Part shown: positions 1 through 64,000 of the stretch, piece after piece
How the letters are laid out: each line of letters opens with the position of its first letter
How positions within the stretch are numbered: position 1 is the stretch's first letter
Assembly: GCF_003448965.1 (NCBI RefSeq)
Contig: NZ_QRGC01000033.1
Span: 1 to 64,000, forward strand
Direction: 5' to 3'
DNA: 64,000 nucleotides
From: Oceanicella sp. SM1341
GTDB lineage: Bacteria; Pseudomonadota; Alphaproteobacteria; Rhodobacterales; Rhodobacteraceae
The notes under the pieces: generated by a model
What the model saw: only the letters and a program-made list of their open reading frames with translations
Told to the model about the DNA's origin: nothing
Databases searched by the model: none
Program-made: the position numbers and the translations under genes

Positions 1-751
1 GGAGCCGGGCCGCCTGCGCGCCGGGCAGGGCGCGGGCCAGCACGCCGCAGCCCTCCATCGCGGCCAGGGCCGGTGCGGGGTCGGGGGCGGCGAGGAGCTT
101 GCGCATCTCCGCCCCCACCCGCTCGCGCGAGAGGGCGGAGACGCCCGCCGCGCCGGCCGCGCAGGCGGCAAGGCCGGCGGGGTCGAGCCCGCGCGCGGGG
201 TCGCCGTACCAGGCGTGGAAGCGGAAGAAGCGCAGGATGCGCAGGTGGTCCTCGGCGATGCGCGCCGCCGCGTCGCCCACGAAGCGCACCCGGCGGGCCT
301 CGAGGTCGGGCAGACCGCCGAGCGGGTCGACCACCTCGCCCTCCGCGTCGGCGTAGAGCGCGTTCATGGTGAAGTCGCGGCGGCGGGCGTCCTCGGCGAT
401 CTCGGTGGTGAAGGCCACCTCGGCGTGGCGGCCATCGGTGGCGACATCGCGGCGGAAGGTGGTGACCTCGTGCGGGATGCCCTCGCTCAGCACCGTCACC
501 GTGCCGTGGTCGATGCCGGTGGGGAGCGCGCGCAGCCCCGCCGCCTCGGCCCGGGCGATCACCTCGGAAGGCGCGAGCGGCGTGGCGATGTCGATGTCGG
601 AGACCGGCGCGCCGAGCAGCGCGTTGCGCACGCAGCCGCCCACGAAGAGCGCGCGCCGCGGCTCGGGCGGCGCGCCGGGGGCGGGGCGGGCCAGCGCCGC
701 CATCACCGCGCGGGTGGGGGCGGCGGCGAGCCAGCTCTCGGTGAGCCTCAT
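1..751 (-). CDS. cca: CCA tRNA nucleotidyltransferase (3' end outside window)
   Basis: Adds or repairs the 3' CCA of tRNA in the cytoplasm. Reading leftward from ATG at 751 the protein begins MRLTESWLAAAPT and soon shows the class II nucleotidyltransferase core: FVGGCVRNALLG, then the metal-binding SDIDIATP pair, and farther on RRDFTMNALYAD, which is diagnostic of the poly(A) polymerase/CCA-adding family. About 250 residues are visible and the C-terminus lies beyond base 1. The ATG overlaps the TGA of the upstream NUDIX gene (ATGA, 4 bp), so the two are translationally coupled, an arrangement common in Rhodobacterales. The head-domain motifs cannot distinguish a full CCA-adding enzyme from an A-adding one; the lack of a second copy in view favours CCA. 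Confidence 0.93.
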   Translation of the reverse strand, partial: MRLTESWLAAAPTRAVMAALARPAPGAPPEPRRALFVGGCVRNALLGAPVSDIDIATPLAPSEVIARAEAAGLRALPTGIDHGTVTVLSEGIPHEVTTFRRDVATDGRHAEVAFTTEIAEDARRRDFTMNALYADAEGEVVDPLGGLPDLEARRVRFVGDAAARIAEDHLRILRFFRFHAWYGDPARGLDPAGLAACAAGAAGVSALSRERVGAEMRKLLAAPDPAPALAAMEGCGVLARALPGAQAARL

Positions 752-1374
752 GCCCGTTCCAGCGCGCCCAGCCGCAGCGACAGCCCCTTGAGGATGCGCG
801 CCGTGGCGCCCCAGATGTAGTGCTGCTCGAAGGGCATCTCGTAGAAGTAGCGCCGGTTGCCGTTCTGCATGCGGTGGCCGCGGCGGTGGTTGGCCGGGTC
901 CATCAGGAAGTCGAGCGGCACCTCGAACACCTCCTCCACCTCGCCTGCCTCGGGCACCGGCACGAAGCTCTCGGCCACGAAGCCCACGAAGGGCGAGATG
1001 GAGAAGCCGGTCACGGTCTCGTGCCCGTCGATCGGCCCGACGATATCCACCTCGTCGGGCGCAAGCCCGATCTCCTCATGCGCCTCGCGCAGGGCGGCGT
1101 CGAGCGGGCCGGCATCGCCGGGGTCGACCTTGCCGCCGGGAAAGGCCACCTGCCCGCCATGGTGGCGCAGGGTGGCAGCGCGGCGGGTGAGGATGACCTG
1201 CACGCCCTGCCGCCGCTCGATGAGCGGGCAGAGCACCGCGGCCGGGCGCAGCTTGTAGCCCGGGGGCAGCAGCTTGCGCACGTCCGGGTTCAGGTCGTAG
1301 TCCGAGGTGCCGCCCAGCGAGGGGGCACGCACGGCTTCGATGATCATGTCACGGGTGAAGCGAGGCGACGTCAT
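748..1374 (-). CDS. NUDIX hydrolase, CoA pyrophosphatase-like (NudL type)
   Basis: 208-residue NUDIX protein. The Nudix box is FPGGKVDPGD followed by AALREAHEEIGL, with the REXXEE residues that bind Mg. The extended NudL/YeaB signature (LLTRRAATLRHHGGQVAFPGG) just before it is typical of CoA-diphosphatases, which cut CoA or acyl-CoA to phosphopantetheine and 3',5'-ADP. The frame stays open for another 110 codons upstream, but those residues are low-complexity Arg/Pro/Gly and match no domain, so ATG at 1374 (MTSPRFTRDMI) is chosen although its Shine-Dalgarno is weak. It overlaps cca by 4 bp. Substrate is inferred from family only. Confidence 0.88.
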   Translation of the reverse strand: MTSPRFTRDMIIEAVRAPSLGGTSDYDLNPDVRKLLPPGYKLRPAAVLCPLIERRQGVQVILTRRAATLRHHGGQVAFPGGKVDPGDAGPLDAALREAHEEIGLAPDEVDIVGPIDGHETVTGFSISPFVGFVAESFVPVPEAGEVEEVFEVPLDFLMDPANHRRGHRMQNGNRRYFYEMPFEQHYIWGATARILKGLSLRLGALERA

Positions 1375-1765
1375 GTCCGGAAAATGGCGCTTCGGAACCG
1401 CTTTCGCAAGCGGCTTGGAAAATGCATGGAATTCGCGGCCGGGGGCCGGAGCGGGCGTGCGGGCCCCGCCCCCGACGGGGCGGTGAGTCCGGGCGCAGCG
1501 CCCACCGGCGAGCGGCCGCAGCTTCGCAACCATGCGGCCGTGCATGGGAAGGCGGAGCGGGGGCTCGCGCGTCCCCCCCCCCTGGAAGCGCCGTGGCCGG
1601 GGCGCTCGGGCGCCATGCCGGGTGGGGCTTCCGCGACCCGGAGCCCGGTGCGGTGCCCGCGGGGTCGTGAGGTTTCGGACCGGCGGGCAGGGGGCGGCTG
1701 GCGTCACACGCGCGCGGCCCGGCAGGGGCGGGTGCCGGCCCCGAAGGCGCCGGCCCGGCCGCGTG
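1375..1765. other. Intergenic stretch without a recognisable gene
   Basis: About 390 bases between the NUDIX start and the aldolase stop. Open frames here translate to Arg/Gly/Pro-rich shadows. The only structure seen is a small hairpin at 1398-1413 (CCGCTT, loop TCGC, AAGCGG) that would lie in the NUDIX 5' leader. Confidence 0.6.
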
Positions 1766-2530
1766 TCAGCCCTTCACCTGGGCGGCGAGCGCGTCGATGG
1801 CCCTGGTGAACACCATCACGTCGGCGCCCACGGACATGAAGTGATAGCCCAGGGCGGCGGCGCGGGCGGCGTCCTCGGCCCCGCCGGTGAAGATGCCCAT
1901 GCGGCCGTTCGCGGCCTTCACCCGCTCGGCGATCTCGGCGATGGCGGCCTGCACCTCCGGGTGGCCGGGGTTGCCGAGATGGCCCATGGAGGCGGCGAGG
2001 TCGGCGGGCCCGACGAAGATCGCATCCACGCCCTCCACGGCGAGGATCTCCTCGAGGTTGGCCATCGCCTCGCGGCTCTCGATCTGCACGACCACGGCGA
2101 TGTGGTCCGCCGCTTCCTGCAGGTAGGTGGCGACCCGGCCGTAGCCCGCGTTGCGGCTCACGCCGGCCACGCCGCGCACGCCCTGCGGCGGGTAGCGGGT
2201 GGCGGCCACGGCGGCGCGCGCTTCCTCGGCGGTCTGCACGAAGGGGATGATGAAGCTCTCGGCGCCCGAGTCGAGCAGGCGCTTGATCAGCACCGTGTCG
2301 TTCCAGGCCGGGCGCACGAGGGCGGGGGTGTCGGTGGTGTCGAGGGCGCGGATCTGGTCGATGATGCCCGGCAGCTCGTTGGGCGCGTGCTCGGTGTCGA
2401 TCAGCACCCAGTCGAAGGCGCTGCCGCCCATGATCTCGGTGACGGCGGTGGAGCAGAGCATCGCCCAGATCCCGTACTGCACCTCGCCCGCCTTCAGCCG
2501 GGTCTTGAATCGGTTCTCGCGCATCTTCAT
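1766..2530 (-). CDS. HpcH/HpaI family aldolase
   Basis: 254-residue class II (metal-dependent) pyruvate aldolase of the HpcH/HpaI family, which reversibly cleaves 4-hydroxy-2-oxo acids to pyruvate and an aldehyde. Visible signatures are DWVLIDTEHAPN near residue 45 (with the catalytic His), VQIESREAMANLEEI (metal-ligand Glu) and IFVGPADLAASMG (metal-ligand Asp). Start at 2530 (MKMRENRFKTRLKAG) is supported by GGGAG upstream; a longer frame to 2614 adds residues without homology. It stands alone with no catabolic operon around it, so the substrate (4-hydroxy-2-oxoheptanedioate, 2-keto-3-deoxy-rhamnonate or other) cannot be named. Confidence 0.9.
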   Translation of the reverse strand: MKMRENRFKTRLKAGEVQYGIWAMLCSTAVTEIMGGSAFDWVLIDTEHAPNELPGIIDQIRALDTTDTPALVRPAWNDTVLIKRLLDSGAESFIIPFVQTAEEARAAVAATRYPPQGVRGVAGVSRNAGYGRVATYLQEAADHIAVVVQIESREAMANLEEILAVEGVDAIFVGPADLAASMGHLGNPGHPEVQAAIAEIAERVKAANGRMGIFTGGAEDAARAAALGYHFMSVGADVMVFTRAIDALAAQVKG

Positions 2531-2756
2531 GGCGCCTCGCTCCCTTCGTCTCGTCTCTCGGAATGATCGGGGAGCGCTGCGCCTGGCGCGGACGTGCCCC
2601 GGGGTCGGGTGCACAAGAGGTGACAGGGTTTTACCGCGGGGTAAAGGGGCCCCGGGGCCTGCCGGAGGCCTCTCGGGGCGGCTTCGGGCCGCCGGCTGCG
2701 GGCGGCCCGTGACCAGTGTCGGGGTTGGTCTCGCGCGGGGGGGCGAGAGGCGGGCC

Positions 2757-3002
2757 TCAGCCCAGTTTCTGCTCCAGCGTGGCGATGCGGGCCTTGAGGG
2801 TCTCGTTCTCCTCGCGGGCCTTGATGGCCATGGCGCGCACGGCGTCGAACTCCTCGCGGGTGACGAGGTTGCGGTCGGCCATCCAGCGGTCGATGAGCGA
2901 TTTCATCGCCGTCTCGGCCTCGGTGCGCGCGCCCTGCGCCACGCCCATCGCATTGGTCATGAGCTGGGACATGTCGTCGAAGATCTTGGATCGGGTCTGC
3001 AT
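2757..3002 (-). CDS. ubiK: Accessory factor UbiK family protein (BMFP)
   Basis: 81-residue membrane-fusogenic-like protein. It begins MQTRSKIFDDMSQLMTNAMG, an amphipathic helix, and ends with a short coiled coil (VREEF, then NETLKARIATLEQKLG), the two-part plan of the UbiK/YqiC family. UbiK homologues assist aerobic ubiquinone assembly through the UbiJ-containing complex. Start 3002 has a good GGAGAGG Shine-Dalgarno; a longer frame to 3248 is the antisense of the lgt leader and start. Divergent from lgt with about 180 bp between. Confidence 0.88.
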   Translation of the reverse strand: MQTRSKIFDDMSQLMTNAMGVAQGARTEAETAMKSLIDRWMADRNLVTREEFDAVRAMAIKAREENETLKARIATLEQKLG

Positions 3003-3180
3003 GGCGGCCTCTCCGGGGTTCGGGGTCTGTTGCAGGGCAATATGGCGCGGGCCGGGCCGAATGCCAAGGCGGCCCGCGCGGTGTTTCTGCCCCCGCGGCA
3101 GGCCCGCGCCCCGGCGCGCCGAGGCTTGACAGGGGGGGCACCCCCCGGCACGAGGGGCGCGTGAAACTCCCGAGGTGACC

Positions 3181-4086
3181 ATGCCGCTCGTGCTGCAATT
3201 CCCGAATATCGACCCGGTGATCTTCTCCGTCGACCTGTTCGGTGCCACCCTCAGCCTGCGCTGGTACGCGATGGCCTACATCGTGGGCCTGCTGCTGGGC
3301 TGGCGCTACATCGTCTGGCTGGTGAGCCGGCCGCGGCTCTGGCCGGGGGACCGCGCGCCGATGACCCGCGAACAGCCCGAGGAGCTGCTCACCTACATGG
3401 TGCTCGGCGTGGTGCTGGGCGGGCGGCTGGGCTACGTGCTGTTCTACAACCTCGGCCAGTACCTCGAAAATCCGCTCGAGATCATCAAGGTCTGGGACGG
3501 CGGCATGTCCTTCCACGGCGGCATGCTGGGCGTGGTGGCGGGCATCCTGCTCTACGCGCGCAGCCGCGCCCTGCCGGTGCTGCAGGTGGCCGACGCGGTG
3601 GCCATGGCCACGCCCATCGGCCTGTTGCTGGGGCGGCTGGCGAACTTCATCAACGGCGAGCTCTGGGGGCGGCCCACCGACGTGCCCTGGGGCATGGTGT
3701 TTCCCGGCGCGCCCTGCCCGGAATGGTGGCCCGGCGATGTCTGCGCCCGCCACCCCTCGCAGCTCTACGAGGCGGGGCTGGAGGGGCTCCTCCTGCTGCT
3801 GCTCATGGCCGTTCTCGCCTTCCGCTTCGGCTGGCTGAAGGCGCCGGGGCGCATGGTGGGCGTGTTCCTCACCGGCTACGGGGCGGCGCGCATCCTGGTG
3901 GAGAACTTCCGCCAGGGCGACGGCCAGTTCATCACCCCGGACAACCCCTGGGGCCATATCTTCCGCTTCGGCACCGGGCCGGAGGCGATGGGGGTGACCA
4001 TGGGGCAGGTGCTCTCGGTGCCGATGGTGCTGGCCGGGCTCGCCTTCCTCGCCTGGTCCTGGCGGCGGGGGCGCCGGGCGGCATGA
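3181..4086 (+). CDS. lgt: Prolipoprotein diacylglyceryl transferase
   Basis: Inner-membrane enzyme that transfers diacylglycerol from phosphatidylglycerol to the lipobox cysteine of prolipoproteins. 301 residues, seven or so hydrophobic segments. Family motifs: YVLFYN, DGGMSFHGGMLGV and the Lgt signature GRLANFINGELWGR with the essential Asn/Glu/Arg. Start at ATG 3181 is preferred because GAGG lies 5 nt upstream; GTG 3175 in the same frame is possible. The stop overlaps the next ATG (ATGA at 4083-4086), so lgt, the MidA-like methyltransferase and pgeF form one coupled unit. Confidence 0.95.
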   Translation: MPLVLQFPNIDPVIFSVDLFGATLSLRWYAMAYIVGLLLGWRYIVWLVSRPRLWPGDRAPMTREQPEELLTYMVLGVVLGGRLGYVLFYNLGQYLENPLEIIKVWDGGMSFHGGMLGVVAGILLYARSRALPVLQVADAVAMATPIGLLLGRLANFINGELWGRPTDVPWGMVFPGAPCPEWWPGDVCARHPSQLYEAGLEGLLLLLLMAVLAFRFGWLKAPGRMVGVFLTGYGAARILVENFRQGDGQFITPDNPWGHIFRFGTGPEAMGVTMGQVLSVPMVLAGLAFLAWSWRRGRRAA

Positions 4087-5150
4087 GCCTGGGCGAGATC
4101 CTCGCCCGGCGCATCGCGCGCGAGGGGCCGATGCCCCTGTCGGACTACATGGCGCTGTGCCTCGCGCATCCCGAGTTCGGCTATTACCCCACGCGTGACC
4201 CGCTGGGGGCGGCCGGCGATTTCACCACCGCGCCGGAGATCAGCCAGATCTTCGGCGAGATGCTGGGCCTCGCCCTCGCCGAGGCCTGGATGGCGCGCGG
4301 CGCGCCGGCGCCCTTCCTGCTGGCCGAGCTCGGCCCCGGCCGCGGCACGCTGATGGCCGACGTGCTGCGCGCCACCGCCCGGGTGCCCGGCTTCCACGCC
4401 GCCGCGCGGATCTGGCTGGTGGAGACCAGCCCCGCCCTGCGCGCCGCGCAGAAGCGCCGGCTGGAGGGCTTCGAGGTGAGTTGGGCCGATACGGTGGCCG
4501 AGCTGCCCGACCTGCCGCTGTTCCTGCTCGCCAACGAGTTCTTCGACGCGCTGCCCATCCGCCAGTTCCGCTCCGCCGGGCCCGCGGGCTGGGCGGAGAG
4601 CATGGTGGGGCTGGAGGGCGGGCGGCTCACCCTCGGTCTCGCCCCCCCCGTGCCCATGCCGCGCTTCGGCGCAGCACCCGAGGGCGTTGTTGTGCGCGAG
4701 ATCTGCCCGGCGGGCGAGGCGGTGGCCACCGCGCTGGGCGGCCGGCTGGCGGCGCGCGGCGGGCTCGCGCTTGCCATCGACTACGGCGGCTGGGACGGGC
4801 AGGGCGACACGTTCCAGGCCCTGCGCAACCACGCCGTGGCCGACCCGCTGGAGGCCCCGGGCGAGGCGGATCTCACCGCGCATGTGGATTTCGCGGCCCT
4901 CGCTGCCGCGGCCTCTGCCGCCGGCGCACGGGTGGCGGGCTATGCGGAGCAGGGCGCCTACCTGATGCGCCTCGGCGCCGGAGCGCGGGCCGAGGCGCTC
5001 GCCGCCCGCGCCGATGACGCCGGGCAGGAGGCGCTGCGGGGCCAGTTGACTCGGCTGGTCTCGCCGGAACAAATGGGGCGACTCTTCAAGGTTCTGGCGC
5101 TCACCGGGCCGGACGATCCGCCGCCACCCGGCTTCGAGGGGAGAGAATGA
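4083..5150 (+). CDS. SAM-dependent methyltransferase, MidA/NDUFAF7 family
   Basis: 355 residues. N-terminal MPLSDYMALCLAHPEFGYY and GDFTTAPEISQIFGEMLG are hallmarks of the DUF185/MidA family, and LAELGPGRGTLMAD is the SAM-binding loop. Later ANEFFDALPIRQF completes the signature. The mitochondrial homologue NDUFAF7 methylates an arginine of complex I subunit NDUFS2; a similar role on a NADH dehydrogenase subunit is likely here but is inference. Both ends overlap neighbours by 4 bp (lgt before, pgeF after), a gene order shared by many alphaproteobacteria. Confidence 0.92.
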   Translation: MSLGEILARRIAREGPMPLSDYMALCLAHPEFGYYPTRDPLGAAGDFTTAPEISQIFGEMLGLALAEAWMARGAPAPFLLAELGPGRGTLMADVLRATARVPGFHAAARIWLVETSPALRAAQKRRLEGFEVSWADTVAELPDLPLFLLANEFFDALPIRQFRSAGPAGWAESMVGLEGGRLTLGLAPPVPMPRFGAAPEGVVVREICPAGEAVATALGGRLAARGGLALAIDYGGWDGQGDTFQALRNHAVADPLEAPGEADLTAHVDFAALAAAASAAGARVAGYAEQGAYLMRLGAGARAEALAARADDAGQEALRGQLTRLVSPEQMGRLFKVLALTGPDDPPPPGFEGRE

Positions 5151-5893
5151 CGCTGGAAATCCTGACTTCCGACCTGCTGGCCTCCGCACGCCACGGCTTC
5201 TTCACCCGGCGGGGCGGCGCCTCCTCGGGCGTGTTCGCGGGGCTCAACTGCGGCCCCGGCTCCTCCGACCAGTCGAGCATGGTGACCATCAACCGCACCC
5301 GCGCGGCCGAGGCGATGGGCCTCACCCCGGACCGGCTGTGCAGCCTCGCGCAGGTGCATTCCGACCGGGTGATCACGGTCACCGAGCCCTTCGCCACCCG
5401 CCCCGAGGCCGACGCCATGGTGACCGACCGCGAGGGCCTCGCACTCGGCGTGCTGAGTGCCGATTGCGCGCCGGTGCTCTTCTCCGCGCCCGGCGTGGTG
5501 GGGGCGGCGCACTCGGGCTGGAAGGGCGCCATCGGCGGCGTTCTGGAGGCCACGGTGGCGGCGATGGAACAGCTCGGCGCCGCGCGCCGCGAGATCCGCG
5601 CCGCCGTGGGCCCCTGCATCAGCCAGCGCGCCTACGAGGTGGGCCCGGAGTTTCTCGACACCTTCCTCGCCGAGGACCCCGCCTATGCCCGCCACTTCGC
5701 CAACGGCACCGGCGACCGCATGCTCTTCGACCTCCCCGGCTTCGTGCTCGGCCGCCTGCGCGCCATGGGACTGGAGGCGGAATGGACCGGCCATTGCACC
5801 TATTCCGACCCCGGACGCTTCTTCTCCTTCCGCCGCACCACCCATGCCGGCGAGGCCGATTACGGCCGGCTGATCTCCATCATCCGCCTCTGA
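5147..5893 (+). CDS. pgeF: Peptidoglycan editing factor PgeF (YfiH/DUF152)
   Basis: 248 residues, the full length of the family. The zinc/copper-binding ligands are all present: LSADCAPVLF (Cys), AAHSGWKGAIGGV (His) and TGHCTYSDPGRFFSFRR (Cys). PgeF removes wrongly incorporated L-Ser from peptidoglycan precursors; other members were described as laccase-like or purine nucleoside phosphorylases, so the exact activity is by family. Start ATG 5147 follows GAGAGA and overlaps the preceding stop. Confidence 0.93.
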   Translation: MTLEILTSDLLASARHGFFTRRGGASSGVFAGLNCGPGSSDQSSMVTINRTRAAEAMGLTPDRLCSLAQVHSDRVITVTEPFATRPEADAMVTDREGLALGVLSADCAPVLFSAPGVVGAAHSGWKGAIGGVLEATVAAMEQLGAARREIRAAVGPCISQRAYEVGPEFLDTFLAEDPAYARHFANGTGDRMLFDLPGFVLGRLRAMGLEAEWTGHCTYSDPGRFFSFRRTTHAGEADYGRLISIIRL

Positions 5894-5915
5894 AACACCC
5901 CGGGGAGGGCCCGCC

Positions 5916-7064
5916 ATGCTGCATTTCGAACCGGCCGAATATGCCGCCCGCCAGGCCGCCCTCGACACCGCCATCGCCGCCGCGGGCTTCGACGCGCTGC
6001 TGATGTTCGCGCCCGAGAGCCAGTACTGGCTCACCGGGCATGACACCTTCGGCTACTGCTTCTTCCAGTGCCTGGTGGCGGTGCCGGGCCGCGCGCCGGT
6101 GCTGCTCACCCGCTCGGCCGACCTGCGACAGGCGCAGCTCACCTCCACCATCGCCGACATCCGCATCTGGAAGGACGCGGCCGACGCCGACCCGGGCCGC
6201 GACCTCGCCGCCCTGCTGGCCGGGCTGGGCCTGCCCGCCACCGCCCGGCTGGGGGTGGAGACCGACACCCACGGCCTCACGGCGCAGAACTGGCTGCGCC
6301 TCGCCGCCGCCCTGCCGCAGGCGCGGCTGGAGCCGGCCTCCGGCCTCGTCTCGGCGCTGCGGCTGGTCAAGAGCCCGGCCGAGATCGCCTGCGTGCGCCG
6401 CGCGGCCGAGCTGGGCGATGCCGCCTACGAGGCCGCCCTGCCGCTGATCCGCCCGGGCGCCGACGAGGCCGCCATCCTCGCCGCCCTGCAGGGCGAGATC
6501 TTCGCCCGCGGCGGCGACTACCCGGCCAACGAGGTGATCATCGGCTCCGACGCCCATGCCCTGCTGTGCCGCTACGCCTCCGGCCGCCGCACGCTCGGTG
6601 CCGACGACCAGCTCACCCTGGAATGGGCCGGGGTCTGGCGGCATTACCACGCGGCGCTGATGCGCACGGTGGTGGTGGGCCGGCCGCGCCCGCGCCATGT
6701 CGAGCTGCATGCCGCCGCCGAGGAGGCGCTGCTCGCCTGCGAGGCCGCCCTGCGGCCCGGCGCGGTGATGGGCGATGTCTTCGCCGCCCATGCCGCCACG
6801 CTCGACGCACGCGGCCTCTCCTCGCACCGGCTCAACGCCTGCGGCTACGCGCTGGGCGCGCGCTTCTCGCCGAGCTGGATGGAGCGCGAGATGTTCTACG
6901 AGGCCGCCCCGGCCGCCATCGTGCCCGGCCAGGTGTTCTTCCTGCACATGATCCTGATGGACAGCGACAGCGGCACCGCGATGACGCTGGGCCGCACCTC
7001 GCTGGTCACCGAGGCCGGGGCCGACCCGCTCTCGCGCCTGCCGCTCGCGCTGGACGTGGTGTGA
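5916..7064 (+). CDS. M24-family (pita-bread fold) hydrolase, metal ligands not conserved
   Basis: 382 residues with a creatinase/prolidase N-terminal domain (about 1-150) and a C-terminal M24 domain. It resembles Xaa-Pro peptidases and the ectoine-hydrolase/DmdP-like group. The five usual metal ligands look substituted: the first Asp is Glu in TLEWAGVWRHYH, the second Asp is Ala in AALMRT, the His motif reads GYALGARFSPSW, and the two Glu positions read FFLHMIL and LGRTSLVTE. It is therefore either a metal-independent amidinohydrolase-like enzyme (as creatinase is) or non-catalytic. ATG 5916 has a GGGGAGGG Shine-Dalgarno 23 nt after pgeF, so it may be the last gene of the lgt unit. Confidence 0.82.
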   Translation: MLHFEPAEYAARQAALDTAIAAAGFDALLMFAPESQYWLTGHDTFGYCFFQCLVAVPGRAPVLLTRSADLRQAQLTSTIADIRIWKDAADADPGRDLAALLAGLGLPATARLGVETDTHGLTAQNWLRLAAALPQARLEPASGLVSALRLVKSPAEIACVRRAAELGDAAYEAALPLIRPGADEAAILAALQGEIFARGGDYPANEVIIGSDAHALLCRYASGRRTLGADDQLTLEWAGVWRHYHAALMRTVVVGRPRPRHVELHAAAEEALLACEAALRPGAVMGDVFAAHAATLDARGLSSHRLNACGYALGARFSPSWMEREMFYEAAPAAIVPGQVFFLHMILMDSDSGTAMTLGRTSLVTEAGADPLSRLPLALDVV

Positions 7065-7140
7065 GGCGGGCGGGGCGCGGCATCGCCCGGGCCCGCGTCG
7101 AAACGGCGCCTGTGCCCGGCGACCGGGGCGGGGTAGGCTT

Positions 7141-7641
7141 TCAGCTCTCGGAGCGGGCGCGCTCTTCCACCACCTCGAAGGGCACGCCCGGCTCGTCCTT
7201 GCCGCAGCGGATCACGAGCGAGGTCTTCACGCTGGCCACGTTGGGGGCCGAGGTGAGGTTCTCCGTGAGGAAGCGCTGGAAGCTCGAGAGGTCCGGCGCC
7301 ACGCATTTGAGCATGAAGTCGATCTCGCCGTTGAGCATGTGGCACTCGCGCACCAGCGGCCAGGAGCGCACCCGGGCCTCGAAGGCCGAGAGGTCCACCT
7401 CGGCCTGGCTGATCAGGCTCACCAGGGCGAAGACCATCACCTCGAAGCCGAGCTCGCGCGAGTTCACCTCGGCATGGTATCCGGTGATGAAGCCGGTCTC
7501 CTCCAGCGCGCGCACGCGGCGCAGGCAGGGCGGTGCCGAGATGCCCACGCGCCGGGAAAGCTCGACATTCGTCATCCTGCCGTCGGCCTGCAGTTCGGCG
7601 AGGATCCGGCGGTCGATCGGGTCTAGTTTGATGCTGGGCAT
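7141..7641 (-). CDS. Lrp/AsnC family transcriptional regulator
   Basis: 166 residues. N-terminal winged helix (LDPIDRRILAELQADGRMTN, then VELSRRVGISAPPCLRRVRALE) and C-terminal RAM/AsnC ligand-binding domain (VLVRECHMLNGEIDFMLKCVAPD region). Such regulators sense amino acids and form octamers. It is divergently placed against the ELM1-like gene with about 100 bp between, an AT-richer gap that probably holds both promoters. Its targets cannot be told from sequence; ELM1/trxB or itself are the nearest candidates. Confidence 0.93.
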   Translation of the reverse strand: MPSIKLDPIDRRILAELQADGRMTNVELSRRVGISAPPCLRRVRALEETGFITGYHAEVNSRELGFEVMVFALVSLISQAEVDLSAFEARVRSWPLVRECHMLNGEIDFMLKCVAPDLSSFQRFLTENLTSAPNVASVKTSLVIRCGKDEPGVPFEVVEERARSES

Positions 7642-7745
7642 GTTCGGTCTAATATCGCATGTGACTGTGCCGCCGGGGGGCGGTTCGGACTCTTGTTATC
7701 CTGCCCGCGCCCCGGGGGCAATAAAGTTGCGAGATTAAGCAAGAT

Positions 7746-8699
7746 TTGGATAGGGATTCCCTGAAGATCCGCGTGGTGACCGATGGCAGGCCCGGCAATG
7801 CCACCCAGGCACTGGGGCTGGCCGAGGCGCTGGCCCGGCGGTTCCCTGCGCAGATAGACGAGCACGCGGTGCGTCTCAAGCCCGTTTTCCGCGCCCTGCC
7901 GCAGCGGATGGCGGCGGGCTTCGGCCGCTTCGCCTTCCGTCCCGGCCCGGCCTTCGAGGGCGTGCCCGACATGGTGATCGGCGCCGGCCGGCGGGGAAAC
8001 CTCGCCGCCGCGGCCCTGCGCCGCGGGGGGGCACGCGCCGTCGCCATCCTGGACCCGCAGATGGCCACCGCCGATTTCGACGCGGTGATCGTGCCCGAGC
8101 ATGACCGGCTGCGCGGGCCCAACGTGCTCACCTCGCTCGGCGCGCTCAACCGGCTGGGCGGCCGCGCGCTGGTGCCGCCGCCCTGGCTGCCCGCGCTGCC
8201 GGCCCCTCGGCTGGTGCTGCTGCTCGGCGGGCCCAGCCGCTCGGCGCGCTTCGACCGTGCTTCCCTCGCCCGGCTGCTCGAGGATCTCGCGCTCTTCGAG
8301 GGCTGGTCGCTGCTCGCCACGCCGTCGCGCCGCACCCCCTCCTGGGTGGTGCCCGAGATCCGCGCCGCCCGCCCCGATGCCTGGATCTGGGACGGGGAGG
8401 GGGAAAACCCCTATCCCGGCCTGCTGGGTGCTGCGGATGCCATCATGGTCACCGAGGACAGCGTGAACATGACCTCCGAGGCCGCGGTCACCGGCCGGCC
8501 GGTGCATGTCTCCGGCCTCGGCCAGGTCGACCCGAAGTTCCGCCGCTTCCACGCCACGCTGCAGGCCCGCGGCATCACCCGGCCCGCCGCCGAGGGGCCG
8601 GGCGCGTGGTCCTACGAGCCCCTGGCAGAGACCGAGCGCATGGCCGCCATGCTCTGCGGGCGGCTCGGCTTCCCCTCGCCCGCGCCCTTGCCTATATAG
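7746..8699 (+). CDS. ELM1-like (DUF1022) putative nucleoside-diphosphate-sugar epimerase family
   Basis: 317 residues. The opening VVTDGRPGNATQALGLAEAL and the C-terminal VTEDSVNMTSEAAVTGRPVH are characteristic of the mitochondrial fission protein ELM1/DUF1022 family, which has a glycosyltransferase-B-like fold. Bacterial function is unknown. The frame opens with TTG at 7746 after a weak Shine-Dalgarno; GTG at 7773 is the alternative, but it would begin inside the first conserved motif. Followed 45 bp later by trxB, a neighbour pair seen in related genomes. Confidence 0.85.
   Translation: MDRDSLKIRVVTDGRPGNATQALGLAEALARRFPAQIDEHAVRLKPVFRALPQRMAAGFGRFAFRPGPAFEGVPDMVIGAGRRGNLAAAALRRGGARAVAILDPQMATADFDAVIVPEHDRLRGPNVLTSLGALNRLGGRALVPPPWLPALPAPRLVLLLGGPSRSARFDRASLARLLEDLALFEGWSLLATPSRRTPSWVVPEIRAARPDAWIWDGEGENPYPGLLGAADAIMVTEDSVNMTSEAAVTGRPVHVSGLGQVDPKFRRFHATLQARGITRPAAEGPGAWSYEPLAETERMAAMLCGRLGFPSPAPLPI
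8670..8698 (+). promoter_or_regulatory. Candidate trxB promoter
   Basis: TATATA at 8693-8698 overlaps the stop codon of the ELM1-like gene, with TTCCCC 17 bp upstream as a weak -35. In this GC-rich DNA a TATATA box 47 bp before a start codon is conspicuous, and it would let trxB respond to stress independently of the upstream gene. Confidence 0.4.
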
Positions 8700-9689
<990 letters not shown>

Positions 9690-9703
9690 TACACCGCGCC
9701 GCC

Positions 9704-9722
9704 CTCCGGCCCCGCGCCGGAG
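9704..9722 (+). terminator. Hairpin after trxB (possible terminator)
   Basis: CTCCGGC, loop CCCGC, GCCGGAG forms a perfect 7-bp GC-rich stem 15 nt after the trxB stop. There is no T tract. The rest of the 9690-9997 gap between trxB and the convergent maiA shows no gene. Confidence 0.45.
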
Positions 9723-9997
9723 ACGCGGCACGCGGCGACACGGCGGTCGGGGGCTCGATGCCCCCGTCCGACGTTTTTCGCCGCTCGCGCCACGGCCGCC
9801 GTCCCGCGCTGCGGCCATCGGGCGATGGCCCGCCCGTCTCGCTACCCTCCCGCCACCGAACACACCCCGTTCCGCATCTTCCCGACAGGAGCGGGCGCCG
9901 GGCCCTCCATCTCCCGACGGCACCCGGCCAGCGTCGGCGAAGACGCTTTCCGCTGCCGGCGCGAAGGCTGCGTGACGTCCCGGGCCCGCCTCCGCCC

Positions 9998-10630
9998 TCA
10001 GGCTTCGGGGGGCGGGCCCACCCGGTCGGGATGCGCGGCGGCCACCGGCTCCAGCGCCTCCAGCCGCTCCATCACCGCGCAGATGCGCGGCATGGCCGAG
10101 AGGTCGATGCCGTAGCGCCGGGCGTTGAACACCTGCGGCACCAGGCAGATGTCGGCGATGCTCAGGTGATCGCCGTGGCAGAACTGCCCTTCGCCGGCGA
10201 TCAGCCTCTCCACGTCCGCAAGCCCTGCCGGCAGGAAGGCCTCCATCCAGTCCTGAACGCTCATCGCCCCGCCCGAGCGCTCGGCCACCAGCCGCGAGAC
10301 GCGCAGGTTGCACACCGGGTGGATCTCCATCGCGATGGCATAGGCGGTGGCCCTGGCCCGGGCCCGCGCCGCCGGCTCCTGCGGAAGGAAGCCCGCGCCC
10401 CGGGTCTCGTCGAGATACTCGATGATCGCGAGCGACTGGGTGAAGGTCTGCCCGTCGATCTCCAGCGCCGGCACCAGCCCCTGCGGGTTTCGCGCCAGGT
10501 GCTCGGACGTGCGGTGCGCGCCGGTGAGCAGGTTCACCGGCACGCTCTCGTAGGCGATCCCGGCGAGGTTCAGCGCGATGCGCACGCGGTAGGCGGCGGA
10601 CGAGCGCCAGTAGTCGTAGAGAACGGTCAT
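9998..10630 (-). CDS. maiA: Maleylacetoacetate isomerase / zeta-class glutathione S-transferase
   Basis: 210 residues. The zeta-GST motif YWRSSAAYRVRIALNLAGI (catalytic Ser-Ser with Arg) follows MTVLYD, and FTQSLAIIEYLDET is the glutathione-binding segment; the C-terminal helix domain has DHLSIADICLVPQVFNARRY. Isomerises maleylacetoacetate to fumarylacetoacetate in tyrosine/homogentisate breakdown with glutathione as cofactor. Start 10630 has a GAGGGG Shine-Dalgarno; a longer frame reaches 10702 without homology. No other homogentisate genes are nearby, so a general GST or maleylpyruvate isomerase role remains possible. Confidence 0.88.
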   Translation of the reverse strand: MTVLYDYWRSSAAYRVRIALNLAGIAYESVPVNLLTGAHRTSEHLARNPQGLVPALEIDGQTFTQSLAIIEYLDETRGAGFLPQEPAARARARATAYAIAMEIHPVCNLRVSRLVAERSGGAMSVQDWMEAFLPAGLADVERLIAGEGQFCHGDHLSIADICLVPQVFNARRYGIDLSAMPRICAVMERLEALEPVAAAHPDRVGPPPEA

Positions 10631-10732
10631 GAACTTGCCCCTCGCTTCGTTTCGTTTGCAACGATAGGCGGCCCGGCACCCGATGTGAAGCCGCCGGGAC
10701 AACCTGCCGTGGCGAACCCCCGCCGGCTTGCG

Positions 10733-10739
10733 CTAGGCT
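10733..10739 (+). promoter_or_regulatory. CTAGGCT motif, candidate -10 for VOC gene
   Basis: CTAGGCT lies 36 bp before the VOC start. The same heptamer recurs before the secreted protein at 15096 and cobQ, and ATAGGCT before coxS, always 27-50 bp upstream of the start codon. Confidence 0.3.
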
Positions 10740-10774
10740 GCCGGCGACGGTGCCCGGAACAGGAGGACAGGCCC

Positions 10775-11209
10775 ATGAGCACACCCCACGAAGCGACCGG
10801 CCGCGAGGCGCTGGTCGACGGGCTGCTGGAGACCTGCCTCTATGCCTCCGACCTCGTCGCGGCAGAGGCCTTCTACGGCGGCCTGCTCGGCCTGTCGGTG
10901 GTGATGCGCGAGGCGGGGCGGCACGTGTTCTTCCGCGCCGGCCCCTCGATGTTCTTCGTCTTCGACCCCGCCGCCACCTGCGAGAGCGCCCCCGACGCCG
11001 CCCTCCCCGTACCGCCGCACGGCGCCACCGGGCCGGGGCATGTCTGCTTTCGCAGCACCGGGCTCGACCGGCTGCGCGCCCGGCTGGAGGCGGCCGGCCA
11101 CCCGGCCGAGGCGGATTTCCGCTGGCCCAACGGCGCGCGCTCGCTCTACGTGCGCGACCCGGCGGGAAACTCGGTGGAATTCGCCGAACCCGCGCTCTGG
11201 GGCTACTGA
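10775..11209 (+). CDS. VOC family (glyoxalase/dioxygenase superfamily) protein
   Basis: 144 residues of one glyoxalase-like module: LETCLYASDLVAAEAFYGGLLGL at the start, GHVCFRS in the centre and SLYVRDPAGNSVEFAEP at the end, the betaalphabetabetabeta repeats of the vicinal oxygen chelate fold. Perfect AGGAGGA precedes ATG 10775. Substrate unknown; glutathione transferase or lyase roles occur in the family. It lies about 110 bp before the orphan coxL and in the same direction, but a shared transcript is not shown. Confidence 0.87.
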   Translation: MSTPHEATGREALVDGLLETCLYASDLVAAEAFYGGLLGLSVVMREAGRHVFFRAGPSMFFVFDPAATCESAPDAALPVPPHGATGPGHVCFRSTGLDRLRARLEAAGHPAEADFRWPNGARSLYVRDPAGNSVEFAEPALWGY

Positions 11210-11319
11210 CGCCGCGGCGAATCCCGCGCCGGTTCCGGGGCTTGGCGGCATTTGGGGGATGGACGCAGGCGCACCATTCGTTACCTTCACAGGCGAATCT
11301 GCGAAAGGAAGCGCCCGCC

Positions 11320-13620
11320 ATGACCAAGTTCGGTGTCAGCCAGCCCGTCACCCGTGTCGAGGATACCCGGTTTCTCATCGGCAAGGGGCGGTACGTGGAC
11401 GATCTCGCCCCCGCGACCGCCGCACATCTGTGGGTGTTCCGCTCGCCGGTGGGCCACGCCACGATCACCTCGCTCGATGTCTCCGAGGCCGCCGCGGCCG
11501 AGGGCGTGCTCGCGGTGCTGACCGCGGCCGATCTCGAGGGCAAGTGCGACAACGCGATGGATTTCTCCACGGTGAAGAACCGCGACGGCTCCTCCGGTGC
11601 CGCCCCGGTCTACCCGCTGCTCGCCACCGACCGGGTGCGCTTCGTGGGCCAGCCGGTGGCGGTGGTGATCGCCGAGACCATCGAGGCGGCGCGCGACGCG
11701 GGCGAACTGATCGCCTTCGAGTACGAGGAGCTTCCCGCCCATGTCGACACCGCGCCCGGCGGCGAGCCGCTGCATGCCGAGGCGCCGGACAATGTCGCCT
11801 TCGACTGGGCGCATGGCGACGAGGCCGAGATCGACGGCATCTTCGCCGCCGCCGCACACACCACCAAGCTGGAGCTGATCGACAACCGCGTCATCGCCAA
11901 CCCGGTCGAGACCCGCGGCGCCTATGCCGAATGGGACGGCAAGCGCCTGCATCTCGCGCTCAACGGCCAGGGCGTGTGGGACACGAAATCCGAGCTCGCC
12001 TCCAAGCTGCACATGGCGCCGGAGGACATCCGCGTCACCAACCCCGACGTGGGCGGCGGCTTCGGCATGAAGAGCTACAACTACCCCGAGCACTTCCTGC
12101 TCGCCACCGCGGCGCGGATGCTGAACCGCCCGGTGCGCTGGCTCGCCGAGCGCGGCGAGGGCATGATGAGCGACGTGGGCGGGCGCGACCATGTCACCAC
12201 CGCCGAGGCCGCCTTCGACGCCGAGTACAAGCTCATCGCCCTGCGCATCAACTGCGTGGCCAACATGGGCGCCTATTGCTCGGCCTTCGCGCAGTACATC
12301 CCCTCCGAGCTGGCGCTGAAGGTGATGCCGGGCGTCTACGACGTGCAGAAGGCGTTCTTCGGCGTGAAGGGCGTGTTCACCAACACCACGCCCATCGACG
12401 CCTACCGCGGCGCTGGCCGGCCCGAGGCGATCTACGTGATCGAGCGGCTGATGGACTGGTCGGCCCGCGAGCTCGGCCAGGACCCGGTGGCCTTCCGCCG
12501 CCGCAGCTTCATCCCCAAGGAGGCCTTCCCCTACCGCTCGGTGGCCGGTGAGCTCTACGACGTGGGCGATTTCAACCGCGTGCTCGACCGCGCGGTGGCC
12601 GAGGCCGACATCGCCGGCTTCCCCGCCCGGCGCGAGGCCTCGGCGGCGGCCGGCAAGCTGCGCGGCCTGGGGCTGTGCTACTACATCGAATCGATCCTCG
12701 GGGCGCAGAACGAATCCACCAAGATCGCCTTTGCCGAGGATGGCATGGTCGACCTCTACGTCGGCACCCAGTCGAACGGGCAGGGGCACGAGACGGTGTT
12801 CGCGCAGATCCTGCACAGCCGCTCGGGCATTCCGTTCGAGAAGATCCGCTTCGTGCAGGGCGACAGCGACCTGATCGCCCATGGCGGCGGCACCGGCGGC
12901 TCGCGCTCGGTGACCATGCAGGGCAACTCGATCAACGCCACCACGGACGTGATGGTGAACCGCTTCATGCCGCTCGCCGAGGAGGAGCTCGAGGTGTCCT
13001 CCGCCGACATCCACTTCGAGGACGGGCTGTTCCGCGTGCGCGGCACCGACCGCACCACCGACCTGATGAGCCTCTCGGCCCGGGCCCGGCGCGCCGGCAA
13101 GCTCGACCTGCTGGTGACCGACCACGAGAACACCGTGCCCGGCCGCTCCTACCCCAACGGCGCGCATTTCGTCGAGGTGGAGGTCGACCCCGAGACTGGC
13201 GTGACGAAAGTGGTGAAATACACCGTGGTCGACGATTTCGGCGTGCTGATGAACCCGATGCTGGTGCAGGGCCAGATCCATGGCGGCGTGGCGCAGGGCA
13301 TCGGCCAGGCGCTCACCGAGCAGGTGGTCTACGATGCCGACGGCCAGCTGCTCTCCGCGAGCTTCATGGACTACGCGATGCCCCGGGCCGACGACATCCC
13401 GATGATCCCGTTCCATGCCGAGCTGGTGCCCTCCACGGCCAACGACATCGGCATGAAGGGCTGCGGCGAGGCCGGCACGGTGGGCGCGCTCGCCGCCGTG
13501 ACCAACGCGGCGCTCGATGCCGTCTGGGCGGCCGGCGTGCGTCGGGTGGACATGCCGATGACCCCGGTGCGGATGTGGAACTGGATCCACGCCGCGAGCC
13601 CGGCCATCGCCGCCGAGTAG
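11320..13620 (+). CDS. Molybdenum hydroxylase large subunit, form II CoxL-like (orphan copy)
   Basis: 766 residues of the xanthine dehydrogenase family molybdopterin-binding subunit. Visible are QPVTRVEDTRFLIGKGRYVDD, the Mo-pterin loops DVGGGFGMKSYNYPEH and NGQGHETVFAQIL, the loop motif AYRGAGR near residue 363 (form II; genuine CO dehydrogenases have AYRCSFR) and the GCGEAG segment with the catalytic Glu near the end. Oxidises an unknown organic substrate by hydroxylation. No FAD or 2Fe-2S subunit gene adjoins it, unlike the complete set at 29-33 kb, so it must borrow partners or have them elsewhere. Start 11320 has GAAAGGAAG upstream. Confidence 0.9.
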   Translation: MTKFGVSQPVTRVEDTRFLIGKGRYVDDLAPATAAHLWVFRSPVGHATITSLDVSEAAAAEGVLAVLTAADLEGKCDNAMDFSTVKNRDGSSGAAPVYPLLATDRVRFVGQPVAVVIAETIEAARDAGELIAFEYEELPAHVDTAPGGEPLHAEAPDNVAFDWAHGDEAEIDGIFAAAAHTTKLELIDNRVIANPVETRGAYAEWDGKRLHLALNGQGVWDTKSELASKLHMAPEDIRVTNPDVGGGFGMKSYNYPEHFLLATAARMLNRPVRWLAERGEGMMSDVGGRDHVTTAEAAFDAEYKLIALRINCVANMGAYCSAFAQYIPSELALKVMPGVYDVQKAFFGVKGVFTNTTPIDAYRGAGRPEAIYVIERLMDWSARELGQDPVAFRRRSFIPKEAFPYRSVAGELYDVGDFNRVLDRAVAEADIAGFPARREASAAAGKLRGLGLCYYIESILGAQNESTKIAFAEDGMVDLYVGTQSNGQGHETVFAQILHSRSGIPFEKIRFVQGDSDLIAHGGGTGGSRSVTMQGNSINATTDVMVNRFMPLAEEELEVSSADIHFEDGLFRVRGTDRTTDLMSLSARARRAGKLDLLVTDHENTVPGRSYPNGAHFVEVEVDPETGVTKVVKYTVVDDFGVLMNPMLVQGQIHGGVAQGIGQALTEQVVYDADGQLLSASFMDYAMPRADDIPMIPFHAELVPSTANDIGMKGCGEAGTVGALAAVTNAALDAVWAAGVRRVDMPMTPVRMWNWIHAASPAIAAE

Positions 13621-14062
13621 CGCGTCGAGCCGTCCCGAAGGGCGGCGGGCCCCCGTGAAAGGCCGGCGCCGGTTGAACCTACGGGCGAGGAACGCCCGCC
13701 TCGCCGAAGGGGCCTCGCGGCCCCTGCAGCTCGGCGGGCGTGGCGAAGGCCTCTCCGGGCCTCCGCCGCTGCGGGACCCGGGCGATCTGCCTGCGGGGCC
13801 TGCGTGGGGTGGGCCGGGGCAGAGCCAGGCGCTTCTGCCCGGGCGAGTTGCCCGTGTTCCGCCCGCCACCGCGGGAGGCGCAATCACGGTGTCGGGGGCC
13901 GCTCGGCCTCCGTGTGGTGGGTCGTGACAAACTGCGCCGCACAAGCCTGTGTGCGCGCGCATCCGCGGTCAGGCGCGGCCCCTCTCGCGCGGTTCAGGCG
14001 GTGCGGTCACATTTGCGAGGCCGGGGGGCGGGGGTTTGCAGGGGGGCTGCCTGCAGCCAGGC

Positions 14063-14170
<108 letters not shown>

Positions 14171-14207
14171 CAGGAGGGGGCTCCGGGGGGATTGGCGCGC
14201 GCCGTGC

Positions 14208-14816
14208 TCAGCAGCTCACGTCGCGCAGCAGTTCGAACTGGTCCGGCGGGCGGCAGCGCTGCAACAGAAGCGCGGGCAGAGTGCCGCTGCGCAGGCGATA
14301 TATGTCTCCCTCGCGTACCGCGACCACCTGCGCAGCTTCGCGTCGCACGGGCAGACACTCCCATTGCCAGGACGGAAGATCGGGGCTGGCGCGGGCGCCG
14401 TAGCGGCGGCAGAGCTTCGCTTCGGCGCCATGGAAGGCGGGCGAGGCCTTCGACAGAAGCTCGGTCATCGAGGTGTCCGGCACCGGCTTGTCCGGCGGTG
14501 GGGCGCCCGGTTTGCGGCGCAGCGGGTCCTCCACGCGCCAGACGCCGGGTACCGGAGCGCCGGCGTGCGGCGCCCAGAGCTGCGCCGTGCCGTCGGGGGC
14601 GAAGTACTCCACCTCGAAACCGGTGGCCGGCGAGAAGGTGAGATAGGTCCGGTTCGGCAGCGGATAGGTTTCCACCACGGGGCGGAGCAGCATGTCGCTC
14701 GGGTAGGGGCCGGTGCAGGCGGCGAGGAGCATGGCCGGCAGCAAGAGCCCTTGCCGGCCGGCCCGGCGCAGCCGGCGGCGAAGCGGGCCGGCGAGGCGGC
14801 TCAAGACGCTCGGCAC
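14208..14816 (-). CDS. Predicted lipoprotein of unknown function
   Basis: 202 residues if started at GTG 14816, which has a GGGGAGG Shine-Dalgarno 9 nt upstream. The N-terminus is Arg-rich, then LLLPAMLLAAC gives a lipobox with the acylated Cys about 35 residues in. The mature part contains three further Cys (LCRRYG, WECLP, QRCRPP) that could form disulfides and ends RDVSC. No domain was recognised. The frame is open far upstream but antisense to the next gene, so the start is a judgement. Substrate of Lgt and probably outer-membrane or periplasmic. Confidence 0.68.
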   Translation of the reverse strand: MPSVLSRLAGPLRRRLRRAGRQGLLLPAMLLAACTGPYPSDMLLRPVVETYPLPNRTYLTFSPATGFEVEYFAPDGTAQLWAPHAGAPVPGVWRVEDPLRRKPGAPPPDKPVPDTSMTELLSKASPAFHGAEAKLCRRYGARASPDLPSWQWECLPVRREAAQVVAVREGDIYRLRSGTLPALLLQRCRPPDQFELLRDVSC

Positions 14817-15042
14817 GGGCGCCGGCCTCCCCGCCCGCGTGCGACAGCGCTTGCATTCCGCATCGGCAACTCCATGTCCCTTCAGCACGCCCTTGCGATG
14901 CCGCTTCCGGACAGGATGACCCGGAGAGGATCTCGGCCCCGCGCGGCATCGCGGGGCGCCAGGCGCGGCACTCGTCCCGCGATGAGACAGGCTGGCACGG
15001 GCGGGCTGAATAAATCGTGAATGCAGCCACGCCTCGGGCGCC

Positions 15043-15049
15043 CTAGGCT
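15043..15049 (+). promoter_or_regulatory. CTAGGCT motif, candidate -10
   Basis: CTAGGCT 47 bp before ATG 15096, matching the motif before the VOC gene and cobQ. An AT-richer patch (AATAAATCGTGAAT) lies 25-35 bp further upstream. Confidence 0.3.
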
Positions 15050-15095
15050 CGGGGGCCTGCCGCGCAGGTGACGCCCGGCAGCAGAGGAGGACCAC

Positions 15096-15905
15096 ATGCG
15101 ACGCAGCAACAGGCACATCCGGCGGGCCGGGGCTCTCGCGGCCGCGCTTGGCGCGGGCTGGCTGTCGGCGACAGCGGGTCAGGCTGCGGGCCAGACGGGC
15201 GGCGAGCAGGCGGCAGCCTGGGAAACGCTGGCCTGGAACGCGGACGTGCCGGCGCTGCGTGCCGCGCTGGGCGGCGCGGCGCGCGCGGTGGAGCCGCCGC
15301 GCGAATATGGTGCCGGGCTCGCGGCGCCGCTGCGGCTGGAGGCGGCCGCCGTGGGTGGCCAGGCCTTCCGCGCCTGGCTGCAACTCGACGAGGACGGCCT
15401 GCGCCAGATCCTGTTCGACCCGCCGGGGCCGGAGGTGAGCTTCGATGACGTGGTCGCCGGGCTGGTGGCGGAATGGGGCCCGGCAGCGCGCTACTGCACC
15501 CGCCGGGCGGCGGGCGCCGTGGAAGCGGTGGAGGCGGTGTGGCGCCGGCCGGAGGGCACGCTGCACGCCGTGCTGCTCGACCCCGTGGCCGAGATGGCGC
15601 AGCGCCAGCAGGACGAGGGGCGCTTCTCCGCCCCGAGGCCCGAACGCTCGCCCGCCGTGCCGCTGCCGCGCGAGGAGCGCGACGCCTTTCCCCCCACCCG
15701 CGGCAGCGAGCGCCAGCGCATCCCGCCGCGTACCGACACCATTCCGCCGCCGCGTTTCTCTACCCCGCCGCCGGACACGCCGGGGCGCGAGCCGGACCTG
15801 CGCTCGCCGCGCATCGGGCCGAGCTACGGGCCGAACAGCAAGCTGCTGCTGCGCTGGCATGACCCGCAGGCCACGCATCTCGCCTCCGTCACCTGCGACC
15901 GCTGA
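15096..15905 (+). CDS. Secreted protein of unknown function
   Basis: 269 residues with GAGGAGG before ATG 15096. N-terminus [12 protein letters not shown] followed by a hydrophobic stretch and [10 protein letters not shown] looks like a Sec signal peptide cleaved near residue 30. The first half is a compact Ala/Glu-rich domain with a Cys at YCTRR; from about residue 175 the chain becomes Pro/Arg-rich and low in order ([17 protein letters not shown]), then ends in [23 protein letters not shown]. Possibly one disulfide between the two Cys. No family recognised. It is only 61 bp before cobQ, which seems to have its own promoter. Confidence 0.78.
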
Positions 15906-15933
15906 GCCGGCTGGCATCTGCCCCGCCGCGCGG

Positions 15934-15940
15934 CTAGGCT
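15934..15940 (+). promoter_or_regulatory. CTAGGCT motif, candidate -10 for cobQ
   Basis: CTAGGCT 27 bp before ATG of cobQ; third occurrence of this motif. No cobalamin riboswitch consensus was found between 15906 and 15966. Confidence 0.3.
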
Positions 15941-15966
15941 CGCGCCGGCAGCAGGAGGGGGGCAGC

Positions 15967-17412
15967 ATGGCGAAGGCGCTGATGATCCAGGGCGCGGGCT
16001 CGAACGTGGGCAAGTCGATGCTGGTGGCGGGGCTGTGCCGGGCCGCCGTGCACCGCGGCCTCACCGTGCGCCCCTTCAAGCCGCAGAACATGTCGAACAA
16101 TGCCGCCGTCACCGCCGATGGCGGCGAGATCGGCCGGGCCCAGGCGTTGCAGGCGCGGGCCTGCGGCCTCGCCTCCCACACCGACATGAACCCGGTGCTG
16201 CTGAAGCCCGAGACAGACACCGGCGCCCAGGTGGTGGTGCAGGGCCGGCGCATCGCCACCCTGCGCGCGCGCGACTACGCGGCGATGAAGCCCCGGCTGC
16301 TGGCGGCGGTGCTGGAGAGTTTCGAGCGGCTGAAGGCGCAGGCGGATCTCGTCATCGTCGAGGGCGCGGGCAGCCCGGCGGAGATCAACCTGCGCGCCGG
16401 CGACATCGCCAACATGGGCTTCGCCGAGGCGAGCGGCACGCCGGTGGTGCTGGTGGGGGACATCGACCGCGGCGGGGTGATCGCCCAGCTCGTCGGCACC
16501 CGCGCGGTGCTGGCGGAGGCGGATGCCGCCCGCATCGCCGGCATCATGGTGAACAAGTTCCGCGGCGACCCGGGCCTGTTCGAGGCCGGCATGGCGGAGA
16601 TCGTGGCGCGCACCGGCTGGCCCTCCTTCGGGCTGGTGCCGTGGTTTTCCGGCGCCCACCGGCTGCCGGCGGAGGACGCGGTGGACATCGGCTCCAGCCG
16701 CGGCGGGCCGCTGAAGATCGCCGTGCCCATGCTGTCACGCATCGCGAATTTCGACGATCTCGACCCGCTGAAGCTCGAACCCTCGGTGAGCGTGGAGATG
16801 GTGCCGCCGGGCCGGGCCATTCCCGGCGACGCGGCGGTGGTGATCCTCGCCGGCACCAAGAGCACGGCGGGCGACCTCGCCTTCCTGCGCGCCCAGGGCT
16901 GGGACATCGACATCGCCGCCCACCTGCGCCGCGGCGGCCGGGTGCTGGGCATCTGCGGCGGATACCAGATGCTGGGCCGGGTGATCCGCGACCCCGGGGG
17001 CATCGAGGGCCCGCCGGGCGCGGTGCCGGGCCTCGGCCTGCTCGACCTCGAGACGGTGATGCACCCGAAGAAGCGCCTCGCCGAGGTGAGCGGCCGCCAC
17101 CCCGAGAGCGGCACGGAGGTGCGGGGCTACGAGATCCACATCGGCGCCACCGAGGGCCCGGACCGCGCCCGCCCCTGGCTGGAGATCGACGGCCGGCCGG
17201 AGGGCGCCGTCTCGGCCGACGGACGCGTGGCGGGCGCCTACCTGCACGGCATCTTCACCTCCGACGCCTTCCGCGCTGCCTGGATCGCCGGGCTCGGCGG
17301 CACGCCCGGCGGGATCGGCTACGGCGCCGAGGTCGACGCGACGCTGGACGCGCTGGCGGCGCATCTCGAGGCGCATTGCGACATCGACGGCCTGCTGGCG
17401 CTGGCGCGCTGA
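15967..17412 (+). CDS. cobQ: Cobyric acid synthase
   Basis: 481 residues. ATP-dependent amidation of adenosylcobyrinic a,c-diamide at side chains b, d, e and g. N-terminal [18 protein letters not shown] is the P-loop-like dethiobiotin-synthetase fold, KPQNMSNNA is a CobQ signature, and the C-terminal GATase domain has [11 protein letters not shown] with the catalytic Cys and YLHGIF with the His. ATG 15967 follows CAGGAGGGGG. It is transcribed away from the cobD-cobC-DUF1636 group 0.4-3 kb downstream on the other strand, so the pathway genes here are split into two units. Confidence 0.96.
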
Positions 17413-17783
17413 GCGGGCGTCGCCGCGTCAATCGGGACGCCTGTTCCGAAATCCGGAACCCTGGGCTGGCGCTTGCGGCCGCATGTGCCTGCGGGCATGG
17501 GGCCGGGTGCACTGCGCAGGGCGCTTTCCGGTGCCTGGCCTGCCGCGCCTGAGGTGCCGGGCCGCCCGCGCCGGGGTGACGGGGCAGGATGGAGGCAGCG
17601 CCTCCTTTGCGCCCGGGGATCGGACCACTGCGGTCAACCCGGGCGCGCACAGCCGCGATGCGTCGCTCGCCGCGTCGGCCCTGCTGCGTGCAGCTGCGCC
17701 GGGCTCACTCCCGCCGCGTCCGGATTCGCCCCGCCCGGCCGTTTCGCTTCCAGCCCTGCCGCGCTCAGCCGTGCCGCAGGCAC
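17413..17783. other. Gap between convergent cobQ and hypothetical gene
   Basis: 371 bases without a supported gene. Long frames on both strands are Arg/Gly/Pro-rich shadows. Confidence 0.6.
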
Positions 17784-18413
17784 TCAGGCGGCGGTGGAGC
17801 CGAAGTAGCCGGGGGCGGCCATGAACTTGGCGAGGCGGGCGGCCTCGGCCCAGTCGCGCTCCTCGGCGCGGGTGCCGATCATCACCACCGCATCTCCCGG
17901 CAGGTTCAGCGGGTCGAGCAGGGCGCGGATGGCGGCGCGGCCGGCCGCGGGGTGGGCGGGGTTTTCCGGCTCGGGGCCGGTGCCGGCGAAACGCAGCTTC
18001 AGCTCGTCCTCCAGCAGGCCGGAGAGGCGGGCGGGGTCGGTGTCGCGGTCGGTCATCAGCAGGCGCTCGCAGCGCTCCAGCGCGCCGAGCTTGGCGGTGA
18101 CCGGCAGCGGCAGGCTGACGGTGCGCTGCAGCCGCAGCCCGATCGCCTCGCAGGTGAAGAGGAAGCCCACAATGTCGCGCCCGGTGCCGAGCAGGATCGA
18201 GGCATAGGCCGGGTAGTCGAGCCCCAGCTCGCGCGCGCGCTTCACCCGGCGGCGGACCACCTCGAGCGGGATGGTGCCGACGAGCGACTTGCGCGCAGCA
18301 CCCCAGCAATGCCGGCGCCAGCTCGTGCCGGGGTCGAGCGGCGGGCCCTGGTTGTGGCCGATGGCGGGCGGGGTTTCGCCTGCAAGCCTGCTGTAGGGCG
18401 ATCTCATGCGCAT
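17784..18413 (-). CDS. Conserved hypothetical protein with IGHNQGPPL motif
   Basis: 209 residues (ATG 18413, or ATG 18407 which is better spaced from GGGGAG). The GHNQGPPL motif near residue 18 is a recurring N-terminal tag in alphaproteobacterial proteins. The rest is helical: LEVVRRRVKRARELGLDYPAY, then ALERCERLLMTDRDTDPA, where TDRDTD is conspicuous. It ends MAAPGYFGSTAA. The segment VVMIGTRAEERDWAEAARLAKF suggests a HAD-like or NTPase-like small domain, but this is weak. It lies 111 bp downstream of cobD on the same strand, so it could be co-transcribed with the cobalamin genes. Confidence 0.75.
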   Translation of the reverse strand: MRMRSPYSRLAGETPPAIGHNQGPPLDPGTSWRRHCWGAARKSLVGTIPLEVVRRRVKRARELGLDYPAYASILLGTGRDIVGFLFTCEAIGLRLQRTVSLPLPVTAKLGALERCERLLMTDRDTDPARLSGLLEDELKLRFAGTGPEPENPAHPAAGRAAIRALLDPLNLPGDAVVMIGTRAEERDWAEAARLAKFMAAPGYFGSTAA

Positions 18414-18524
18414 GTCTCCCCGGGGGCTGCGGTATCAGCGGATGCTGGCCGAGGCGGCCGGGCTTGTCCAGCCCGGGCAGGCGGGCGGGTGCCGTCAGGC
18501 GCAAGCGCTCCGGGGCGTTCCGGC

Positions 18525-19442
18525 TCAGGAGAGGAGGGCGAGCAGGGCAAGCGCCCCCGCCATGCCCCACCAGGCCCGCCAGGTGAGGGCGAGGCCGCGG
18601 GAGATGTCCTCCGGGCCCGGGTTGCGGCTGCCGCCGGGGTTCATCCAGGGCGCCTCGACGCGCGTGCCGCCGTAGCTGCGCGGGCCGGCGAGCGAGACGC
18701 CGAGCGCGCCGGCCATTGCCGCCTCGGGCCAGCCGGCGTTGGGCGAGGCGTGCAGTCGGGCCTCGGTGCGCATGCCTTCCCAGGCGGCGCGGCTGCGGCC
18801 GGCGAGGGCGAGCATCGCGCCGGTGAGCCGGGCGGGCACCCAGTTCATCGCGTCGTCGAGCTTCGCCGCCGCGCGGCCGAAGTCGCGGTAGCGCGGGCTC
18901 ATGTGGCCGATCATCGAATCGGCGGTGTTCACCAGCTTGTAGAGCGCGAGCCCGGGCAGGCCGAGGAGCAGGAACCAGAAGGCCGGGGCCACCACCCCGT
19001 CGGAGAAATTCTCCGCCGTGCTCTCGATCGCGGCGCGGGAGATGCCGGCGCGGTCGAGGGCGGCGACATCGCGGCCGACGATGCGCGCCACCGCCTCGCG
19101 CCCCGCGCCGAGGCTGCGGGTGAGGGCGCTCGCCACGGCCGAGACATGGTCGGCCAGGCTGCGCTGGGCGAGGAGCGTGGCGGCGGCTGCGGCCTCCAGC
19201 AGCCCGGCGTCGGGCAGGGCGGAGATCGCAGCGCCCACCGCCGCGGCCCCGGCGCCGAGGGCGAAGAGCACCAGCGCGCCGCGCGCCTGGCGGTGGCGGC
19301 CGCGGTTCATCGCCGCCTCGGCCCGGCCGAGCGCCCGGCCCATCACCACCACCGGGTGGGGCAGGCGCGACCAGAGCCAGTCCGGCTCGCCGAACAGGGC
19401 GTCGAGCGCGAGGGCGAGCAGCAGCATCTCGGCGTGGGACAT
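18525..19442 (-). CDS. cobD: Adenosylcobinamide-phosphate synthase (CbiB/CobD)
   Basis: 305-residue integral membrane protein that attaches aminopropanol (phosphate) to adenosylcobyric acid. Family motifs: DALFGEPDWLWSRLPHPVV at the N-terminus, IVGRDVAALDRAGISRAAIE, STAENFSDGVVAPAFWF, and NTADSMIGHMSPRYRDFGRA. The C-terminal NAGWPEAAMAGALGV and FGG-like YGG segments complete it. Four to five hydrophobic helices. Its start is 9 bp from the cobC stop, so cobC-cobD-DUF1636 are one operon (order DUF1636, cobC, cobD). Confidence 0.94.
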   Translation of the reverse strand: MSHAEMLLLALALDALFGEPDWLWSRLPHPVVVMGRALGRAEAAMNRGRHRQARGALVLFALGAGAAAVGAAISALPDAGLLEAAAAATLLAQRSLADHVSAVASALTRSLGAGREAVARIVGRDVAALDRAGISRAAIESTAENFSDGVVAPAFWFLLLGLPGLALYKLVNTADSMIGHMSPRYRDFGRAAAKLDDAMNWVPARLTGAMLALAGRSRAAWEGMRTEARLHASPNAGWPEAAMAGALGVSLAGPRSYGGTRVEAPWMNPGGSRNPGPEDISRGLALTWRAWWGMAGALALLALLS

Positions 19443-19451
19443 GGGGCAGCC

Positions 19452-20423
19452 TCAGTCCAGCGCGGCTTCGAGCCGGGCCCAGCCCGCCTCGGAGCCCGGC
19501 AGGCCGAAGCGCAGCAGCCGCTCCGACCAGGGGAAACGGCGCACCAGCACATGCGCGCGGCCCAGCCGCTCGGCCTGAAGGGCGGCGCCGCCGGGGCAGG
19601 CGGCGAGGCGGAAGAGCGGCGTGCCGCCCTCGATCGTGAAGCCGCGCTCGGTGAGCAGCGCGTCGAGCCGGGCGGCATCGGCCGCGAGGCGGGCGCGCGT
19701 GGCCTCCGCCCAGGGCCGGTCGGCGAGGGCCGCGGCGCCGATGGCAAGGGCGGGGCCGGAGACGGCCCAGGGCCCGATGGCGGCGGCGAGCGGGGCGATC
19801 ACCTCCGCCGGGCCGATGGCGAAGCCGAGGCGCAGCCCGGCGAGCCCCCAGAACTTGCCGAAGCTCTTGAGCGTGATCTGCCGGCCATGCGGCAGGGCGA
19901 GGCCGGGCTCGGCATCGGCGAAGCTCTCGTCGACGATGAGCGGGCCGGGGCCGGCGTCATCGAGGCGCCAGCGGCGGCCGTCGGGGTTGTTGGGGTGCAC
20001 GAGCACGGTGACGTCGTCAGGGCCGGGTGGGGGCGGCAGCGGCCCGTCCTCCACCTGCCAGCCGGCGGCGCGGAAGGCGGCGGCGTGCTCGTTGTAGGTG
20101 GGGCCGGGGATATGCGCCCGGCCAGGGGCCGTGAGGCGCGGCAGGGCGGCGATCAGGGCCGAGGCCCCGGGGGCGGCGAGCACGGTGTGGCCGTCCGGCA
20201 CCTGCCAGAGCGCGCGCGCCGCCCGCTCCAGCGCCGCGAAGGCGCCGCGGTCGGGCAGGCGGGTCCAGGCCTCGGGCGGCAGGGCGGGGAGCGGCCAGGG
20301 GCGGGGGTTGATGCCGGTGGAGAGGTCGAGCCAGTCCTGCGGCCGCCCGCCCCAGCGCGCCGCGGCGGCGTCGAGCCCGCCGCCATGGTCGCGCAGGGCC
20401 GAGGAGGAGGGGTGGTCGCTCAT
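19452..20423 (-). CDS. cobC: Threonine-phosphate decarboxylase, PLP-dependent
   Basis: 323 residues of the histidinol-phosphate-aminotransferase-like fold. Makes (R)-1-amino-2-propanol phosphate for the corrinoid nucleotide loop. LDLSTGINPRPWPLP is the CobC signature, VLVHPNNPDG binds cofactor, IVDESFAD holds the PLP-ring Asp region, and LKSFGKFWGLAGLRLGF has the Schiff-base Lys. ATG 20423 overlaps the stop of the DUF1636 gene by 4 bp (ATGA). A longer frame to 20621 overlaps that gene and is rejected. Confidence 0.93.
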   Translation of the reverse strand: MSDHPSSSALRDHGGGLDAAAARWGGRPQDWLDLSTGINPRPWPLPALPPEAWTRLPDRGAFAALERAARALWQVPDGHTVLAAPGASALIAALPRLTAPGRAHIPGPTYNEHAAAFRAAGWQVEDGPLPPPPGPDDVTVLVHPNNPDGRRWRLDDAGPGPLIVDESFADAEPGLALPHGRQITLKSFGKFWGLAGLRLGFAIGPAEVIAPLAAAIGPWAVSGPALAIGAAALADRPWAEATRARLAADAARLDALLTERGFTIEGGTPLFRLAACPGGAALQAERLGRAHVLVRRFPWSERLLRFGLPGSEAGWARLEAALD

Positions 20424-20815
20424 GTCGCGGGCAAGGGCGGGATGCGGGCGACGAAATGTCCCTTCACCCCCTGGGGCCAGCTGCGGAACGGCACCTGCCC
20501 GCTGTCGGAGACCGCGTGCTGGCGGGCGAAATCGAGGATCGCCGCCGCGGCCTCCGCCTCCGGCGCGAAGCGGCCGAGCACGTAGGTGAGCTTGCCCGGC
20601 GCCGAGAGCGCCACGTTGCAATGCCGCTCGCAGCCCATCAGGCAGGAGTGCCGCCGCACCGAGACCGCCCCACCTTCAACCGAGCCTTCTGCCCCTTCGC
20701 GAGCGCCCTCTTCCACCAGGGCGGCGAGCAGGGCGCCGCCGGTCTCGCCGCCGGGCGAGAGCTTCTCCGCCTCGGAAAAGCGGCAGGTGTCGCAAATGGT
20801 GATCACGGTCTGCAT
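20420..20815 (-). CDS. DUF1636 metal-binding protein of cobalamin clusters
   Basis: 131 residues. Cysteine motif CDTC at positions 9-12 and HSCLMGCERHCNVAL in the middle give a probable Fe-S or cobalt-binding thioredoxin-like ferredoxin fold. DUF1636 genes travel with cobalamin genes in proteobacteria, and this one is translationally coupled to cobC. Start at 20815 has AGGGAG nine bases upstream. Function unproven; a role in cobalt handling or cobaltochelatase support is inferred from context. Confidence 0.85.
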   Translation of the reverse strand: MQTVITICDTCRFSEAEKLSPGGETGGALLAALVEEGAREGAEGSVEGGAVSVRRHSCLMGCERHCNVALSAPGKLTYVLGRFAPEAEAAAAILDFARQHAVSDSGQVPFRSWPQGVKGHFVARIPPLPAT

Positions 20816-21059
20816 CCGGCCGGGCTCCCTCGCAAGTGGCGCATCCGGCGCAGGTCTAGCGGCAGGCCGGGCGGCTGGCAATCCGCGCCGGGCCGCGCGA
20901 GCGTCGCGGGCAAATTCGCGTGAGACACGAATTTAAGGGCTTGCCGCTCTCCGGGGCGCGCTACATCCTCCCGCAAGAGTGAACGACGGAACCGGGCGCA
21001 TCGCCCGTACAGATCCGCGAGACCCTGCCAACCCCTGAAGAATCCAGTGAAGAGGCGTC

Positions 21060-22412
21060 ATGTCCATCAGCACTGCCACCATTGCGGCCCTGCGTTACGG
21101 ATACGGCTTCCGCCCCGGCGAGACGCCCCCCTCCGGCGCGGCAGACCTGACCGCCCAGCTCGAGGCGGCGGACCCGATGTCGGCCGGGGGCCTGCCTTCG
21201 GTGGTGCATGTCTACGAGCTCATCCGCGCGCGGCGCGACGCGGTGCGCGCCAAGGTCGAGGACGGCGAGAAGGGCATGTCGGACGCGCTGAAGGCCGCCA
21301 ACCAGGCGGTGGCGGAGGTGCGCCTGCCCCTGCAGGCCCGGCGCATCGTGCCGCCGGTGATGTCGCCGCAGGGCTTCCGCGAGCGGCTGATCTCCTTCTG
21401 GGCCGATCATTTCACCGTGATCTCCAAGGGGGTGAACCTCGCCACCCTCGGCCCGCTGATGGTGGAGAATTCCATCCGCCCGCACGTGGCCGGCAAGTTC
21501 GACGAGATGCTCATCGCCTGCACGCTCGACCCGGCGATGATCATCTACCTCGACCAGAACGTCTCCTACGGGCCCGAGTCGGTGGCCGGCCGGCGCAACA
21601 ATCGCGGCCTGAACGAGAACCTCGCCCGCGAGGTGCTCGAGCTGCACACCCTGGGCGTGGGCGGCAGCTACACCCAGGAGGACGTGGTCCAGTTCGCCGA
21701 GTTGCTCACCGGCTACACGGTCAACCCCGAGCGCGGCGTGCTCTTCGCCGGAAACCGCGCCGAGCCGGGCGCCGAGACGGTGCTCGGCGCTTCCTACGGT
21801 GGCAAGAAGGCCAACCCGGAGGACGCCAAGGACTTCCTGCGCGACCTCGCCCGCAAGCCCGAGACCGCCCGGCACATCGCCCGCAAGCTGGTGGTGCATT
21901 TCGTCTCCGACACGCCGGACGAGGGCCACGTGGCCCAGGTGGCCGAGGCCTGGGGCGATGGCGGCGACCTGAAGGCGGTCTACGCCGCGCTGCTCGACCA
22001 CGAGCAGGCCTGGAAGCCGGAGTTCACCAAGGCGCGCCAGCCGCTCGACTATTCCATCGCCTGCCTGCGCGCCTTCGACGCCATGTCCTTCGAGAAGCAG
22101 CGCATGCGCCTCGCGCAGCAGACCAAGCGGCACCTCATCCTGATGGGCCAGCCGCTGATGCAGCCCGGCGGGCCGAACGGCTGGCCGGAGGAGGTGGACG
22201 CCTGGATCACCCCGCAGGGGCTGGCCGGGCGCATCCGCTTCGCCAAGTTCCTCTCCCAGCGCTTCGGCCGCAAGACCGACCCGCGCGAATTCCTCGAGGC
22301 CACCCTCGGGGATGCCGCCGACGACAAGCTCACCTTCGCGGTCTCGGCCGCGGAGCAGAAATGGGAGGGCATCTCGCTCACCCTGCTTTCCCCCGTGTTC
22401 AACCGCCGCTGA
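21060..22412 (+). CDS. DUF1800 domain protein
   Basis: 450 residues. Family landmarks: ERLISFWADHFTV, NLAREVLELHTLGVGGSYTQEDV, LLTGYTV, and RHIARKLVVHFVSD. There is no clear signal peptide, although the partner product is exported. Function of DUF1800 is unknown; the genes almost always pair with DUF1501 genes and have been linked to carbohydrate or extracellular polymer metabolism by context only. It ends 8 bp before the DUF1501 start. Confidence 0.92.
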   Translation: MSISTATIAALRYGYGFRPGETPPSGAADLTAQLEAADPMSAGGLPSVVHVYELIRARRDAVRAKVEDGEKGMSDALKAANQAVAEVRLPLQARRIVPPVMSPQGFRERLISFWADHFTVISKGVNLATLGPLMVENSIRPHVAGKFDEMLIACTLDPAMIIYLDQNVSYGPESVAGRRNNRGLNENLAREVLELHTLGVGGSYTQEDVVQFAELLTGYTVNPERGVLFAGNRAEPGAETVLGASYGGKKANPEDAKDFLRDLARKPETARHIARKLVVHFVSDTPDEGHVAQVAEAWGDGGDLKAVYAALLDHEQAWKPEFTKARQPLDYSIACLRAFDAMSFEKQRMRLAQQTKRHLILMGQPLMQPGGPNGWPEEVDAWITPQGLAGRIRFAKFLSQRFGRKTDPREFLEATLGDAADDKLTFAVSAAEQKWEGISLTLLSPVFNRR

Positions 22413-22419
22413 GGACGCC

Positions 22420-23610
22420 ATGACCCGATCCTTCGACCCCGGCCGCCGCCGCTTCCTCGGAACCGGCCTGGCCCTCGGTTGCTCGGCCGCCGCGAGCCCG
22501 CTGCTCACCCCCGTCACCTTCGCCGCCGTGCCGGGCGAGAACCGGCTCGTCGTCATCCTGCTGCGCGGGGCGATGGACTCGCTCGACGTGGTCCAGCCCT
22601 ACGGCGACAAGGCCTTCGCCGCCATGCGCCCCACGCTGAAGTTCGGCGAGGCGGGAGGTGCCACCGACCTCGACGGCTTCTACTCGCTCCACCCGGCGCT
22701 GAAGCCGCTGATGCCGCTGTGGCAGGCGGGCGAGCTGGGCTTCGTGCACGCGGTCTCCACCCCCTACCGCGACCGCCGCTCGCATTTCGACGGCCAGGAC
22801 CTGCTGGAGAACGGCAGCGCCAGCGCCGACGGCACCCTCACGCCCGCGCGGGACGGCTGGCTGAACCGCGCGCTCACCATGATGCCCGGCGCCGACGTGC
22901 GGACGGCCTTCGCGGTGGGGCAGGAAGACATGATGCTGCTCGACGGCAAGGCGCCGGTCTCGGCCTGGTCGCCGGATGCCGAGCTCGACATGTCGCCCCA
23001 GGCGCACGACCTGCTCGACATGATCTACGCGAAGGACCCCGCGATGCAGGCCGCCAGCGACGCCGCCTTCAAGCTCGCCAACGAGGAGAGCGGCGCGATG
23101 GAGGGCGAAAACCGCCTCGGCCCGGTGCCGCTCGCGCGCTACACCGCCGAGCAGCTCAGCCGCGAGAGCCGCATCGCCGCCTTCTCGCTGGGTGGCTGGG
23201 ACACGCATCGCGCCCAGCACCAGTCGCTGCCGCGCGCGCTCTCCAACCTCTCCGACGCCATTCTGGCGCTGAAGGCGGGGCTGGGCGACACCTGGGGCCG
23301 CACCACGGTGGTCTGCGTCACCGAGTTCGGCCGCACCGCGCGGGAGAACGGCTCGCGCGGCACCGACCACGGCACCGGCGGGGCGATGATCCTCGCGGGC
23401 GGCGCGGTGAAGGGTGGCAAGGTCTACGGCGCCTGGCCGGGCCTGGGCGAGGGCGACCTCTTCGAGGACCGCGACCTGCAACCCACCGACGACATGCGCC
23501 GCTGGCTGGGCTGGACCCTGCGCGACATGTTCGACCTCGCCCCCTCCGACATCGAGGCCCGCATCTTCCCCGAGCTGCAGATGGGCAAGAACCCGCGCTT
23601 CCTCGCCTGA
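22420..23610 (+). CDS. DUF1501 domain protein, Tat-exported
   Basis: 396 residues. N-terminal RRRFLGTGLALGCSAAASP is a twin-arginine signal peptide with cleavage after TFA near residue 36. The body matches the DUF1501 (alkaline-phosphatase/sulfatase-like) fold: LRGAMDSLDVVQPYGD, SLGGWDTHRAQH, VCVTEFGRTARENGSRGTDHG, a probable metal-binding set of Asp/His/Thr. The last motif is the diagnostic one. Follows DUF1800 with GAGG as Shine-Dalgarno; Tat use implies a folded, probably metal-loaded periplasmic protein. Confidence 0.92.
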   Translation: MTRSFDPGRRRFLGTGLALGCSAAASPLLTPVTFAAVPGENRLVVILLRGAMDSLDVVQPYGDKAFAAMRPTLKFGEAGGATDLDGFYSLHPALKPLMPLWQAGELGFVHAVSTPYRDRRSHFDGQDLLENGSASADGTLTPARDGWLNRALTMMPGADVRTAFAVGQEDMMLLDGKAPVSAWSPDAELDMSPQAHDLLDMIYAKDPAMQAASDAAFKLANEESGAMEGENRLGPVPLARYTAEQLSRESRIAAFSLGGWDTHRAQHQSLPRALSNLSDAILALKAGLGDTWGRTTVVCVTEFGRTARENGSRGTDHGTGGAMILAGGAVKGGKVYGAWPGLGEGDLFEDRDLQPTDDMRRWLGWTLRDMFDLAPSDIEARIFPELQMGKNPRFLA

Positions 23611-23812
23611 GCCCCCCGCGCCCTCGAGGGGAACCACCCGGCCGGGGGCATGCGCGGCAGGCGGGCCGGGGGGCACGGCCACGGCCGGGCCCGGGAGCGC
23701 GCGGCGGGCCGGGACGCCGCCCGGCCGCGCAGGCGCCGGGAATCGCGCGATAAATTGCGAACCCGCGTGCGCGGCGCTTGACCTGCCGCGCCGCTTCGGC
23801 TCCTGTCTTGAC

Positions 23813-24520
23813 ATGGATGATGCACGCCCGATCGGCCCGGAGGTTCCGAACTGGACCCCGCCGCCCCGCCCCGACCGCCGCTCCTTCGAAGGCCGCTACG
23901 CGCGGCTCGAGCCGCTCAGCGCAGCGGCGCATGCCGATGCGCTGTTCTCCGCCTTCGCGGAGGATGACGGCGCGATGTGGGACTACATGGCCGACGGGCC
24001 CTTCGCGGATGCTTCCGCCTTCCGCGCCTGGGCGGAGCGCGCCGGGGCCGGCACCGACCCGATGTTCTGGGCCGTCCGGGACCATGCGAGCGACAGCTGG
24101 GCCGGGGTGTTCTCCTTCCTGCGCATCGCGCCGGAGGCGGGCAGCATCGAGCTGGGCAACATCGCCTTCGCCCCGCGCATGCAGCGCAGCCGGGCGGCCA
24201 CCGAGGCGGTGTGGATGATGATGTCCTGGGCCTTCCTCGCCGGCTACCGCCGCTTCGAGTGGAAGTGCAACGCGCTCAACGCCCCCTCGCGCCGGGCCGC
24301 ACAGCGCTTCGGGCTGAGCTACGAGGGCCTGTTCCGCCAGGCGCTGGTGGTGAAGGGCCGCAACCGCGACACCGCCTGGTATGCCGCCATCGACCTCGAG
24401 TTCCCGCTGCTGCAGACCGCCTTCGAGGCCTGGCTCGACGCGGAGAACTTCGATGCCGACGGCCGGCAGCGCCGCAGCCTCTCCTCGCTCACCGCGCCCA
24501 TCCTCGTCGCCCGCGGCTGA
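23813..24520 (+). CDS. GNAT family N-acetyltransferase (RimJ-like)
   Basis: 235 residues. The acetyl-CoA domain is at about 35-190: RYARLEPLSAAAHADALF, then IELGNIAFAPRMQRSRAATEAV (the A motif, with Q/RxxGxG degenerated to MQRSRAA) and WKCNALNAPSRRAAQRFGLSYEGLFRQ (motif B). The pattern fits RimJ/RimL or antibiotic-N-acetyltransferase-like members that modify small amines or protein N-termini. ATG 23813 is preceded by no strong Shine-Dalgarno; 200 bp of intergenic DNA lies upstream. Confidence 0.87.
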   Translation: MDDARPIGPEVPNWTPPPRPDRRSFEGRYARLEPLSAAAHADALFSAFAEDDGAMWDYMADGPFADASAFRAWAERAGAGTDPMFWAVRDHASDSWAGVFSFLRIAPEAGSIELGNIAFAPRMQRSRAATEAVWMMMSWAFLAGYRRFEWKCNALNAPSRRAAQRFGLSYEGLFRQALVVKGRNRDTAWYAAIDLEFPLLQTAFEAWLDAENFDADGRQRRSLSSLTAPILVARG

Positions 24521-24615
24521 GGCCGCCGCGGCCCCACGACCGCCCGAGGGCCGCATGGCTTGACTCGGGCCGGTGGCGCGAACACATCCAAGGCGCTCAA
24601 CAGACCGGAGTTCCC

Positions 24616-25191
24616 ATGCCCGAAGCCCGCCCGGAGGTCCTCGACTTCCTGCTCACCCGCCGTTCCCGCCCGGCAAAGACCCTCGTCGCCCCGGCGCCGG
24701 ACCGCGCGGCGCTCATGCCGCTGCTCACCGCCGCCGCCCGCTCGCCCGATCACGGCATGCTGGTGCCCTGGCGCTTCAAGGTGTTCTCCGGCGCGGCCCT
24801 CGCCCGGCTCGCGGAGCAGGCCGCCGCCCGGGCCGAGGCGCTGGGCAAGCCCGCCTCCGACGTGGAGAAGGTGCGCAACACCTTCACCGTGGCACCGCTC
24901 ATCGTGGGCGTGGTCTCGGCGCCGAAACCCTCGCCGAAGATCCCGGAGGTGGAGCAGCGCCTCTCGGCCGGGGCGGTTTGCCTCGCGCTGGTGAACGCGG
25001 CGCTCGCCTCCGGCTGGGGGGCGAGCTGGATCACCGGCTGGGCGGCGTTCGACGCGGAGTTCTGCGCCGCACAGGGCCTCGGCGAGGGCGAGTATTTCGC
25101 CGGCTTCATCCATATCGGCACCGAGGGCGTGGCCCCGGCCGAGCGTGACCGCCCGGTGCTCGAAGCGATCACCGACTGGGTGGACGCCTGA
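24616..25191 (+). CDS. Nitroreductase family protein (YdjA type)
   Basis: 191 residues of an FMN-dependent nitroreductase: FLLTRRSRPAKTLVAPAP at the N-terminus (FMN-binding Arg/Ser), AAARSPDHGMLVPWRF, and GASWITGWAAFDAEF then FIHIGTE. This small form resembles YdjA and lacks the long helical insertion. Reduces nitro or quinone compounds using NAD(P)H; natural substrate unknown. Stop overlaps the next ATG by one base (TGATG), so it is coupled to the EI24 gene. Confidence 0.9.
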   Translation: MPEARPEVLDFLLTRRSRPAKTLVAPAPDRAALMPLLTAAARSPDHGMLVPWRFKVFSGAALARLAEQAAARAEALGKPASDVEKVRNTFTVAPLIVGVVSAPKPSPKIPEVEQRLSAGAVCLALVNAALASGWGASWITGWAAFDAEFCAAQGLGEGEYFAGFIHIGTEGVAPAERDRPVLEAITDWVDA

Positions 25192-25889
25192 TGATCGGCG
25201 ATTTCCTCCGCGCCTTCTCCCAGCTTACCGATGCCCGCTTCTCAGCCGTGCTGGTGAAGTCCCTCGGCCTCACGGTGGTGCTGCTCGTCGCCTCCTATTT
25301 CGGCGTGGGCTGGCTGGGCACGCTGCTGCCGGCCTGGGACGTGCCGGTGCCCTTCCTGGGCGAGGTGTCGCTGGGCGGGGTGGCCACCGGCTTTGCCGTG
25401 GTGGCGATGATCCTCGCCTCGGCCTTCCTGATGTTCCCCATCGCCTCGGTGTTCATCGGCTTCTTCCTCGACGACATCGTGGAGGCGGTGGAGGAGCGGC
25501 ACTACCCGCAGCTGCCCGAGGTCACCCCCCAGCCGATGCTCGAGGCGCTGCTCGACGCCGCGCGCTTCCTCGGGCTGATGATCGTGGCAAACCTGGTGGC
25601 GCTGGTGTTCTACCTGGTGCTCGCCCCGGTGGCGCCGCTGATCTTCTGGCTGGTGAACGGCTACCTGCTGGGGCGGGAGTATTTCCAGATGATCGCCGTG
25701 CGCCGCATGCCCTCGGCCGAGGCGGAGGCGCTGCGCAAGAGGCATTTCGGCCAGATCTGGCTCGCCGGCACGCTGATGGCGATTCCGCTCAGCATCCCGA
25801 TCCTCAACCTGGTGATCCCGATCCTCGGGGTGGCGACCTTCACCCACCTGCATCACCGGCTCACCGGGCTGCGCCCGCAGCCGGCCTGA
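25191..25889 (+). CDS. EI24 domain (CysZ-like) membrane protein
   Basis: 232 residues with about five membrane segments, e.g. LVKSLGLTVVLLVASYFGVG, VVAMILASAFLMFPIASVFI and LMIVANLVALVFYLVLAPVAP. FLDDIVEAVEERHYPQLP and NGYLLGREYFQMIAVRRM are typical of the EI24/CysZ family, some members of which are sulfate transporters. Here no sulfur genes are near, so transport is unproven. Coupled to the nitroreductase; its last 37 bases overlap the convergent hydrolase gene. Confidence 0.88.
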   Translation: MIGDFLRAFSQLTDARFSAVLVKSLGLTVVLLVASYFGVGWLGTLLPAWDVPVPFLGEVSLGGVATGFAVVAMILASAFLMFPIASVFIGFFLDDIVEAVEERHYPQLPEVTPQPMLEALLDAARFLGLMIVANLVALVFYLVLAPVAPLIFWLVNGYLLGREYFQMIAVRRMPSAEAEALRKRHFGQIWLAGTLMAIPLSIPILNLVIPILGVATFTHLHHRLTGLRPQPA

Positions 25890-26749
25890 GGCGCGGCGAG
25901 GAAGGCGCGCACGTCCTCGATCACCGGCGCGCGCCCCCGCAGGATGGGGGCGAGCGCCGAGGCGATGCCCACGTGGCCCACCTCCGGATAGAGCCGCAGG
26001 GTGACCGCGTTTCCGCCCGCCTCCAGCGCCCCGGCCAGCGCCTCGCTCTCGGCGGGGGAGACGACATCGTCCGCCTCCCCGTGCAGGATGAGTGCGGGCG
26101 GGTGGGCGCCGGCGGCGTAGTTGACCGGCTGGCTCTCGGCCCGGGTCTCCTCGGGGAAGATGCGGCGGTAGCGATCCTGCTGCAGCGGCAGGAAGTCGTA
26201 GGGGCCGGCGAGGCCGATGAACCCCGCCACGTCGCGGCAGGGGGAGAGCCCCTCGGCGCCGAGCCAGCGCGGATCGAGCGCGAGCAGGGCGGCGATCTGC
26301 GCGCCGGCCGAGTGGCCGGCGAGGTAGAGCGGGTGGCCCGGGTAGCGCGCCTTCACCGCCGCCACCGCCGCCGCGCCGTCCTCCACGAAGGCCGGGAAGG
26401 TGACATCGGGCGCCAGCCGGTAGCCGGGCAGGGCGGTGATGGTGCCGAGGGCCGCGAGCGACTGGCCGGCGAAGGCGTAGAGCCCCGGGCTGCCGCTGTC
26501 CCACGAGCCGCCGTGGAAGAACACGATCAGCGGGGCGTCATCGGCCAGGCCGCGCTCGGCGAAGAGGTCGTAGGCCTGCGCGGGGTCGTCTCCGTAGGGA
26601 ATGCCGGTGCTGCTCTCCACCGTCTGCGAGCGGCCGAGCCGCTCGAGCACGCCGGCGCCGAGGCTGGTGCAGGCGGTGAGCAGGGCGGGCAACAGCAGAA
26701 GTGGCCAGCGGGCGAGGGCGGACAGGGCGGAGCCGCGGGGGCTGGTCAT
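25853..26749 (-). CDS. Alpha/beta hydrolase, lipoprotein
   Basis: 298 residues. LLLLPALLTAC near residue 27 is a lipobox, so the enzyme is probably membrane-anchored. Esterase motifs follow: oxyanion HGGSWDSG, nucleophile GHSAGA, acid LHGEADDVV and base EVGHVG. This is the BD-FAE/esterase-lipase group (HGGG-like). Substrate not known. Its 3' end runs 37 bp into the 3' end of the convergent EI24 gene. Confidence 0.9.
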   Translation of the reverse strand: MTSPRGSALSALARWPLLLLPALLTACTSLGAGVLERLGRSQTVESSTGIPYGDDPAQAYDLFAERGLADDAPLIVFFHGGSWDSGSPGLYAFAGQSLAALGTITALPGYRLAPDVTFPAFVEDGAAAVAAVKARYPGHPLYLAGHSAGAQIAALLALDPRWLGAEGLSPCRDVAGFIGLAGPYDFLPLQQDRYRRIFPEETRAESQPVNYAAGAHPPALILHGEADDVVSPAESEALAGALEAGGNAVTLRLYPEVGHVGIASALAPILRGRAPVIEDVRAFLAAPQAGCGRSPVSR

Positions 26750-26841
26750 GAAGCGGCGCTCCTGAAGGGGGAGCCGCGTGCGGCGCGCGCAGCGGGTCTG
26801 GAAGGTGCGGGGCGGAAGGGGACGGCGGGGCGCCGACCTGC

Positions 26842-26917
26842 CCCGGGCCTGACCCGGGGCCTCCCCGGCAGCATCGGCGCGGGGCGGGTGGCGGCGAGGT
26901 CCCGGGTCAGGCCCGGG
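26842..26917. repeat. Inverted repeat around CCCGGGCCTGACCCGG
   Basis: CCCGGGCCTGACCCGG (26842-26857) and its exact reverse complement (26902-26917) are 44 bp apart in the 249-bp gap upstream of the hydrolase gene. Each arm also contains the near-palindrome CCGGG-TCAGG-CCCGG. It resembles the dispersed CCCGGGTCAAGCCCGGG-type palindromic repeats of alphaproteobacteria. Confidence 0.85.
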
Positions 26918-26998
26918 ACATGCCTGCGCGGGGGCGAAGACCCGCGAGGCCGGAGGGCCCGCGCAGGGGCCCTCCCGGCAGGGCGTTTCGGCGCGGGC

Positions 26999-27145
26999 TC
27001 AGCTTCCGGTGGTCTTCGGCGCGGCCGGAGTGATCTCGGCGCTCTGGTCTGAGGTCACCCTGGCGCTGGACCAGGGGCAGGCGGCGGCAGTGCCCACCAC
27101 GGCCAGCATCGAACATGCGGTCAGGAGGGCGGCGAGTATCTTCAT
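26999..27145 (-). CDS. Small secreted protein (48 residues)
   Basis: Starts at ATG 27145 with a strong GAGGAGA Shine-Dalgarno and ends at TGA 26999. The sequence MKILAALLTACSMLAVVGTA followed by AACPWSS is a typical Sec signal peptide with a Cys just at or after the expected cleavage point (AAAC, not a classical lipobox because position -3 is Ala). The mature peptide is only about 26 residues, Ser/Thr-rich (RVTSDQSAEITPAAPKTTGS). No known family assigned. It is on the same strand as DUF1467 and mce and 64 bp downstream of DUF1467, so it may be co-transcribed. Confidence 0.7.
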   Translation of the reverse strand: MKILAALLTACSMLAVVGTAAACPWSSARVTSDQSAEITPAAPKTTGS

Positions 27146-27209
27146 CTGCGTGTCTCCTCTCTGGGTGTGGAGGCTTCAGCGTAGCACGGGCCGCCGGCTC
27201 CGCTCCGAA

Positions 27210-27473
27210 TCACATTCGGTTGAAGAAGTCGATGTCACGGACCGTGAGCATCCCCGACAGGATGAAGCCGCAGAGCAGCGCCCAGATCACCGTGGTGGCC
27301 ACCGTGACCCAGAGGATCTTGCGCCCCAGCCGCGGGTTCACCGGCGCCGAAGGCGCGGTGCCGGGGACGATCTCGCCGGTGTCGCTCTGGGTGGTCACCC
27401 GGATCGGCAGCGCCACGAACAGGCACATGAACCAGGTGACGGCGTAGAGGACGATGACGGAGGTGATGGTCAT
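27210..27473 (-). CDS. DUF1467 family membrane protein
   Basis: 87 residues with two membrane segments: TSVIVLYAVTWFMCLFVALPI and ILWVTVATTVIWALLCGFIL. The middle loop is short and hydrophilic (RVTTQSDTGEIVPGTAPSAP). DUF1467 genes consistently follow methylmalonyl-CoA epimerase in Rhodobacterales; the ATG here overlaps the mce stop by 4 bp. Function unknown. Confidence 0.88.
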   Translation of the reverse strand: MTITSVIVLYAVTWFMCLFVALPIRVTTQSDTGEIVPGTAPSAPVNPRLGRKILWVTVATTVIWALLCGFILSGMLTVRDIDFFNRM

Positions 27474-27874
27474 ACCTGCTCCAGTTCCACGAGGGCGCCG
27501 TTGAAATCCTTCGGGTGCAGGAACAGCACCGGCTTGCCATGCGCGCCGATCTTCGGCTCGCCCGTGCCCAGCACCCGGGCGCCGGCGGCCTTCAGCCGGT
27601 CGCGCGCGGCAAGGATATCCTCGACCTCGTAACAGATGTGGTGAATGCCCCCCGCGGGGTTCTTCTCGAGAAAGCCCGCGATGGGCGAGCCCTCGCCCAG
27701 CGGGTGCAGCAGCTCGATCTTGGTGTTGGGCAGCTCGATGAACACCACGGTCACGCCATGCTCCGGCTCGTCCTGCGGGGCGCCGACCGTGGCGCCCAGC
27801 GTGTCGCGATACTGCGCCGCCGCGGCGCCGAGGTCGGGCACGGCAATGGCGACATGGTTCAGGCGTCCGATCAT
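27470..27874 (-). CDS. mce: Methylmalonyl-CoA epimerase
   Basis: 134 residues of the VOC fold: GRLNHVAIAVPDLGAAAAQYR, VTVVFIELPNTKIELLHPLG, and GGIHHICYEVEDI, ending KPVLFLHPKDFNGALVELEQV. The metal-binding His, Gln/Glu and Glu positions of MCEE are in place. Interconverts (2R)- and (2S)-methylmalonyl-CoA in propionyl-CoA and ethylmalonyl-CoA metabolism. Start 27874 is chosen because upstream frame is the repeat array. Coupled to DUF1467. Confidence 0.94.
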   Translation of the reverse strand: MIGRLNHVAIAVPDLGAAAAQYRDTLGATVGAPQDEPEHGVTVVFIELPNTKIELLHPLGEGSPIAGFLEKNPAGGIHHICYEVEDILAARDRLKAAGARVLGTGEPKIGAHGKPVLFLHPKDFNGALVELEQV

Positions 27875-27978
27875 CGCGGCGGTCCTCCGGGCCCGTGGGG
27901 TTCTGTTCTTTGAAACAGGCCTAGCCGCGGCGGCCCGGCGATGCAAGCGCGGCCCCGGGGGCGGGACGCGGGGCCGCA

Positions 27979-28187
27979 GGCCTTGCGCGCCGGCGCGCAG
28001 TTTCGGGCTTTGCGCGCCCGCGCGCAGTTTCGGGCCTTGCGCGCCCGCGCGCAGTTTCGGGCCTTGCGCGCCGGCGCGCAGTTTCGGGCTTTGCGCTTGC
28101 GCGCAGTTTCGGCCCCGCGCTTGCGGGCGGCCCCGGCCCTGCCCGGGCGCACAGTCTCCGGCCCCTGTGCGCGGGCGCACAGTCTGC
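27979..28187. repeat. Array of about seven 27-bp palindrome-bearing repeats
   Basis: Four near-identical 27-bp units start at 27979, 28006, 28033 and 28060, each running GGCYTTGCGCGCC-S-GCGCGCAGTTTCG in two halves; a 25-bp fifth unit follows at 28087, and degenerate copies continue to 28187, where the 14-mer CGGGCGCACAGTCT appears twice (28144, 28172). Each full unit has a GCGCGCC/GGCGCGC palindrome able to form a hairpin. It lies in the gap between divergent mce and the 28249 gene. The period of 9 codons makes an open frame on both strands (e.g. PKLRAGAQG), which is why false ORFs run through it. Confidence 0.93.
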
Positions 28188-28248
28188 CCTCCGCCGCCGG
28201 CGCATGCTGCCGCGGCAGGACAGGGCCGCAGGACCGGGGGAGGCCGGC

Positions 28249-29127
28249 ATGGACAAGTCGAACTGGATATCGCTGATCGCGGCGGGAGTGTCGATCTTCT
28301 CCGCCGTCACCGCCTGGCAGGCCAAGCGCGAGGCCGCGGCCCTCGACGAGCGCGAGTTCACCACCGACAAGACGCTGGAGATCCTCGGCTCGGTCTATGC
28401 CGAGGTGCTGGAGGCGCAGGAGGACCGGGTGCGGGCGAAGTGGAGCTGCTTCTTCGTCGAGACGCTGGCCCGGGCCGAGGCGCGGGCGGTCTCCGGCGCG
28501 CCGGGGGCCGGGGAGGCGCCGCTCTTCGTGCGCGGTTTCGTCGATGACGTCACCCGCGCCGGCCTGTGGGACCCGAGCTGCGCGCCGCGGCTGGAGGCGC
28601 TGGTCTCCGAGCAGGCGCCGGCGGAGACCTATGCCACCCGCTACACCGCCCCGCCCGACACGATGGTGATCGTGCCCCGCGATGACGGTGACGGAAGCGG
28701 CGGCGTGCCCCCCGCCGTGGCGCCGGACCCGGACGATCCCCTGCCGCCTCCGGCCGACGCGCCGGGCACGGAGCAGGTGGCGATCGGGCGCTGGCACGCG
28801 CTCATCGCTTCCTACGACGTGACGGAGCGGGGCTGCTCCTACGCGCTCGAGGACGTGGCCTGGGCGGCCGACGCGCTCGCCGCGCCCGGCTTCGGCGGCC
28901 GGTTCGACGGGCTGCCGGTGTCGGTGGTGCGCACCACGATCTCCAACAATTACGCAGCCACGGTGGACGCGGGCGATGACCGCGACCTTGCCGATGCCCT
29001 GGCCGCCGCCATCCGCGAGGCGGCGGCCAGCCGGCGCGACGGCACGGGCCGCGATTCCTTCGTGCAGGGCAACCGGAAGTGGCAGATCGACCCCGCCTGC
29101 GACTCCCGGCTGCCGGTCGGCGGCTGA
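28249..29127 (+). CDS. Membrane-anchored protein of unknown function
   Basis: 292 residues from ATG 28249 with GGGGGAGG upstream. MDKSNWISLIAAGVSIFSAV is an N-terminal membrane anchor, followed by an acidic amphipathic helix. Two Cys are in the first third (WSCFF, PSCAP), two in the second (GCSYAL, PACDS). A Pro/Asp-rich linker (VAPDPDDPLPPPADAPG) separates the halves at about residue 160. No domain recognised. Its promoter must lie within or next to the 27-bp array, because the gap to mce is filled by it. Confidence 0.75.
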   Translation: MDKSNWISLIAAGVSIFSAVTAWQAKREAAALDEREFTTDKTLEILGSVYAEVLEAQEDRVRAKWSCFFVETLARAEARAVSGAPGAGEAPLFVRGFVDDVTRAGLWDPSCAPRLEALVSEQAPAETYATRYTAPPDTMVIVPRDDGDGSGGVPPAVAPDPDDPLPPPADAPGTEQVAIGRWHALIASYDVTERGCSYALEDVAWAADALAAPGFGGRFDGLPVSVVRTTISNNYAATVDAGDDRDLADALAAAIREAAASRRDGTGRDSFVQGNRKWQIDPACDSRLPVGG

Positions 29128-29226
29128 GCCCCGGCGCAGCCGTTTACGACCAAGGGCGCAATTCTTCCTCAAACCCCTTGCCGCCGCCGGGCCCGGCCGG
29201 CAAAAGTGTGCGCAATCGCAAGGTGG

Positions 29227-29255
29227 TTGCGAGACTCGGGCTTCCGCCATAGGCT
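29227..29255 (+). promoter_or_regulatory. Candidate promoter of the cox-like operon
   Basis: TTGCGA (29227-29232), 17-bp spacer, TAGGCT (29250-29255), 29 bp before the coxS start. The -10 repeats the CTAGGCT-type box seen at three other starts. Confidence 0.4.
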
Positions 29256-29283
29256 CGCGAAGACTTTAATCGGGGAGAATGTC

Positions 29284-29754
29284 ATGACCTCAGTCACCAT
29301 GACGGTTAACGGCAAGAAGATGTCAGGCGAGGTCGAAGGCCGGACCCTGCTGGTCCAGTTCCTGCGCGAGGCCCAGGGCCTCACCGGAACCCACGTGGGC
29401 TGCGACACGTCCCAGTGCGGCGCCTGCGTGGTGCATGTCGACGGCGTGGCTGTGAAATCCTGCACCATGCTGGCCCAGGAGGCCGCGGGCGCGGAGGTCA
29501 CCACCATCGAGGGGATGGCAAACCCCGACGGCTCGCTGGGCGTGATCCAGCAGGCCTTCCAGGACCATCACGGCCTGCAGTGCGGCTTCTGCACCCCGGG
29601 CATGGTGATGTCCGCCGCGGACCTGCTCAAGACCAACGCGGACCCCTCGGAAACCGAGATCCGCGAGTATCTCGAGGGCAACATCTGCCGCTGCACCGGC
29701 TACCACAACATCGTGAAATCGATCCAGGCCGCCGCCGCCACCCTGCGCGGCTGA
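29284..29754 (+). CDS. Molybdenum hydroxylase small subunit, 2 x [2Fe-2S] (CoxS-like)
   Basis: 156 residues. Plant-type ferredoxin domain with [20 protein letters not shown], then the second cluster domain with [13 protein letters not shown] and [14 protein letters not shown]. All eight Cys ligands are present. Carries electrons from the molybdenum centre to FAD. Start 29284 with GGGGAG. First gene of the CoxS-CoxL-CoxM set; 208 bp separate it from coxL, containing no ORF of its own. Confidence 0.95.
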
Positions 29755-29962
29755 GCGGCCGGGCCCTGTTCCCCCCGGGGGGCAGGGCGCCGAGACATGA
29801 CGGGGAGCGGCGCCATGACGCCGCTCCGGGGGGCGCGCCCCCCGCCCCAAGGGGCAAGACCCCACCCCAGCCCATCAAGACCCCGCAGCGGCGCGAGCCG
29901 GAAGAAGAACGCGGGTCGGACAATCCGGGAGCCCGCGCGCTCCCTGCCAGGGAGAAGAGACA

Positions 29963-32335
29963 ATGCCCAAGGATCATGACGGGATCGGTGCCTCCACCAA
30001 ACGGCGCGAGGACGTGCGCTTCCTCTCCGGAGCCGGGCGCTACACCGACGACATCAACCTGCGCGGACAGGCTTACGCCTATTTCCTGCGCTCCTCCGTG
30101 GCCCACGGAAACCTCACCTCCATCGATACCGCCGAAGCCGAGGCCATGCCCGGCGTGGTCCGCATCTTCACCGCGAAGGATTTCGAGGGCGTGGGCGGGC
30201 TGCCCTGCGGCTGGCAGGTGACCGACCGCTTCGGCCAGCCGATGAAGGAGCCCGGCCACCCCGTGCTCGCCACCGGCAAGGTGCGCCACGTCGGCGACCC
30301 GATCGCCGTCGTCGTGGCCGAGAGCCTGGCCGAGGCGAAGGACGCCGCCGAAGCCATCATGGTCGATATCGACGAGCTGCCGGCCGTGATCGACATGAAG
30401 GCCGCCGTGGCCGGCGGTGCGCCGCTCGTGCATGACGATGTCGAGAACAACCTCTGCTACGACTGGGGCTTCGTGGAGGAGAACCGCGAGGCGGTGGATG
30501 CCGCCATCAGGGGCGCGCACCATGTCACCACCCTGGAGCTTGTGAACAACCGCCTGGTGGCAAACCCGATGGAGCCGCGCGTGGCCGTGGGCGACTATGA
30601 CCGCACCACCGGCGAGCACACGCTCTACACCACCTCGCAGAACCCCCACGTGATCCGCCTGCTGATGGGCGCCTTCGTGCTCGGCATCCCCGAGCACAAG
30701 CTGCGCGTGGTCGCACCCGACGTGGGCGGCGGCTTCGGCACCAAGATCTTCCACTACGCCGAGGAGGCCTTCTGCACCTTCGCGGCGAAGGCGGTGAACC
30801 GCCCGGTGAAATGGACCTGCGACCGCTCCGAGGCCTTCATCACCGACTGCCACGGCCGCGACCACGTGACGAAGATCGAGCTCGCGCTCGACGCCGAAGG
30901 CAAGTTCCTCGCCCTGCGCACCGACACGCTGGCCAACATGGGCGCCTATCTCTCCACCTTCGCGCCCTCGGTGCCCACCTGGCTGCACGGCACGCTGATG
31001 GCGGGCAACTACACCACGCCGCTGGTCTACGTGAACGTGAAGGCCGTGTTCACCAACACCGTGCCGGTGGACGCCTATCGCGGCGCCGGGCGGCCGGAGG
31101 CGACCTTCCAGCTCGAGCGCGTGATCGACAAGGCGGCCCGCGAGCTCGGTATCGACCCGATAGAGCTGCGCCGGCGCAATTTCATCAAGCCCGAGCAGTT
31201 CCCCTACCAGACCCCCGTCGCGGTGGTCTACGACACCGGCAACTACCACGCCACGATGGACAAGCTGGTCGAGATCGCCGACGTGGCGGGCTTCCCCGCC
31301 CGGCGCGCGGCCTCGGAGGCGAAGGGCAAGCTGCGCGGCCTCGGCATCGCGCATTACATCGAGGCCTGCGGCATCGCGCCTTCCCAGCTCGTCGGCCAGC
31401 TCGGCGCCCGCGCCGGCCTCTACGAGAGCGCCACCGTGCGGGTGAACGCCACCGGCTCGATCTCGGTCTACACCGGCTCGCACAGCCACGGGCAGGGGCA
31501 CGAGACCACCTTCCCCCAGGTGGTGGCCGAGATGCTGGGCATCGACGCCACCCAGGTCGACATCGTGCATGGCGACACCTCGAAGATCCCGATGGGCATG
31601 GGCACCTACGGCTCGCGCTCCATCGCCGTGGGCGGCACCGCCATGGTGAAGGCCACCGAGAAGATCATCGCCAAGGCGAAGAAGATCGCCGCCCACCTGA
31701 TGGAGGCGGCCGAGACCGATGTCGAGCTCGCCGGCGGCCAGTTCTCGGTGAAGGGCACCGACAAGTCCATCGCCTGGGGCGATGTCTGCCTCGCCGCCTA
31801 CGTGCCGCACAACTACCCGCTGGAGAGCATCGAGCCCGGGCTGGAGGAGACGGCCTTCTACGACCCCTCCAACTTCACCTACCCCTCCGGCGGCTACGCC
31901 TGCGAGGTGGAGGTCGACCCCGACACCGGCAAGGTCGAGATCCTCGCCTTCTCGGCGGCCGACGATTTCGGCAATGTCATCAACCCGATGATCGTTTCGG
32001 GCCAGGTGCATGGCGGCATCGCCCAGGGCATCGGCCAGGCGCTGCTCGAACAGGCGGTCTATGACGAAAATGGCCAGCTTCTGACCGGATCCTATATGGA
32101 CTATGCGATGCCGCGCGCCGATGATGTGCCGATGTATGCCGTCGATCACAGCTGTGTCACGCCCTGCACCCACAATCCGCTGGGGGTGAAGGGCTGCGGT
32201 GAGGCCGGGGCCATCGGCTCGCCGCCCGCCGTGGTGAACGCGGTGGTCGACGCCCTCGCCGCCAGGGGGGTCACGCATATCGACATGCCGCTCACGCCGG
32301 CCCGGGTCTGGGCGGCGATGAATGCGGCAGGGTGA
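29963..32335 (+). CDS. Molybdenum hydroxylase large subunit, form II CoxL-like
   Basis: 790 residues. N-terminal [21 protein letters not shown], Mo-pterin loop [16 protein letters not shown], the form II motif AYRGAGR near residue 370, [15 protein letters not shown], and [13 protein letters not shown] with the catalytic Glu. Not a genuine CO dehydrogenase by the AYRGAGR criterion; form II homologues oxidise various compounds and mostly remain uncharacterised. ATG 29963 follows GGGAGAAGAGA. Has its FAD and Fe-S partners on both sides, so it is the complete enzyme among three paralogues in the window. Confidence 0.94.
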
Positions 32336-32383
32336 AGACCGGGACGTGAGACACGGGCACGGCCCGTCCAAGGAGACAAGACC

Positions 32384-33169
32384 ATGTATGACTTCGAATT
32401 CGTGAAACCGGCGAGCGTCGCCGACGCCCTGGCGGCCCTCTCCGACGAGGACGCGAAGCCCCTCTCCGGCGGCCAGACCCTGCTGCCCACCATGAAGCAG
32501 CGTCTCGCCATGCCCACGAAGCTGGTGAGCCTCGCCGGCATGGCGGAGCTCATCGGCGTCTCGGCCGAGGGCGGCGTGCTCACGGTGAAGGGCGCCACCC
32601 CGCATGCGAAGGTGGCGGCCGAGGCCACCGCCTACCCCGCGCTCGCCGCCCTCGCCTCGCATATCGGTGACCCGGCGGTGCGCAACCGCGGCACCATCGG
32701 CGGCAGCCTCGCCAACAACGACCCCTCGGCCTGCTACCCGGCCGCGGCGCTGGCCTCGGGGGCGACCATCGTCACCACCGCGCGCGAGATCCCGGCGGAC
32801 GAGTACTTCCAGGGCATGTTCACCACCGCGCTGGAGGAGCACGAGATCATCACCGCGGTGAAGTTCCCCATCCCGGAGGCGGCGAACTACCAGAAGTTCG
32901 TGCAGCCGGCCTCGCGCTTCGCCCTCGTGGGCGTGTTCGTGGCCAAGTTCGCGACCGGCGTGCGCGTGGCCGTCACCGGCGCCTCGGAGGAGGGCGTGTT
33001 CCGCTGGACCGAGGCCGAGGAGGCGCTCTCCTCCAGCTTCACCCCCGATGCGGTCGCCTCGCTCAAGGCCCCGGCCGAGGGCATGATCGGCGACATCCAC
33101 GGCACCCCGGAGTACCGCGCCCATCTCATCGGCGTGATGACGAAACGCGCCGTCGCCGCCGCCGCCTGA
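32384..33169 (+). CDS. Molybdenum hydroxylase medium subunit, FAD-binding (CoxM-like)
   Basis: 261 residues. FAD-pyrophosphate loops: [15 protein letters not shown] (first) and [16 protein letters not shown] (second), with RNRGTIGG between; C-terminal CO_deh_flav domain begins near [14 protein letters not shown]. Transfers electrons from CoxS clusters to quinone or another acceptor. ATG 32384 after CAAGGAGACAAG. Length is shorter than the typical 280-300, but all blocks are present. Confidence 0.94.
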
Positions 33170-33248
33170 GCGCTCGCGCCCCCCGCAACCGGCCCCGGCC
33201 CGCAACGGCCGGGGCCGCATCGTCTCTGCAACGTCCCGGAGGTAGGCC

Positions 33249-34223
33249 ATGGTCAAGGCAGTCCGCATTTCCGCATTCGGCGGCCCCGAAGTGCTCGAAT
33301 ACGTCGATGTCGAGGTGGGCGCGCCGGGGCCCGGCGAGATCCGCATCCGCCAGCACGCGGTGGGGCTGAACTTCATCGACGTCTACCAGCGCACCGGGCT
33401 CTACAAGCTGCCGCTGCCGGCGGTGATCGGGCTCGAAGGGGCAGGCATCGTCACCGCGGTGGGCGAGGGGGTGACCCATCTCGCGGAGGGTGACCGCGTG
33501 GCCTATGCCGCCGTCACCCCCGGCGCCTATGCCGAGGAGCGGGTGATGCCGGCGGCCCAGGTGGTGGTGCTCCCCGAGGAGCTCTCCTTCGAGCAGGGCG
33601 CCGCGATGATGCTGCAGGGCCTCACGGTGCAGTATCTCTTCCGCTCCACCGCCAGCCTCGCGCCCGGCGACACGCTGCTGTTTCACGCGGCCGCCGGCGG
33701 CGTGGGGCTCATCGCCTGCCAATGGGCGCGCGCCATGGGCCTGCGGATGATCGCCACCGCCGGCACGGACGAGAAATGCGCCCTCGCCAAGGCGCATGGC
33801 GCGGCCGAGGTGATCAATTACTCCACCACCGATTTCGTTTCCGCCGTGAAGGATCTCACCGGCGGGCGCGGCGTGCCGGTGGTGATGGATTCGGTCGGCG
33901 CCTCCACCTGGGAGGGCTCGACCGCATGCCTCAACCCGCGCGGGCTGATGATCTCGTTCGGCAGCGCCTCCGGCCCGGTGCCGCCGATCACCGTGGCCGA
34001 GCTCGCGGCCAAGGGCTCGCTCTACGTCACCCGCCCGACGCTCTTCACCTATATCGCCGAGCCCGGCTCCGCCCAGGAGCGCGCCGCCGACCTGTTCGAC
34101 ATGGTGCTGACCGGCAAGGTGAAGATCGACGTCGCCCGTACCCGCCCGCTGGCCGAGGTCGCCGAGGCGCACCGCGACCTCGAGGCGCGCCGCACCACGG
34201 GCACCACCGTGTTTACCCTCTGA
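33249..34223 (+). CDS. NADPH:quinone oxidoreductase (zeta-crystallin type MDR)
   Basis: 324 residues. Zinc-free medium-chain reductase: GLNFIDVYQRTGLYKLPLP and GLEGAGIVTAVGEGV in the catalytic domain, the Rossmann motif AAAGGVGLIACQWARAMG, and FDMVLTGKVKIDVARTRPL at the end. Reduces quinones by one electron using NADPH. It follows coxM by 79 bp in the same orientation, which suggests that it handles quinones reached by the molybdenum hydroxylase, but this is inference. Confidence 0.93.
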   Translation: MVKAVRISAFGGPEVLEYVDVEVGAPGPGEIRIRQHAVGLNFIDVYQRTGLYKLPLPAVIGLEGAGIVTAVGEGVTHLAEGDRVAYAAVTPGAYAEERVMPAAQVVVLPEELSFEQGAAMMLQGLTVQYLFRSTASLAPGDTLLFHAAAGGVGLIACQWARAMGLRMIATAGTDEKCALAKAHGAAEVINYSTTDFVSAVKDLTGGRGVPVVMDSVGASTWEGSTACLNPRGLMISFGSASGPVPPITVAELAAKGSLYVTRPTLFTYIAEPGSAQERAADLFDMVLTGKVKIDVARTRPLAEVAEAHRDLEARRTTGTTVFTL

Positions 34224-34296
34224 TCACCTTCCCCCGGCACCTTGCGACGGCAGGGAGCCGGAGGGAGATCACGGGACAAGTCGGAAGGTCCGAACC

Positions 34297-34776
34297 ATGA
34301 GATATCCAGCCAGCCTCGCCCCCCTCGGCCTCGCCCTCGCGCTGGCAGCGTGCTCCCGGGGGCCCGGGCCGGAGGGGGCGGAGAGCGGCGCGCTGCCGCC
34401 GGCCACCCTGTCCGGGCCCGAGGTGGTCTCCAGCCCGGACAGCCCGGCGCCCGAGGCGCTGGAGCGGGCGGAGGCCGTGTCCGACGCCGCCGCCGCCACG
34501 ACCGGCAGCCACGCCGACCCCGTGCCGGCCGCCGCCACGAAGGAGATCGCCGAGCGCGAGCGCGAGCTCGCCCTGCTGCGTCGCCAGCTGGTGAGCCAGC
34601 GGCATTCCCTGCGCCAGCGCCGCATCCCGCTCGATCCCGCGCTGGAGGCGGAGGTGCTCGCGGCCACCACGGCCCGGCCGGCCGCCACGGCGCCCGAGGC
34701 CCGGCTGGCCGAGCTGGAAGCCGCGATTCTCGAGGCCCGTACCCTGTCCGGTGAGCTCGACGCCCTCCTGTCGTGA
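34297..34776 (+). CDS. Predicted lipoprotein with coiled-coil C-terminus
   Basis: 159 residues. MRYPASLAPLGLALALAAC is a lipoprotein signal (LALAAC lipobox, Cys 19). The middle is Pro/Ala/Ser-rich and probably disordered. From about residue 85 a basic helical region, IAERERELALLRRQLVSQRH, precedes EARLAELEAAILEARTLSGEL, which predicts coiled coil. No family recognised. Sits before the glucose-6-phosphate isomerase homologue with 199 bp between. Confidence 0.75.
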   Translation: MRYPASLAPLGLALALAACSRGPGPEGAESGALPPATLSGPEVVSSPDSPAPEALERAEAVSDAAAATTGSHADPVPAAATKEIAERERELALLRRQLVSQRHSLRQRRIPLDPALEAEVLAATTARPAATAPEARLAELEAAILEARTLSGELDALLS

Positions 34777-34975
34777 TGCGTGCGGCGGGGCTCCTCGCTT
34801 CAACCGCAAGCCGCGCTGTCCCCTTGGGGTTAACACCTGATTATCGAATCCGCGCTCCAATGGGGCTGTGGGGGAATCGCGGTGGCGGCCAGGTGCCTTG
34901 AGCAGGCGCCGCCGGGATATCCCCCCTTCACGCGTCGGCCGGCTCTCGCCGGCGGGCGCCACCCGGGGACACGAC

Positions 34976-36586
34976 ATGGTGACGCAGGAGCATCTGCAGG
35001 ATCTCGAACTGCTCGCCGCGATGGTGCGGCGGCGGCGGCATGCGCAGCTCGTCTCGCGTCCCGGCCGTTTCGAGGCGCTGCACGCGAGGGAGGGAGACCT
35101 TCTGCTCGATCTGTCCTGTTCCGCCCTCACGCCGGAGGTGCTGTCCACGCTGCTGGCGCTCGAGGAGGGGGCGGGGCTCGCCGGGCGGCGGCGAGCCTGG
35201 CTGGCGGGGGAGACCGCGGTCGACCCCGCGCTGGAGGCCTTTCCCGCCCCCGCGCTGCGCCACCCGCCCGGGCAGCCGGCGGAGGTGGACGGGCGGGATA
35301 TCTCCCGCGCCCTCGAAGCCTGCCGCCACTGGCCCGAAACCCTCGCCGGCGCCATCCGCTCGGGCGAGATCGGCGGGGCGGGCGGGCGGCGCTTCACCGA
35401 TGTCCTGCATCTCGGCCCCGAGGCGGGAGACCCCGGGCCCGCCATGGTGGCGCAAAGCCTCTGCCACCCGGCGGCGGAGGGGCCGGTGGTGCACTTCCTG
35501 TCTCCGGGGGAGGGCGACCGCCTGCGCCGCCTCACCGCCCGGCTCGACCCCGCCACCACGGCGGTGGTCTTCGCCGAGCGCGAGATCATCGCCCCCGAGA
35601 TGCGCATGCTCGCGGGGCGTATGCGCGGCTGGCTGCTCGCCCGGCTCGGCGCGGAGGGGGCGCAGCGCCAGCTCTTCGCCGTCACCCGCGACGTGGAGAC
35701 CGCACGCGCCTTCGGCCTCGACCCCGGCCGGATCGTGGGCTTCACCAATCGCAGCCATGCGAGCTTCGGTTGCTGGTCGCCGGTGCACCTCGGCCTGCTG
35801 ATCGCCATCGGCGCGGAGGCACTGGCCGAACTGCGCAGCGGCGCCCATCACATGGACCTGCATTTCCGGGATGCGCCGGCGGCGGAAAACCTCGGCCTCC
35901 TGCTTGGCCTCGCCGATTTCTGGCACGAGGACATGCTGGGCCTCGGCCAGGCCGACCCGCTGCAGTTCGGCGCCGGCCCGGGAGGCTGGGCGGGCTATGC
36001 CCGCGGCATGCGGGCCCGGCGCGGCGCTCCGCCGGCGCAGGGGCGCGCCCGGGTGGCCGATCTGCTGGTCTCCGCGCTGCCGGAGGAGCAGGGCTGGGAC
36101 GACTACCAGGTTGCGGCCATGGCGGAGGGGCTGCACAGCCTGCGCCTGCGCACCCATGGCGGACGTGCGCGCGGGCCGGGCGGCCCGAAGCTGATCGAGC
36201 CGCGCCGGGGCGAGGGCGCGCCCGCGCCGGGCCAGCCGACGGTGACACTTGCCTACGGGCGCTTCGATGCCTTCACCCTCGGCCGGCTGATGGCGCTCAC
36301 CGAGCACCGGCTCTTCGTCACCGCCTCGCTGCGCGGCCGCAGCTTCCGGGCGGAGCCGCGGCGGGCACAGGGCGAGGTCGCGCGGCTGGGCCGGGTGCTC
36401 TGCGGCGGCTCCGCGACCGGCACCGACCCCGCGCTGCGCGGCCTGCTCTCGCACCTGATGCACCTGCGCGGCGTCGCACCGGCGGCGAGCTCGCTGGCAG
36501 GACATGGCGCGGAGGTGATTTCCTTCCCCGGCCTCTCCGGGCGGCGGCGCGGCGGCGCACAGCAGCGCCCGCATCGCACCGGCTGA
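34976..36586 (+). CDS. Degenerate glucose-6-phosphate isomerase homologue, probable pseudoenzyme
   Basis: 536 residues, the size of PGI (about 550), and alignable by eye along the whole chain: LLLDLSCSALTPEV at the start, RRFTDVLHLGPEAGDPGPAMV near 140 (PGI has TDVVNIGIGGSDLGPAM), LGLLIAIGAEALAELRSGAHHMDLHFRDAP near 270-300, and ALTEHRLFVTASLRGRSF near 440. Active-site blocks are lost: the phosphate loop SKTFTTQE reads AEREIIAPE, the GGR arginine reads ASF, the Glu of ESNGK is not recognisable, and the final catalytic Lys (VELGK) is Arg 473 (VARLGRV). The frame is intact with no stop. Start ATG 34976 is preferred over the longer upstream frame. Function unknown. Confidence 0.75.
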   Translation: MVTQEHLQDLELLAAMVRRRRHAQLVSRPGRFEALHAREGDLLLDLSCSALTPEVLSTLLALEEGAGLAGRRRAWLAGETAVDPALEAFPAPALRHPPGQPAEVDGRDISRALEACRHWPETLAGAIRSGEIGGAGGRRFTDVLHLGPEAGDPGPAMVAQSLCHPAAEGPVVHFLSPGEGDRLRRLTARLDPATTAVVFAEREIIAPEMRMLAGRMRGWLLARLGAEGAQRQLFAVTRDVETARAFGLDPGRIVGFTNRSHASFGCWSPVHLGLLIAIGAEALAELRSGAHHMDLHFRDAPAAENLGLLLGLADFWHEDMLGLGQADPLQFGAGPGGWAGYARGMRARRGAPPAQGRARVADLLVSALPEEQGWDDYQVAAMAEGLHSLRLRTHGGRARGPGGPKLIEPRRGEGAPAPGQPTVTLAYGRFDAFTLGRLMALTEHRLFVTASLRGRSFRAEPRRAQGEVARLGRVLCGGSATGTDPALRGLLSHLMHLRGVAPAASSLAGHGAEVISFPGLSGRRRGGAQQRPHRTG

Positions 36587-36597
36587 GGGGCGCGGGG

Positions 36598-37071
36598 CTA
36601 CTGCTGCTCCCGGGCGTCGAGCAGGATGCGCATGCTGCGCAGCACCGGCAGCACCGCGCGCAGCTTCTCGGGGCCGAGCCGTTCGGCCATCTCCGAGAAC
36701 AGCGGCGCCACGGCCGCCACGGCGCGCTGGCGCGCCTCCAGCCCGGCGCGGCTGGCCGAGACATACTTGCGTCGGCCGTCGTCCCAGTCCGGGCGGATGT
36801 GGATGTAGCCGGCTTCGTCCAGCCGCTGCAGGGTGTTGGTCATGGCGCCGCGCGTGACCTGGAAGATGCGGGCAAGCTGGGCAGGCGTGCGCTCGCCGCC
36901 CTGCCGGGCGAAATGCGTGAGCACCATGTAATGCGAGAGCTGCATGCCCGCGGGCAGGGCGCGCTGGATGCGGGTGCGCGCGTGCTGCTCGATGCTCAGG
37001 ATCTCCGAGAGCAGGGCGACGGTCAGCGGATCCTCGTCCGCCGTGCCGGGAACCGCGAGCGGATTGCGCAT
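36598..37071 (-). CDS. MarR family transcriptional regulator
   Basis: 157 residues. Winged helix at 40-110: MQLSHYMVLTHFARQGGERT, then QLARIFQVTRGAMTNTLQRLDEAGY with wing DWDDGRRKYVSA. C-terminal dimerisation helices follow. Its start codon shares one base with the stop of the nitrilase gene (TGATG), so it is coupled to the nitrilase-grxC side of the operon and could regulate it. Confidence 0.93.
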   Translation of the reverse strand: MRNPLAVPGTADEDPLTVALLSEILSIEQHARTRIQRALPAGMQLSHYMVLTHFARQGGERTPAQLARIFQVTRGAMTNTLQRLDEAGYIHIRPDWDDGRRKYVSASRAGLEARQRAVAAVAPLFSEMAERLGPEKLRAVLPVLRSMRILLDAREQQ

Positions 37072-37907
37072 CACGTCGTTCCCGCGCCGAACGGCCGGTC
37101 GTGCTGCAGGCTCGGCACCCGGGCGCGGGCGCGGTCGACCTCCGAGAGGTCGAGGTCGAGCAGCGTGACGCCGGGGCGTTCGCCGCCATCGGCCAGCACC
37201 TCGCCCCAGGGGGCAACGGCGAGCGAATGGCCCCAGGTGCGGCGCGGCTTCGCGCCGCCGCCGGGATGCTCGCCGCATTGCGCCGGGGCGAGCACGAAGC
37301 AGCCGGTCTCGATGGCGCGGGCGCGCAGCAGCACCTCCCAGTGCGCCCGGCCGGTCGGCACGGTGAAGGCGGAGGGCACGGTGAGCAGCCGCGCGCCGGC
37401 CTGCGCCAGGGCCCGGTAAAGCGCGGGGAAGCGCAGGTCGTAGCACACGGTCATGCCAAGCAGGCCCCAGGGTGTCTCGGGGCAGGCGAGGGCGCTGCCG
37501 GGGCGGTAGCCGACGGATTCGCGGTAGCTCTCGCCGCCTTCGAGGGCGACGTCGAACATGTGGATCTTGTCGTAGCGCGCGCGGATGCCGCCGTCCGGCC
37601 CGACCAGGAAGGAGCGGTTGGCAAAGCGGCCGTCGGCATCGCCGGTCCTGAGCGCGAGCGAGCCGATCAGCAGCCAGATGCCCAGCTCGCCTGCCAGTTC
37701 GCGCAGCCGTGCCAGCGTCGGGTCGTCGGCCTCGAGGCAGAGCACCTCCTGCTGGCGGGCGCGGCTGGAGGAGACGATGTTGGTGACCTCGGGGGTGAGA
37801 ACGAGCTCGGCCCCCCCGGCCGCGGCCTCGCGCAGCAGGGCTTCCGTTGCGGGCAGGTTCCCCAGCGGATCGTCGGAAGCGGTGAGCTGGACGAGGCCGG
37901 CGCGCAT
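37071..37907 (-). CDS. Carbon-nitrogen hydrolase, Nit1-like (deaminated glutathione amidase type)
   Basis: 278 residues of the nitrilase superfamily with the Glu-Lys-Cys triad at Glu 40 (LVLTPEVTN), Lys 114 (RYDKIHMFDV) and Cys 155 (MTVCYDLRFP). Alignment of the GESYRES loop and WEVLLRARAIETGCFVLAPAQ agrees with the Nit1/YbeM branch, which hydrolyses deaminated glutathione or omega-amides. Placement next to glutaredoxin grxC supports a glutathione link, but the substrate is inferred. Confidence 0.91.
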   Translation of the reverse strand: MRAGLVQLTASDDPLGNLPATEALLREAAAGGAELVLTPEVTNIVSSSRARQQEVLCLEADDPTLARLRELAGELGIWLLIGSLALRTGDADGRFANRSFLVGPDGGIRARYDKIHMFDVALEGGESYRESVGYRPGSALACPETPWGLLGMTVCYDLRFPALYRALAQAGARLLTVPSAFTVPTGRAHWEVLLRARAIETGCFVLAPAQCGEHPGGGAKPRRTWGHSLAVAPWGEVLADGGERPGVTLLDLDLSEVDRARARVPSLQHDRPFGAGTT

Positions 37908-37910
37908 GCC

Positions 37911-38168
37911 TCAGGCGGCCAGGATCGGGTCGAGCTTGCCGGAGCGCTCCAGGGCGTAGAGGTCGTCGCAGCCGCCCACATGGGTGCCGTCGATGAAGAT
38001 CTGCGGCACGGTGCGGCTGCCGCCGGCGCGCTCGACCATCTTCGGGCGCAGGGTGGGGTCTGCGGCCACGTCGTATTCGGTGTAGGCGACGCCCTTCTGC
38101 GTGAGCAGGTTCTTTGCCATCCGGCAATAGCCGCAGGTGGGCGTGGTATAGATTTCGACCTGTTTCAT
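37911..38168 (-). CDS. grxC: Glutaredoxin 3
   Basis: 85 residues. MKQVEIYTTPTCGYCRMAKN has a CGYC redox site at 12-15 (typical GrxC has CPYC), TVPQIFIDGTHVGGCDDL is the glutathione-binding cis-Pro/GGCD block. Reduces protein disulfides and mixed disulfides with glutathione. Three bases separate its stop from the nitrilase start, so they share one operon. Confidence 0.95.
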   Translation of the reverse strand: MKQVEIYTTPTCGYCRMAKNLLTQKGVAYTEYDVAADPTLRPKMVERAGGSRTVPQIFIDGTHVGGCDDLYALERSGKLDPILAA

Positions 38169-38228
38169 GGGGGGCCCTTCGGGATGGTGGAACAGGTCCA
38201 GATATAAGGGTTTCGCCCCCGCATGCAA

Positions 38229-38975
38229 TCATCGGGTCGGCGGGCTTTCTCCTTCGGGCGCGAGGGCGCGGGCGGCGGCGAGCACGTCGACAGCGGCGGC
38301 GCCGGCGTCGAGACAGGCGCGCGCGCAGGCGGCCAGGGTGGCGCCGGTGGTCATCACGTCGTCGATGAGCAGCACGCGCCGGCCGTGGAGCACGTGCTGC
38401 GGGGCGGCGACGATGGCGCCTTCCACATTGGTGGCGCGGGCCGCGCGGTCGAGCCCCACCTGGCTCGCGGTGCGTCGGCGGCGCAGGAGCAGGTCCGGCA
38501 CCATCGGCTTCCCGGTGAGCCGGGAGAGGGCGCGTGCCAGTTCGGCCGACTGGTTGTGCCCGCGGCGCGCGAGGCGCAGCCAGTGCAGCGGCACCGGGGC
38601 GAGCAGGTCGGCGCGGGCGAGCACGTCGGCGCCGGCGCGAACCATCCAGGCGGCCACCGGCTCGGCCAGTTCCAGCCGGCCCGAGTGCTTGAGCGACAGG
38701 ATCAGCCGCCGGCCCGGCCCTTCGTGGGCGATGGCGGCGCGGGCCGCCTGCCAGGGCGGCGGGGCGGCGGCGCAGCGCGCGCAGTGCAGGCCGGCGCCGG
38801 GGGCCAGCCCGTCGAGCGGGCGGGCGCAGCCCTCGCAGAGCGCGCCGGTGAGAAAGCGCGTCTCGCGCCAGCAGGGGCCGCAGAGGGCGCGCTGGCGCTC
38901 CACCGGCTCGGCGCAGGCGATGCAGACCGGCGGATAGACCATGTCGAGCATCTGCCGGCCCATGCCGCCGAGCAT
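38229..38975 (-). CDS. ComF family phosphoribosyltransferase-like protein
   Basis: 248 residues from ATG 38975. N-terminal double-Cys zinc region CIACAEPVERQRALCGPCW and CEGCARPLDG, then CARCAA; C-terminal PRTase fold with RRGHNQSAELARAL and LLIDDVMTTGATLAACA (PRPP loop). ComF proteins support DNA uptake in competent bacteria; in alphaproteobacteria the role is not settled. ATG 38963 is an alternative start. Divergent from the NDUFAF5-like gene. Confidence 0.9.
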   Translation of the reverse strand: MLGGMGRQMLDMVYPPVCIACAEPVERQRALCGPCWRETRFLTGALCEGCARPLDGLAPGAGLHCARCAAAPPPWQAARAAIAHEGPGRRLILSLKHSGRLELAEPVAAWMVRAGADVLARADLLAPVPLHWLRLARRGHNQSAELARALSRLTGKPMVPDLLLRRRRTASQVGLDRAARATNVEGAIVAAPQHVLHGRRVLLIDDVMTTGATLAACARACLDAGAAAVDVLAAARALAPEGESPPTR

Positions 38976-39050
38976 CCCGCTCAGGCCCGGAATGGGTTTT
39001 CTCCCGGGCGTTGACGCATTATCTCCGGTGTCCCGGACAAATGGCGGACC

Positions 39051-39908
39051 ATGATGACCACCCCTCCCGATCTCTTCGACCTCGACCTGCTCGACCGGCG
39101 CCGCGCGCGCCTGCCCGAGCCGGAGACCTTCCTGCACCGCGAGGCGGCGGCGCGTGTCTCAGAACGCCTGATCGAGGTTAACAGAGAGTTTAGCGCACCG
39201 GCGGTGGTGGGCTGGCAGGCGCAGGCCTGGGCGGAGGAGATGGCGGGGAACCCGCGGCTCGCCGCCGCCCCTTCGCTGGTGGCGGACACGGAGGTGCTGG
39301 CGCTGGAACGGGGCGCGCATGATCTCGTGGTGCACGGGCTCGGGCTGCACTGGGCGCGCGACCCGGTGGGCACGCTGATCCAGCTCCGGCTGGGCCTGTG
39401 CCCGGACGGGCTGATGCTGGCGGTGAGTTTCGGCGGCCAGACCCTCCACGAGCTGCGCGCGGCATTGGCCGAGGCGGAGGTGGAGCGCGCGGGCGGGCTG
39501 TCGCCCCGGGTGGCGCCTATGGCCGAGATCCGCGACCTCGGCGCGCTGCTGCAGCGGGCGGGCTACGCGATGCCGGTGGCGGACACGGAGCGGCTCACGG
39601 TCACCTATGCCTCGCCCCTGCACCTGATGCGCGAGCTGCGCGCGATGGGCGAGACCAACGTGATGCGCCAGCGCCGCCGGGTGCCGCTGCGGCGCGACGT
39701 GCTGCTGCGGGCCTGCGAGATCTACCAGCAGCGCTGGGCGGGGCCGGACGGCCGGGTGCCGGCGACGTTCGAGCTGGTGTTCCTCACCGGCTGGGCGCCG
39801 GGCGAGAACCAGCCGGTGCCCAGGCGCCCGGGCTCGGCGGTGGCGCGGCTTGCCGATGCGCTGGGCACGGCGGAGCAGAGCACGGGCCAGAAGCCCGGTG
39901 AAGAGTGA
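39051..39908 (+). CDS. NDUFAF5/BioC-like methyltransferase-fold protein
   Basis: 285 residues. The pattern FDLDLLDRRRARLPEPETFLHREAAARVSERL at the start, LGLHWARDPVGTLIQLRLGL and YASPLHLMRELRAMGETN are those of the NDUFAF5 family of alphaproteobacterial methyltransferase-like proteins involved in complex I assembly in mitochondria. The SAM-binding glycine loop (D/E-x-G-x-G) expected at about residue 55 is not visible (FSAPAVVGWQAQAW instead), so activity is uncertain. ATG 39051 or 39054. It lies 84 bp before hemH. Confidence 0.8.
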   Translation: MMTTPPDLFDLDLLDRRRARLPEPETFLHREAAARVSERLIEVNREFSAPAVVGWQAQAWAEEMAGNPRLAAAPSLVADTEVLALERGAHDLVVHGLGLHWARDPVGTLIQLRLGLCPDGLMLAVSFGGQTLHELRAALAEAEVERAGGLSPRVAPMAEIRDLGALLQRAGYAMPVADTERLTVTYASPLHLMRELRAMGETNVMRQRRRVPLRRDVLLRACEIYQQRWAGPDGRVPATFELVFLTGWAPGENQPVPRRPGSAVARLADALGTAEQSTGQKPGEE

Positions 39909-39992
39909 TCCCCCGCGACCGCGACGCGCTTGGAGAGCCCGGGCGCGCGCGGTAGACCGGGGCGACGGACGACGCAGCGAAGGAGAGCGCGC

Positions 39993-41078
39993 ATGGCAGA
40001 GCTGACGGAACCCGACCGGCCGGGGCAGGGGCGCCTTGCGCATGCGCCCGAGGGGCATCCGCCGGTGGCGCGGGCCAAGGTGGGGGTGATCCTCGCCAAT
40101 CTCGGCACGCCGGACGGCACGGACTACTGGTCGATGCGGCGCTATCTCTCCGAATTCCTGTCCGATTCGCGGGTGATCGACTATCCGCGCTGGAAGTGGC
40201 AGCCGATCCTGCAGGGCATCATCCTGAGCAAGCGGCCGTTCAGCTCGGGCCGGGCCTATGCCGGTATCTGGAACACCGAGCTCAACGAGAGCCCGCTGCG
40301 CACCATCACCCGCGAGCAGACCGAGCAGGTGCGCGCCGGCATGGCGGCGCTGTTCGGCGACAGCGTGATGGTGGATTTCTGCATGCGCTACGGCAATCCC
40401 TCCACCGGGAGCGTGATCCGCCGCATGCAGGAGGCGGGCTGCGAGCGCATCGTGTTCTTCCCGCTCTACCCGCAATATGCCGGGGCGACCACGGCGACGG
40501 CGAACGACCAGGCCTTCCGTGCGCTGATGAAGCTGAAGTGGCAGCCCGCCATCCGCACGGTGCCGGCCTATTACGACCATCCGCTCTACATCGATGCGCT
40601 GGCCCGCTCGGTGGAGGAGGTCTATGCCGGGATGGCGCAGCGGCCGGAGCTGCTGATCACCTCCTACCACGGCGTGCCGAAGCGCTACCTGGAGGAGGGC
40701 GACCCCTATCACTGCCAGTGCCAGAAGACCTCGCGGCTGCTGCGCGAGCGGCTGGGGATGAGCGGCGAGGAGCTGCGGGTGACCTTCCAGTCGAAGTTCG
40801 GGCCGGAGGAGTGGCTGCAGCCCTACACGGTCGAGGAAGTGGCCCGGCTGGCGGAGAGCGGCGTGCGGCGCATCGCCATCATGGCGCCGGCCTTCTCGGC
40901 CGATTGCGTGGAGACGCTGGAGGAGATCAACGAGGAGATCCGCGACAGCTTCCTGCATGCGGGCGGCGAGGAATTCACCTACATCCCCTGCCTGAACGCG
41001 AATGACGCGCATGTGGCGATGCTGATCGACATCCTGTGCCGCGAGTTGCAGGGCTGGGCCACGCCGGTGGCGGGCTGA
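39993..41078 (+). CDS. hemH: Ferrochelatase
   Basis: 361 residues. Inserts ferrous iron into protoporphyrin IX. Family motifs: VILANLGTPDGTDYWSMRRYL, AMRYGNPS-like CMRYGNPSTGS, LYPQYAGATTATANDQ, SYHGVPKRYLEEGDPY with the metal-site His, and FQSKFGPEEWLQPYT with the Glu. ATG 39993 follows AAGGAGAGCG. A terminator hairpin follows 17 bp after the stop. Confidence 0.96.
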   Translation: MAELTEPDRPGQGRLAHAPEGHPPVARAKVGVILANLGTPDGTDYWSMRRYLSEFLSDSRVIDYPRWKWQPILQGIILSKRPFSSGRAYAGIWNTELNESPLRTITREQTEQVRAGMAALFGDSVMVDFCMRYGNPSTGSVIRRMQEAGCERIVFFPLYPQYAGATTATANDQAFRALMKLKWQPAIRTVPAYYDHPLYIDALARSVEEVYAGMAQRPELLITSYHGVPKRYLEEGDPYHCQCQKTSRLLRERLGMSGEELRVTFQSKFGPEEWLQPYTVEEVARLAESGVRRIAIMAPAFSADCVETLEEINEEIRDSFLHAGGEEFTYIPCLNANDAHVAMLIDILCRELQGWATPVAG

Positions 41079-41095
41079 GCCGGCGGGCATGAAAA

Positions 41096-41124
41096 CGCCC
41101 GGCCCTCGGAGGAGAGGCCGGGCG
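41096..41124 (+). terminator. Terminator hairpin after hemH
   Basis: CGCCCGGCC (41096-41104) and GGCCGGGCG (41116-41124) form a perfect 9-bp stem with an 11-nt loop, 17 bases after the hemH stop. AAAA precedes the stem; the 3' side has no T run. Confidence 0.6.
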
Positions 41125-41184
41125 GAGTCTGTTACTGAGACTGCTTAACTCTGCTGACACCCGTTGCCGGGGCCAGCCGTGCGT

Positions 41185-41373
41185 TCACGCCACGGAGGCG
41201 CGACGCGGGGTGACAACGGTCGGCTTGCGCGGTGCGTTTTCCTCACCCGCGTTCACGGCGCGACCCGTGAAGGTAAGGTTTCCGACACGCACGCTCATAC
41301 GACCGTCCCGGTGGTACCGGACGATTTCACCCTGGACGGAGACACAGCTCCCGATGACGATGGTTCCAAGCAT
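41185..41373 (-). CDS. Small conserved hypothetical protein
   Basis: 62 residues, MLGTIVIGSCVSVQGEIVRY at the start, then RHDGRMSVRVGNLTFTGRAVNAGE-type beta-rich body and a basic tail. A Shine-Dalgarno GGAAAGGAAA precedes ATG 41373. It follows an AT-rich leader of about 125 bp, and similar short proteins beside hemH are familiar in Rhodobacterales (recollection). The repeated V-x-V pattern suggests a small beta barrel. Function unknown. Confidence 0.65.
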   Translation of the reverse strand: MLGTIVIGSCVSVQGEIVRYHRDGRMSVRVGNLTFTGRAVNAGEENAPRKPTVVTPRRASVA

Positions 41374-41408
41374 TAGGCGTTTCCTTTCCCCGTGTTGAGG
41401 CGGCGTTT

Positions 41409-41436
41409 TATGTAGTTTCTATGGCCGCTGAGTTAA
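41409..41436 (-). promoter_or_regulatory. Candidate promoter of the 62-residue protein
   Basis: On the minus strand TTAACT (41431-41436), 16-bp spacer, TACATA (41409-41414), about 36 bp before the start. The whole 41374-41498 gap is notably AT-rich. Confidence 0.4.
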
Positions 41437-41498
41437 AGATGCGTGAAGTTGAAGGGAGATGCACGTACCATTTTGGTCTGAGATTGCAAAAATCTATG

Positions 41499-41897
41499 TT
41501 ACAACCAGTGAAGGAGATGCGGGATCAGTGGCAGATCTGCATCAGGCATCGGGTAGTCGCGCAGCGCGTTGGGGCGCACCCAGCGGATGGCCTGGCCTTC
41601 CTGCGGCGTGGCGATGCCCTGCCATTTCCGGCAGATGAAGAGCGGCATCAGCAGGTGGAAGTCGGCATAGGCATGCGAGGCGAAGGTGAGCGGGGCGAGG
41701 CAGCTCGCCCAGGTCTCGATGCCCAGTTCCTCGTGCAGCTCGCGGATGAGGGCGGCTTCCGGGGTTTCCCCCGGTTCCACCTTGCCGCCGGGGAATTCCC
41801 ACAGGCCGGCCATGGACTTGCCTTCCGGGCGCTGCGCGAGCAGCACCCGGCCGTCGGGATCGACCAGCGCGCAGGCCGAGACGAGCACCGATTTCAC
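41499..41897 (-). CDS. mutT: 8-oxo-dGTP diphosphatase (MutT)
   Basis: 132 residues. Nudix box LWEFPGGKVEPGETPEAAL with RELHEELGI following, all residues present, and RPEGKSMAGLWEFPGGK is the MutT arrangement. Removes 8-oxo-dGTP from the nucleotide pool. It starts with GTG at 41897, which overlaps the argJ stop (GTGA), so it is translated downstream of argJ. Confidence 0.92.
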   Translation of the reverse strand: MKSVLVSACALVDPDGRVLLAQRPEGKSMAGLWEFPGGKVEPGETPEAALIRELHEELGIETWASCLAPLTFASHAYADFHLLMPLFICRKWQGIATPQEGQAIRWVRPNALRDYPMPDADLPLIPHLLHWL

Positions 41898-43234
41898 GAG
41901 CGGTAATCCGCGTTGATCTCGATGTAGCGGTGGGTGAGGTCGCAGGTCCAGACCGTGGCCGCGCCGCTGCCCACGCCCACGTCGACATGGATGTCGATCT
42001 CGGCGCGCTTCATGTAGGCCGCACCGTCTTCCTCGCGGTAGGCGGGCGAGACCCAGCCGTTTTCCGCCACCACCGTGTCGCCGAAGCGGATGGTGAGCTT
42101 GTCGCGGTCCGCCGCCTGGCCGGACTTGCCGACCGCCATCACGATGCGGCCCCAGTTCGGGTCCTCGCCGGCCAGCGCGGTCTTGACCAGCGGCGAGTTG
42201 GCGATGGCGAGGCCGATGGTGCGGGCGGCGGCGGTGCTCTTCGCACCGGTGACCGAGACGGAGACGAACTTGGTTGCCCCCTCGCCGTCACGCACCACCT
42301 GCTGGGCGAGGTCGAGCATCACCTCGCCGAGCGCCTCGGAGAACGCCTTGCCGGCGGCGGAGGTGGCGGAGGTGATCGGCGCCATCTTCGCCTTGTTGGT
42401 GGCGGCCAGCACCAGGCTGTCGGAGGTCGAGGTGTCGCCGTCCACCGTGATGCAGTTGAAGGTGGCGGCGTTGCGCGCGGAGAGGATCTTCTGCAGCACC
42501 GGCTGCTCGATGGCCGCATCGGTGAAGATGAACACCAGCATGGTGGCCATGTCGGGCGCGATCATGCCCGAGCCCTTGGCGAAGCCGGAGATGGTGACCG
42601 GGGTGCCGTCGATCTCCAGGGTGCGGGTGCAGCCCTTGGGGAAGGTGTCGGTGGTCATGATGGCGCGGGCGGCGAATTCCATCTTCTCCGGCGCGAGGCC
42701 GGCGGCGAGCTCGTCCATCTTGGCGGTGATGCGCTCGGCGGGCAGCGGCTCGCCGATCACGCCGGTGGAGGCGACGAAGACCTTGCCCGGCTTGGTGCCG
42801 AGGGCGGCGGCGGCGGAGGCGGCGGTGGTCTCCACGCCGATGCGGCCGTTCGAGCCGGTGAAGGCGTTGGAATTGCCCGAGTTCACCAGGATGCCGTACT
42901 TGCCCTTCGGCGCGCTGCCATCGGCCTCGCGCGCGATGATCTCCTCGCACCAGTGCACCGGCGCGGAGCGGGTGAGCGAGCGGGTGAACACGCCGGCCAC
43001 CGAGGCGCCGGCGTCGATCTCGGCCAGCATCACGTCGAGCCGGCCCTTGTAGCGCACCCCGGCCTCGACGGCGGAGAGGCGCACGCCGGCGATGGCGGGC
43101 AGGGCGGGGAAGCCGCCCTCGGGCGCCAGCGGCGAGACCGCGGGCGCGGCCTTCACCGGCGCGGCCCCGGCCTTCTTCACCTTGTCCTTCTTCTTGTCGG
43201 CTTTCGCCTTCTTGGCTTTCTTGTCCTTGGCCAT
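41894..43234 (-). CDS. argJ: Bifunctional ornithine acetyltransferase/N-acetylglutamate synthase
   Basis: 446 residues. Self-cleaves before the Thr of PDMATMLVFIFTD into alpha and beta chains; other motifs: VNSGNSNAFTG, STGVIGEPLP, FNCITVDGDTSTSDS. Arginine biosynthesis, recycling acetyl groups. The N-terminus carries an extra lysine-rich arm (MAKDKKAKKAKADKKKDKVKK) of about 40 residues that is longer than usual ArgJ; it uses the same codon bias as its neighbours. Followed by mutT (coupled); a parvulin gene lies upstream on the same strand. Confidence 0.95.
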   Translation of the reverse strand: MAKDKKAKKAKADKKKDKVKKAGAAPVKAAPAVSPLAPEGGFPALPAIAGVRLSAVEAGVRYKGRLDVMLAEIDAGASVAGVFTRSLTRSAPVHWCEEIIAREADGSAPKGKYGILVNSGNSNAFTGSNGRIGVETTAASAAAALGTKPGKVFVASTGVIGEPLPAERITAKMDELAAGLAPEKMEFAARAIMTTDTFPKGCTRTLEIDGTPVTISGFAKGSGMIAPDMATMLVFIFTDAAIEQPVLQKILSARNAATFNCITVDGDTSTSDSLVLAATNKAKMAPITSATSAAGKAFSEALGEVMLDLAQQVVRDGEGATKFVSVSVTGAKSTAAARTIGLAIANSPLVKTALAGEDPNWGRIVMAVGKSGQAADRDKLTIRFGDTVVAENGWVSPAYREEDGAAYMKRAEIDIHVDVGVGSGAATVWTCDLTHRYIEINADYRS

Positions 43235-43293
43235 GGCTCTGTCCCCGGATGTCCCCGTCAGTCTCTGGATATGTGTGTGTTGCAGATATGATC

Positions 43294-43377
43294 GGGCCGC
43301 GAAAGCGTGTTTCGCGGCCCGGGCAGTCTGGAGCGAAGACGGTCCGGGCCGAACCGGCCCGGTCGCGGGGCCGGTTC
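43294..43377 (-). terminator. Two strong hairpins between parvulin gene and argJ
   Basis: Nearest the parvulin stop: GAACCGGCCC (43351-43360) with GGGCCGGTTC (43368-43377), 10-bp stem, 7-nt loop. Farther: GGGCCGCGAAA (43294-43304) with TTTCGCGGCCC (43310-43320), a perfect 11-bp stem with a 5-nt loop. The first likely terminates the parvulin transcript; the second, closer to argJ, could be a second terminator or a structured leader of argJ. Confidence 0.65.
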
Positions 43378-43389
43378 AGCCCTTGCGGC

Positions 43390-44313
43390 TCACTGGCTCA
43401 GCAGGGCCGGGTCCTTGATGGCGTCGGCCGGGATGCCGGTGTCCGGCTTCTCGATGGTGGCCTCGGCGCGCAGGGCGTCGACGCGCTCGCGCACCACCTG
43501 CTCGGAGAGCTGGTTCACCAGCTGGTCATGGATCTCGTCCAGCGTGGGCTTGGGCTTCACGCGGGTGTCGTTCACCTTGATCACGTGCCAGCCGAACTGG
43601 GTCTGCACCGGGTCGGAGACCTGGCCGGCCTCCAGGCCGAAGGCCACTTCCTCGAAGGCGGGAACCATCTGGCCCTTGCCGAACCAGCCCAGCTCGCCGC
43701 CCTGCGGGCCGGAGGGGCCGGTGCTCTTTTCCTTGGCGAGTTCGGCGAAATCGGCGCCGCCCTCGAGCTCGGCCTTGATCTCCTTCGCCTCGTCCTCGGT
43801 CTCGACCAGGATGTGGCTGGCGTCGATCTCCTGCTCCTCGGGCAGGCTGGCCACCTGCTCGTCATAGGCGGCCTGCACCGCCTCCTCGGTGACCTCGTCG
43901 TCGATCGCCTTGCGGATCAGCGCGCCGGCGATGGCGTCGCGGCGGGCGTTCTCGACCGCGAGCTTCACGCCGTCGGTCTCGGCCAGGCCGTCGGCCTCGC
44001 CCTGCTTGGCGAGCAGCATCTGGTTGACCACCTGGTCGATCAGCGCGGGGAACAGCACGTCGCCCGGCAGCTTCTTGTACTGGTCGGGCAGGGCGGCCCA
44101 GACCATGTTGATCTGGCCGAGGGTGATCTCCTCGCCATCGACGGTGGCGACGACGGAGTTCGCGTCGTAGTCCGCCGGCGCCGGGGCGTCTGCGGTGGCT
44201 TCGGGAGCAGCCGTCTCCGGCGTGGTCGCCGGGGCGGTATCCTGGGCGAAGGCCGCCGGAACGAGGGCCGCGGAGGCGAGCAGCGCCAGGGCCGTCGAGG
44301 AGAGCAGTTTCAT
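43390..44313 (-). CDS. Peptidylprolyl isomerase, parvulin (PrsA/SurA-like)
   Basis: 307 residues. MKLLSSTALALLASAALVPA followed by AFAQD is a Sec signal peptide (cleavage after AFA). Ala/Pro/Thr-rich linker, SurA-like helical region, then the parvulin PPIC domain from about 160: ASHILVETEDEA, GGELGWFGKGQMVPAFEEV, FGWHVIKVND. Periplasmic folding factor. The parvulin domain is complete. Divergent from secA across a 301-bp gap that contains the secA promoter, a Sec pathway pairing common in this group. Confidence 0.93.
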   Translation of the reverse strand: MKLLSSTALALLASAALVPAAFAQDTAPATTPETAAPEATADAPAPADYDANSVVATVDGEEITLGQINMVWAALPDQYKKLPGDVLFPALIDQVVNQMLLAKQGEADGLAETDGVKLAVENARRDAIAGALIRKAIDDEVTEEAVQAAYDEQVASLPEEQEIDASHILVETEDEAKEIKAELEGGADFAELAKEKSTGPSGPQGGELGWFGKGQMVPAFEEVAFGLEAGQVSDPVQTQFGWHVIKVNDTRVKPKPTLDEIHDQLVNQLSEQVVRERVDALRAEATIEKPDTGIPADAIKDPALLSQ

Positions 44314-44413
44314 GAAAGATCCTTTCGTGGGTGTCTGCGGCGCAGCCTTGGGTGTCTGCGACACGGCCGCCGGGGCGGCGCGGGGCTCGGGGCGCCCGCT
44401 TCCCCGGGTGCCG

Positions 44414-44442
44414 TTGACAGGTGCCGCCCCGGCCCTTACATC
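44414..44442 (+). promoter_or_regulatory. Candidate secA promoter
   Basis: Perfect -35 TTGACA (44414-44419), 17-bp spacer, TACATC (44437-44442). It is 172 bp before the secA ATG, so a long 5' leader would result. Confidence 0.5.
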
Positions 44443-44614
44443 TCGGCCCGGCCGATCTGAGGCCACGGCGGCGACTTGCCCTCATCTACTGCGTCGGACG
44501 CTGGCGGACAATCCCCCCAACGCTCCTGTGAACGCAGGTCAGGGCGCGTGCCGCCTTATCGAGATTCCGCGCCCAAGAGACGGCGCACCCGCGACGTGAC
44601 TGGGAGAGCAGACA

Positions 44615-47533
<2,919 letters not shown>

Positions 47534-47563
47534 GCCGGGCGCCGCTGCGCTCATCACTTCACG

Positions 47564-47602
47564 AACGCCGCTCCGGGAGCCCCCGGGGCGGCGTTTTCTC
47601 TT
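47564..47602 (+). terminator. Intrinsic terminator of secA
   Basis: AACGCCGC with GCGGCGTT (47564-47571/47588-47595), extended inward by CCGGG/CCCGG pairs, followed by TTCTCTTG. Stem and T-rich tail are both present, 30 bp after the stop. Confidence 0.9.
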
Positions 47603-47692
47603 GCACGGGGCCTCTTGGCCGCGGGCGCGGGGCAGGGCACACTGCGCTCCATGGTCCGGCCGCGCGCCGGCCGGCGGAGAAGGGGGTCCGGC

Positions 47693-48100
47693 ATGGAGTC
47701 GAGAACCGCGTCCTGTGCCTGTGGTCAGCTCAGCATAGAGGTCCGGGGCGCGCCGCTCGGGGTGGGGCTGTGCCACTGCCTCGACTGCCAGCGCCGCACC
47801 GGCAGCGCCTTTGCCGCGCTCGCGGCCTTCACCGCGCCCTTCCGGGTGAGTGGCATCGCCACCGAGTACCTGCGCCGGGGCGACGGGGGAGCGCAGTTCC
47901 GCTTCCGCTTCTGCCCGGTCTGCGGCTCGACGCTCTATCATACCGGCGAGGGCAGCGAGGCGGACATGGTGATGGTGGCCGTGGGCGCCTTCGCGGATCC
48001 CGGTTTCCCGCCTCCGCGCGACTCGGTCTACGACTGCCGCCGCCACCCCTGGGTGCGCCTGCCCGACGGCATGGCCGTGCACGACCGCGACCCGGATTGA
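47693..48100 (+). CDS. GFA (glutathione-dependent formaldehyde-activating) family protein
   Basis: 135 residues with the CENP-V/GFA zinc pattern: SCACGQLSIEV, VGLCHCLDCQRRTGSAFAA and FRFCPVCGSTLYHT, giving paired Cys ligands for two zinc ions. GFA activity on formaldehyde is disputed for many members, so the role is left open. ATG 47693 with AAGGGGG upstream. Lies between secA and the third CoxL paralogue, in the opposite direction to the latter. Confidence 0.88.
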   Translation: MESRTASCACGQLSIEVRGAPLGVGLCHCLDCQRRTGSAFAALAAFTAPFRVSGIATEYLRRGDGGAQFRFRFCPVCGSTLYHTGEGSEADMVMVAVGAFADPGFPPPRDSVYDCRRHPWVRLPDGMAVHDRDPD

Positions 48101-48295
48101 GCGGCCCCGCCCCCCGCTCCGCCCCTGCGGGCGGGCGGATCTCCGTGTCCCGGCAGCGGGCCGCCCGGGGCAGACCGCGGCCCCGGCGCCGGGGGCGGAG
48201 ACCCGGATTGCGGCCCCCGCGCCCGTCGCCGCTGCGGAAGGCGGGCCGCGCCCCGGCCCCCGCGTGAAGGCCCCGCGCGGGTCCCGCCGCCCGGC

Positions 48296-50581
48296 TCAGG
48301 CGGCGCCCTGCAGGGCGGTCCAGATCGCCTGGGGCGTGTAGGGCGGGCGCGCGAGGGTGACGCCGGCGGAGGCGAGGGCGTTCTGCACCGCGAGGGCCAG
48401 CGCGGGCAGGGCGCCCACGGAACCGGCCTCGCCACAGCCCTTCACGCCCAGCGGGTTGGTGGTGGAGGGCACCTCGTTGAAGCCGGTCTCGAACATCGGC
48501 AGGTCGGCGGCGCGGGGCATGGCGTAGTCCATGAACGAGCCGGCGAGGGGCTGGCCGGTCTCGGGGTCCCAGACCGCGGCCTCGCCCAGCACCTGGCCCG
48601 CGCCCTGCGCGATGCCGCCATGCACCTGGCCCGCGGCGAGCAGCGGGTTCACGATCACGCCGAAATCATCGGTCACCACGTGGCGCAGGTAGGCGGTGTG
48701 GCCGGTTTCGGGGTCGACCTCCACTTCCGCGGCGTGGCAGCCGTTGGGGAAGGTGGAGGTGCTGTCGCCCACGCGGCCCTGGCCGAAGATCGCCTCGTCG
48801 GCGGCGAGCTCGAGCAGCGAGACCGTGCGGTCGGTGCCGGCGATGCGGAACACGCCGCCCTCCTCGGCGGAGAAGGCGATGTCGGCGGGGGCTGCCTCCA
48901 GCCGGTCGGCCGCGCGCTCCAGCCCCTGCGCGATCACGTCCTCGGCGGCGAGGATGAACACCCGGCTCGCCATGATGAGCGAGCGCGAGCCGCCGGTGCC
49001 GCCGCCCAGCGGCAGCCTGTCGCTGTCGCCCGCCGCGAGGCGGATGGAGCCGAAGGGCAGGCCGAGCTTCTCGTGCACGATCTGCGCCCAGGCGGTCTCG
49101 TGGCCCTGGCCGGTGCTCTGGGTGCCCACCGCGGTGTCGACCGAGCCGTCGGTGTTCACCAGGATCGTCGCGTTCTCGTTCGGGCCGCCGCCGGTGCGCT
49201 CGAAGTAGTAGCTCACCGAGATGCCGCGCAGCTTGCCGCGCGAAGCACTCTCGGCCCGGCGGGCGGGGAAGCCGGTGTAGTCGATGGCGGCGAGGGTGCG
49301 GTCGAGGTTCGCCTCCGGGTCGGCGCTGTCGAAGAGGAAGCCGCCGTGGGTGCGGTAGGGGATCTGGGCCGGGCGGATGAGGTTGCGCCGGCGCAGCTCG
49401 GCGCCGTCGATGCCGGTCACGGCCACCGCCGCCTCCATCACCTGCTCGGTGACGTGGATCACCTCCGGCCGCCCGGCGCCGCGGTAGGCGTCGGTGGGGG
49501 TGGTGTTGGTGAGCACGCCGCGCACCCGGTGGTGGAACACCGGCACGTCGTACATCCCGCCCAGCAGCGGCGCGGAGAACAGCGTGTGCACGCCCGGGCC
49601 GGAGGAGGAGTAGTAGGCCCCGAGGTTGGAGATCGAGGAGACGCGCAGCGCCAGCAGCCGGCCCTGCGCATCGAAGGCGCCTTCGGCTTCGGAGGCGAGG
49701 TCGCGGCCCTGCGCATCGGCGAGGAAGCTCTCCGAGCGGTCGCCCACCCATTTCACCGGCCGGCCGGTGTCCTTCGCGGCAAGCGCGGCGAGCGGGTATT
49801 CCGGGTGGTCCATCAGCTTCATGCCGAAGCCGCCGCCCACGTCCGGCGTGTGGCAGCGCACCTTGTCGGAGGGCACGCCGAGGCCGCGGGCGAGGTTGTC
49901 ACGCGCCGAATGGGCGCCCTGGTTGCCGGTCCAGGCCTCCCAGCTCTCCGTCTCGGGCAGGTAGCGCACGAGGATGCCGCGCGGCTCCATCGGGTTCACC
50001 ACCACGCGCTGGTTCACCACGCTCACCCGGGCGATGTGCGTGGCGCCGGCGAAGGCGGCCTCGGTGGCGGCGGCGTCGCCCACGTCCCAGTCATAGGCGA
50101 GGTTGCCGGGCGCGCCCTCGTGCAGCGCCGGCGCGCCGGGGGCGAGGGCGGCCTCGGGGGTCACCATCACCGGAAGGTCGTCGTAGTCCACCTCGATCAG
50201 CTCGGCGGCGTCGCGGGCGATGTCGCGCGTCTCGGCCACGATCCAGGCCACGGGCTGGCCCACGTAGCGCACCACGCCGTCGGCCAGACGGGGCAGCAGC
50301 ACGGTGGCAAGGTCGGACCCGTCGGTCTGCTTGAGCGGCATGCGGAAGGTCACGGGGCCGAGATGCGCGGTCTCGGCATGGGTGTAGACCGCGTGGACGC
50401 CGGGCAGGGCGCGGGCCTCGGCCACGTCGAGCGCGGTGATGCGCGCATGCGCGACAGGGCTGCGCAGGGCGTGGCCGATGAGGATGCCGGGCAGGGCGAT
50501 GTCATCGACATACGAGCCCTTGCCGGTAAGAAAACGCTGGTCCTCGACGCGGGACGCGGGTTGGCCGATGCCGAATTTCAT
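48296..50581 (-). CDS. Molybdenum hydroxylase large subunit, form II CoxL-like (third paralogue)
   Basis: 761 residues from ATG 50581 with GGGAGAG. QPASRVEDQRFLTGKGSYVDD, DVGGGFGMKLMDHPEY, the form II AYRGAGR, TGQGHETAWAQIV and [13 protein letters not shown] are all present. As with the copy at 11.3 kb there is no FAD or Fe-S subunit nearby. The residues after the loop motif (RPEVIHVTEQVMEA) differ from those in the other two copies, so it may act on another substrate. An upstream frame to 50614 lacks homology. Confidence 0.91.
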   Translation of the reverse strand: MKFGIGQPASRVEDQRFLTGKGSYVDDIALPGILIGHALRSPVAHARITALDVAEARALPGVHAVYTHAETAHLGPVTFRMPLKQTDGSDLATVLLPRLADGVVRYVGQPVAWIVAETRDIARDAAELIEVDYDDLPVMVTPEAALAPGAPALHEGAPGNLAYDWDVGDAAATEAAFAGATHIARVSVVNQRVVVNPMEPRGILVRYLPETESWEAWTGNQGAHSARDNLARGLGVPSDKVRCHTPDVGGGFGMKLMDHPEYPLAALAAKDTGRPVKWVGDRSESFLADAQGRDLASEAEGAFDAQGRLLALRVSSISNLGAYYSSSGPGVHTLFSAPLLGGMYDVPVFHHRVRGVLTNTTPTDAYRGAGRPEVIHVTEQVMEAAVAVTGIDGAELRRRNLIRPAQIPYRTHGGFLFDSADPEANLDRTLAAIDYTGFPARRAESASRGKLRGISVSYYFERTGGGPNENATILVNTDGSVDTAVGTQSTGQGHETAWAQIVHEKLGLPFGSIRLAAGDSDRLPLGGGTGGSRSLIMASRVFILAAEDVIAQGLERAADRLEAAPADIAFSAEEGGVFRIAGTDRTVSLLELAADEAIFGQGRVGDSTSTFPNGCHAAEVEVDPETGHTAYLRHVVTDDFGVIVNPLLAAGQVHGGIAQGAGQVLGEAAVWDPETGQPLAGSFMDYAMPRAADLPMFETGFNEVPSTTNPLGVKGCGEAGSVGALPALALAVQNALASAGVTLARPPYTPQAIWTALQGAA

Positions 50582-50798
50582 GATGCTGCTCTCCCAGGGT
50601 CCGATGGGCCGCATAGTGCGGTGCGGCGCGGCGAGGTCAATAGCCGAAGCGCGGCCGGGGCTGGTGACATTGCGCCCGGGCTGCCGATATGGTCTTCATG
50701 GCGCCCGCGGCCGGCTCCGCTCGGGAGGGGAAGGGCGCAGGGCCTCCGCAACACCGGCGGCAGCCGGGCGGAAAAACGGGCAGGGTGGAGATGATGCT

Positions 50799-52625
50799 GT
50801 GAGTGCGAGACGGGGCTTCTTCCTCGCCATCGGGCTGGCTTTCGGGCTGGCCCAGGGTGGCGGCGCGCAGCCGGACCGGACCGTGGTGCTGCGCTCGGCG
50901 GACGGCGCGATGTCGGTGACCGGCGAGCTGCTCGGGGTGGAGGACGGCCGCTACCGGCTGGCCACCGCCATCGGCGAGATCGCGCTCGACGCGACGCGGG
51001 TGCGCTGCGAGGGCGCCGCCTGTCCGCGGGAAGTTCCCGCCGAACGGACCGCCCCGCGCCTCGCGGTTGCGCCCGCGGCGGCCGAGGCGCTGCTGCCGGC
51101 CCTCCTCGAGGCGCGCGCTGCGCCGCAGGTCGCCGGGCCGACGCGTGAGACCCTCCCCAGCTCCGCCGCACTGCAGGCGCTGCTCGACGGCGATGCCGAT
51201 CTCGCGGTGACCGACCGCGCGCTCAGCCCGCGTGAACTCTCCGCCCTGCGGGATGCGCCCGCCGCCGAAGGCGGCTTGTCCGGAGAAAGGGCCGGAGGCG
51301 GCTTGTCCGGGGAAGGGGCCGAAGGCGGCCCGCGAACGCAGGGGGCCGGGGGCGGCGCGCCGAGCGGAACGGCCGGGGAACCCGCGCAAGGGGCAAGTTC
51401 CCGCGGCGGCACGCCAGACACCACCGGCCGAGGCGGCGCCCAGGCCGGCGGCAACAGCGCGAGCGCGGGCTCTGGCGACGACAGGCCCGCTCCGGCTGCC
51501 GGGCCCGGGCCGGGCGAGGGCCGTGCCTCGGCCGCCGGGCCGTTCGGACGTGCCCCGGGCGGCGCGGCCGATGACCGGGGCGTTCCCGCGCCCGCGGTGC
51601 GTACGCTCGCGCTCGATGCCCTCGTGCCGGTGACCGCTCCGGGCGGCCCGGTGGAGGCGGTGTCGCTCGGTGCGCTGGCCGGCGTGCTTGCCGGCGAGAT
51701 CACCGACTGGGCCGCGCTCGGCGGTCCGCCGGCGCCCATCGTGCCGATGATGCTCTCGCCCGAGACCGGGGCCGGCGCGCGGACCGAGGCACTGCTGCTG
51801 GCGCCGGCCGGGCGCCGGCCCGGGCCGCGGGTGAGGATGTTCGACAGCGCGGCGCGCCTTGCCGAGGCCGTTTCGGCCACGCCCGGCGCGCTGGCGGTGA
51901 TCGGCCGCTCGCATGCCGGCGGGCTGCGGCAGCTCGGGCTCGAGGACGCCTGCGGGCGGCTCGAGCCGCCGGCGCCCTTCACGGTGAAATCGGGCGACTA
52001 TCCGTTCGTTGTGCCGCTGATGCTCGCCGCGGCACCGGGGCGCGCGCTCGTGCCCGGGCAGGGGCTCGGCGGGTTCCTGCTTTCGCCCGAGGCGATGCCG
52101 GTGATCGAGGCGGCGGGCTACGTGAGCCTCTCGGCCATGCGCATCGGGCTGGGCGAGCAGGGCGTGCGCCTTGCCAACACGCTGCTGGCACCCGACGAGG
52201 AGGGCCGCGTCGGCGAGATCCGCGCCCTGCTCACCGAGCTGCGCGACGCCGAGCGGCTGTCGACGACGCTGCGTACCGATCCCGCCACCGGCCGGCCGGA
52301 CGCGCGCAGCCGGGAGGAGATCCGCCGGCTGGCGGGGCTGCTCGCCTCGGGCGCCTTCGGCGGCCGCGAGGTGCTCTTCGCCGGGTTCACCGATTCCATC
52401 GGCCGGGCCGACCTGAACCGCGACCTCTCCCTGCGCGATGCCGAGGACATGCGCGCGCTGGTGCTCGGCGCATTGCCCCCGGGCAGCGTGCAGGACGTGC
52501 GCATTGCCACCTTCGGCTACGGCGAGATCTCGCCGGTGGCCTGCAACGCTCATGCCGCGGGGCGCGCCGTGAACCGCCGGGTCGAGGTCTGGCTGCGCGA
52601 GCCGCGCGCGCGCGGGGCGGACTGA
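50799..52625 (+). CDS. OmpA-domain protein fused to a PBP-like domain, with a low-complexity insert
   Basis: 608 residues from GTG 50799 (GGAG 8 nt upstream; the out-of-frame ATGATGCTGTGA overlaps it). Signal peptide ARRGFFLAIGLAFGLAQGGG. Then a periplasmic-binding-like fold split by an insert of about 105 residues (roughly 157-263) of Gly/Ala/Pro/Ser/Arg, after which LDALVPVTAPGGPVEAVSLGAL and TFVVPLML-like segments resume. The C-terminal OmpA domain has AGFTDSIGRADLNRDLSLRDAEDM and NRRVEVWL, the peptidoglycan-binding fold. Related alphaproteobacterial proteins are annotated as phosphate-binding/OmpA fusions; function unproven. Confidence 0.83.
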   Translation: MSARRGFFLAIGLAFGLAQGGGAQPDRTVVLRSADGAMSVTGELLGVEDGRYRLATAIGEIALDATRVRCEGAACPREVPAERTAPRLAVAPAAAEALLPALLEARAAPQVAGPTRETLPSSAALQALLDGDADLAVTDRALSPRELSALRDAPAAEGGLSGERAGGGLSGEGAEGGPRTQGAGGGAPSGTAGEPAQGASSRGGTPDTTGRGGAQAGGNSASAGSGDDRPAPAAGPGPGEGRASAAGPFGRAPGGAADDRGVPAPAVRTLALDALVPVTAPGGPVEAVSLGALAGVLAGEITDWAALGGPPAPIVPMMLSPETGAGARTEALLLAPAGRRPGPRVRMFDSAARLAEAVSATPGALAVIGRSHAGGLRQLGLEDACGRLEPPAPFTVKSGDYPFVVPLMLAAAPGRALVPGQGLGGFLLSPEAMPVIEAAGYVSLSAMRIGLGEQGVRLANTLLAPDEEGRVGEIRALLTELRDAERLSTTLRTDPATGRPDARSREEIRRLAGLLASGAFGGREVLFAGFTDSIGRADLNRDLSLRDAEDMRALVLGALPPGSVQDVRIATFGYGEISPVACNAHAAGRAVNRRVEVWLREPRARGAD

Positions 52626-53020
52626 CGCGGGCGGCCCGCCGCTCCGGCGATGCCCCGGTCTCCACGCCGTCGGGCAGCCTGCTCCGTGCCTCCCGCACAG
52701 CGCAGTCGCCCGTCGTCTGCCATGCGCGGCGCGCCGGGCGGGCCCGATCCGGGCAAGGCAGGCCTTGCGCCCCGCGGCGGGGATCCGGGCGGCTTGCCGG
52801 GCCCGGGCCCGGGCGGGGAGGTCTGCCGGCGCGTGCCGGAGCAGTGGGATCCCTCCCGCCGGCCAGATCGGGCGGCCCGGAGAGCGGCGGAGCCCGGGGG
52901 CTTCGAGGCTCGGGTTCGGGGTGCAGTTGCAGGCGCCGGTCCCGTCACGCCGGGGACGTGCCTCGCGCCGGTGCGTGCCGTCGCGGCCCCGCGCGGCTTT
53001 CCGGGATCAGGCCGGTGCCG
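52626..53020. other. Gap with no gene, before the radC remnant
   Basis: 395 bases of very GC-rich DNA. Frames present are short, Arg/Gly/Pro-rich and without homology. It may hold the 3' flank of radC. Confidence 0.55.
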
Positions 53021-53194
53021 CTACAGGTAGCCCTCCGCGCGGAAGCTCACGTCGCTCTCCTTGCCGATCACGAGATGGTCGTGCAGCACGAGGCCGAGGG
53101 CCTCGACCGCGTCGCGCACCTGCTCGGTCATCAGCACGTCGGCCTCGGAGGGGGTCGGGTCGCCCGAGGGGTGGTTGTGCACCAGTATAGCCAT
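53021..53194 (-). pseudogene. radC: 3' remnant of radC interrupted by an inserted element
   Basis: Reading leftward from ATG 53194, MAILVHNHPSGDPTPSEADV, then LMTEQVRDAVEAL, GLVLHDHLVIGKESDVSFRAEGYL: the C-terminal 57 residues of the RadC/JAB metal-binding domain, with the HNHPSGD zinc motif. The preceding about 170 residues are missing. Upstream of the Met the frame continues KIIRHFIHIKES in AT-rich DNA and meets a stop at 53240, so there is no native N-terminal part. Codons GCT and ATA at the join are unlike the host's GC-rich use. Confidence 0.9.
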
Positions 53195-53249
53195 CTTTAT
53201 AATGCGATGAAATATATGTATTTTTTCGGATTTTTCTGTCTACTGGTGC
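53179..53249. other. Candidate left attachment-site region
   Basis: GCACCAGTA (53179-53187) within radC and its exact reverse complement TACTGGTGC (53241-53249) on the element side flank 53 bp of AT-rich DNA. The composition jumps at about 53190. Attachment at the conserved HNHPSGD codons is inferred. Confidence 0.45.
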
Positions 53250-53288
53250 CGGAGACTGGGGTATGTCCACAATGCTTGCACGTGACTT

Positions 53289-53519
53289 TCACGGCTGATC
53301 ACCGGCATGCTCGTCCGATTGCTTTGAAGCACTGCACTGCACTTTATTCCTTTCATCCCATGTTTCAAGCTCCTCCATCGGATAGAGCACGGCCTTACCT
53401 ACCTTGATAAACGATGGCCCAATTTTCTGGGTACGCCAGTTTCGAAGTGTCCCCAACGACACGCCGCCGCGATAGCGCTCGGTGACTTCTTCAGGCGTGA
53501 GAAATTTAGTCTCTGACAT
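53289..53519 (-). CDS. Excisionase-like / AlpA-type helix-turn-helix protein
   Basis: 76 residues from ATG 53519 with a perfect AGGAGG Shine-Dalgarno. MSETKFLTPEEVTERYRGGVSLGTLRNWR and KIGPSFIKVGKAVLYPMEELETW are the MerR-like HTH_17 excisionase domain that binds DNA to direct excision or regulates integrase. Small, basic wing and placed beside the insertion junction, as xis genes often are. The integrase partner is not in the window. Tail KVQCSASKQSDEHAGDQP is unstructured. Confidence 0.82.
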   Translation of the reverse strand: MSETKFLTPEEVTERYRGGVSLGTLRNWRTQKIGPSFIKVGKAVLYPMEELETWDERNKVQCSASKQSDEHAGDQP

Positions 53520-53558
53520 ACTGCCTCCTGGGTTCGGCCGCGCTTTTGGGTAGCGTAG

Positions 53559-53613
53559 CCGATATCGGTAGATGGATGAGCGCGAGGTTCTTTCCTTCGA
53601 GTGATCGTCACTC
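53559..53613 (-). promoter_or_regulatory. Two palindromes upstream of the excisionase-like gene (operator candidates)
   Basis: CCGATATCGG (53559-53568) is a perfect palindrome 40 bp before the start, flanked by near-symmetric TA-C and CTA, and GAGTGA-TCG-TCACTC (53599-53613) is a perfect 6+6 inverted repeat 80 bp before it. Both could bind the HTH product or another element repressor. Confidence 0.4.
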
Positions 53614-53698
53614 TGGGGCATCGCTGAACTTGCCGTTGTCCAGTTGGTCACGCTGATGCACAGAGATCGTTGCAACACCTGAGTCCGTGAAGGAAGGC

Positions 53699-53930
53699 CT
53701 ACTTCACAGGAGTAGGGAGTACGGATATCTGGGGATAAATATTGGCGGATGTGCTGGTCACGCAGCAGGTTCGGTCCACGTGCTGCAAGCACGCAAGCAG
53801 CTTGCTGAGGTGGGGCTGAACTTCGTCGGTTACCGGTCGGTCGCAGAGGATACACGGGCGAGTGAGCGAAACACCTTTCCACCGATCCCAATAGAGTGAG
53901 AGTGCGGACGGGTTTTCCGTGACGGGTTGA
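53699..53930 (-). other. Open reading frame without a start codon, CxxC-bearing
   Basis: On the minus strand a frame runs open from about 53930 to the stop CTA at 53699-53701: it reads SLYWDRWKGVSLTRPCILCD, then RPVTDEVQPHLSKLLACLQH, and ends QISVLPTPVK. No ATG, GTG or TTG precedes it, so it may be a decayed gene or coincidence. The rest of 53520-53916 has no supported gene; a 70-codon plus-strand frame at 53687-53899 has no homology. Confidence 0.3.
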
Positions 53931-53966
53931 GGGCTGGAGGAGAGGCCTCCGGCGCCCGTCGCGGAG
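53917..53966 (+). ncRNA. Structured leader 1 (ardC)
   Basis: Outer stem CCGTGACGGG (53917-53926) with CCCGTCGCGG (53955-53964), ten pairs with one U-G. Inner stem GCTGGAGG (53933-53940) with CCTCCGGC (53946-53953), loop AGAGG. The GGAG Shine-Dalgarno at 53963-53966 starts in the outer stem, so folding would hide it. Same architecture as leader 2, with compensating base changes in the inner stem. Confidence 0.75.
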
Positions 53967-53973
53967 AACCGCG

Positions 53974-54936
53974 ATGTCCAGACACAACCGCAAAACCGGC
54001 ACCCAGCGCGACCGGACCAATCTCTATTCCGAAATCACCGACAAGATCATCGCCGAACTGGAGGCCGGCCGGGTGCCATGGGTCCAGCCCTGGGGCACGG
54101 CCGCCGCGAAGGCGCCGCTGTCCATGCCGCACAACGCCTCGACCGGCCGGACCTATTCCGGGATCAACGTGCTGCTGCTCTGGGGCGCCGTCATCGAGCG
54201 CGGCTTTTCCGGCCAAAGTTGGTTGACCTTCCGCCAGGCGCTGTCGCTCGGCGGCAATGTCTGCAAGGGCGAGCGCGGCACTACTGTCGTCTATGCCGAT
54301 CGCTTCGTGCCGGAGGATGCGAAGCGCCGCGCGCGCGAGACCGGCGAGGACGCCCAGGCGATCCCGTTCCTGAAGCGCTTCACCGTCTTCAACACCGACC
54401 AGTGCGAGAACCTGCCCGAGGATGTCGCGACCGCCGCACCGCCGGTGCCGAAGGGTCTGATCGAACCGCGTGTCGAGGCGTTGATCGCGGCGACGGGGAT
54501 CGACTTCCGGATCGGCGGCAATCGCGCCTTCTACGTGCCGGCCCATGACTATGTGCAGGTGCCGCCGCCGCAAGCCTATTTCGAGCCGATCAACTGGCAC
54601 CGCACCGCCCTGCACGAACTCGGCCACGCCAGCGGCGCGCCTCATCGTCTCAACCGCGATTTCTCCGGCTCGTTCGGCTCGAAGAAATACGCCTTCGAAG
54701 AGCTGATCGCCGAGATCAACGCCGCCTTTTGCTGCGCCTCGCTCGGCATCACGCCGACCGTCCGGCATGCCGATTACATCGGCTCCTGGCTCGACGTCCT
54801 GCGCGAGGACAATCGCGCCATCGTCCGCGCCGCCAGCCAGGCGAGCAAGGCTGCCGACTGGCTGCTGGCCTTCGCTCCGGACCATGCCAATCAAACGATC
54901 CCGGTCGAACCTGCTTGCGACAGGAGGGTGGCATGA
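53974..54936 (+). CDS. ardC: ArdC family anti-restriction protein (ssDNA-binding plus zincin)
   Basis: 320 residues. N-terminal ArdC domain (about 15-140): RTNLYSEITDKIIAELEAGRVPWVQPW, YSGINVLLLWG and KGERGTTVVYADRF. C-terminal zincin with HELGH at 214-218 and Glu of AFEELIAEI near 243 as third ligand. ArdC binds single-stranded DNA and shields incoming DNA from host restriction during conjugation; the protease part is a metallopeptidase by motif. Start 53974 is set by the structured leader and GGAG. Stop overlaps the next ATG (ATGA). Confidence 0.93.
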   Translation: MSRHNRKTGTQRDRTNLYSEITDKIIAELEAGRVPWVQPWGTAAAKAPLSMPHNASTGRTYSGINVLLLWGAVIERGFSGQSWLTFRQALSLGGNVCKGERGTTVVYADRFVPEDAKRRARETGEDAQAIPFLKRFTVFNTDQCENLPEDVATAAPPVPKGLIEPRVEALIAATGIDFRIGGNRAFYVPAHDYVQVPPPQAYFEPINWHRTALHELGHASGAPHRLNRDFSGSFGSKKYAFEELIAEINAAFCCASLGITPTVRHADYIGSWLDVLREDNRAIVRAASQASKAADWLLAFAPDHANQTIPVEPACDRRVA

Positions 54937-55310
54937 TCCTCTTGACCGACGAGTTGCGCGACCGGCTGCTGGCCAATGGACGGCAACGCGATGTCGACCA
55001 TGTGCCAGTGGTGAAATTCTTCAATCCCGTCGGCGCGGGCACCTGGCTTATCACCGAGATGGAGCCGGACGGCGACATGCTGTTCGGGCTCGCCGATCTC
55101 GGCTTCGGCTGTCCTGAGATGGGCTCGTGCAGCCTCGCGGAGTTCACGTCCATCTCTCTGCCCTTCGGTCTTGGCATCGAGCGGGACGTCCTCTTCGAGG
55201 GTCTATTTCCGCTGTCGACCTATGCCGAAGCGGCCCGGCTAGCCGGCAGCATCGTTGAGAGCGAGCGCTTGCTCAGGGCCGCCGCGGTGTCGCTGCGAAA
55301 CAGGCAGTAA
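54933..55310 (+). CDS. DUF2958 domain protein
   Basis: 125 residues. LLTDELRDRLLANGRQRDVDHVPVVKFFNP and GTWLITEMEPDGDMLFGLADLGFGCPEMG are typical DUF2958, a small acidic family found only on plasmids, ICEs and phages next to ArdC or antirestriction genes. Strong AGGAGGG precedes ATG 54933. Function unknown; probably an accessory to the anti-restriction or transfer start-up functions. A strong terminator follows. Confidence 0.9.
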   Translation: MILLTDELRDRLLANGRQRDVDHVPVVKFFNPVGAGTWLITEMEPDGDMLFGLADLGFGCPEMGSCSLAEFTSISLPFGLGIERDVLFEGLFPLSTYAEAARLAGSIVESERLLRAAAVSLRNRQ

Positions 55311-55328
55311 CATTTCCCACCCCATCGG

Positions 55329-55376
55329 CGCAGCCCTCTCACTCCGGCTCAGGAGAGTGAGAGGGCTGCGCCTTTT
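55329..55376 (+). terminator. Intrinsic terminator after DUF2958
   Basis: CGCAGCCCTCTCACT (55329-55343) with AGTGAGAGGGCTGCG (55356-55370), a perfect 15-bp stem, followed by CCTTTTTC. Ends the ardC-DUF2958 unit; the second leader begins two bases after it. Confidence 0.9.
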
Positions 55377-55377
55377 T

Positions 55378-55427
55378 CCGTGACGGGTTTGAGGTCGAGA
55401 GAGAGGCTCTCGGCGCCCGTCGCGGAG
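55378..55427 (+). ncRNA. Structured leader 2 (ParB-like gene)
   Basis: Outer stem CCGTGACGGG (55378-55387) with CCCGTCGCGG (55416-55425), identical to leader 1. Inner stem GTCGAGAG (55394-55401) with CTCTCGGC (55407-55414), loop AGAGG again. Inner pairs differ from leader 1 in several places while pairing is kept. Shine-Dalgarno GGAG (55424-55427) overlaps the stem's 3' end; ATG follows at 55437. Confidence 0.78.
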
Positions 55428-55436
55428 TAAATCACG

Positions 55437-57539
55437 ATGGCACCTGCCGTTCAGAAAATAGCCCTCAGCGCCTCGCGCGACATTCCCTTCAACAAGCTCG
55501 TTCTCTCCCAGTCCAACGTCCGGCGCCTGAAGGCCGGCGTCTCGATCGATGAACTGGCCGAGGACATCGCCCGCCGTGGTCTCCTGCAGAGCCTCAACGT
55601 CCGGCCGGTCCTCGATGACGACGGCACGGAGACCGGTATGTTCGAGATTCCCGCCGGCGGCCGCCGATATCGGGCGCTCGAACTTCTGGTGAAGGCCAAG
55701 CGCCTCAACAAGACCGCGCCGGTGCCCTGCGTGGTCCGCGAGGCCAGGACCGACATCTCGGCGGAGGAGGACTCGCTTGCCGAGAATGCTCATCGCGCTG
55801 CGCTGCACCCCCTCGACCAGTTCCGGGCTTTCAGGACTCTGCGCGATCAGGGTCTCACCGAGGAGGAGATCGCCGCGCGCTTCTTCGTCTCGACCGCCAT
55901 CGTCAAGCAGCGGCTCAAGCTCGTCACCGTCTCGGAGACGCTGCTCAATGCCTATGCCGAGGACGAGATGACCCTCGATCAGCTCATGGCCTTCACCGTC
56001 TCATCCGACCATGCGCGCCAAGAGCAGGTCTGGGAATCGGTCCAGCATAGCTGGTCGAAGGAGGCCTATCAGATCCGCCGGATGCTGACGGAGAACACCG
56101 TCCGTGCGTCTGATCGGCGGGTCCGCTTCGTCACCACCGACGCCTATGAGGCGGCCGGCGGCATCGTCCTTCGCGATCTCTTCCAGGACGACGACGGTGG
56201 CTGGATCGAGAACGTCCCGCTGCTGGAGCAGCTCGTCGCCGACAAGCTGAAGGCCGAAGCGGAGGCCATCGCCCGCGAAGGCTGGAAGTGGATCGAGGTC
56301 GCGGCCGACTTCCCCTATGGCCACACCCGGGGCCTCCGGTCGATCACCGGCACGTCCGCCGATCTGACCGAAGACGAGCGCGCCCAGCGTGAGGCGCTGC
56401 GCAACGAGCTCGACGAACTCGAAGCCGAATATGCCGAGGCCGACGAACTGCCCGACGAAGTCGATGCGCGGCTCGGCGAGATCGAGGATGCCCTCGAGGC
56501 CTTCGAAAGCCGTCCCGTCCACTACGACCCGGCCGAAATCCCGCGTGCGGGCGCCTTCGTCAGCATCCGCCACGATGGCCAGCTCTCGGTCGATCGCGGC
56601 TATGTCCGGCCCGAGGATGAAGTCGCCGTCGGCGATACCGAAGGGAACACCCACGGCGGTGAGGATGGTGCCGGTGATCCGACCGGGACAGTGCAACGCA
56701 CCGTCATCACCATCGGCGGAGAACAGTCGGGTCAGGACGATGACGAGGATGTCGTCAAGCCGCTGCCCGAGCGTCTGCTGACCGAGTTGACGGCGCACCG
56801 CACGCTTGCGCTGCGGGACGCGTTGGCGAGCAACCCGCATGTCGCGATGACTGCGCTAATCCACAAGCTTGTTCGCGATACCTTCCAGCACGTCTCGTCG
56901 ACGGGGTGCCTTGAAGCCTCGGTTCGACACATCTTCTTCTCCGTTCAGGCCGAGGATCTGAAGGACAGCGCGTCGGCCAAGGCGATCGACGAGCGCCAGG
57001 AAGCCTGGCAAGCCGATCTGCCGACCGATGACGATGCGCTCTGGGCGAAGATTGACGGTCTCGACGATGCGAGCCGTATGGCGCTTCTCGCCCATTGCGT
57101 CTCCTTCGGGGTCAATGCGCTCTACGAGAAGGCCAATCCCTATGGCGCTGGCCCGACCACGCATGGCGTGCAACAGCGCATCCACGAGGCGGACCGTCTT
57201 GCCCGTGCCGTCGGTCTCGACATGGTGGCGGTGGGCTGGCGGCCGACGGTCGACAACTATCTCGGCCGGGTCACCAAGCCGCGCATCCTCGAAGCGGTGC
57301 GCGAGGCGAAGAACGAGGCGACCGCCCAGCTCATCGACCATCTGAAGAAGGGCGACATGGCAAAAGAGGCCGAACGCCTCCTCGCCGACAGCGGCTGGCT
57401 TCCCGAGCCACTGCGCCTGGCTCCGCTCGACGCGGACGTCGCTGAGCAGCCCGACGACGAGACCGACACGCTGCCCGCGTTCCTCACCGAGGACGACGAG
57501 GCCGAAGACGAGGAGCAGCAGCCGGTCGCGGCGGAATAG
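55437..57539 (+). CDS. ParB/KorB-like protein with a long acidic C-terminal region
   Basis: 700 residues. ParB N-terminal (Srx-like) domain at about 18-130: LVLSQSNVRRLKAGVSIDELAED, then EIPAGGRRYRALELL and ENAHRAALHPLDQFRAF. KorB-like HTH at about 140-170: TEEEIAARFFVSTAIVKQRLKL. The rest (over 450 residues) is helical, acidic and not like partition ParB; it contains SAEEDS-like Glu clusters and a DDDGGWIENVP stretch. Element-encoded ParB-like nucleases and regulators of this size occur in ICEs. No parA is next to it, so a regulator or nuclease role is as likely as partition. Expressed behind leader 2. Confidence 0.88.
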   Translation: MAPAVQKIALSASRDIPFNKLVLSQSNVRRLKAGVSIDELAEDIARRGLLQSLNVRPVLDDDGTETGMFEIPAGGRRYRALELLVKAKRLNKTAPVPCVVREARTDISAEEDSLAENAHRAALHPLDQFRAFRTLRDQGLTEEEIAARFFVSTAIVKQRLKLVTVSETLLNAYAEDEMTLDQLMAFTVSSDHARQEQVWESVQHSWSKEAYQIRRMLTENTVRASDRRVRFVTTDAYEAAGGIVLRDLFQDDDGGWIENVPLLEQLVADKLKAEAEAIAREGWKWIEVAADFPYGHTRGLRSITGTSADLTEDERAQREALRNELDELEAEYAEADELPDEVDARLGEIEDALEAFESRPVHYDPAEIPRAGAFVSIRHDGQLSVDRGYVRPEDEVAVGDTEGNTHGGEDGAGDPTGTVQRTVITIGGEQSGQDDDEDVVKPLPERLLTELTAHRTLALRDALASNPHVAMTALIHKLVRDTFQHVSSTGCLEASVRHIFFSVQAEDLKDSASAKAIDERQEAWQADLPTDDDALWAKIDGLDDASRMALLAHCVSFGVNALYEKANPYGAGPTTHGVQQRIHEADRLARAVGLDMVAVGWRPTVDNYLGRVTKPRILEAVREAKNEATAQLIDHLKKGDMAKEAERLLADSGWLPEPLRLAPLDADVAEQPDDETDTLPAFLTEDDEAEDEEQQPVAAE

Positions 57540-57622
57540 CCCGCAGCCGTCACTCTTCCTGCACACCAAAACCCAACTTGCGCCCGGCCGATGTGCCGGG
57601 GTTCTCGTTTCAGGAGTCCGTC

Positions 57623-58039
57623 ATGGCCGACTATTTCACCCATTTCTCCTGCGTGCTCGACGTCGGCACACCCGACAACGCCGCCCGCGCGCTCGACCTC
57701 TACAATCGCCTGTGCGAGGAAAACGCATCGGAAGATCCGCCCTCGGAAGGGTTCGATCTTTCCATCGTTCCCGAACATGGCGGCACCAGCCTCTGGATAC
57801 GCGACGATGTCACCGGCGACCCGGAGCATGTCATCCAGTTCGTCAAACGCTGCGCTGCCGCATTCGGCCTCACCGGGCTGTGGGGCTTCCAATACGCCAA
57901 CACCTGCTCGCGCCCGCATCTCGATGCGTTCGGCGGCGGGGCTCACGTTCTCGATCTCGCCACCGGCGAGACCGTGGCGTGGACCTACACCGGAGGCTGG
58001 CTTGCCGAGGTGCTCGACGGAGGTGATCCTGATGCCTGA
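57623..58039 (+). CDS. Uncharacterised element protein
   Basis: 138 residues from ATG 57623 with CAGGAG. MADYFTHFSCVLDVGTPDNA, then an acidic helix, then SIVPEHGGTSLWIRDDVTGDPEHV, WGFQYANTCSRPHLDAFGGG and TGGWLAEVLDGGDPDA. The segment with Gly-Gly and Trp residues looks like a compact alpha/beta protein; no domain known to me. The next gene's ATG (58032) lies inside its last codons. Probably part of the ParB-to-helicase transcript, as no terminator was seen. Confidence 0.72.
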   Translation: MADYFTHFSCVLDVGTPDNAARALDLYNRLCEENASEDPPSEGFDLSIVPEHGGTSLWIRDDVTGDPEHVIQFVKRCAAAFGLTGLWGFQYANTCSRPHLDAFGGGAHVLDLATGETVAWTYTGGWLAEVLDGGDPDA

Positions 58040-58676
58040 GATCATCGAAACCACCGTCTATCGGCTCGATGAGCTCTCGGACGCCGCCAAAGACGCGGCC
58101 CGCGCCTGGTATCGGCAGACTGGCTTCGACCATGACTGGTTCGAGTTCGTCTTTGACGACTTCGAGCGCATCTGTGCCATCCTCGGCGTCAAACTGCGCA
58201 CCGTGCCGGCCCGCCTCTACGGCGGTGGCACAAGGCAAAAACCCTGCATCTTCTTTTCCGGGTTCTGGAGCCAGGGCGACGGGGCGTGCTTCGAGGGACG
58301 CTATCGCTATGCCAGCGCCGCACCCCGCAAGATTCGGGGCTATGCGCCGAAGGATGACGAGTTGCACCGGATCGCCGATGCCCTGCAGGCGATCCAGCGG
58401 CGCAACTTCTACCAGCTCCATGCTGGTATCGTTCATAGTGACCGCTACTACCATGAATATTGCATGGCGATCGCGGTCGAACGCGATAGCCCAACCTGGC
58501 AGGACATGACGGCTGATGCGGAAGATGCCGTGATCGAGCCGCTTCGTGACCTCGCGCGTTGGCTCTATCGCCACCTCGAACGCGAATATGAGTATCTGAC
58601 CTCGGACGCGGCCGTCGACGAAACCATTGCCGCGAACGAATACACCTTCACCGAGAGTGGACGTCGGTTCGGATAG
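58032..58676 (+). CDS. Uncharacterised element protein
   Basis: 214 residues. Begins MPEIIETTVYRLDELSDAAKDAARAWYRQ (a helical, acidic N-terminus), then ILGVKLRTVPARLYGGGTRQKP, a mixed central part with Tyr and Trp residues (FFSGFWSQGDGACFEGRYRYA), and LYRHLEREYEYLTSDAAVDE near the end. Similar proteins in ICEs are sometimes annotated antitoxin-related, but no toxin is paired here and no TA domain is visible. Starts 8 bp inside the preceding gene. Function unknown. Confidence 0.72.
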   Translation: MPEIIETTVYRLDELSDAAKDAARAWYRQTGFDHDWFEFVFDDFERICAILGVKLRTVPARLYGGGTRQKPCIFFSGFWSQGDGACFEGRYRYASAAPRKIRGYAPKDDELHRIADALQAIQRRNFYQLHAGIVHSDRYYHEYCMAIAVERDSPTWQDMTADAEDAVIEPLRDLARWLYRHLEREYEYLTSDAAVDETIAANEYTFTESGRRFG

Positions 58677-58713
58677 TCGAGGAGTTCGACCTCCCCTGAG
58701 AGGGAGAGGGGGG

Positions 58714-58770
58714 CCGTGACGGGTTTGAGCCCGTCCGGAGGAGAGAGAGCACCGGACCGGCTCGTCCGTC
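58714..58770 (+). ncRNA. Structured leader 3 (methylase-helicase gene)
   Basis: Opens with the same CCGTGACGGGTTTGAG. Outer GACGG (58718-58722) with CCGTC (58766-58770). Inner arm GAGCC (58727-58731), C, GTCCGG (58733-58738), loop, CCGGAC (58752-58757), C, GGCTC (58759-58763): eleven pairs around one C-C mismatch and a purine-rich 13-nt loop. No AGAGG pentaloop, and ATG is 26 nt beyond, so this is a divergent member. Confidence 0.6.
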
Positions 58771-58795
58771 TTCCGCTCTCCTTAAGGTTCTCACC

Positions 58796-61700
58796 ATGAC
58801 CAATACTTCCGCTCGCGCCGCCGCTCCGGTCGCGCCGCTCCCGCTAGCCTCCGATACCCGACCTGCTTCGGTCATCCTTGCCGCCGCAGAACAGCTTCTC
58901 CTACATCTCGAAAAGGGCGGGCCCATCGATGCCGCGACATTGCGCGCGGCGATGGAGTCTGCCTTCGGCGCCTCCGATGCCACCGGCGCCTGGGACTGGA
59001 AAACCGCCTACGACGCCTGCGAGGCGGCGACCGTCCTTTTTCTGCGCAAATACGGAAAGGCGCTTTTCCGCAAAGCAGGTTCTCCGGCTCCGCGGCTTTC
59101 CGCCGTCTCGAAGATTGCCGCGCTCCTTCCGACCCATACCCGCCGGTCCGAGGAAGCCCAGAGCTTCCAGCAGTTCTCGACCCCGATCCCGCTCGGCCTC
59201 GTCGCGGCCCATGCCGCCGCCGTCACCGCGGCGGATCGCGTTCTCGAACCCTCGGCCGGGACCGGGCTCCTCGCCATTCTGGCCGAGATCGCCGGCGGCT
59301 CGCTCGCCGTCAACGAACTGGCTGAAGCGCGCGCCGACCTGCTCACCTCCCTCTTTCCGGCAGCGGATATCACCCGCTTCGACGCCGCGCAGATCCACGA
59401 CCATCTCGATCCGGCGCTGATCCCGAGCGTGGTGCTGATGAACCCGCCATTCTCGGTCATGGCCAATGTCGAGGGCCGCGTCGCCGATGCCGCCTTCCGC
59501 CACATCGCATCGGCGCTGGCGCGCCTTGCGCCCGGCGGGCGGCTGGTGACGATCACCGCCGCCAGCTTCGCGCCAGATAATCCGGCCTGGGCGCCATCCT
59601 TCGCGCGCCTGCAGGAACGCGGCCGTGTCGTCTTCTCCGCCGCGATCGACGGCTCGGCTTACGCCAAGCACGGCACGACGATCTCCACCCGACTGACCGT
59701 CATCGACAAGGTTCCCGCCGATGATCCGACAGCATTTCCCGCATCGCCGGGTGTCGCGCCGGACACTGCGGCATTGCTGGCCTGGGTCGACGAGCGCCTG
59801 CCGGAGCGACTTCCCGTCGATCCTCCGGTGGCGGTGCCTGTGCCAGCGACCCCGACCCCTGGCAGCGTGCGCGGCTATCTGAACCGCGCCGCCAAGACCA
59901 CGTCGCCCGCGCCGACGGCCGATCCCGAGGCACAGCCGCTCGCCTATGAAGCCATCGAGTCGCAGTCCGGTGACACCGCACGGCTCTCGGACGCGATCTA
60001 CGAGGAATACGGGCTTCAGGCGATCCGCATTCCCGACGCGCAGCCCCATCCGACGAAGCTGGTACAGTCGGCTGCGATGGCGTCCGTCGCCCCACCCAAG
60101 CCGAGCTATCGGCCGCGTCTGCCGGTCAATATCGGCGAGTTGCTGTCCGGGGCGCAGCTCGAAACCGTCATCTATGCCGGCGAGGCCCATTCCGACCATC
60201 TCGCCGGAACCTGGGCGGTCGACGCCACCTTCGATGTCGTGTCCGCTGCGGCCGAAGACGCACAGAACGCGATCCGCTTCCGCCGCGGCTTCATGATCGG
60301 CGACGGCACCGGCGTCGGCAAGGGCCGCCAGTCGGCCGCGATCATCCTCGACAACTGGCTTCAGGGCCGCCGCAAGGCGGTCTGGATCTCCAAGTCCGAC
60401 AAGCTGCTCGAGGACGCGCAACGCGACTGGTCGGCGCTCGGGATGGAGCGACTGCTGGTCACGCCCTTGTCGCGTTTCCCGCAGGGCAAGCCGGTCGCGC
60501 TGGCGGAAGGCATCCTATTTACGACCTACGCCACACTACGGTCCGATGACCGCGGCGAAGGGGTTTCGCGCGTCAAGCAGATCGTCGAATGGTTGGGCTC
60601 CGACTTCGATGGGGTGATCATTTTCGACGAGGCGCACGCGATGCAGAACGCCGGTGGCGGCAAGGGAGAACGCGGCGATGTCGCAGCCAGCCAGCAGGGC
60701 CGCGCGGGCCTGCGCCTGCAGCACGCGCTGCCGGATGCGCGCATCGTCTATGTCTCCGCGACCGGCGCCACCACGGTCCACAATCTCGCCTATGCCCAGC
60801 GGCTCGGCCTCTGGGGCGGCGAGGAGTTTCCCTTCGCGACACGCGCCGAATTCGTCGAAGCGATTGAAGCTGGCGGTGTCGCCGCGATGGAGGTCCTCGC
60901 CCGCGACCTCAGGGCGCTCGGTCTCTACACCGCCCGCTCGCTCAGTTTCGACGGTGTCGAATACGAACTGGTCGAGCACGAACTGACCCCCGAGCAGACT
61001 CGCATCTATGACGCCTATGCCGGCGCCTTCGCCATCATCCATAACAACCTCGATGCGGCGATGGAGGCGGCCAACATCACCGGCGGTGACGGGACGCTCA
61101 ACCGGCAGGCAAAATCCGCGGCGCGCTCGGCTTTTGAGTCCGCCAAGCAGCGTTTCTTCGGGCACCTGCTCACCAGCATGAAGACCCCGACGCTGCTCCG
61201 CTCGATCGCCGCCGATCTGGAGGCGGGCCATTCGGCGGTCGTCCAGATCGTCTCGACTGGCGAGGCGCTGATGGAACGCCGCCTGGCGGAGCTGCCGACC
61301 GAGGAATGGAACGACGTCCGGGTGGACATCACGCCGAGGGAATATGTCCTGGACTATCTTGCCCATTCCTTCCCGGTGCAGCTCTACGAGCCGTTCACCG
61401 ACAGCGAGGGCAATCTGTCGTCACGCCCGGTCTATCGCGATGGGCAGCCGGTCGAGAGCCGTGAGGCGGTCACCCGCCGCGATGACCTGATCGCCAGGCT
61501 CGCCAGCCTGTCGCCCGTTCCCGGCGCGCTCGACCAGCTCGTGCAGCATTTCGGCACCGACATGGTCGCCGAAGTCACCGGGCGCTCGCGCCGCATCGTC
61601 AGCAAGCGCAATTCCGGCGGCATGGATCGTCTTGCCGTCGAGACCCGCGCCGCCGCCGCCAATCTGGCGGAGACCCAGGCCTTCATGGACGATACCAAGC

Positions 61701-63136
61701 GCGTCCTGATCTTCTCGGATGCCGGCGGAACCGGCCGCAGCTACCACGCCGACCTTTCGGCGCGGAACACTCGGCGGCGCGTCCACTATCTGCTCGAACC
61801 GGGCTGGAAGGCCGATGCCGCCATACAGGGGCTCGGCCGCACGCACCGCACCAACCAGGCGCAGCCGCCGCTCTTCCGTCCGGTTGCGACCAACGTCAAG
61901 GCGGAGAAGCGCTTCCTTTCCACCATCGCCCGCCGTCTCGACACGCTGGGCGCGATCACCCGCGGACAGCGCCAGACCGGCGGTCAGGGCCTGTTCCGGC
62001 CCGAGGACAATCTGGAAAGCGCCTATGCCCGCGATGCGCTGCGTCAGCTCTATCTCCTGATCGTGCGCGGCAAGGTCGAGGGCTGCTCGCTCGATCGGTT
62101 CGAGACCGCCACCGGCCTGAAGCTGGTGGACGCCAATGGCATCAAGGACGACCTGCCGCCCATCACCACCTTCCTCAACCGCCTGCTGGCGCTCACCATC
62201 GAGCTTCAGGGCATCCTGTTCACCGCCTTCGAGCAATTGCTCAACGCCAAGATCGAGGGCGCCGTCGCGAGCGGCACTTATGACGTCGGGCTCGAGACGC
62301 TGACGGCCGAGCGGTTCACCGTCACCGGGTGCGAGACCATCTACACCCATCCGGGCACCGGCGCGGAAACCCGGCTGCTCACGATCACGCAGCGCGACCG
62401 TAACCGTCCGCTCTCGCTTGCCGACGTCTTGGATCATCTCGACGATCCGCGTGCGCGGCTTCTGATCAACGAACGCTCGGGTCGGGCCGCGGTCCAGATC
62501 CCCACGACCAGCGTCATGCTCGACGATGGAGAGGTGGAACGCCGCGTCCGTCTCGTCCGCCCGATGGAGGCCCACAACCTCCCCGTCAAGATGATGGGCG
62601 AGACCCATTGGATGGAGGCTGATCGCGGGGCGTTCGCTGCCGCCTGGGAGAACGAAGTTGCGGAGGTGCCGGCGTTTTCCGAGAGCACCATCCACGTCGT
62701 GACCGGCCTGTTGCTGCCGATCTGGAAGCGCCTGCCCAACGACTCCACCCGTGTCTACCGGCTCCAGACTGATGACGGCGAGCGCATCATCGGCCGCAAG
62801 GTCCCGCCTGCCTGGGCGGCCGCGGCGGCCGCGACCGGCAGCACGACCATTTCCGCGAATGACGCCTTCACCGCGCTGATGGACGGACGCACGATCCTCG
62901 ACCTTACCGAAGGGCTTCAGCTTCGCCGCAGCCGCGTCATGGGCGCCAACCGCATCGAGCTCTCCGGCTTCTCCGACACGATGCGCGAGCGGCTCACCGC
63001 CTATGGTCTCTTCCACGAGATCATCTCATGGAAGCTCAGGATGTTCGTCCCTGTCGACGCCTCCGGTCCGGTGGTCCTCGGCCGCGTGCTCGATCGCTTC
63101 CCGGTCGAGCGCATCGGCGAGCGGGAGGCAGCGTGA
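58796..63136 (+). CDS. Methyltransferase-helicase fusion, strawberry notch family
   Basis: 1446 residues. First third: N6-adenine-methylase-like domain with SAM motif LEPSAGTGLLAIL (about 151-157) and catalytic VLMNPPFS (216-220). Middle: strawberry notch SF2 helicase with Walker A GDGTGVGKGRQ (502-511), DEAH (611-614), GATTVHNLAYAQRLGLW, and motif VI-like QGLGRTHRTNQ. A long C-terminal region ends EIISWKLRMFVPVDA. The fusion is known from plasmids and ICEs of alphaproteobacteria, function unknown. It could methylate incoming or replicating DNA while remodelling it. Leader 3 precedes it. Stop overlaps the next start (TGATG). Confidence 0.9.
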   Translation: MTNTSARAAAPVAPLPLASDTRPASVILAAAEQLLLHLEKGGPIDAATLRAAMESAFGASDATGAWDWKTAYDACEAATVLFLRKYGKALFRKAGSPAPRLSAVSKIAALLPTHTRRSEEAQSFQQFSTPIPLGLVAAHAAAVTAADRVLEPSAGTGLLAILAEIAGGSLAVNELAEARADLLTSLFPAADITRFDAAQIHDHLDPALIPSVVLMNPPFSVMANVEGRVADAAFRHIASALARLAPGGRLVTITAASFAPDNPAWAPSFARLQERGRVVFSAAIDGSAYAKHGTTISTRLTVIDKVPADDPTAFPASPGVAPDTAALLAWVDERLPERLPVDPPVAVPVPATPTPGSVRGYLNRAAKTTSPAPTADPEAQPLAYEAIESQSGDTARLSDAIYEEYGLQAIRIPDAQPHPTKLVQSAAMASVAPPKPSYRPRLPVNIGELLSGAQLETVIYAGEAHSDHLAGTWAVDATFDVVSAAAEDAQNAIRFRRGFMIGDGTGVGKGRQSAAIILDNWLQGRRKAVWISKSDKLLEDAQRDWSALGMERLLVTPLSRFPQGKPVALAEGILFTTYATLRSDDRGEGVSRVKQIVEWLGSDFDGVIIFDEAHAMQNAGGGKGERGDVAASQQGRAGLRLQHALPDARIVYVSATGATTVHNLAYAQRLGLWGGEEFPFATRAEFVEAIEAGGVAAMEVLARDLRALGLYTARSLSFDGVEYELVEHELTPEQTRIYDAYAGAFAIIHNNLDAAMEAANITGGDGTLNRQAKSAARSAFESAKQRFFGHLLTSMKTPTLLRSIAADLEAGHSAVVQIVSTGEALMERRLAELPTEEWNDVRVDITPREYVLDYLAHSFPVQLYEPFTDSEGNLSSRPVYRDGQPVESREAVTRRDDLIARLASLSPVPGALDQLVQHFGTDMVAEVTGRSRRIVSKRNSGGMDRLAVETRAAAANLAETQAFMDDTKRVLIFSDAGGTGRSYHADLSARNTRRRVHYLLEPGWKADAAIQGLGRTHRTNQAQPPLFRPVATNVKAEKRFLSTIARRLDTLGAITRGQRQTGGQGLFRPEDNLESAYARDALRQLYLLIVRGKVEGCSLDRFETATGLKLVDANGIKDDLPPITTFLNRLLALTIELQGILFTAFEQLLNAKIEGAVASGTYDVGLETLTAERFTVTGCETIYTHPGTGAETRLLTITQRDRNRPLSLADVLDHLDDPRARLLINERSGRAAVQIPTTSVMLDDGEVERRVRLVRPMEAHNLPVKMMGETHWMEADRGAFAAAWENEVAEVPAFSESTIHVVTGLLLPIWKRLPNDSTRVYRLQTDDGERIIGRKVPPAWAAAAAATGSTTISANDAFTALMDGRTILDLTEGLQLRRSRVMGANRIELSGFSDTMRERLTAYGLFHEIISWKLRMFVPVDASGPVVLGRVLDRFPVERIGEREAA

Positions 63137-64000
63137 TGGCTCAGGATGCCTCCGAACTGGCAACCCGTCTCGGCCGGCAGGCCGAGGCGGTCTGCCGCGA
63201 ATATCTGCCCAGCGGCCGGCGCGAGGGCCGCTACTGGATGGTGGGCGATGTTCGCAACACGCCGGGGCGCTCGATGTTCGTGCGCCTGACCGGCCCCGAA
63301 TCCGGCAAGGGTGCAGCGGGCAAATGGACCGATGCCGCCACGTCCGAACATGGCGACCTTCTCGATGTCATACGCGAGAGCTGCGGCCTGATCGACTTCA
63401 GGGAGGTCGCCGAAGAGGCGCGGCGGTTTCTCAGTCTGCCGCATCCCGAACCGGAACCCGCGGGCCACAACGCTCGGCAGACACCCACACCAACGGGTTC
63501 GCCACTCGCGGCGAAGCGGCTGTTTTCGATGGCGCAGCCGATCGCGGGCACGCTCGCGGAATCGTATTTGCGCAATCGCGGCATTACGGTTTTGGACGGA
63601 ACCGGATCGCTGCGCTTCCATCCGCGCTGCTACTACCGACCCGACGAGCATGCGCCGACCGAGACCTGGCCGGCCCTGATTGCGTCCGTCACGGATCTCG
63701 ATGGCCACCAGACCGGCGCTCACCGGACCTGGCTCGATCCCGGCGGCTTCAGCGAGGCGACGCTCGGCAAGGCGCCGATCGAGACACCGCGCCGGGCGAT
63801 GGGCGACCTGCTCGGCCATGCGGTCCGCTTCGGTATGGCCGGTGAGGTGCTGGCGGCCGGCGAAGGCATAGAAACCGTGCTGTCGCCCCGTATGGTGCTG
63901 CCCCATATGCCGATGCTCGCGGCGCTCTCGGCGGTTCATCTCGCAGCCATTGCGTTTCCGGCGGACCTGCGGCGTCTCTACGTGTTGCGAGATCGCGACC
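63136..64000 (+). CDS. Toprim domain (DUF7146) primase-like protein, 3' end outside window
   Basis: 288 residues visible. N-terminal part resembles the CHC2-like/VapE primase region without clear zinc Cys (SCGLIDFREVAEEARRFL, then ESYLRNRGITVLDGTGSLRFHP). Late in the window VLAAGEGIETVLSPRM is the Toprim Glu motif, with LYVLRDRD the start of the DxD. Such proteins prime or regulate replication of plasmids and ICEs. Translationally coupled to the methylase-helicase (TGATG). Its C-terminus continues past 64000. Confidence 0.85.
   Translation, partial: MAQDASELATRLGRQAEAVCREYLPSGRREGRYWMVGDVRNTPGRSMFVRLTGPESGKGAAGKWTDAATSEHGDLLDVIRESCGLIDFREVAEEARRFLSLPHPEPEPAGHNARQTPTPTGSPLAAKRLFSMAQPIAGTLAESYLRNRGITVLDGTGSLRFHPRCYYRPDEHAPTETWPALIASVTDLDGHQTGAHRTWLDPGGFSEATLGKAPIETPRRAMGDLLGHAVRFGMAGEVLAAGEGIETVLSPRMVLPHMPMLAALSAVHLAAIAFPADLRRLYVLRDRD

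Follow-up and report, generated by a model that had tools for sequence, protein, structure and literature searches.

Why would three separate genes of one inserted element carry similar sequences directly in front of their start codons? The question arises from a 64,000-nt stretch of Oceanicella sp. SM1341 DNA (GCF_003448965.1, NZ_QRGC01000033.1, positions 1-64,000, forward strand), referred to here as the window. A preliminary description had reported leaders upstream of ardC, a ParB-like gene and a methylase-helicase gene that begin alike and can fold. The opening that it gave for all three, CCGTGACGGG, was confirmed, with exact copies in the window at 53917, 55378 and 58714 only. We also found, as described, that the ardC and ParB-like leaders have an identical 10-bp outer stem (CCGTGACGGG/CCCGTCGCGG) and that their 8-bp inner stems keep an AGAGG loop while the pairs change in a compensatory manner (GCTGGAGG/CCTCCGGC in ardC versus GTCGAGAG/CTCTCGGC in the ParB-like leader). 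Compared by eye, these inner stems differ at five pairs, three with both partners replaced and two through a G-U exchange. The features are listed in Table 1.

Table 1. Leader elements and the genes that follow them in the window
Feature	Positions	Strand	Evidence
Type I leader RNA, ardC (full span of the model)	53885-53969	+	Model R1, 91.3 bits (partly by construction); alignment A1
AGAG-TG-AGAG box, 14 nt 5' of the stem (ardC leader)	53893-53902	+	Near-invariant across the 87 A1 rows
Outer stem 5' arm CCGTGACGGG (ardC leader)	53917-53926	+	Partner is 53955-53964
Inner hairpin GCTGGAGG-AGAGG-CCTCCGGC (ardC leader)	53933-53953	+	Changes on both sides in 7/8 pairs when homologues are compared
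Outer stem 3' arm CCCGTCGCGG plus AG (ardC leader)	53955-53966	+	Sequence; GG paired in model
Shine-Dalgarno GGAG of ardC	53963-53966	+	Sequence
ardC (ArdcN + MPTase-PolyVal)	53974-54936	+	Pfam PF08401, PF18818
Type I leader RNA of ParB-like gene	55346-55430	+	Model R1, 89.5 bits (partly by construction)
Box A (ParB leader)	55354-55363	+	
Outer stem (ParB leader)	55378-55387/55416-55425	+	
Inner hairpin (ParB leader)	55394-55414	+	
Shine-Dalgarno (ParB leader)	55424-55427	+	
Long perfect hairpin with TTTTT end, adjoining ParB leader stem on its 5' side	55327-55377	+	Predicted fold
ParB-like protein gene	55437-57539	+	Pfam PF02195, PF17762; tblastn to plasmids
Type II leader RNA of methylase-helicase gene	58697-58794	+	Model R2, 72 bits (leader included in model); alignment A2, pair counts
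Strawberry-notch-type methylase-helicase	58796-63136	+	Pfam PF13872, PF13871

A pattern scan of GTDB contigs matched at least 119 stretches. Among the approximately 80 loci listed, about 11 were chance matches lacking the box or the 3' arm, mostly from unrelated phyla; the remaining listed loci were alphaproteobacterial records (a few named only Proteobacteria) that carried the upstream box, stem, loop and GGAG. Plasmid records gave 131 matches to the ardC leader, 86 to the ParB leader and 13 to the helicase leader. Since the pattern scan alone would bias the sample, homologues of the ParB-like and helicase proteins were also drawn from 289 evenly drawn alphaproteobacterial genomes, and the DNA upstream of their genes was read. 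The leader stood directly before the start codon in all 21 ParB homologues with at least 49% identity and in one of the eight assessable homologues below that level; judged by the ParB homologues, it thus goes with the gene. Among helicase homologues with a readable start, about 15 of 19 had a leader of the helicase type (type II), and one further leader was degenerate. The final alignments comprised 87 nonredundant leaders of the ardC/ParB type (type I; alignment A1) and 26 rows of type II (alignment A2).

In the type I leader, an AGAG-N2-AGAG box and a spacer of ∼14 nt of variable sequence are followed by the outer stem [CU]CGUGACGGG, an asymmetric UUGAG(G) loop, an inner stem of 7 to 9 bp of free sequence closed by the AGAGG loop, and a 3' arm CCCGUC[AG][CU]GG that runs into AG. 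The box is nearly invariant in the 87 rows, and its distance to the stem is 13 to 15 nt in 162 of 170 leaders. The start codon lies 56 to 62 nt from the start of the stem in nearly all type I leaders. At the 3' edge the stem overlaps the Shine-Dalgarno GGAG, the GG being common to both, and the start codon follows 6 to 10 nt further on. The box 14 nt upstream and the overlap with the Shine-Dalgarno sequence are two features absent from the preliminary description.

The pairing was strongly supported by covariation. In A1, 96.9% of the pair cells were paired, versus 91.3% in shuffles and 34 to 47% in slid controls. Changes on both sides were found in 9 of 18 pairs, a number reached by none of 500 shuffles, and in 87 cells (25 in shuffles), again above all 500. 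The 22 leaders retrieved via the ParB protein alone were still 95.2% paired, with the outer-stem exchanges GAG/CTC and GGT/GGCC, and the family is therefore not an artifact of the search pattern. The earlier proposal of a conserved RNA, for which a covariance check on ten or more homologues had been suggested, was thus borne out with a model built from 87. The scores of the two window leaders under this model, R1 (91.3 and 89.5 bits), are partly due to construction because both are among its rows; the other 85 rows are independent.

The kind of pairs also indicated which molecule folds. The A1 pair cells comprised 1,286 Watson-Crick, 227 G-U, 23 A-C and 25 other combinations, and by pair column G-U exceeded A-C 13 to 3 (sign test, P = 0.011). 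RNAalifold gave -32.0 kcal/mol for the coding strand versus -5.5 kcal/mol for the antisense strand. This asymmetry argues for an RNA of the coding strand, rather than for a DNA palindrome or a template-strand hairpin. An inverted repeat acting at the DNA level, as an operator or promoter element common to the genes of the element, would suit the fixed 14-nt box-stem spacing with its variable spacer, as expected of a protein-DNA complex. It would nevertheless predict no strand bias, in conflict with the 10-fold excess of G-U over A-C, and it does not account for an inner stem in which pairing is maintained although the sequence varies freely. We therefore regard it as very improbable.

The type I leaders share a conserved two-storey hairpin of the coding strand immediately ahead of the start codon, and half of the Shine-Dalgarno sequence is paired in it. 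Individual type I cores had predicted folding energies of about -23 to -38 kcal/mol. G-U cells were concentrated at the Shine-Dalgarno end (the four pairs there had 130 among 348 cells, and the six distal ones 10 among 522), so that the base of the stem looks tuned to open. An RNA thermometer was ruled out since the GG of the Shine-Dalgarno sequence stays paired up to 70°C in the model; with the stem predicted to be closed up to that temperature, opening would need a helper. An intrinsic terminator or attenuator was likewise ruled out for the conserved hairpin, in which GGAG is followed by no T-run; none was seen after the type I stem in the homologue alignment. In the 80 nt upstream, the gene types had only the AGAG box in common, and a structure present in all of them was not found.

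The third leader fitted the earlier description only in part. The leaders of ardC and the ParB-like gene belong closely together in one family, and that of the methylase-helicase gene is related to them as a separate subtype: the AGAG box upstream, the 5' arm and a loop reading AGAGAG recur in it, but its fold differs. Under R1 it scored 28 bits, in a local and wrongly paired match, and it scored 72 bits under its own subtype model R2, which includes that leader. Since its homologues usually read CCGGGACGGG at the 5' arm, the presence of CCGTGACGGG in all three window leaders is partly coincidence. Type II folds as a longer single hairpin (AGAG/CUCU, CGGGA/UCCCG and UUGAGCCGG/CCGGCUCG, with a GAGAGAG loop) followed by GAGG. 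In A2, 87.7% of the cells were paired versus 83.2% in shuffles, cells changed on both sides numbered 44 versus 21, and the covariation score was higher than in any shuffle; the pair and pair-type counts were less clear, since 11 and 22 of 500 shuffles, respectively, reached them. Covariation is no test of the AGAG/CUCU helix, since this helix hardly varies. We conclude that type II has a covarying fold of its own, weaker than that of type I. Type II leaders were also found before an ArdB-type antirestriction gene (locus L267, Pfam PF03230) and before an uncharacterized pCHQ1 gene, and the cyanobacterial helicase homologues examined had no leader.

Do these leaders belong to an RNA family that is already known? 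The radC RNA, which the preliminary description had put forward, is linked with radC and anti-restriction genes, and genes of these kinds stand directly after the new leaders as well (ardC, ArdB and, in one case, a RadC-like gene). The likeness to the radC RNA is thus that of a leader common to mobile-element genes. The suggested membership was rejected: the radC model RF01754 gave no match in the window at its gathering cutoff (40 bits), none in 53500-59100 at an E value of ≤10, and none above the cutoff in the own genome and 40 relatives. In the reverse search, the new leader model did not match the true radC RNAs at five loci, its best score elsewhere in those loci being 7.1 bits. The folds differ too, the radC RNA being 149 nt long with several hairpins and CCCAGGcAGCC/CUUCAAGGCUgC, whereas the new leaders form a two-storey hairpin of unrelated sequence; in comparison with an alignment of true radC members, the leaders lack the hallmarks CCCAGGcAGCC...GGCUgC and the 3' CGCAUCcguuagCGC region. 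In the phylum draw, RF01754 hit just three genomes, all from a single genus that lies outside the class of the window. Since only the gene context is in common, we consider the radC RNA, which has been catalogued among the probable cis-regulatory RNAs of Proteobacteria (PMC2864571), to be an analogue in context and not a relative, and kinship has next to no chance of being correct.

STAXI is likewise a structured element, found close to genes for SSB, topoisomerase and anti-restriction proteins (PMC2864571). It folds as a tandem pseudoknot whose loops are UUCG, in contrast to the single two-storey hairpin with an AGAGG loop, and Rfam gave no STAXI match in the window, provided that its library includes STAXI. 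More generally, no Rfam 15 family matched in the window at gathering score. No description of the leader was found in the open literature, the 2017 set of 224 motifs lying outside that search. The family is thus new relative to Rfam 15, and earlier publication outside Rfam is possible.

R1 matched in 20 of the 289 evenly drawn Alphaproteobacteria and in 25 of 299 drawn Pseudomonadota, all of which belonged to the own group, the same family or the same class; no match outside the class was found among these 299 genomes. Phage records searched with the ardC leader gave no match. The leader is hence seen only inside Alphaproteobacteria, on plasmids and inserted elements. The genome of SM1341 itself has a second related element on contig C46, where leaders precede ardC, ParB, the helicase, an uncharacterized gene and a RadC-like gene, the leader of the last being degenerate (27.6 bits); a further leader is present on contig C40. 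One RNA family thus stands in front of several unrelated genes within single elements.

Taken over all loci, the genes after the leaders encode ArdC, ParB-like, methylase-helicase, ArdB, RadC-like and AlpA proteins and two uncharacterized families, as well as a gene fragment without a Pfam match that is presumably DUF932-like. The window element goes on with toprim, YAcAr and SSB genes. On pCHQ1 the same gene order is followed, on the same strand, by RepA, ParA, VirD2 relaxase and TraG/Trb. The ParB-like protein has full-length homologues of ∼28 to 34% identity, ParB/RepB/Spo0J proteins, on enterobacterial conjugative plasmids (F/IncI-like), and can be equated with YubM, the ParB encoded in the leading region of F. 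In the case of R388, the recipient and not the donor requires ArdC (PMC7213743), and plasmid leading regions are rich in anti-restriction, MTase and SSB genes (PMC11541004). By analogy with these other plasmids, the leader-bearing genes would be establishment genes.

The same parallels lend some appeal to a single-stranded DNA promoter of the Frpo/ssi kind, i.e., hairpins ahead of early-expressed anti-defense genes of conjugative elements (PMC11541004), in which a hairpin in the entering T-strand would let RNA polymerase begin transcribing the leading-region genes ahead of second-strand synthesis. The gene classes are those of other plasmids' leading regions, the action of ArdC in the recipient and the F/IncI-like homologues of the ParB-like protein agree with it, and the element also carries SSB and toprim genes. 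Frpo/ssi elements, however, are DNA with -35 and -10 elements on the T-strand, whereas the new leaders pair on the coding strand with G-U and showed no promoter elements: no -35/-10-like site at 9/12 was found in 53400-59000, and none occurred consistently upstream of the homologues. If the T-strand were the template, the G-U pairs of the coding strand (227 versus 23 A-C) would be C-A mismatches, and a transcript starting after the hairpin would lose the Shine-Dalgarno sequence, which lies in the stem. Such a promoter is therefore rather improbable.

For cis-regulatory RNAs, the expected marks are covariation beyond shuffled and slid controls, a fixed place in the 5' UTR and a consistent gene set, and all of these were observed. 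We favor, with a probability of roughly 0.6, a new cis-acting leader RNA that would control the translation (or the mRNA stability) of establishment and anti-defense genes on alphaproteobacterial conjugative elements; its place before the ardC, ParB-like and methylase-helicase genes suggests that these share one control step on the mRNA. The hairpin would limit ribosome entry, and a putative trans-acting factor, recognizing the purine box together with the AGAGG loop, would change ribosome access. The three genes and others like them would in that case be switched as a group, the most plausible moment being arrival in a new cell.

Within this cis-acting RNA reading, the nearest alternative would be a plain mRNA-stabilizing role, in which a constitutive 5'-end hairpin would guard the transcript from RNase E and nothing would switch. 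The very stable predicted fold, the lack of a T-run and the occurrence before several unrelated genes are all in line with it. We consider it unlikely since a stabilizer has no need for a near-invariant AGAG-N2-AGAG box at a fixed distance, for a near-invariant AGAGG loop or for a kept 5' arm sequence.

As to the factor, the cores of leaders of two genes in the same element were no more alike than those in different elements (0.803 versus 0.801, P = 0.37), with a small effect in the 30 nt upstream (0.690 versus 0.669), and hence there is no sign of coadaptation to an element-specific factor. Together with the class limit of the family, this makes an element-specific factor less likely than a conserved component of the host or a highly conserved protein of the elements; the factor would probably either occur throughout Alphaproteobacteria or vary very little among the elements. 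One candidate is the group of class-wide anti-Shine-Dalgarno small RNAs (alpha-r14/NfeR1, whose loops carry CCUCCUCCC; alpha-R8). They could read box and loop, whose purine-only sequences (GAGAG, AGAGG, GGAG) are of the complementary type, and they are spread through Alphaproteobacteria (PMC10746234; PMC12559287), in agreement with the class limit of the leader. Given that CCUCCUCCC would fit the box AGAGnnAGAG only in part, we judge this quite improbable. A broader version of the leader RNA reading, an establishment regulon at the RNA level in which the two-subtype family would keep anti-restriction, ParB-like, methylase-helicase and further entry genes low in a settled host until, in a fresh recipient, a class-wide host factor opens the leaders, is tentative and, in our view, doubtful.

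What is understood of anti-defense gene expression at entry comes mainly from enterobacterial plasmids, which use single-strand promoters, and a common leader RNA in alphaproteobacterial elements would point to a different, posttranscriptional solution. R1 and R2 together provide a sequence tag for anti-defense genes, including uncharacterized leader-bearing ones such as the MTFARSE-type gene.

Finally, an additional, terminator-like hairpin lies next to the stem of the window's ParB leader, the right arm of which holds the AGAG box. Similar extra hairpins, without a T-run, are present in several ParB homologues.

Many leaders of ardC and DUF932-like genes are preceded, at about -75 to -35 from the stem of the leader hairpin, by a second conserved stretch, ACCCCTTCTGCGGGGAGACCCCGCAACGCCCC, which could form two short, mutually exclusive hairpins. 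ParB leaders do not share this stretch. The ParB-like protein encoded in the window is itself a distant full-length homologue of ParB/RepB/Spo0J proteins from enterobacterial conjugative plasmids.

Another contig of the same genome, C46 (loci L204 and L205), carries a second element related to that of the window. Its genes comprise ardC, DUF2958-like, RadC-like, ParB, an unknown MTFARSE-type gene and the methylase-helicase gene, with each main gene preceded by its own leader. The MTFARSE-type gene is accompanied by a type I leader (the ardC/ParB-like form), and its family, for which no Pfam match was found, is a candidate establishment or anti-defence gene. Two adjacent ORFs on this contig resemble AbiEii/AbiEi and may represent a toxin-antitoxin pair of this type.

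Features and their coordinates
Feature	Location	Strand	Remarks
ParB-like protein	window 55437-57539		
Unknown gene family member, with homologues	L205:3511-4068		starts MTFARSETFRSIG..., about 185 aa
AbiEii/AbiEi-like ORFs	L204:14870-16118	reverse	

At two further loci (L250 and L117), leaders precede an AlpA-type gene and a PAPS reductase-like ORF, both outside the usual leader gene set.
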